Source: Candidatus Altimarinota bacterium
GTDB lineage: Bacteria; Patescibacteriota; Gracilibacteria; BD1-5; UBA6164
Assembly: GCA_027066255.1 (NCBI GenBank)
Contig: JAMOOA010000008.1
Location: 1 to 18,819, forward strand
DNA: 18,819 nucleotides
Reading direction: 5' to 3'
Below the pieces are notes generated by a model. It was not told the DNA's origin, searched no databases, and saw only the letters and a list, made by a program, of their open reading frames with translations. The position numbers and the translations under genes were made by a program. Shown here piece after piece: positions 1 through 18,819 of this stretch (the stretch's first letter is position 1; every line of letters starts with the position of its first letter).

Positions 1-522
1 AATCCCAAGAACTTTGGTGGAGCTGTTGATAGAAATAGAGTCAGAGCAGAAACGCTTATAAACACAAAAGGGAAGAAGCCAGAAGTAAAAATAATAGAAG
101 TCCTTACAGGGAAACCAAAAACTCCAGAAAGAAAAGTATTAAAAACAGTAGAAGGAGTCTATACATGAGGAGATGAAAATTTTTGATTTGTTGATGTAGA
201 AGGGCAAGAGAAAGGGTATTTTGTGTATGGAAAGAAAAAAAATGGAGCGAAGGATGGGGATAGTGTAAGAGCTGATATTGTGGAATATAATGGAAAAGAA
301 GAAGGAATAGTCGTAGAAATACTCAGTGGAGAAACTACTCTTCTCACTTGAAAATACTCTGATAATGATAAGTTTGGTTTTGTACTTCCAGATGATAAAT
401 CAGGAGATATATTTATCGCAGGATCCAGGAAAGCAGATGCAGAAAATGGTGATACTGTTACTGTAAAGATAATCAAGCAGTGAGGAAGGAGAAGGGAAGG
501 GGTAATAGTGGAGGTATTATAA
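1..522 (+). CDS. RNase R-like tandem OB/cold-shock-fold protein (3' part)
   Basis: The gene enters from the left edge and ends at TAA 520-522, leaving 173 visible residues with four in-frame TGA codons read as Gly. The sequence shows about three tandem copies of an OB-fold unit like the N-terminal cold-shock domains of RNase R/RNase II. Two units carry FGFV-type RNP1-like strands (around residues 64 and 120), followed by a GD.V turn, and each unit ends in a conserved I.EIL or V.EVL strand. In RNase R these domains precede the catalytic RNB domain and bind RNA. Here the reading frame stops right after the last OB unit and a terminator follows, so no RNB or S1 domain lies downstream. A nucleic-acid-binding role is inferred. 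It could also be the tail of a rearranged RNase R whose catalytic part lies upstream, outside the window. Confidence 0.7.
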
Positions 523-556
523 AAAAAGAGATTCTTTATAAAGAGTCTCTTTTTTT
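521..556. terminator. bidirectional rho-independent terminator
   Basis: An A-run and AGAGA arm pairs with TCTCT and a T-run across a CTTT/AAAG inner stem. T-runs are present at the 3' side on both strands. It lies between the TAA of the OB-repeat gene and the convergent BI-1 gene that ends at 569, so it can serve both. Confidence 0.75.
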
Positions 557-568
557 ATGTGTTCTTGA

Positions 569-1279
569 TTACCTTCTCACTTTCCCTAATAACCTCAGTA
601 TCTCTATATATAACCATACTAGAGTAATCAGGAGTCCAAAACTTGCGTACCACTCCATGAATTTTGGAGCCTTTGCTTTAACTCATCTGTCTATGAGGTC
701 AAAATCAAGTGCGAGGTTAAAAGCTGCTATCCCGACAATGAATATACTGATACCTATACCCATAGCCCCACTATCGTGAATATAGGGAACATTGAACCAT
801 CCAGTCATACTTCCTGCAATACTGATGAGATAGACGACCATGATAGCTCCTGTCGCCCCAGTAACTATAGCACGGAATTTGTTAGTCACTTGAATAACTT
901 TGGTCTTGTAGAGAAAAAGCATGAGTCAAAAAGTAGCAAACGTGAGTGATGTTGCTTGGATAACGATACCAGGAAATTGGGACTCGTAAAAAGCAGAAAT
1001 AGTTCCTATCACTACTCATTCTACTATAGCAAACGGAGTAGACAGATATGGAGACGATTCTTTTTTGAAACTAATGATTATCGAGAAAACAAATGCGAAC
1101 AGTATAATAGGGAGTATATATGGAAGAAATAGTCACGCATAGTTCCATACTCCAATTGCTGAAAGTATGGTTATTCCTATAAGTATAATAGACTTATTAA
1201 TAGTCCCTTGAAGTGTCATTACTTCATTTCACGTTCATTGCTGAGAAAAAGTATCCTCATTCATCATTGGGCTTGCCAT
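569..1279 (-). CDS. Bax inhibitor-1/YccA family membrane protein
   Basis: The frame runs from ATG (1279) to TAA (569), 236 aa, the usual length for bacterial BI-1/YccA proteins. Six TGA codons are read as Gly. About seven hydrophobic segments follow a short polar N terminus. The C-terminal part has the family hallmark: an acidic FDLID stretch near residue 195, then a P-K-F-M-E-W-Y segment and a final helix ending in IEILRLLG. The family (E. coli YbhL/YccA, B. subtilis YetJ) forms pH-sensitive calcium-leak channels or modulates membrane proteases; which applies here cannot be told. It lies 21 bp downstream of the PhnA-domain gene on the same strand and is probably cotranscribed with it. Confidence 0.88.
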
Positions 1280-1300
1280 GATTGTAATAATTAAAAAATA

Positions 1301-1552
1301 TTATTTTTTCTTGAAAAATTCAGTTCTTAGAACCATTTTTCCTGATTCTATGAGGTCAGCATCATCTGTCAGCCTGATATTTTTAAATACATCACCACGT
1401 TTTATATCAGTAGCTCATTTTACTTTGAGATCCTTTGTTGCAATAACACTATCTCCAGAGAGGAGCGGGTTTCCATTACAATCTGTGACTTCAATAGAAG
1501 TATCATCTTCATCATCGAGAAGCCAGCTCATGTCTTTCTTCTTTTTAGCCAT
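1301..1552 (-). CDS. PhnA C-terminal domain protein (no zinc ribbon)
   Basis: The frame encodes 83 aa from ATG (1552) to TAA (1301) with one TGA read as Gly. After a Lys-rich start and an acidic stretch, residues 20-83 match the PhnA/YjdM domain: D-x-NGN, GDSV, a K-D-L-K-V-K-G strand (its Gly is the TGA codon), K-N-I-R-L and the final R-T-E-F-F-K-K. E. coli YjdM is about 111 aa and starts with a Cys4 zinc ribbon. Here the ribbon is absent and only one Cys remains. Despite the historical name, the family is not shown to act in phosphonate breakdown; its role is unknown. It is the first gene of a probable two-gene operon with the BI-1 gene. Confidence 0.8.
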
Positions 1553-1614
1553 TTTTTCTATTTTAAAAAATACTTTCTCAAGATACTTCTTTTATAAGGA
1601 AACTCAAAATTATT

Positions 1615-1642
1615 TTGACAGTATATATAAAAAGTATATACT
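1615..1642 (+). promoter_or_regulatory. lexA promoter
   Basis: A consensus -35 TTGACA (1615-1620) is followed after 16 bp by TATACT (1637-1642). The predicted transcript starts about 20 nt before the lexA ATG. No Shine-Dalgarno sequence is visible in that short leader. Confidence 0.7.
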
Positions 1643-1652
1643 TCGAGTATAT
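1636..1652. promoter_or_regulatory. palindrome over the lexA -10, candidate LexA operator
   Basis: ATATAC and GTATAT form a perfect 6-bp inverted repeat around TTCGA and lie directly over the -10 box. LexA genes are usually autoregulated from such sites. The sequence does not match the E. coli or B. subtilis SOS box, so the assignment is by position and symmetry only. Confidence 0.45.
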
Positions 1653-1668
1653 TATATAAATATTAATT

Positions 1669-2298
1669 ATGCTTACTGAGAAACAACAACACGTTCTAGA
1701 TACTATTACAGAATTTGCTCAATCAAATGGAAAGTCTCCAACAATTGAGGAACTCAAGAATATCCTGTGACAGAAATCAAAGAGGGGGGTGACTCAGTAT
1801 TTGGAAGTACTCGAAAAAAAAGGATTTCTCACCAGAGGAGATGGATACAGAGGAATCAGACTTGGAAACTCTATCGGGTTACAAACCATCCTCAATATTC
1901 CTATTCTGGGATACGCAAATGCGGGAACACCTTTGGCTGTTGCGGAAGAAAATGACTATGGAACACTTCCTATATCCAAAAATATTATTTCCTGAGATGG
2001 AAAGCAGCACTTCGTCCTCAAGGTTGAGGGAACAAGCATGAATAACTGCAAAGTACAAGACAAGTTTATCGATAATGGAAGCTATGTTCTCATAAAAAAA
2101 GATGAAGTCTGACTCAATGAATCAGATCCGTTTCTTTTTATAGTTAACGGAGCAGCGACACTTAAGAGATTCAAAAAACAAGGACAATATATCTACCTCA
2201 TGCCAGAATCAAACGACGAGACTCACAAGCCTATCGTCTTGACTCAAGATGATGATGTGAGACCAAATGGAAAGGTTGTAGATGTATTTAGCTTTTAG
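1669..2298 (+). CDS. lexA: LexA repressor
   Basis: The frame encodes 209 aa from ATG (1669) to TAG, with three TGA codons read as Gly. Residues 1-65 form the winged-helix DNA-binding domain, with S-P-T-I-E-E-L and the VTQYLEVLEKKGFL recognition-wing segment. The C-terminal S24 peptidase domain has the Ala85-Gly86 self-cleavage site in NANAGTP-like context, the nucleophile Ser123 in V-E-G-T-S-M and the general base Lys166 in A-T-L-K-R-F. All residues needed for RecA-stimulated self-cleavage are present, so this should be an active SOS repressor. It is transcribed divergently from the PhnA/BI-1 pair. The palindrome over its promoter fits autoregulation. Confidence 0.93.
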
Positions 2299-2331
2299 GT
2301 TTTTTTATGAGGATGGGAAGATAAAAAAGTG

Positions 2332-2373
2332 TTGATTTTTAGATTCATGTATATATTATACAACAATATACAT
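2332..2373 (+). promoter_or_regulatory. promoter-like site with inverted repeat before the 68-aa gene
   Basis: TTGATT (2332-2337) and TATTAT (2354-2359) are spaced by 16 bp. An 8-bp perfect inverted repeat, ATGTATAT (2347-2354) and ATATACAT (2366-2373), straddles the -10. It could be an operator. The local AT-richness makes chance symmetry possible. Confidence 0.35.
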
Positions 2374-2385
2374 TTAAACTATACT

Positions 2386-2592
2386 ATGAATCTTGAAGTT
2401 TTACCTTATTCTTGAAAACCTTTGAATCCTTATGTTGTTGATGCAGATCAAGCATTTGATAAAATATTTGGTAATGAGGATGACTCCTGCTGTATTAACT
2501 CAAGTGTGAGATGGGATGCTGGACTTATAATAGCTAATGAAGTTAGATCTGATATAAACCATGCTTTTAATCATTTAGAGAGAGGGATGTAG
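2386..2592 (+). CDS. small hypothetical protein
   Basis: The frame encodes 68 aa from ATG to TAG with one TGA read as Gly. I do not recognise a family. The product is acidic and polar, with a Cys-Cys pair around residues 35-36 and a likely C-terminal helix; no signal peptide or membrane segment is seen. It has its own promoter-like sequence and sits between lexA and the aspS leader. Coding status rests on an uninterrupted frame, a promoter and the same TGA usage as its neighbours. Confidence 0.5.
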
Positions 2593-2606
2593 GGGTAAAA
2601 ATAGTT

Positions 2607-2633
2607 TTGCATTTTATTTAAAATATGTAGAAT
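2607..2633 (+). promoter_or_regulatory. promoter of the aspS leader
   Basis: TTGCAT (2607-2612) and TAGAAT (2628-2633) are spaced by 15 bp (16 if the -35 is read as TTTGCA). The predicted start is near 2640, which would give a leader of about 195 nt before aspS containing the T-box elements. Confidence 0.5.
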
Positions 2634-2639
2634 ACAAAA

Positions 2640-2815
2640 AAGCGCTTGAGTGGTTAACGCCTACGATGCCAGGAGGAAGAAAAGATATAGTATCCTATTA
2701 GACCCTTCCAGAGTTCAATACCTCTGATATCAAAAATAAAATTAAGAATAAGCCTCGGTGGCACCTTTCGTAAAACAACGAACCGAAGCACATGAAATAT
2801 TTTCGTGTGTTTTTT
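2640..2815 (+). ncRNA. T-box riboswitch leader of aspS
   Basis: The leader contains a textbook T-box antiterminator. TCGG (2755-2758) pairs with CCGA (2783-2786). The conserved 7-nt bulge TGGCACC (2759-2765) follows, and helix TTCGT (2767-2771)/ACGAA (2778-2782) closes it. The T-box bulge UGGN pairs with the tRNA acceptor end; here N is C, which fits the G73 discriminator of tRNA-Asp. Upstream, GGAAG (2675-2679) and CTTCC (2704-2708) can close a short stem whose internal loop holds GAC (2701-2703), an Asp codon, and a CAGAG/CTCTG hairpin follows (2709-2726). A terminator ends the leader just before aspS. Stem I is far shorter than the canonical form and I could not find the usual distal loop motifs. 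Only the antiterminator assignment is strong. Confidence 0.72.
2789..2815 (+). terminator. intrinsic terminator in the aspS leader
   Basis: A 9-bp stem (CACATGAAA with TTTCGTGTG, one T-G pair, loop TAT) is followed by a run of six T. It lies 21 bp before the aspS ATG, where a T-box-controlled attenuator is expected. As drawn, it only abuts the antiterminator; overlap comes from the weak A/G-T extension of its base or from ACGAA pairing instead with TTCGT at 2802-2806. Confidence 0.75.
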
Positions 2816-2835
2816 AAATACTAATTCATTTATTT

Positions 2836-4656
2836 ATGTTAAGAACTCATAATTGTGCTGAACTGACTGATACAAATATAGGAGAACAAGTGAATCTTTG
2901 TGGTTGGGTGAGTAATAGAAGGGATCATGGAGGGATTATATTTATCGATGTAAGAGATAGATATGGACTGACACAAGTCGTATTTGACCCAGAAGATGAC
3001 AAAGCTGCGTGGGAACTTGCGGATTCTTTTCGTAGTGAGTATGTTATCAAAATCACAGGAAAAGTAAGACCAAGACCAGAAGGACAAGCAAATCCAAACA
3101 TGGTAACAGGAAAGATAGAAGTTATTACTTCGAAAGTAGAGCTCCTTTCGAAATCAAAAACTCCCCCATTTGAACTCGATGAACATGCAGAAGAGGCAAA
3201 TGAAGAAATTAGGCTCAAGTATCGTTATCTCGATATTCGTAGAAAGAAAATTCTTGATTACATCAAGTTTCGTTCACGTATGACGACATTCTCAAGAAAC
3301 TGGTTTACGCAGAAAGACTTTCTTGATGTTCAAACTCCTATTCTAGCAAATTCGTCTCCAGAGTGAGCAAGAGATTTTCTTGTCCCATCACGTTTACATC
3401 CAGGACAGTTTTATGCTCTTCCTCAAGCACCACAACAATTCAAACAACTTCTTATGGTGGGGGGAATAGATAAATATTTTCAAATAGCTCCATGCTTCAG
3501 AGATGAAGACCCAAGAGCCGATAGGCATGCTGGAGACTTCTATCAAGTGGATTGCGAGATGAGTTTTGTGGAACAGTCAGATGTATTTGATGTAGTAGAA
3601 GACTACCTTATAGATACAACAACAGAACTCTCGGACAAAAAAATCCTTACAAAAACTCCAGGAAATGATACTGTGAGAGAAGGAGGAAAATTCTTTACTC
3701 TGACGCACGCAGAAGCTATAGAAAAATACGGAACTGATAAACCAGATCTCAGATATGGTCTAGAGATGGTAGATGTACTGGATATATTTGCAAGAAGTAC
3801 TAATGAGATATTTGCAGGAATTGCAGCTGATTCTCAGTGAAATAGAATCAAAGCCATGAAAGTCCCAAATGGAGATAATGTCTTTTCAAAAACTCAAATG
3901 AAAGGTTTTGAAAAATACGTCCGTCAGTTTGGAGCACAAGGACTCTGATATTTTCAAATGAAAGAAGACGGGCTCAAGGGGCCACTCAACAAATTCTTTT
4001 CTGAAGCAGATTTAGAAGAAATTGTGAGTAGGACAGATTTAGAGGTAGGAGATGTGATATTCTTTGGAGCATGAGAAAAGAAGCTTGTGTGTAACTACAT
4101 GGGGAGGTTTAGAAACTATATTGCAGAACTCATGAAACTTGCGGATAGTTCAGAGATAGTGTTTTGCTGGATTACAGATTTTCCGATTTTTGAAAAAGAC
4201 GAAGCAACTGGAAAAATAGACTTTGAGCATAACCCATTCTCTATGCCTCAAGGTGGACCAGCTGATTTTGATAAAGATGGAGACGAACTTCTCGACGTTA
4301 TAGGATATCAATACGATCTCTCATGTAATGGATATGAGATACTTTCAGGAGCTATTAGAAATCATGATATAGAATCACTCGTTAAAGCATTTGAGAAAGT
4401 TGGGAGAAATGCTGAGGAAGTAAAAGAGAAGTTTGGGGCAGTATACGAGGCGTTCCAATATGGAGTTCCTCCACATGGAGGGTTTGCTATCGGAATGGAT
4501 AGGCTCATGATGATATACCTCAATGAAGAAAATATTCGTGATATCTACGCATTTCCAAAATCAGGAAAGGCTCAGGATATGATGATGAATTCTCCTATAC
4601 GAGTGGAGCAAGATCAACTGCAAGAACTGAGTCTAGAAATCACTGAAGAAGACTAA
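2836..4656 (+). CDS. aspS: aspartate-tRNA ligase (probably Asp/Asn non-discriminating)
   Basis: This 606-aa class II synthetase attaches aspartate to tRNA. Four in-frame TGA codons are read as Gly, the first in the conserved S-P-E-G-A-R-D-F loop. In order the protein has the N-terminal OB anticodon-binding domain (1-110), motif 1 and the P-Q-A-P-Q loop of the catalytic core, motif 2 with [12 protein letters not shown], the bacterial GAD insertion, and motif 3 (G-M-D-R-L) near the C terminus. Length is typical for bacteria. Residues His31 and Gly83 are those reported for non-discriminating AspRS such as that of Pseudomonas aeruginosa, so it probably also makes Asp-tRNA-Asn for GatCAB amidation; that is an inference. 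Expression is probably controlled by the T-box leader. Confidence 0.95.
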
Positions 4657-4658
4657 AC

Positions 4659-4687
4659 AAAAAACTCCCGAAAGGGAGTTTTTTGTT
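4659..4687. terminator. terminator after aspS
   Basis: AACTCCC and GGGAGTT form a 7-bp stem with a GAAA loop, flanked by A- and T-runs, so it can work on both strands. It directly follows the aspS stop and abuts the stop of the convergent gene at 4688. Confidence 0.9.
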
Positions 4688-5194
4688 TTATAATAGTTTG
4701 TTAGCTCCTAATACTGTATCATCGACTACTCGCGATGGAGTTTCTTCTCCTATGTTATTGAAATCTTGTATAAAATTCTTTATAATTTCAGGATTATTTA
4801 TTATCAGGTTTAAACAATAGTGATTTGTACTCCCAACTTGAGGTAATTCTTTATTATAGCATAGATTTGCAAGCATTTTAGAACCACCTCTTTCAAAAAT
4901 GTTTCAGTTTGATTGTTGTAATTTAGTTATTATCTCGTTTTTGCTTTTATCATACAAATCCTTACTTGTGGTTCTTTCCAGTAAAGGAAGTTCTTTATTT
5001 AACTCCTCTATTCTTTTAATAAAGGCTCAGACTTTTGTCTGTATCTGTATAATTGTCCCGATAGGTACATTGCCTTCTTTTTTGGAGTAAGAATACAGAT
5101 GTCATATAACTCTTTTATACTCACTTAAAAAGGATTCTATGTTATCTATTTTTTCTTTACGATCATTATCGTTATTTGGTAAATTTAGATTCAT
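4688..5194 (-). CDS. hypothetical protein
   Basis: The frame encodes 168 aa from ATG (5194) to TAA (4688) with three TGA codons read as Gly. No family is recognised. The product is soluble-looking, rich in Lys, Asn, Ile and Glu, with predicted long helices in the first two thirds (including an I-K-R-I-E-E-L-N-K-E-L heptad-like stretch near residues 66-76). No signal peptide or membrane segment is seen. It is the second of two same-strand genes 67 bp apart, both small helical proteins of unknown role, so they may share a transcript. Confidence 0.65.
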
Positions 5195-5261
5195 TGAAGT
5201 AATGTTTGAATTATAATTTCTCTAGTGAAATATAACTATATTATAAAAAATAACTAATTCA

Positions 5262-5747
5262 TTAAATAGTAAACAACCTATCAAAATGAAGTTCAATTCT
5301 ATCAATAATACCTAGAAATATAGCATCATCAGTGTATATTCTTCGAGCTTCTTTTATTTCAAACTTTATTACTTCTATACTATTCCTCTGCTCCTTTGAT
5401 AATTCCCAGCTTTTTCTTCCAACGTTTGCCTCAAGTTTTTCAATTCTTGAGCGAATAACAGCTAAGTGAGACCTTTTATTTTCTATTAAAAACAATTTTT
5501 GTAACAGAGGTATCAATCTTTTTTGGAAGGCAGTATCGTCAGGGTATGCTCTTTTAGTGTTATTTAGGGATGCAGATACGTTGATCTTATCTTGTTTATA
5601 GTTCTTACTAGATAGTAATCTGTCTATTTCTGAGTTTATATCTGAAATGATTTTTTCTTTTACAGAGTTCTGAAAATCAACATCATTCTCTATATCTGGG
5701 GTAAGTTCGGGGGTATTAAAAGATTCTGTCATACTATAATAATACAT
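5262..5747 (-). CDS. hypothetical helical protein with internal duplication
   Basis: The frame encodes 161 aa from ATG (5747) to TAA (5262); a second ATG at 5732 is an equally possible start. No in-frame TGA occurs, unlike its neighbours. I recognise no family. The protein appears fully helical and charged. Two segments resemble each other: one near residue 68 with R-A-Y-P-D-D and a downstream L-F, and one at the C terminus with R-I-Y-T-D-D and a downstream L-F. This suggests a duplicated helical hairpin. It is divergent from corA with a 90-bp gap. Confidence 0.65.
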   Translation of the reverse strand: MYYYSMTESFNTPELTPDIENDVDFQNSVKEKIISDINSEIDRLLSSKNYKQDKINVSASLNNTKRAYPDDTAFQKRLIPLLQKLFLIENKRSHLAVIRSRIEKLEANVGRKSWELSKEQRNSIEVIKFEIKEARRIYTDDAIFLGIIDRIELHFDRLFTI

Positions 5748-5782
5748 AACTATAGCTTTTACTTTATCATATATTCTCTTTC

Positions 5783-5810
5783 TTTACAAAAAACACTTCA
5801 GAAATATAAT
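5783..5810 (+). promoter_or_regulatory. corA promoter
   Basis: TTTACA (5783-5788) and a perfect TATAAT (5805-5810) are spaced by 16 bp, placing the start about 20 nt before the corA ATG. The promoter lies between divergent genes. Confidence 0.65.
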
Positions 5811-5837
5811 AGCTTCAATAATTTCTAGATACTTTGT

Positions 5838-6746
5838 ATGCAAAGAGAACTTTCACTCAAAAAGATTAAATGGACTGATGGAGTAAAGATGGGAGATTCT
5901 GATATTGGGGAGCTTTTGACTGGATACGGGTTTCATGAACTGGATATCGAAGCTTGTATGGAGGAAAATCAGAGAGCAAGAATAGATAGTTATGATGATT
6001 ATGCTTTTGTGATTCTTCATTTTCCAAAATACAACGCTCGTCTCAAAATATATGAACTCAATGAGTTTAATATATTTGTTGGAAAGAACTTTCTTATCAC
6101 GCTCAAGGATTTCTCAGGAACCCATATCGACAAGATATTTGAAAAATACTCAAGTGTAAACATGAGAAATATGAAGAAAACCCATATATCTTCGGGTTTT
6201 ATTTTGTATGAGCTTATCCAAGTGATGCTGGAGAAGATGTTCAAGGTGTGTGATAATATTCGCAGAGATATTAAAATTTTGGAGAAACAGGTATTTGAAA
6301 AATCGAGAAGCTCTTTAGTGCGAAGTATACTTATCAAAAAACGAAATATCGTTGTTCTCAAGCACATGCTCCAACCACAGATTACAGTACTCAGAACTCT
6401 GGAAGCACATATGAACAAGACTTTTGATAATGAGATAGAAGCGTATTTTGAAGATCTCGAAGACAAGATACAAAAAATACTGACGGATATATCAGTTCTC
6501 GAAGAATACATAGAATCAGTAGAAGATGCTTTTAAGTCTATGATCGATATCGAGACCAATAGTGTCATCAAGTTTCTCACTATATTCTCAGCATTTATGC
6601 TCCCACTTACACTGATAACGAGTTTCTACGGGATGAATATCACTCTTCCATATCAGAGTTCTCCAACTATGGTATACTCTTTTATGATTCTCAGTTTCTG
6701 CTGACTTTTGGCCGTATTTTTGTATTTTTATTGGAGAAGGAGATAG
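5838..6746 (+). CDS. corA: CorA-family magnesium transporter
   Basis: The frame encodes 302 aa from ATG to TAG, with one TGA read as Gly in the last membrane helix. Residues 1-240 form the alpha/beta and long-helix cytoplasmic funnel of CorA. Two C-terminal membrane helices follow (about 243-263 and 278-298), joined by the selectivity loop Y264-G265-M266-N267, the family signature. The C terminus ends in a basic W-R-R-R, as usual for the cytoplasmic tail. CorA pentamers import Mg2+ and sometimes Co2+/Ni2+. The protein is slightly short, as in many CPR homologues. A single transcription unit is likely, with der starting 151 bp downstream under its own leader. Confidence 0.9.
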
Positions 6747-6760
6747 TGAATATTTTCCTC

Positions 6761-6886
6761 TTGCTTTTTTCAGGAAACTTATATAATCACACTACTTTAT
6801 TTTTCATGAATATTTCTTAGACCTCTCGATTTTAGAGAGAACCTCAAGAGCGATGCCACGAGGAAGAAATTATGAATTGATATAAT
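6761..6886 (+). promoter_or_regulatory. der leader region with two possible -10 boxes and a shared RNA-like motif
   Basis: The 151-bp gap between corA and der holds TATAAT at 6782-6787 (weak -35 TTGCTT at 6761-6766) and a second TATAAT at 6881-6886 with an extended TGA before it. The latter would give an almost leaderless der mRNA. Between them lie a CTCTC/GAGAG hairpin (6816-6833), a CCTC/GAGG stem and a 19-nt sequence (6851-6869) that matches the aspS leader at 18 of 19 positions. This layout suggests a structured leader or small RNA upstream of der. Confidence 0.45.
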
Positions 6887-6897
6887 CATTTTACATT

Positions 6898-8268
6898 ATG
6901 CTTGCAAGAGTCACCATTATTTGACGTCCAAATGTCGGGAAATCGAGTATTTTTAATATATTTACGGGACATAAAATAGCTATTGTTGCAGATGAAGCGG
7001 GAACAACGAGAGACATCACAGACTTTGAGTATACTGATAAAGACAATGATTTGAGCTACATTTTGGCTGATTCTGGAGGACTTGATTTTTCAAGTGAAGA
7101 CGATGAAGTAGCTGTGGATATTATAGAAAGAACCAAGAGAGCGATCTCTGAGAGTGATCTCGTCGTATGGATTATCGAGTATGATAGATTTACAGCACTG
7201 GATGAAAGTATTTACAAGATACTGAAGAAAGAAGGAACCAAGGACTTTATCGTTTTAGCAAATAAAGCTGATAATGAAAATAAGACTATGGAAGCTTATT
7301 CTCTCGCAGGGAGAGGAGAACTAGAGTTCTTTCCAGTATCATCCTCTCATAGCCTGGGAGTTTCAGGAGTTAAGAAATACATAGCTGGATATCTCAGAGA
7401 AAAAGGCCTCAACTTCAAGATAGAAGAAGAGGATGATACTCTCAAATTGGCTTTTGTTGGTCGCCCAAATGTTGGAAAATCAAGCATCGTCAACACACTT
7501 GTTGGAAATGATAGAGTGATGGTAAAAGATATGCCAGGAACTACCAGAGATGCGATAGATACCAAGTTTACCTATAATGATACAGATTTCACGCTCATAG
7601 ATACGGCAGGAATACGTAGACTCTCAAGAGTTGGAACTAAAAATATTGAAAATTGGTCAGTAATGAGGAGTGATAGGGCTATCAAAAGAGCGGATGTTGT
7701 TGCTGTTATTATTGATGGATTCGAAGGAATTGTTCAACAAGATCTTTCTATTATAGGGAAAATTCTTGAAGAAAAGAAAGGACTCATCATTGTCGTGAAT
7801 AAATGGGATCTCGTTCTCGATAAACCAGGAGTTGATAAGACGACGATGATGCAGAGGTATATTACCTATCTCCAGGATAAGATAGAGTTTCTCCCATGGG
7901 TAGCAACGGTATTTACTTCAGCAGTAGAAAAAAAGAGGCTCACAGAAGTGATAGAAAGAGCCACAGATATATACACAGAGAGACAAAAAAGAGTAAAAAC
8001 GGGTATATTTAACGAGTTCTTACAACAAGCGATATATAAACATTCTCCAACAGGAAACAAAAAATCACATAGTCCAAAGATATACTACGGATCACAAGTA
8101 GATACAGCTCCACCAAAGTTCATTATCAGTGTCAATAACCCGAATCAGTTTCATTTCTCCTACAAGAGGTATCTCGAAAATAAAATCAGAGACAACTTTT
8201 GATTCAATGGAACTCCGATACTTATTGAGTTTCGAGGAAGAGGGAAGTATAAGGATGTGGTTAAGTAA
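6898..8268 (+). CDS. der: ribosome biogenesis GTPase Der (EngA)
   Basis: The frame encodes 456 aa from ATG (6898) to TAA. Two TGA codons are read as Gly; one is the first Gly of the first Walker A motif, so the standard code would truncate the protein at residue 9. There are two tandem GTPase domains: G1 at residues 9-16 (GRPNVGKS), A-G-T-T-R-D and N-K-A-D in domain 1; G1 again from 188, P-G-T-T-R-D and N-K-W-D in domain 2. A C-terminal KH-like domain includes P-P-K-F-I-I-S-V-N and a final E-F-R-G-R-G-K. Der acts in 50S ribosomal subunit assembly. All GTPase motifs are intact and length is normal. Confidence 0.95.
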
Positions 8269-8326
8269 AAAAGGGTTTACTTACCTAGAATGAAAGGATT
8301 GTATATTGTAGATAACCTAAATCTTA

Positions 8327-8686
8327 TTATTCATCTGGGGGAAAGAATTTTTCCATTGCTGGTTTATTGTTTTTATCTGGAGGGAAAAACCTCTCCATTT
8401 TTCAATGGAGAGGTTTCAATTCTTCTCGAGTTCAACTTATACAACTTTCTTGCCCATGTTTCAACATGTTATTCAATGCTTTCTTCTCTTCTTCGTTAAG
8501 TTCATTTTTCTCATTTTTTATCTTAAGTTCTGCTAAATCCATAGGTTCTTCAAGAATATAGTATCTATAATCCAACTTTTCCTCATCAGAAAGATTACCA
8601 TAACTATCTTTCTTTTTGAGAATTTCTTCCATTTTCTTTTTCATCTCTCATTTATTTGATTCAGTGTTACGAAAACAGCCTTGCAT
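8327..8686 (-). CDS. small charged hypothetical protein with C-terminal repeat
   Basis: Under code 25 the frame encodes 119 aa from ATG (8686) to TAA (8327) with three TGA codons read as Gly; a start at 8644 would give 105 aa. No family is recognised. The first 90 residues are very rich in Lys and Glu and probably helical. The C terminus carries two copies of a short unit, M-E-R-F-F-P-P-D-K and M-E-K-F-F-P-P-D-E. The copies differ mainly at synonymous sites, which supports translation through the TGA at 8432-8434. A strong DNA hairpin (8387-8416) lies inside the coding region. It converges on der with a 58-bp gap. Confidence 0.55.
8387..8416. repeat. 13-bp perfect hairpin inside the small minus-strand gene
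   Basis: AAACCTCTCCATT and its exact complement flank a 4-nt loop. On the minus strand the stem is followed by TTTTT, so it looks like an intrinsic terminator. However, it lies within the code-25 reading frame. It may stop some transcripts early or be a terminator overrun by the frame. Confidence 0.5.
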
Positions 8687-8714
8687 AATACAATAGTAAA
8701 AAAATAAATTTCTC

Positions 8715-8731
8715 CTTGATTCGAAATCAAG
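8715..8731. promoter_or_regulatory. palindrome upstream of the macroglobulin and small gene
   Basis: CTTGATT and AATCAAG form a perfect 7-bp inverted repeat around CGA. It lies 29 bp before the start of the minus-strand gene and about 85 bp before the -10 of the macroglobulin gene, a suitable place for an operator. No regulator is identified. Confidence 0.35.
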
Positions 8732-8815
8732 AATATAACACCATCATATCATACTATAGCAGAGAGGTCAAAAATACGGACGTTTTTCTTGCACTCGCTT
8801 TTTTGATATTTTTTG

Positions 8816-8821
8816 TATAAT
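8816..8821 (+). promoter_or_regulatory. -10 box of the macroglobulin operon
   Basis: A perfect TATAAT lies 29 bp before the macroglobulin ATG. No good -35 is found at 16-18 bp; the nearest candidate, TTGCAC at 8789, is 21 bp away. Confidence 0.5.
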
Positions 8822-8850
8822 AGAAGTATTATATTTTTCTATACATATCT

Positions 8851-11800
8851 ATGAAAGAATTTTTCACGAGTAAGAAGTTTATCTATGGTATCATTACTGG
8901 AGTCTTAATAATCATTTTGTGAGTAGTAGGTGTTTTTGGATATAAAAAATACCAGGTATACCAGGCAGAAAAACAGGTTGCAGTTATTAATGATATCGTT
9001 GATGCAGGTATTACTAATAGAGACACATGTAAAATCGTACTTGATTTTGATAAGAGTCTGGTATCAAAGGATAATGAGTTTTTCAAAGAGACTACGTATG
9101 ACGCATTTCGAGCAGACTGTGATAATCAGTACAACATCGCAAATGCTGAGATGAAGTTGGAGTTCTGCAGCGAGGTCATTAAATGACGTAAATGAAATTT
9201 TTCTGATAGATATATTGTACTGGATACTTTTTTTGATGTGCAGAAACAATGTAGCCTGAAATACCTCACAGCAACATTTTCAACGGGAAGTTTTTTTGAT
9301 ATAGAAAATGATTTCAAATCAAGCGTACACGTGAACTTCTCTCTTCCGTTTTTTGAGGATATCGTAGATACGCAGAGTGAAGAATTTCTCAAAAATAGAA
9401 TAGAAGCAAAAAAGAGACTGGTAGGTCTCTTGGAAATATCCCCAAAGGTAGATTTTGATGAAGAGGATATCGTCCTCTATGAAAAGAAAGCTATTCTCGA
9501 ATTCCCACTTGAACCACTCAAAGAGTATACTTTTTCCCTCAAGAGTTTTGATTCAGGGATAGAAGGGGAGAAGGTTAGGTCAGAGAAATTTGTCCTCAAA
9601 ACTCCAGAAAACAAGTTCTTTGGATTTAGAATCCTGAAAAAGATGACACTTTTCCAAGATACAGCTTCTCCGAAGTTGGAACTCCTTTCTTATGATTCTG
9701 GCAAGACAAAAACAAAGTTCAAAATCTGTAGAATAGACAATGAAACTTACGCAAAGATAGAAGTATTTCAGTCGCAAAAGGGACTTGCAGAAGCAAAGAA
9801 GAAGTTTTTCACCTCAGGGATTGATAGCCTCAAAACTTTTGATTGTAAAGAAAAAGAAGTGAGTTTTACAACAGAAAAATCAGGAACTAAACTCCAAAAA
9901 ACCACCTTTGACTTCACGGAAGAAATTGGGAATCCTGCAAGAAGTGGTCTTTATTATGTGACTTTTTCAGACCCAGAAGATAGAGTATTTAATGAGAGAG
10001 TTCAACCACCAGTATTTTTTGGAATTATAGATTCTCATATTACGATGAAAATTTCGAGAAATGGAGAAGCATTTTTCTTTGTAAATGATTTTTCTGGTAA
10101 GCCTCTTGCAAACCAAAACATCCGTGTATATGCAAATGAGTTTGTAGCAAAGGACACTCAGTGGAATAGAGAAAAGGGAGAATATGATGTGACGTATTTT
10201 TCTCCACTTGAAAAGAATGTATTTGGAACCTCTATTCTCTTATGAAAAACAGGAAGTGACGGAGTTCTCAAAGTAGATATGAAATGAAAAATAGACGATG
10301 TATTTGATAAAACTTTTGATTCTTGGGATTATGATTGGGATGGAAATTATAACTCATTTTTTATAACCTCAGCAAGTGATAGCAATCTGACATACGTTTC
10401 TTCGAAATGGAACGGAGGAATCTCTGCTTGGAATTTTGGGTATACACTCGGAGACAGTTGGTGGTATGGAGGAAATAGTGAAAATGCTGATGAGATACAA
10501 CTCGAGAGATGGTCAGGAGAAGAATCTGTTCTCTATAGCCACACCTACACAGACAGGAAACTTTACCTACCAGGAGAGGAAGTACATATCAAATCGGTTG
10601 TGAGAAACTCTGCAGATCTATCTATTCCCAAAGGAAAAGAACTAACTTTCAAGGTAACAGATGCAAATGGAGATGATATTCTCGAAAAAATACTCAAAGT
10701 AAGTGAGTTTGGAAGTCTCTCAGAGAAACTCAAACTTCCATCTTCAGCTCCTCTTGGAAGCTACCAGATATATCTTTATGATGGAGACAGCCAAGTAGGG
10801 AACAGTGGTTTCTCGGTAGAGGTATTTAAAAATCCAAAGTTCAAGAACGAAGTTATGTTGAAAACAACAGGACTCAACGGAGAACTGATAAAAATCAAAT
10901 CAACAGATGTAGAAAAAACCGACTGGGGATATGAGAGAAAAACATATACAGGAGACTTCAAGATACAGGCTTCGATTTCTTCTCAGTATTATTCGGGCTC
11001 TCCAGTGAAAAGTGGAGAGTATGACTACAAGGTCTATAAACAGTATTATTATGACAATAGTTATTGGGATGATTGTTATTATGGTTGTTACTGGGAACCA
11101 GAAAAAGAGTTCTACACCGAAGGAAAATGACATCTCGATGACAATGGAAGCGCAATTTTTGAAGTTCCTGTAGAGTTCAAATCAAACTATAGTGACTACA
11201 AATATATTGTTGAAGTAACAGTCAGAGATACAGCGGGAGATCAGATTTCAGGAACAAATTCTATTATCGCAAAACTCCCAAGTGAATTCAAGAGGTGGGA
11301 TCCAAACAGTGGAGTGTACTTCAAATCAGAAAAGAGGTTTTATAAACAAGGAGAAAAAGTGACTCTCGAGTGAGGTCTCATCAACGGGAAATTTGGAGCA
11401 GACTATAACGACAAGTTTCTTCTCATTATCAAGAAAAAGGATTACAAGACTTCGTATGTTGATGATGTCAGAGGCTACAAGAGACCTGTTACTTCCGTAG
11501 AAGAAACAGTAGAAAAAATCTTCGAAGTAAATGATACCAACTTCAAACTTGGATCAGATGGAAAACTCAAGTTAAATTATACTCTCAAGCAAACCGGAGA
11601 ATATGTATTTGAGTTTGGAAAGATAGACGATGAACTATTTTTCAACAGTAAAGACCTCATAGCAGAGTTTGAAAAGACGTGAGAGAAATACCTATCTCGA
11701 GACTTCTCAGGAAAACTTGAAGTAAACTGGGACAATTTTGATGCGCTTATTAGGTATTGCGATGAGAGCAAAGATGATTGCTCTGACGACAACCTCCTCA

Positions 11801-14800
11801 AACAATGGGGATGTTCAGAAAACTATATAGATGACACGTGCAGAGGAAAAGAAAAACAAACACAGATGTCCCAGAAATTCAAAGCGAGTAATCTCATTGA
11901 TTCAGATTCGAGGAAGTATTTCACGCTCATATCTTATGGAGATGCAAACGCAAAAAATCCAGTTCAAAGTGATAATAAGATAACGGTTCTTTCAGAAAAA
12001 GTGAGTTACCATCTCTGAGACACAGCTCGTGTTCTCGTGAGACTCCCATTTAGTAAGGGAAAAATACTTTGGACCATAGAAAAACAAGGAGTAATAGAAC
12101 ACGAATATATAGATGTTCCTGGAAATACGTTTTTCAAAGAATTCAGAATCGATGACAGTTTTATACCAAACACATATATCGGAGTTGTTGCGATAGATAC
12201 AGACTCCCTCTGTCCTCCGGACATCTCCCTCGCTGAGGGAGACAAGAACAATATTCCCCCTCAATGAGGGGGAGAAAGGGGGAGCTGCGTTCCAGAATAC
12301 AAAGTTGGATATACCGAAGTCGTTGTTGATAAAACGGACAAGAAAACACAAGTTTCTATCACCCCAAACAAAAAGAAATACGAACCAAGAGAAGAAGTGA
12401 TTCTGAACATCTCAGTCAAAGATACAAACAGAAGAGCAAAGAAATCAGAACTTACCGTGATGGTCGTAGATGATAGTCTCATTAGTTTGATGGGAAATAT
12501 CGATATGAATACTCTTGAGAAATTTTATAAGAAACTTCCATTTCAGATTCAAACGAGTATCACCAATCTTGCGATGCTCAAAAACTATTATTTCTCACGT
12601 CAAGGAGTTGTGGGAGGAAGTGGATTTGGAAACTTCAAATGAGGAGACAGTGCTGTTTCGAGTAGAAGTATCTTCAAAAATACTGCTTACTATAATCCAA
12701 GTGTTATCACTGATTCAAACGGGAAAGCTACCGTACAATTCCTTCTCCCTGATAATCTGACAAATTTTCGAGTGATGGTTATCTCAAACTCCAAAGACAA
12801 TTTCTTTGGGTATAGTGAAGACTTCATAGAAGTAAGAAAAGACGTCATCGTCGAAGACAGGACTCCACTTATTATCAGAGATGGGGACAAAATAGTGATA
12901 GGAGCAAATGTATTTAACACGACTGACAAAGAAATAGGATTCAAGGCAACACTGACTTCTCAATTTTTGAATATAGGAAAACAGGCAAGACCAGCAATGA
13001 TTGGTCCTGGAAAAAGCGAATTTATCTCTTGGGAAGTAACAGCCACTCCTGTGAGTGAAATGGGACAAGAAAAAATACCCTACACTATTAGTATTCTCTG
13101 AGATAGTGCGAAACATAGTGATAAAATACAAGGAAGTATCGCAATAGCACAGTCTCCTGTACTTTTGCAAAATAACTTTACTTCTGAGAGTATTGCAGAG
13201 TGAAAAGCGAAAGACTTCACTCTCAAACTTCCAAACAATACCAATACAGAGAGATCAACTTATGAACTCTCTATCTCGAATAATCCTCTTGCAGGAATCG
13301 AGAAAATACTTTCTAGTCTCGCAGTATATCCGTATGGATGTATCGAACAGACGCTCAGTAGTACGATGCCAAACGCAGTACTTTCGAAGTTCCTCAGGAT
13401 TCTCCCAGATCTTGGAGTATCAAAAAAGACCATAGACAAAAACCTCTCAGCAGGAATCGAGAGACTCAAGTCTATGCACTTAGAAAATGGAGGATTTGGA
13501 TACTGGCAAGGAGACAGCTCAGCTGACCTCGCGATTACTCCCTATGTTCTCAGGAGTTTACTTGAGATACAAGAATCAGGAGGAAATATAGAAAAACAAA
13601 TGATACAAAAAACAGCAGGCTATCTCGAAAAAAACTATTCAGGAGCAGCCGAAAATACACAAATAGAAATCCTCTGGGCACTTGCGAGACTCCACAGATG
13701 AGAATACAAGTGAGGGAAACTTACTCCTCTCTGACTTCAAAATCTCACAGACAGCTTTGATAGAACCAAGATGAGTAGACATGATCTCATTGCCTACACG
13801 TATGCTCTCGTGCTCGCTGATAGCAACAAATATAAAAACGTGATAGATGATAGTATCAAGATCCTCAAAGAAAAAATAAACAACAAAGAACAATACAATT
13901 ATAGTATTCATTACTATGACGGCCTTGACGACAAAGCGATATTTACACAGATGCTTATAGACTACAGCTTTGATAGTTCGTATGTTTCTGAGCGTATTAT
14001 GGAACTCTACGGACATGACTGGTCGAGTTATTATTATTCTACCAAAACAAAAAACGATGCGTTCCTCGCGTTTGCAAAATACATCGAAACCTATGGAAAA
14101 GACAACCTCAATACTCTCAAACTGACTCTAAATGGAAAGAGTAAGCAGATACAGATAGGAGAAGAACAAAACAGTTACAAAACAATCGTTCCACTCAGTG
14201 AAGTTCTCGAGAATGATCAGGTATCTCTTCAGATAGAAAACAAAAAAGGAACTCCATTTTTTGTAACTGCATCGATACATTCCTATCCTGCTGATCCACT
14301 CAAAGTTCCGAGTTATAGTAATGGAGTACAAATAAAAAGGGAGATATACGAGGTTACAGACGCAACAAAGCTCCAAGAGAAATGTAATTGGAGCAATGGA
14401 AACAGAACTTGTACTCAAGCATCTGGACTCACACTTCACAACTCTGATACTTTCAAAAAATGAACGACGTATAAGGTAAAACTCATAGCAACGTTTGATG
14501 AAAACAATCGCAGACAAAACCTCGTTATCGAGGATTATCTCCCAGCGAGTTTCAGGATACTCAACTCTCAGTTTCAAACCAACAGTATCGCAACATCACA
14601 AAACTCTTCCCAAAAATCATGGCAATGGTCTCATGTAGAGAATAGACCAGAAGTAGTCATGGCTCACGCGAAATACACCTGGGGAAATACGGCAACCTAC
14701 AACTACTTCGTCGTTACCGACTTTGCTGGGAGCTTCATCTATCCACCAGTAACAACGTATATGATGTATCAACCAGAGACAAGAGCAAATGGAGAGTTCA

Positions 14801-14820
14801 GGAGGATAGAGGTGAGATAG
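8851..14820 (+). CDS. giant alpha-2-macroglobulin family protein with thioester motif
   Basis: The frame encodes 1989 aa from ATG (8851) to TAG, with about 17 TGA codons read as Gly. An N-terminal membrane anchor spans residues 10-31, with no lipobox. The MG domain hallmark K-L-Y-L-P-G-E-E-V-H-I-K lies near 570, followed by a long MG/bait part, the V-V-D-D-S-L-I-S-L strand near 1205, and T-A-Y-Y-N-P then F-L-L-P-D-N-L-T-N-F-R of the CUB/TED region. The thioester motif C1497-I-E-Q1500 sits in P-Y-G-C context, so covalent trapping of proteases should be possible. Bacterial homologues (E. coli YfhM) are envelope anchored and usually about 1600 aa. Residues 1118-1145 are a translated palindromic element. 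pbpC lies downstream, as in other bacteria, but separated by inserted genes. Confidence 0.93.
12204..12284 (+). repeat. palindromic element copy A, in frame within the macroglobulin gene
   Basis: This is a full bipartite copy. The left module has CTCCCTC, a GTCC/GGAC mini-hairpin and TCTCCCTC/GAGGGAGA. After a 12-bp spacer, the right module has TCCCCCTC/GAGGGGGA and the outer arm AGGGGGAG. It has no TAA or TAG in any of the six frames, but its TGA at the right hairpin loop is in frame and would be read as Gly. The translated insert is rich in Pro, Gly, Asp and Ser and lies in a loop between two beta-strand segments. Confidence 0.85.
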
Positions 14821-14837
14821 GTTTTTTACTCAACTCA

Positions 14838-14955
14838 GCTCCCTCCGTCCTTCGGACACCTCCCTCCACGAGGGAGGACAAATAGTTAAGAACTGGAAGT
14901 AAAATTCCCCCTCGTGGAGGGGGAGAAGACTACAGTACAAAAAGTAGGGGGAGCT
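14838..14955 (+). repeat. palindromic element copy B, intergenic
   Basis: This is a full bipartite copy in the same orientation as copy A. GCTCCCTC, a GTCC-TTC-GGAC hairpin and CCTCCCTC/GAGGGAGG form the left module; a 27-bp AT-rich spacer follows; then CCCCCTC-GTG-GAGGGGG and the outer arm AGGGGGAGC. It fills most of the 159-bp gap between the macroglobulin stop and the DUF559 start, the only copy of the seven outside a gene. Confidence 0.85.
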
Positions 14956-14979
14956 ATAACTATGTAAAAAATAGAAGCT

Positions 14980-15510
14980 ATGTTTGAAATTACACCAGAA
15001 TTTCTAAAATCCAGAGGACTCATAAAGGCAAATAACAGATTACCTTATAATCCTAAGTTAAAAGAAAGAGTCAGAGAATTACGAAAAAATATGACAAAAG
15101 CTGAGAAAAAATTACGGTTTGAGTTTTTACTTCCTCTCTCTAAAAAAGCTCCCCCTCAATCCCCCTCAACTGAGGGGGAAGCGAACTCAAGAATTTGAGT
15201 GAGCAGGGGGAGTAAACTCAGGATATACAGGCAACGAGCTATAGATAACTTTATCGTAGATTTTTTTATTCCTCAATATAAGCTCGTTATTGAACTTGAT
15301 GGAAACTCACACTATGAAGATGGAGCTCAAGAGTACGATAAGGAGCGAACAAAAATTCTAGAATGATATGGCTTGAAAATAATTAGATTTACAAATGATG
15401 AAGTGTATAATAGTTTTGAAGGAGTTTGTGAGAAAATATTATTTTATATAGATATAAAATTACATGGAAAAGAAATTAAAGACAGTTTTACTATGAGCTA
15501 TAGAAAATAA
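14980..15510 (+). CDS. DUF559 (Vsr-like) endonuclease-domain protein with translated palindromic insert
   Basis: The frame encodes 176 aa from ATG to TAA with two TGA codons read as Gly. Residues 25-56 match the DUF559 start (L-R-K-N-M-T-K-A-E-K-K-L). Residues 80-150 hold the PD-(D/E)xK-type core: R-Q-R-A-I-D-N-F-I-V-D-F-F, V-I-E-L-D-G-N-S-H-Y and I-I-R-F-T-N-D-E-V. Vsr and relatives cut DNA at specific sites; no DUF559 function is established. Between these parts, residues 57-78 come from palindromic element C and have no counterpart in the family. The last 15 residues overlap the next gene in another frame and look non-native. The gene interrupts the usual macroglobulin-pbpC pairing, consistent with insertion. 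Confidence 0.85.
15149..15212 (+). repeat. palindromic element copy C, in frame within the DUF559 gene
   Basis: This is a half element: outer arm CTCCCCCT, inner hairpin TCCCCCTCA/TGAGGGGGA, a variable segment with ACTCAA/TTGAGT, and outer arm AGGGGGAG. Its first 38 bp and last 14 bp are identical to copy D in pbpC. It has no TAA or TAG in any frame; its in-frame TGA (15196-15198) is read as Gly. Confidence 0.88.
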
Positions 15511-15865
15511 TAAGACCTGAAAGTTAAAAAGTATATTAAGAGAACAGCCAATAGTATATTTTTTATGAGAAGACTTCGCGGAGGAATATATGAAAAAGAG
15601 AAGAGAAAAGAAGATATTTTTACAATCACTTAGATTGACGCAAGATATTTTTGATACAAAACTCCATACAGATTATAAATGATATTTCAAAGAGGTAAGA
15701 CATGTTTCTGTTTGATCAGATATCTTAAACTGTGATGGGGTATTTTTATGGGATAATAAAGTAGCTATTTTTAATATAAAAGATGAAAGATATGAACTTT
15801 ATGATGATAGTAAAATATATAAAAAATACATAGAAATATTTGAGAAATACTGGAATAATGATTAA
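15464..15865 (+). CDS. TrmB-like regulator C-terminal fragment
   Basis: Under code 25 the frame runs from ATG (15464) to TAA (15865), 133 aa, with five TGA codons. Residues 30-133 resemble the effector half of TrmB-type regulators: I-V-Y-F-L-G, E-E-Y-M-K-K-R-R-E-K-K, K-E-V-R-H-V, W-D-N-K-V-A-I-F and the closing Y-I-E-I-F-E-K-Y-W. The N-terminal winged helix is missing, because an in-frame TAA lies just upstream and the DUF559 gene occupies that space with a 47-bp overlap. A good GGAGG lies 5 bp before an internal ATG at 15590 (91 aa), which may be the start used today. It overlaps pbpC by 8 bp. It is probably a remnant of a regulator truncated by the insertion; family assignment is moderate. 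Confidence 0.6.
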
Positions 15866-18098
15866 AAGAATAATCTTTATCACTTCCTTCCTCCTCACAG
15901 TACTCTTCCTCACGTACTGTTTTTACCCAGTCATCATCTACGATACCAAACTTTCCCAGCACGTAAATCATTCTCCAGCAGAATCATTGGCTCCGTGAAG
16001 GATATACCTGATTGATAGGAATGGGGAAGTAATAACGGACAAGATGTACCCAAATGGATACTATAAGTTTATAGATACTTCAGAGTGTTTTTCTCCCCCT
16101 CAATCCCCCTCAACTGAGGGGGAAGCGAACCTTGGTGAGCAGGGGGAGTTTTCTTGCAAATTCGTCCAAGCTCTTATTCAGGTTGAGGACAAGAACTATT
16201 ATTCTCACTGGGGAGTAAATCTGCCAGCAAAACTGAGAGCGATAAGGGATAATTTCTCAGGAAAAAGAGTCAGTGGAGGAAGCACGATAACCGAGCAGTA
16301 CGTAAAAAATAAGTATTTCAAGAATCACAAGAGAAGCTATCTCCAAAAGATGAGAGAAGCTGTCTTAGCTCTGTATTTCAGCCTCCCTCGTGGAGGGAGG
16401 TGGCTGAGCGAAAGCGAAGACGGAGGGAGTAAGTTCATTACTCAAAAAAATCACATTCTCAACATCTATTATCATGATGCGTATTTTGGAAATCACCTCT
16501 ACGGAGTCGGTGCTGCGATAGAAGTATACTTTGGAAAAGAGAGCTTAGAGGATTTGACTGAGGAGGAGATAGTGATACTTTTGAGTCTCCTTCATAATCC
16601 TGGGATACAGTCTCTTGAGGAAGAATATTTCAGAACATACTTTGACCAAGTAAAACAGAGGCTTGGATATGATTTCAAGAGAACTTATACAGGAAAACTC
16701 CCACAAAAAAACAATATCGATAGGTTTCCATTTGTGACGCAGAACGCAAAAAAGCTCCCCCTACTTCCTGGACATAGTTTTCTCCCTCTCGATGAGGGGG
16801 AACTCTGAGTCCTCCCTCATCGAGGTAAGGTGAATTACGAAGTAAGAGAGGACACTCTGGAGTGGAGGTGTCCGAAGGACGGAGGGAGTTGTAGTTGAGT
16901 AGAAAGCACACTTTCTATCGATGCAGAACTTCAGCAATTCTCCAAAGATATTTTGAACCAAACCCTCTCTGAACTCAAGGGAAAAAATGTAACCAATGGA
17001 GCCATATTTGCGATAAAACCATCTTCATGAGAAGTGCTGATATACCAAGGAAGCAAGGACTTTTATGCAAGTGATATAGATGGACAGGTTGATGTCATCC
17101 AAGCTCGCAGACAACCAGGAAGTACCATGAAACCATTTTTGTATTTACTGGCTCTTGAATCTGGAGCAAACCCTGATGACTTGATACTGGATATAGAGAG
17201 CGAATACAACTCCTTTCAAGAAGGGAAAGTCTATATCTCAGAGAATTATTCTCTGAAGCAATACGGACTGGTACGACTCAAAAAAGCTCTTGGAAATAGT
17301 TTTAACAATGCCTCGGTGAGACTTGGTCGAGAACTCGGACTTCAAAAAGTGTATGAGTTTTATGAAAAATACGGCTTTGAATTCGATTTCTGAGCCGAAC
17401 ATTATGGTTATTCTCTCGTTCTTGGAAATCCGAGTATTCCTCTTGAGGGTTTAGTAAGGAGTTACGCGCAGTTGTTACCAGCGACAACTCCCCCTGTCTT
17501 CGTAAACTCAGACATCCCCCTCCATGAGGGGGAACAAGTTGACTTTCAAAAAAAACAAGAGTCTCCCTCATGGAGGGAGATGTCCGAAGGACAGAGGGAG
17601 CGTGTCAACAAGTTCCTCCTGTACGATATCCTTTCTGATTCAGATAATAGAGATGTGAGTTTCGGGGTAAATTCTATCCTCAATACCTCCATCCCCCAAG
17701 CTGTAAAGACGGGAACGAGTAGTGACTTCCGTGATAACCTGGTTCTATCATATCATCCTGACTTCGTACTCGGAGCTTGGATAGGGAACAATGACAATTC
17801 TTCTATGCAGGGAGTTACAGGTATCACGTGAGCTGGATATGTCTGGCATCAAATTATTGAAAAAGCTATTTCTCTTGGGTATATTTCTGACAGAGAGATT
17901 CCGCTTCCAGAATGAATTACCAATACTCACTATTGTCTCGATAGTAAGTGTTTCCGAAGAGAGAATATTTACTCAAGATCAGAGAAACAGTATGAATCGA
18001 GACTTGCAGAAGGAAGCTTTGCAAGAGAGGATGTGTATGAGAGTCTGAGTCAGTATGAAATTTCAAAGTTGGAAGAGTTATGAATAGAGATGAGGTAG
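15858..18098 (+). CDS. pbpC: penicillin-binding protein 1C with four palindromic inserts
   Basis: The frame encodes 746 aa from ATG (overlapping the previous stop by 8 bp) to TAG, with eight TGA codons read as Gly. An N-terminal membrane anchor spans residues 4-24. The GT51 transglycosylase follows, with catalytic Glu110 in Q-V-E-D-K-N-Y-Y-S-H-W-G and G-G-S-T-I-T-E-Q near 140. The transpeptidase has Ser422 in S-T-M-K, S481-F-N483 and K617-T-G-T, then the PBP1C-like N-N-D-N-S-S-M and G-V-T-G region. All catalytic motifs are intact, so it should polymerise and crosslink peptidoglycan. Residues about 79-97, 175-191, 299-344 and 544-581 are encoded by palindromic elements D-G and sit between conserved blocks. 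The C-terminal PBP1C domain is shortened. Pairing with the macroglobulin matches E. coli yfhM-pbpC. Confidence 0.93.
16093..16148 (+). repeat. palindromic element copy D, in frame within pbpC
   Basis: This half element has outer arms CTCCCCCT and AGGGGGAG and the inner hairpin TCCCCCTCA/TGAGGGGGA. It shares its first 38 bp with copy C and is translated in the same frame as C (P-P-Q-S-P-S-T-E-G-E-A-N). It ends about 12 codons before the catalytic Glu of the transglycosylase. Confidence 0.88.
16382..16429 (+). repeat. palindromic element copy E, in frame within pbpC
   Basis: This is a half element of the other type: hairpin CCTCCCTC-GTG-GAGGGAGG, a 22-bp segment with GCGAAAGC, then outer arm GAGGGAG. 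The left outer arm is absent or merged with the hairpin. It encodes a Gly/Ser/Glu-rich loop inside the transglycosylase domain, between two helices of the conserved fold. Confidence 0.8.
16754..16888 (+). repeat. palindromic element copy F, degenerate, in frame within pbpC
   Basis: This is a long, decayed bipartite copy: left outer arm GCTCCCCCT, an imperfect CCCTC/GAGGGGG hairpin, a spacer, a decayed CCTCCCTC module, and an intact right end with GTCC-GAA-GGAC and GAGGGAG. It encodes about 45 residues in the linker between transglycosylase and transpeptidase. One TGA is in frame. Confidence 0.75.
17488..17600 (-). repeat. palindromic element copy G, in frame within pbpC (opposite orientation to A)
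   Basis: This full bipartite copy has the modules in reverse order to copies A and B: CTCCCCCTGTC arm, TCCCCCTC/GAGGGGGA hairpin, a 28-bp spacer, TCTCCCTC/GAGGGAGA hairpin, TGTCC-GAA-GGACA and the outer arm GAGGGAG. It is translated as about 38 residues in the transpeptidase domain between the SxN and KTG motifs. A TAA lies in the arm but out of frame. Confidence 0.87.
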
Positions 18099-18103
18099 GG
18101 ATG

Positions 18104-18134
18104 TTTCTCAAAAAAGTCCTTGAGTTTTGAGAAA
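18104..18134. promoter_or_regulatory. inverted repeat between pbpC and feoB
   Basis: TTTCTCAAAA and TTTTGAGAAA are perfect 10-bp arms around an 11-nt loop, six bases after the pbpC stop and 35 bp before the feoB ATG. No T-run follows, so it is a poor terminator. It may be an operator or mRNA-stabilising hairpin. A weak TTGAGT/TAGACT promoter (18120-18146) overlaps it. Confidence 0.5.
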
Positions 18135-18169
18135 GAATCATAGACTAGAGAGAATTTACTATAAGAAAT

Positions 18170-18819
18170 ATGTTAGATAAGAGAAAAACTGAAGTAAAAG
18201 AAATAGGAAGAAAGAAATACTCTCAGTTTGAGAAGAAGCTTGATAGCTTTATTGTGAAATCAAAATTTACTATTCCGCTATTTTTTGTGCTTCTTTTGAT
18301 TATTTTCGAACTTACTTTTAGTGTCGGGAACTTCTTTGCAAATCTTGTTGATACGTGAGGGAGTTTTTTGTTTCATCTGACAGGAATCGAGAATAGATTT
18401 ATAAATGCTGTTTTTTGAGGAATTATGGGAGTTCTCATATATATTCCAAATGTGTTTATCTTGTACTTTTTTCTCTACCTCTTACAAGACTCAGGAATAC
18501 TTCCGAGGATATCTTTTGTTTTTGATAAAATACTCAAAAAACTCGGATTGAGTTGAGATGGTTTTCTCTCTATGTTTTTAGGATTTTGATGTACAATTCC
18601 GGCTATTCTCTCGACAAAAACAGTAGAGGATAGAAAAGAACGAGTTTTGACAATTATGATGCTTCCGTTTATTAGTTGTAGCGCAAAACTCCCAGTGTTT
18701 GTTTTACTTATATCAGCATTTATTCCAGCATATTTACAGTCTCTTTCTCTTATAAGTGTGTATGTATTTGGGATTTGTATGTGAGTGTTTTCCAATTGGA
18801 TTCTTGTATTTTTCCTCAA
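18170..18819 (+). CDS. feoB: FeoB ferrous iron permease domain lacking the G domain (5' part)
   Basis: The frame opens at ATG 18170 and runs off the window, 216 residues visible, with five TGA codons read as Gly. After a basic N-terminal helix (1-30), membrane helices alternate with FeoB Gate hallmarks: L-Q-D-S-G-I-L-P-R-I near 105-114, G138-F-G-C141-T-I-P-A, T-V-E-D-R-K-E-R and P-F-I-S-C-S-A-K-L-P-V-F (166-177). The Gly of GFGC is a TGA codon. Canonical FeoB begins with a roughly 250-aa GTPase plus GDI domain; none is present, since an in-frame TAG lies at 18146-18148, 22 bp upstream. The protein should import Fe2+, with any G protein encoded elsewhere. Confidence 0.85.

Follow-up and report, generated by a model that had tools for sequence, protein, structure and literature searches.

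Palindromes lying in frame within protein-coding genes, together with palindromes of the same sort bracketing genes of the little-studied DUF559 nuclease family, suggest mobile DNA of a kind not recognised before. DUF559 is associated with palindromes in several groups besides CPR bacteria and cyanobacteria, and palindrome-DUF559 cassettes are mobile, one such cassette having been studied at the DNA level. It is probable, on our reading, that the palindromes form a single mobile family whose autonomous form is a DUF559 gene between two inverted palindromes, that the seven copies described below are non-autonomous members and that DUF559 would be the mobilising enzyme.

The preliminary description of the window (the whole 18,819-nt stretch of DNA analysed) reported seven GC-rich palindromic elements, copies A to G, within 5.4 kb and none elsewhere in it, six of them inside genes whose frame stays open. 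This is confirmed: the copies lie at 12204-17604, and every one except B is in frame within a gene. A covariance model, R1, was built from ten hairpin modules of copies A-G and re-finds those copies by construction; it finds no others in the window. Folded as single-stranded DNA, all seven copies beat their shuffles, with z between -2.4 and -6.9; at most 2 of 200 shuffled sequences, and for some copies none, folded equally well. Copy A (12204-12290) is a two-module element within an alpha-2-macroglobulin (A2M) family gene (8851-14820, + strand), to which it contributes about 29 residues with a cysteine near both ends. The two-module copy B (14837-14956) is intergenic, between the A2M and DUF559 genes, and is the upstream palindrome of the latter. 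Copy C (15148-15213), a single hairpin, lies within the DUF559 gene and corresponds to a low-confidence loop in the structure model. The remaining copies are in a pbpC-like penicillin-binding protein gene (15840-18098, + strand): D (16091-16151) is a single hairpin, E (16381-16431) has one module and F (16755-16892) and G (17487-17604) have two each. Copies C and D have an identical stretch of 38 nt in common, and copies A, C and F contain in-frame TGA, which reads as glycine only under code 25. Strict stem patterns were rejected as a copy detector in favour of R1, since the loops vary among the copies and most are therefore missed. A search of positions 12000-17800 against Rfam gave nine matches with E <= 1, and all of them fell well short of the gathering score of the family concerned.

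Homologues of the three host proteins were aligned (15 of the 120 listed for pbpC, 21 of 120 for A2M and 23 of 120 for DUF559), and for each host insert-free homologues exist. The pbpC homologues P0122, P0127 and P0129 (69-73% identity in the alignment) are without D, E, F and G, while P0128 (74%) has E and is without the other three. Copy A is absent from the A2M homologues P0241, P0243 and P0245, and nothing is inserted at the place of copy C in 9 of the 23 aligned DUF559 proteins. Other homologues carry related or different inserts at the same sites, palindrome-derived in appearance. The earlier statement that the inserted residues have no counterpart holds for many homologues but not for some in-group relatives, which have residues at the same places. 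Not all in-group relatives do, in a sampling that for pbpC and A2M is almost wholly in-group, and the pattern does not count against insertion. In-frame palindromes in coding genes alongside insert-free homologues are a feature shared with the translated palindromes known from Rickettsia.

Outside the window, R1 matches four strong places in the same genome, copies that were not used in building it (E 1.7e-12 on C29, 1.3e-10 on C32, 1.9e-8 on C14 and 2.2e-7 on C198), and two at E 0.02 only (C21 and C22). The palindrome family is therefore not confined to the 12204-17604 locus, and a search of related genomes gave matches (E <= 0.1) in 30 of the 48 genomes of the window's family, so that the copies are not unique to one place. 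R1 places outside the window were retrieved in 20 cases, and eight of these, among them all four in this genome, lie within an ORF with at least 40 residues on either side, on ORF reading alone. A family of selfish palindromes, dispersed and translated in CPR bacteria that use code 25, as the preliminary description proposed, fits the inserts, the insert-free homologues and the copies elsewhere. The Rickettsia palindromic elements (RPE) are likewise inserted in frame in protein genes; the likeness is one of insertion mode, and the window's family differs in its code-25 host and may differ in its bracketed nuclease. One RPE in frame within a protein gene is presented in PMC5656822.

The DUF559 gene (14980-15510, + strand), the proposed mobilising gene, encodes a protein that belongs to DUF559 (PF04480) by its family match (85.7 bits against a cut-off of 20.6) and its predicted Vsr-like fold. 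The structure model resembles 3hrl and the Vsr-like homing endonuclease I-Bth0305I (3r3p), with Foldseek E values of 1.5e-3 and 2.2e-3 and no match below 1e-3; apart from a DUF559 protein, nothing matches the fold better than I-Bth0305I. Treated in the preliminary description as one mere host gene, DUF559 is the gene bracketed by such palindromes in several phyla.

The bracketing was assessed in three sets of loci. In other families of the phylum (the CPR set), the 40 best-scoring DUF559 places were compared with the 40 best-scoring GIY-YIG places as control. A perfect hairpin lies within 250 bp of DUF559 at 37/40 loci and on both sides at 31/40, against 7/40 and 1/40 for GIY-YIG. A set drawn from named genomes, most of them cyanobacterial, comprised 80 loci and gave 73/80 and 45/80 (16/18 and 7/18 for its 18 non-cyanobacterial loci). 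In the window's own family, where 64 of 97 DUF559 matches were counted (the other 33 being unfetched or outside the stretches), the figures are 32/64 and 14/64, and when hairpins are defined strictly, none lies within 500 bp at 28 of 60 loci. The density of perfect hairpins within 100 bp of DUF559 compared with that far from it is 8.57 against 0.17 per kb for the 40 CPR loci, 3.12 against 0.054 for 60 own-family loci and 6.37 against 0.128 for the 80 mostly cyanobacterial ones. Only 8 of 134 other ORFs in the same CPR loci have a hairpin within 100 bp, compared with 35/40 for DUF559. Pyrimidine 5' arms are also characteristic of hairpins near DUF559 (291/323, against 77/173 far from it and 1/37 at GIY-YIG loci).

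Where palindromes are present on both sides (91 of 184 DUF559 domains), the left palindrome resembles the reverse complement of the right more than in 200 of 200 shuffles in all three sets, and the inverted comparison is the better in 57 pairs, the direct in 21, with 13 ties. DUF559 is thus an enzyme gene between two inverted palindromes, as in REP/RAYT units. Nuclease and palindrome sequences correlate, with kinship uncorrected, at rho 0.35, 0.34 and 0.63 in the three sets (0/500 permutations each); same-genome pairs, which allow for kinship, gave rho 0.55 (17 pairs, p 0.02) and 0.51 (9 pairs, p 0.16). The window's own palindromes belong to this pattern: R1 matches a palindrome about 45 bp upstream of DUF559 in the Nitrospirae genome L194 (47 bits) and others beside DUF559 in Stahlbacteria and elsewhere. 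With neighbours assigned by eye, R1 is the neighbour of DUF559 in 7/12 cases in the window's clade against 3/52 (p 1.2e-4), or 6/11 against 3/52 (p 4.5e-4) without the window, where R1 is a neighbour by construction.

Evidence for mobility came from recG. A DUF559 cassette is present there in genome G024 and the site is empty in three sister genomes (G021, G023 and G026), a pairing of occupied and empty alleles such as homing endonuclease genes display. As to a target-site duplication, the flanks of occupied and empty sites show overlaps of 4-8 bp, with an identity of 84-92%, and are diverged rather than exact. All 11 recG-resident cassettes are in frame, giving one open frame of 816-874 residues, and in G024 the RecG and DUF559 domains lie within one protein; whole nuclease genes are in this way carried in frame inside a helicase gene. 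The resident DUF559s do not group as a single clade (9 label changes; AU p 8e-5) and have more than one origin. Repeated occupation of one conserved gene is a likeness to Vsr-like homing endonucleases, from which the DUF559 cassettes differ in that no intron or intein is seen and in having bracketing palindromes and non-autonomous copies. Next to recG, G024 has another indel that was considered as a palindrome and rejected, being AT-rich and not palindromic. One more indel there resembles a pair of palindromes and is absent from G026. In a comparison of 21 loci corresponding to the window's own, A2M and pbpC adjoin with no DUF559 between them in 7, of which six are from one genus, and in L207, L208, L212 and L214 other, non-DUF559 sequence fills the gap, so that the spot is not special to DUF559.

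In the mechanism that we propose, the autonomous element would consist of the Vsr-like PD-(D/E)XK nuclease gene and its two inverted palindromes, and solo palindromes, A-G included, would be its non-autonomous copies. The nuclease would recognise an extruded palindrome or a target and cut there, the cut being repaired by copying the element in, in a homing-like manner as for Vsr-like homing endonucleases, and it may act in trans on solo copies. In genomes so dense in genes, selection would retain the survivors that are in frame, and the rarity of TAA and TAG in most copies and the reading of TGA as glycine would favour this. Both cassettes and solo palindromes are able to enter genes in frame, and host ORFs therefore remain open. 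Whether this amounts to a widespread class of bacterial mobile DNA, with DUF559-driven cassettes and palindromic satellites insertable unspliced as translated cassettes in housekeeping genes, we regard as an even question.

The palindromes might instead be RPE-like selfish repeats moved by another enzyme, with DUF559 a passenger or preferred resident of palindrome-rich spots. DUF559 is detected in 14 of the 16 genomes with at least five R1 matches but not in the R1-rich G033 and G034, and the DUF559 gene hosts copy C as any other host gene would, both of which suit a passenger. The frequency of bracketing in the CPR and cyanobacterial sets, often two-sided and cognate and in several phyla, and the nearly unbracketed GIY-YIG control make this rather unlikely, if the most serious of the alternatives. 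It is improbable that DUF559 serves the host as a nuclease of repair or restriction type, with palindromes that are retained because they work as its recognition or regulatory sites: its Vsr-like nature and weak PADLOC matches (E 8e-7 for the best, a model of a methyl-directed restriction enzyme) agree with such a role, whereas presence and absence between sister species, the plural origins of the recG residents and insertion within unrelated coding genes do not.

Movement of REP-like elements by a Y1 (RAYT/IS200-type) transposase is very improbable. This genome has one Y1 match, and R1 counts correlate with Y1 counts as they do with DUF559 counts, if more weakly (0.37 vs 0.62), but G028, G034, G040 and G041 have no Y1 match despite 53, 16, 25 and 46 R1 matches, and Y1 is found in 7/16 R1-rich genomes, half as many as DUF559. 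Judged by genome-wide matches, the repeat is not tied to a RAYT (Y1) gene; what the palindromes bracket is DUF559. Many genomes have GC-rich hairpins at or near the ends of genes, yet hairpins of low complexity or of the terminator kind, or artefacts of assembly, would scarcely account for elements that lie in frame within genes, recur in independent assemblies and phyla and stand far above two controls.

REP/RAYT units (REPtrons, REPINs) also combine an enzyme gene between inverted palindromes with dispersed palindromes; one study describes a RAYT gene flanked by two inverted palindromes with many dispersed besides, and also compares RAYT and REP trees (PMC2817692). The DUF559 system differs in its enzyme, a PD-(D/E)XK Vsr-like nuclease rather than a Y1 transposase, in pyrimidine-arm stems with outer arms where REP has a GT(A/G)G head, and in the frequency of in-frame gene insertion. 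In the literature searched, preprints and most subscription journals being outside its scope, nothing was found on DUF559 with repetitive extragenic palindromic or inverted repeats, papers naming DUF559 along with palindromes deal with other subjects to judge by titles and abstracts, and no enzyme was found assigned to the scattered palindromic repeats of CPR bacteria or cyanobacteria. The proposal supplies a candidate enzyme for these repeats and a role for a domain still named for its unknown function.

If true, it would also explain orphan repeats such as one in E. coli. In E. coli, a palindrome searched with a 41-bp query is dispersed over a median of 16 places per genome; one copy follows the DUF559 gene ycjD, which adjoins fabI, at a distance of about 170 bp, and this palindrome may be BoxC. 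BoxC is tabulated as a 50-bp E. coli repeat of 22 copies (PMC2267715). No literature was found on ycjD with repeats or palindromes. As E. coli K-12 has a DUF559 gene near such a repeat, the idea is testable in a laboratory strain. Of 5426 E. coli genomes, 3364 cover 80% or more of the ycjD stretch; among the matches listed, the fabI side alone is kept in 14, and in the three read another operon adjoins fabI. Presence and absence of ycjD is thus replacement and not simple insertion, and the locus was set aside as a clean empty-site system. A fourth fetched E. coli locus has another palindrome copy, beside tkt, and at this tkt-ypfG site at least 80% of the query is held by 811 of 5375 matching genomes.

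The seven GC-rich elements, A to G, lie between 12204 and 17604 of the window, itself contig C8 of a genome of 984 kb in 210 contigs that uses genetic code 25. In their common unit an outer arm, (A)GCTCCC..GGGAGC(T), encloses one or two hairpins whose 5' arms are pyrimidine (e.g. TCCCCCTCnnnGAGGGGGA), and a small additional hairpin (TGTCCgaaGGACA) is often present. Copies A (12204-12290, in the A2M gene), B (14837-14956, intergenic), F (16755-16892) and G (17487-17604) contain two modules in inverted orientation and E (16381-16431) contains one, while C (15148-15213, in the DUF559 gene) and D (16091-16151, like E, F and G in pbpC) are short forms with a single hairpin. All seven fold better than shuffled sequences and the six copies other than B are in frame within genes, which bears out the preliminary description of real palindromes within open reading frames. 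Under code 25 the in-gene copies have 31 of 36 frames open versus 15 of 36 under the standard code, and in-frame TGA is present in A, C and F.

Alignment with homologues (15 of 120 listed for pbpC, 21 of 120 for A2M) indicates that the copies in these two genes are insertions: conserved blocks flank them and many close relatives have no counterpart. A pbpC homologue of 74% identity (P0128) has E in common and lacks D, F and G, and the A2M homologue P0241 lacks A. An F-like insert is found in P0123 and P0124 although these are more distant than P0128, and the same loops carry related or different inserts of palindrome-derived appearance in several homologues (P0123, P0124, P0125, P0126, P0138 and P0147 for pbpC; P0242, P0248 and P0253 for A2M). 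Copy C is placed by a structural model in a loop (residues 61-76, pLDDT <50) joining a helix to strand 1 of the nuclease core; 14 of 23 aligned DUF559 homologues (120 listed) have an insert of some kind here and nine have none. Inserts A and D each carry cysteines close to their two ends, and a cysteine pair lies close to the end of F, all in host proteins of exported type; these residues could possibly act as disulfide staples of the inserted loops.

Palindromes of this kind bracket DUF559 genes, as shown by counts of perfect hairpins (stem of at least 8 with GC making up at least half of it, loop of 3-8) at different distances from PF04480 (DUF559) domains. Within the family (60 loci with 64 domains, from 97 DUF559 matches) their density was 3.12 per kb within 100 bp versus 0.054 at 4-8 kb; 32/60 loci had a hairpin in the domain itself or no more than 500 bp away, and 32/64 domains had one within 250 bp (both sides, 14/64). 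In the best-scoring 40 loci from other families of the phylum the values were 8.57 near and 0.168 at 2-4 kb, with a hairpin within 250 bp in 37/40 and on both sides in 31/40, whereas the best-scoring 40 loci of the control nuclease family GIY-YIG gave 0.76 near and 0.10 far, 7/40 and 1/40. In the same 40 DUF559 loci, a hairpin lay within 100 bp of either end for 35/40 DUF559 genes versus 8/134 other ORFs of at least 150 aa. Eighty loci from named genomes gave 6.37 per kb versus 0.128 at 4-6 kb (within 250 bp, 73/80; both sides, 45/80), and the 18 classed by record title as non-cyanobacterial (nine named groups and four further bacteria) gave 4.59 versus 0.07 (16/18 and 7/18). The Nostoc flanks read hairpin-GGGGGGATC-ORF-GATCCCCCC-hairpin, and in two loci (L132 and L194) the element is complete and includes the same additional mini-hairpin. 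R1, a covariance model built solely from the window copies, matches a Nitrospirae genome upstream of its DUF559 gene, where the palindrome scores 47 bits. The window's own genome has a second DUF559 gene (C174:5492-5821), with imperfect, AT-richer palindromes on both sides, as judged by eye.

By sequence comparison the two palindromes and the enzyme between them belong together. In three sets, none of 200 shuffles reached the likeness seen between the left hairpin and the reverse-complemented right one (0.88 v 0.79, 0.85 v 0.59 and 0.72 v 0.56), and among 91 two-sided domains the inverted fit was better in 57, worse than the direct fit in 21 and tied in 13. DUF559 protein likeness correlates with palindrome likeness (rho 0.35, 0.34 and 0.63; 0/500 permutations each, with no phylogeny correction), and in comparisons within genomes 17 pairs gave rho 0.55 (p 0.02) and 9 pairs rho 0.51 (p 0.16). 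Over 48 family genomes R1 counts correlate at 0.62 with DUF559 counts versus 0.37 with Y1 transposase counts. The palindrome family is dispersed: 30 of these 48 genomes have R1 matches at E <= 0.1 (maximum 62 per genome). In the window's own genome R1 found four further strong places (C29, C32, C198 and C14), each inside an ORF of 305-427 aa, so that a 5.4-kb stretch around the DUF559 gene holds 7 of the roughly 11 strong places. Another dense cluster surrounds the syntenic pbpC-DUF559 locus of a family member, G027.

DUF559 cassettes are mobile, as genome comparison shows: recG of G024 contains one of ~533 bp, while in three genomes of its genus (G021, G023 and G026) the recG flanks are contiguous and the cassette is absent. 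DUF559 is found inside recG near residue 312 in 11/60 fetched loci (L066, L070, L071, L073, L075, L076, L077, L078, L086, L097 and L109), each a single open frame of 816-874 aa with the whole nuclease in frame, palindrome-derived peptides alongside, and the GKT motif on one side and APTE on the other. A twelfth case (G025), broken by a contig end, is outside this count. Pfam finds the RecG wedge, DUF559, DEAD and Helicase_C on one chain in the G024 fusion protein. The RecG match is uninterrupted in 26/48 genomes, and recG carries other putative inserts in G040 and G019. On a DUF559 tree of only 108 columns, in which 10 of the 11 recG residents fall in one 17-row group, recG residence requires 9 label changes, of which supported branches force at least 7, and the AU test rejects a single clade (p 8e-5); the gene therefore reached recG more than once or left it repeatedly. 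Since cassette boundaries differ by some codons, a tolerant loop instead of an exact target may explain this repeated occupation. Between A2M and pbpC, DUF559 is present in the genomes G000 and G027; the two genes directly adjoin without it in 7 of the 21 loci under comparison (six from one genus), and four other loci have different sequence there. A 133-aa open frame in the DUF559-pbpC interval (15464-15865) matched nothing in Pfam, NCBIfam or PADLOC, and tblastn against the syntenic G027 locus gave no hit.

Among solved structures DUF559 has one sequence relative at E <= 1, 3hrl. This is also the best fold match of its model (Foldseek E 1.5e-3), followed by the Vsr-like homing endonuclease I-Bth0305I (2.2e-3), with none below 1e-3; such matches would suit a nuclease that starts mobility. 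In the proposed mechanism the DUF559 nuclease would cut and copy-repair would then yield mobility, with cutting, substrate and repair route all putative. The window palindromes resemble satellites of a mobile element that is based on DUF559 and present in several phyla, and this tie probably gives them a greater significance than was first proposed. In E. coli K-12, where ycjD is annotated as DUF559, a dispersed palindrome lies ~170 bp beyond the end of ycjD and another hairpin overlaps the 3' end of the gene (both within L315:5195-5435). A 41-bp query from the dispersed palindrome has matches in 5375/5426 E. coli genomes (median 16 places); it may be a copy of BoxC, a repeat family first recorded next to fabI.
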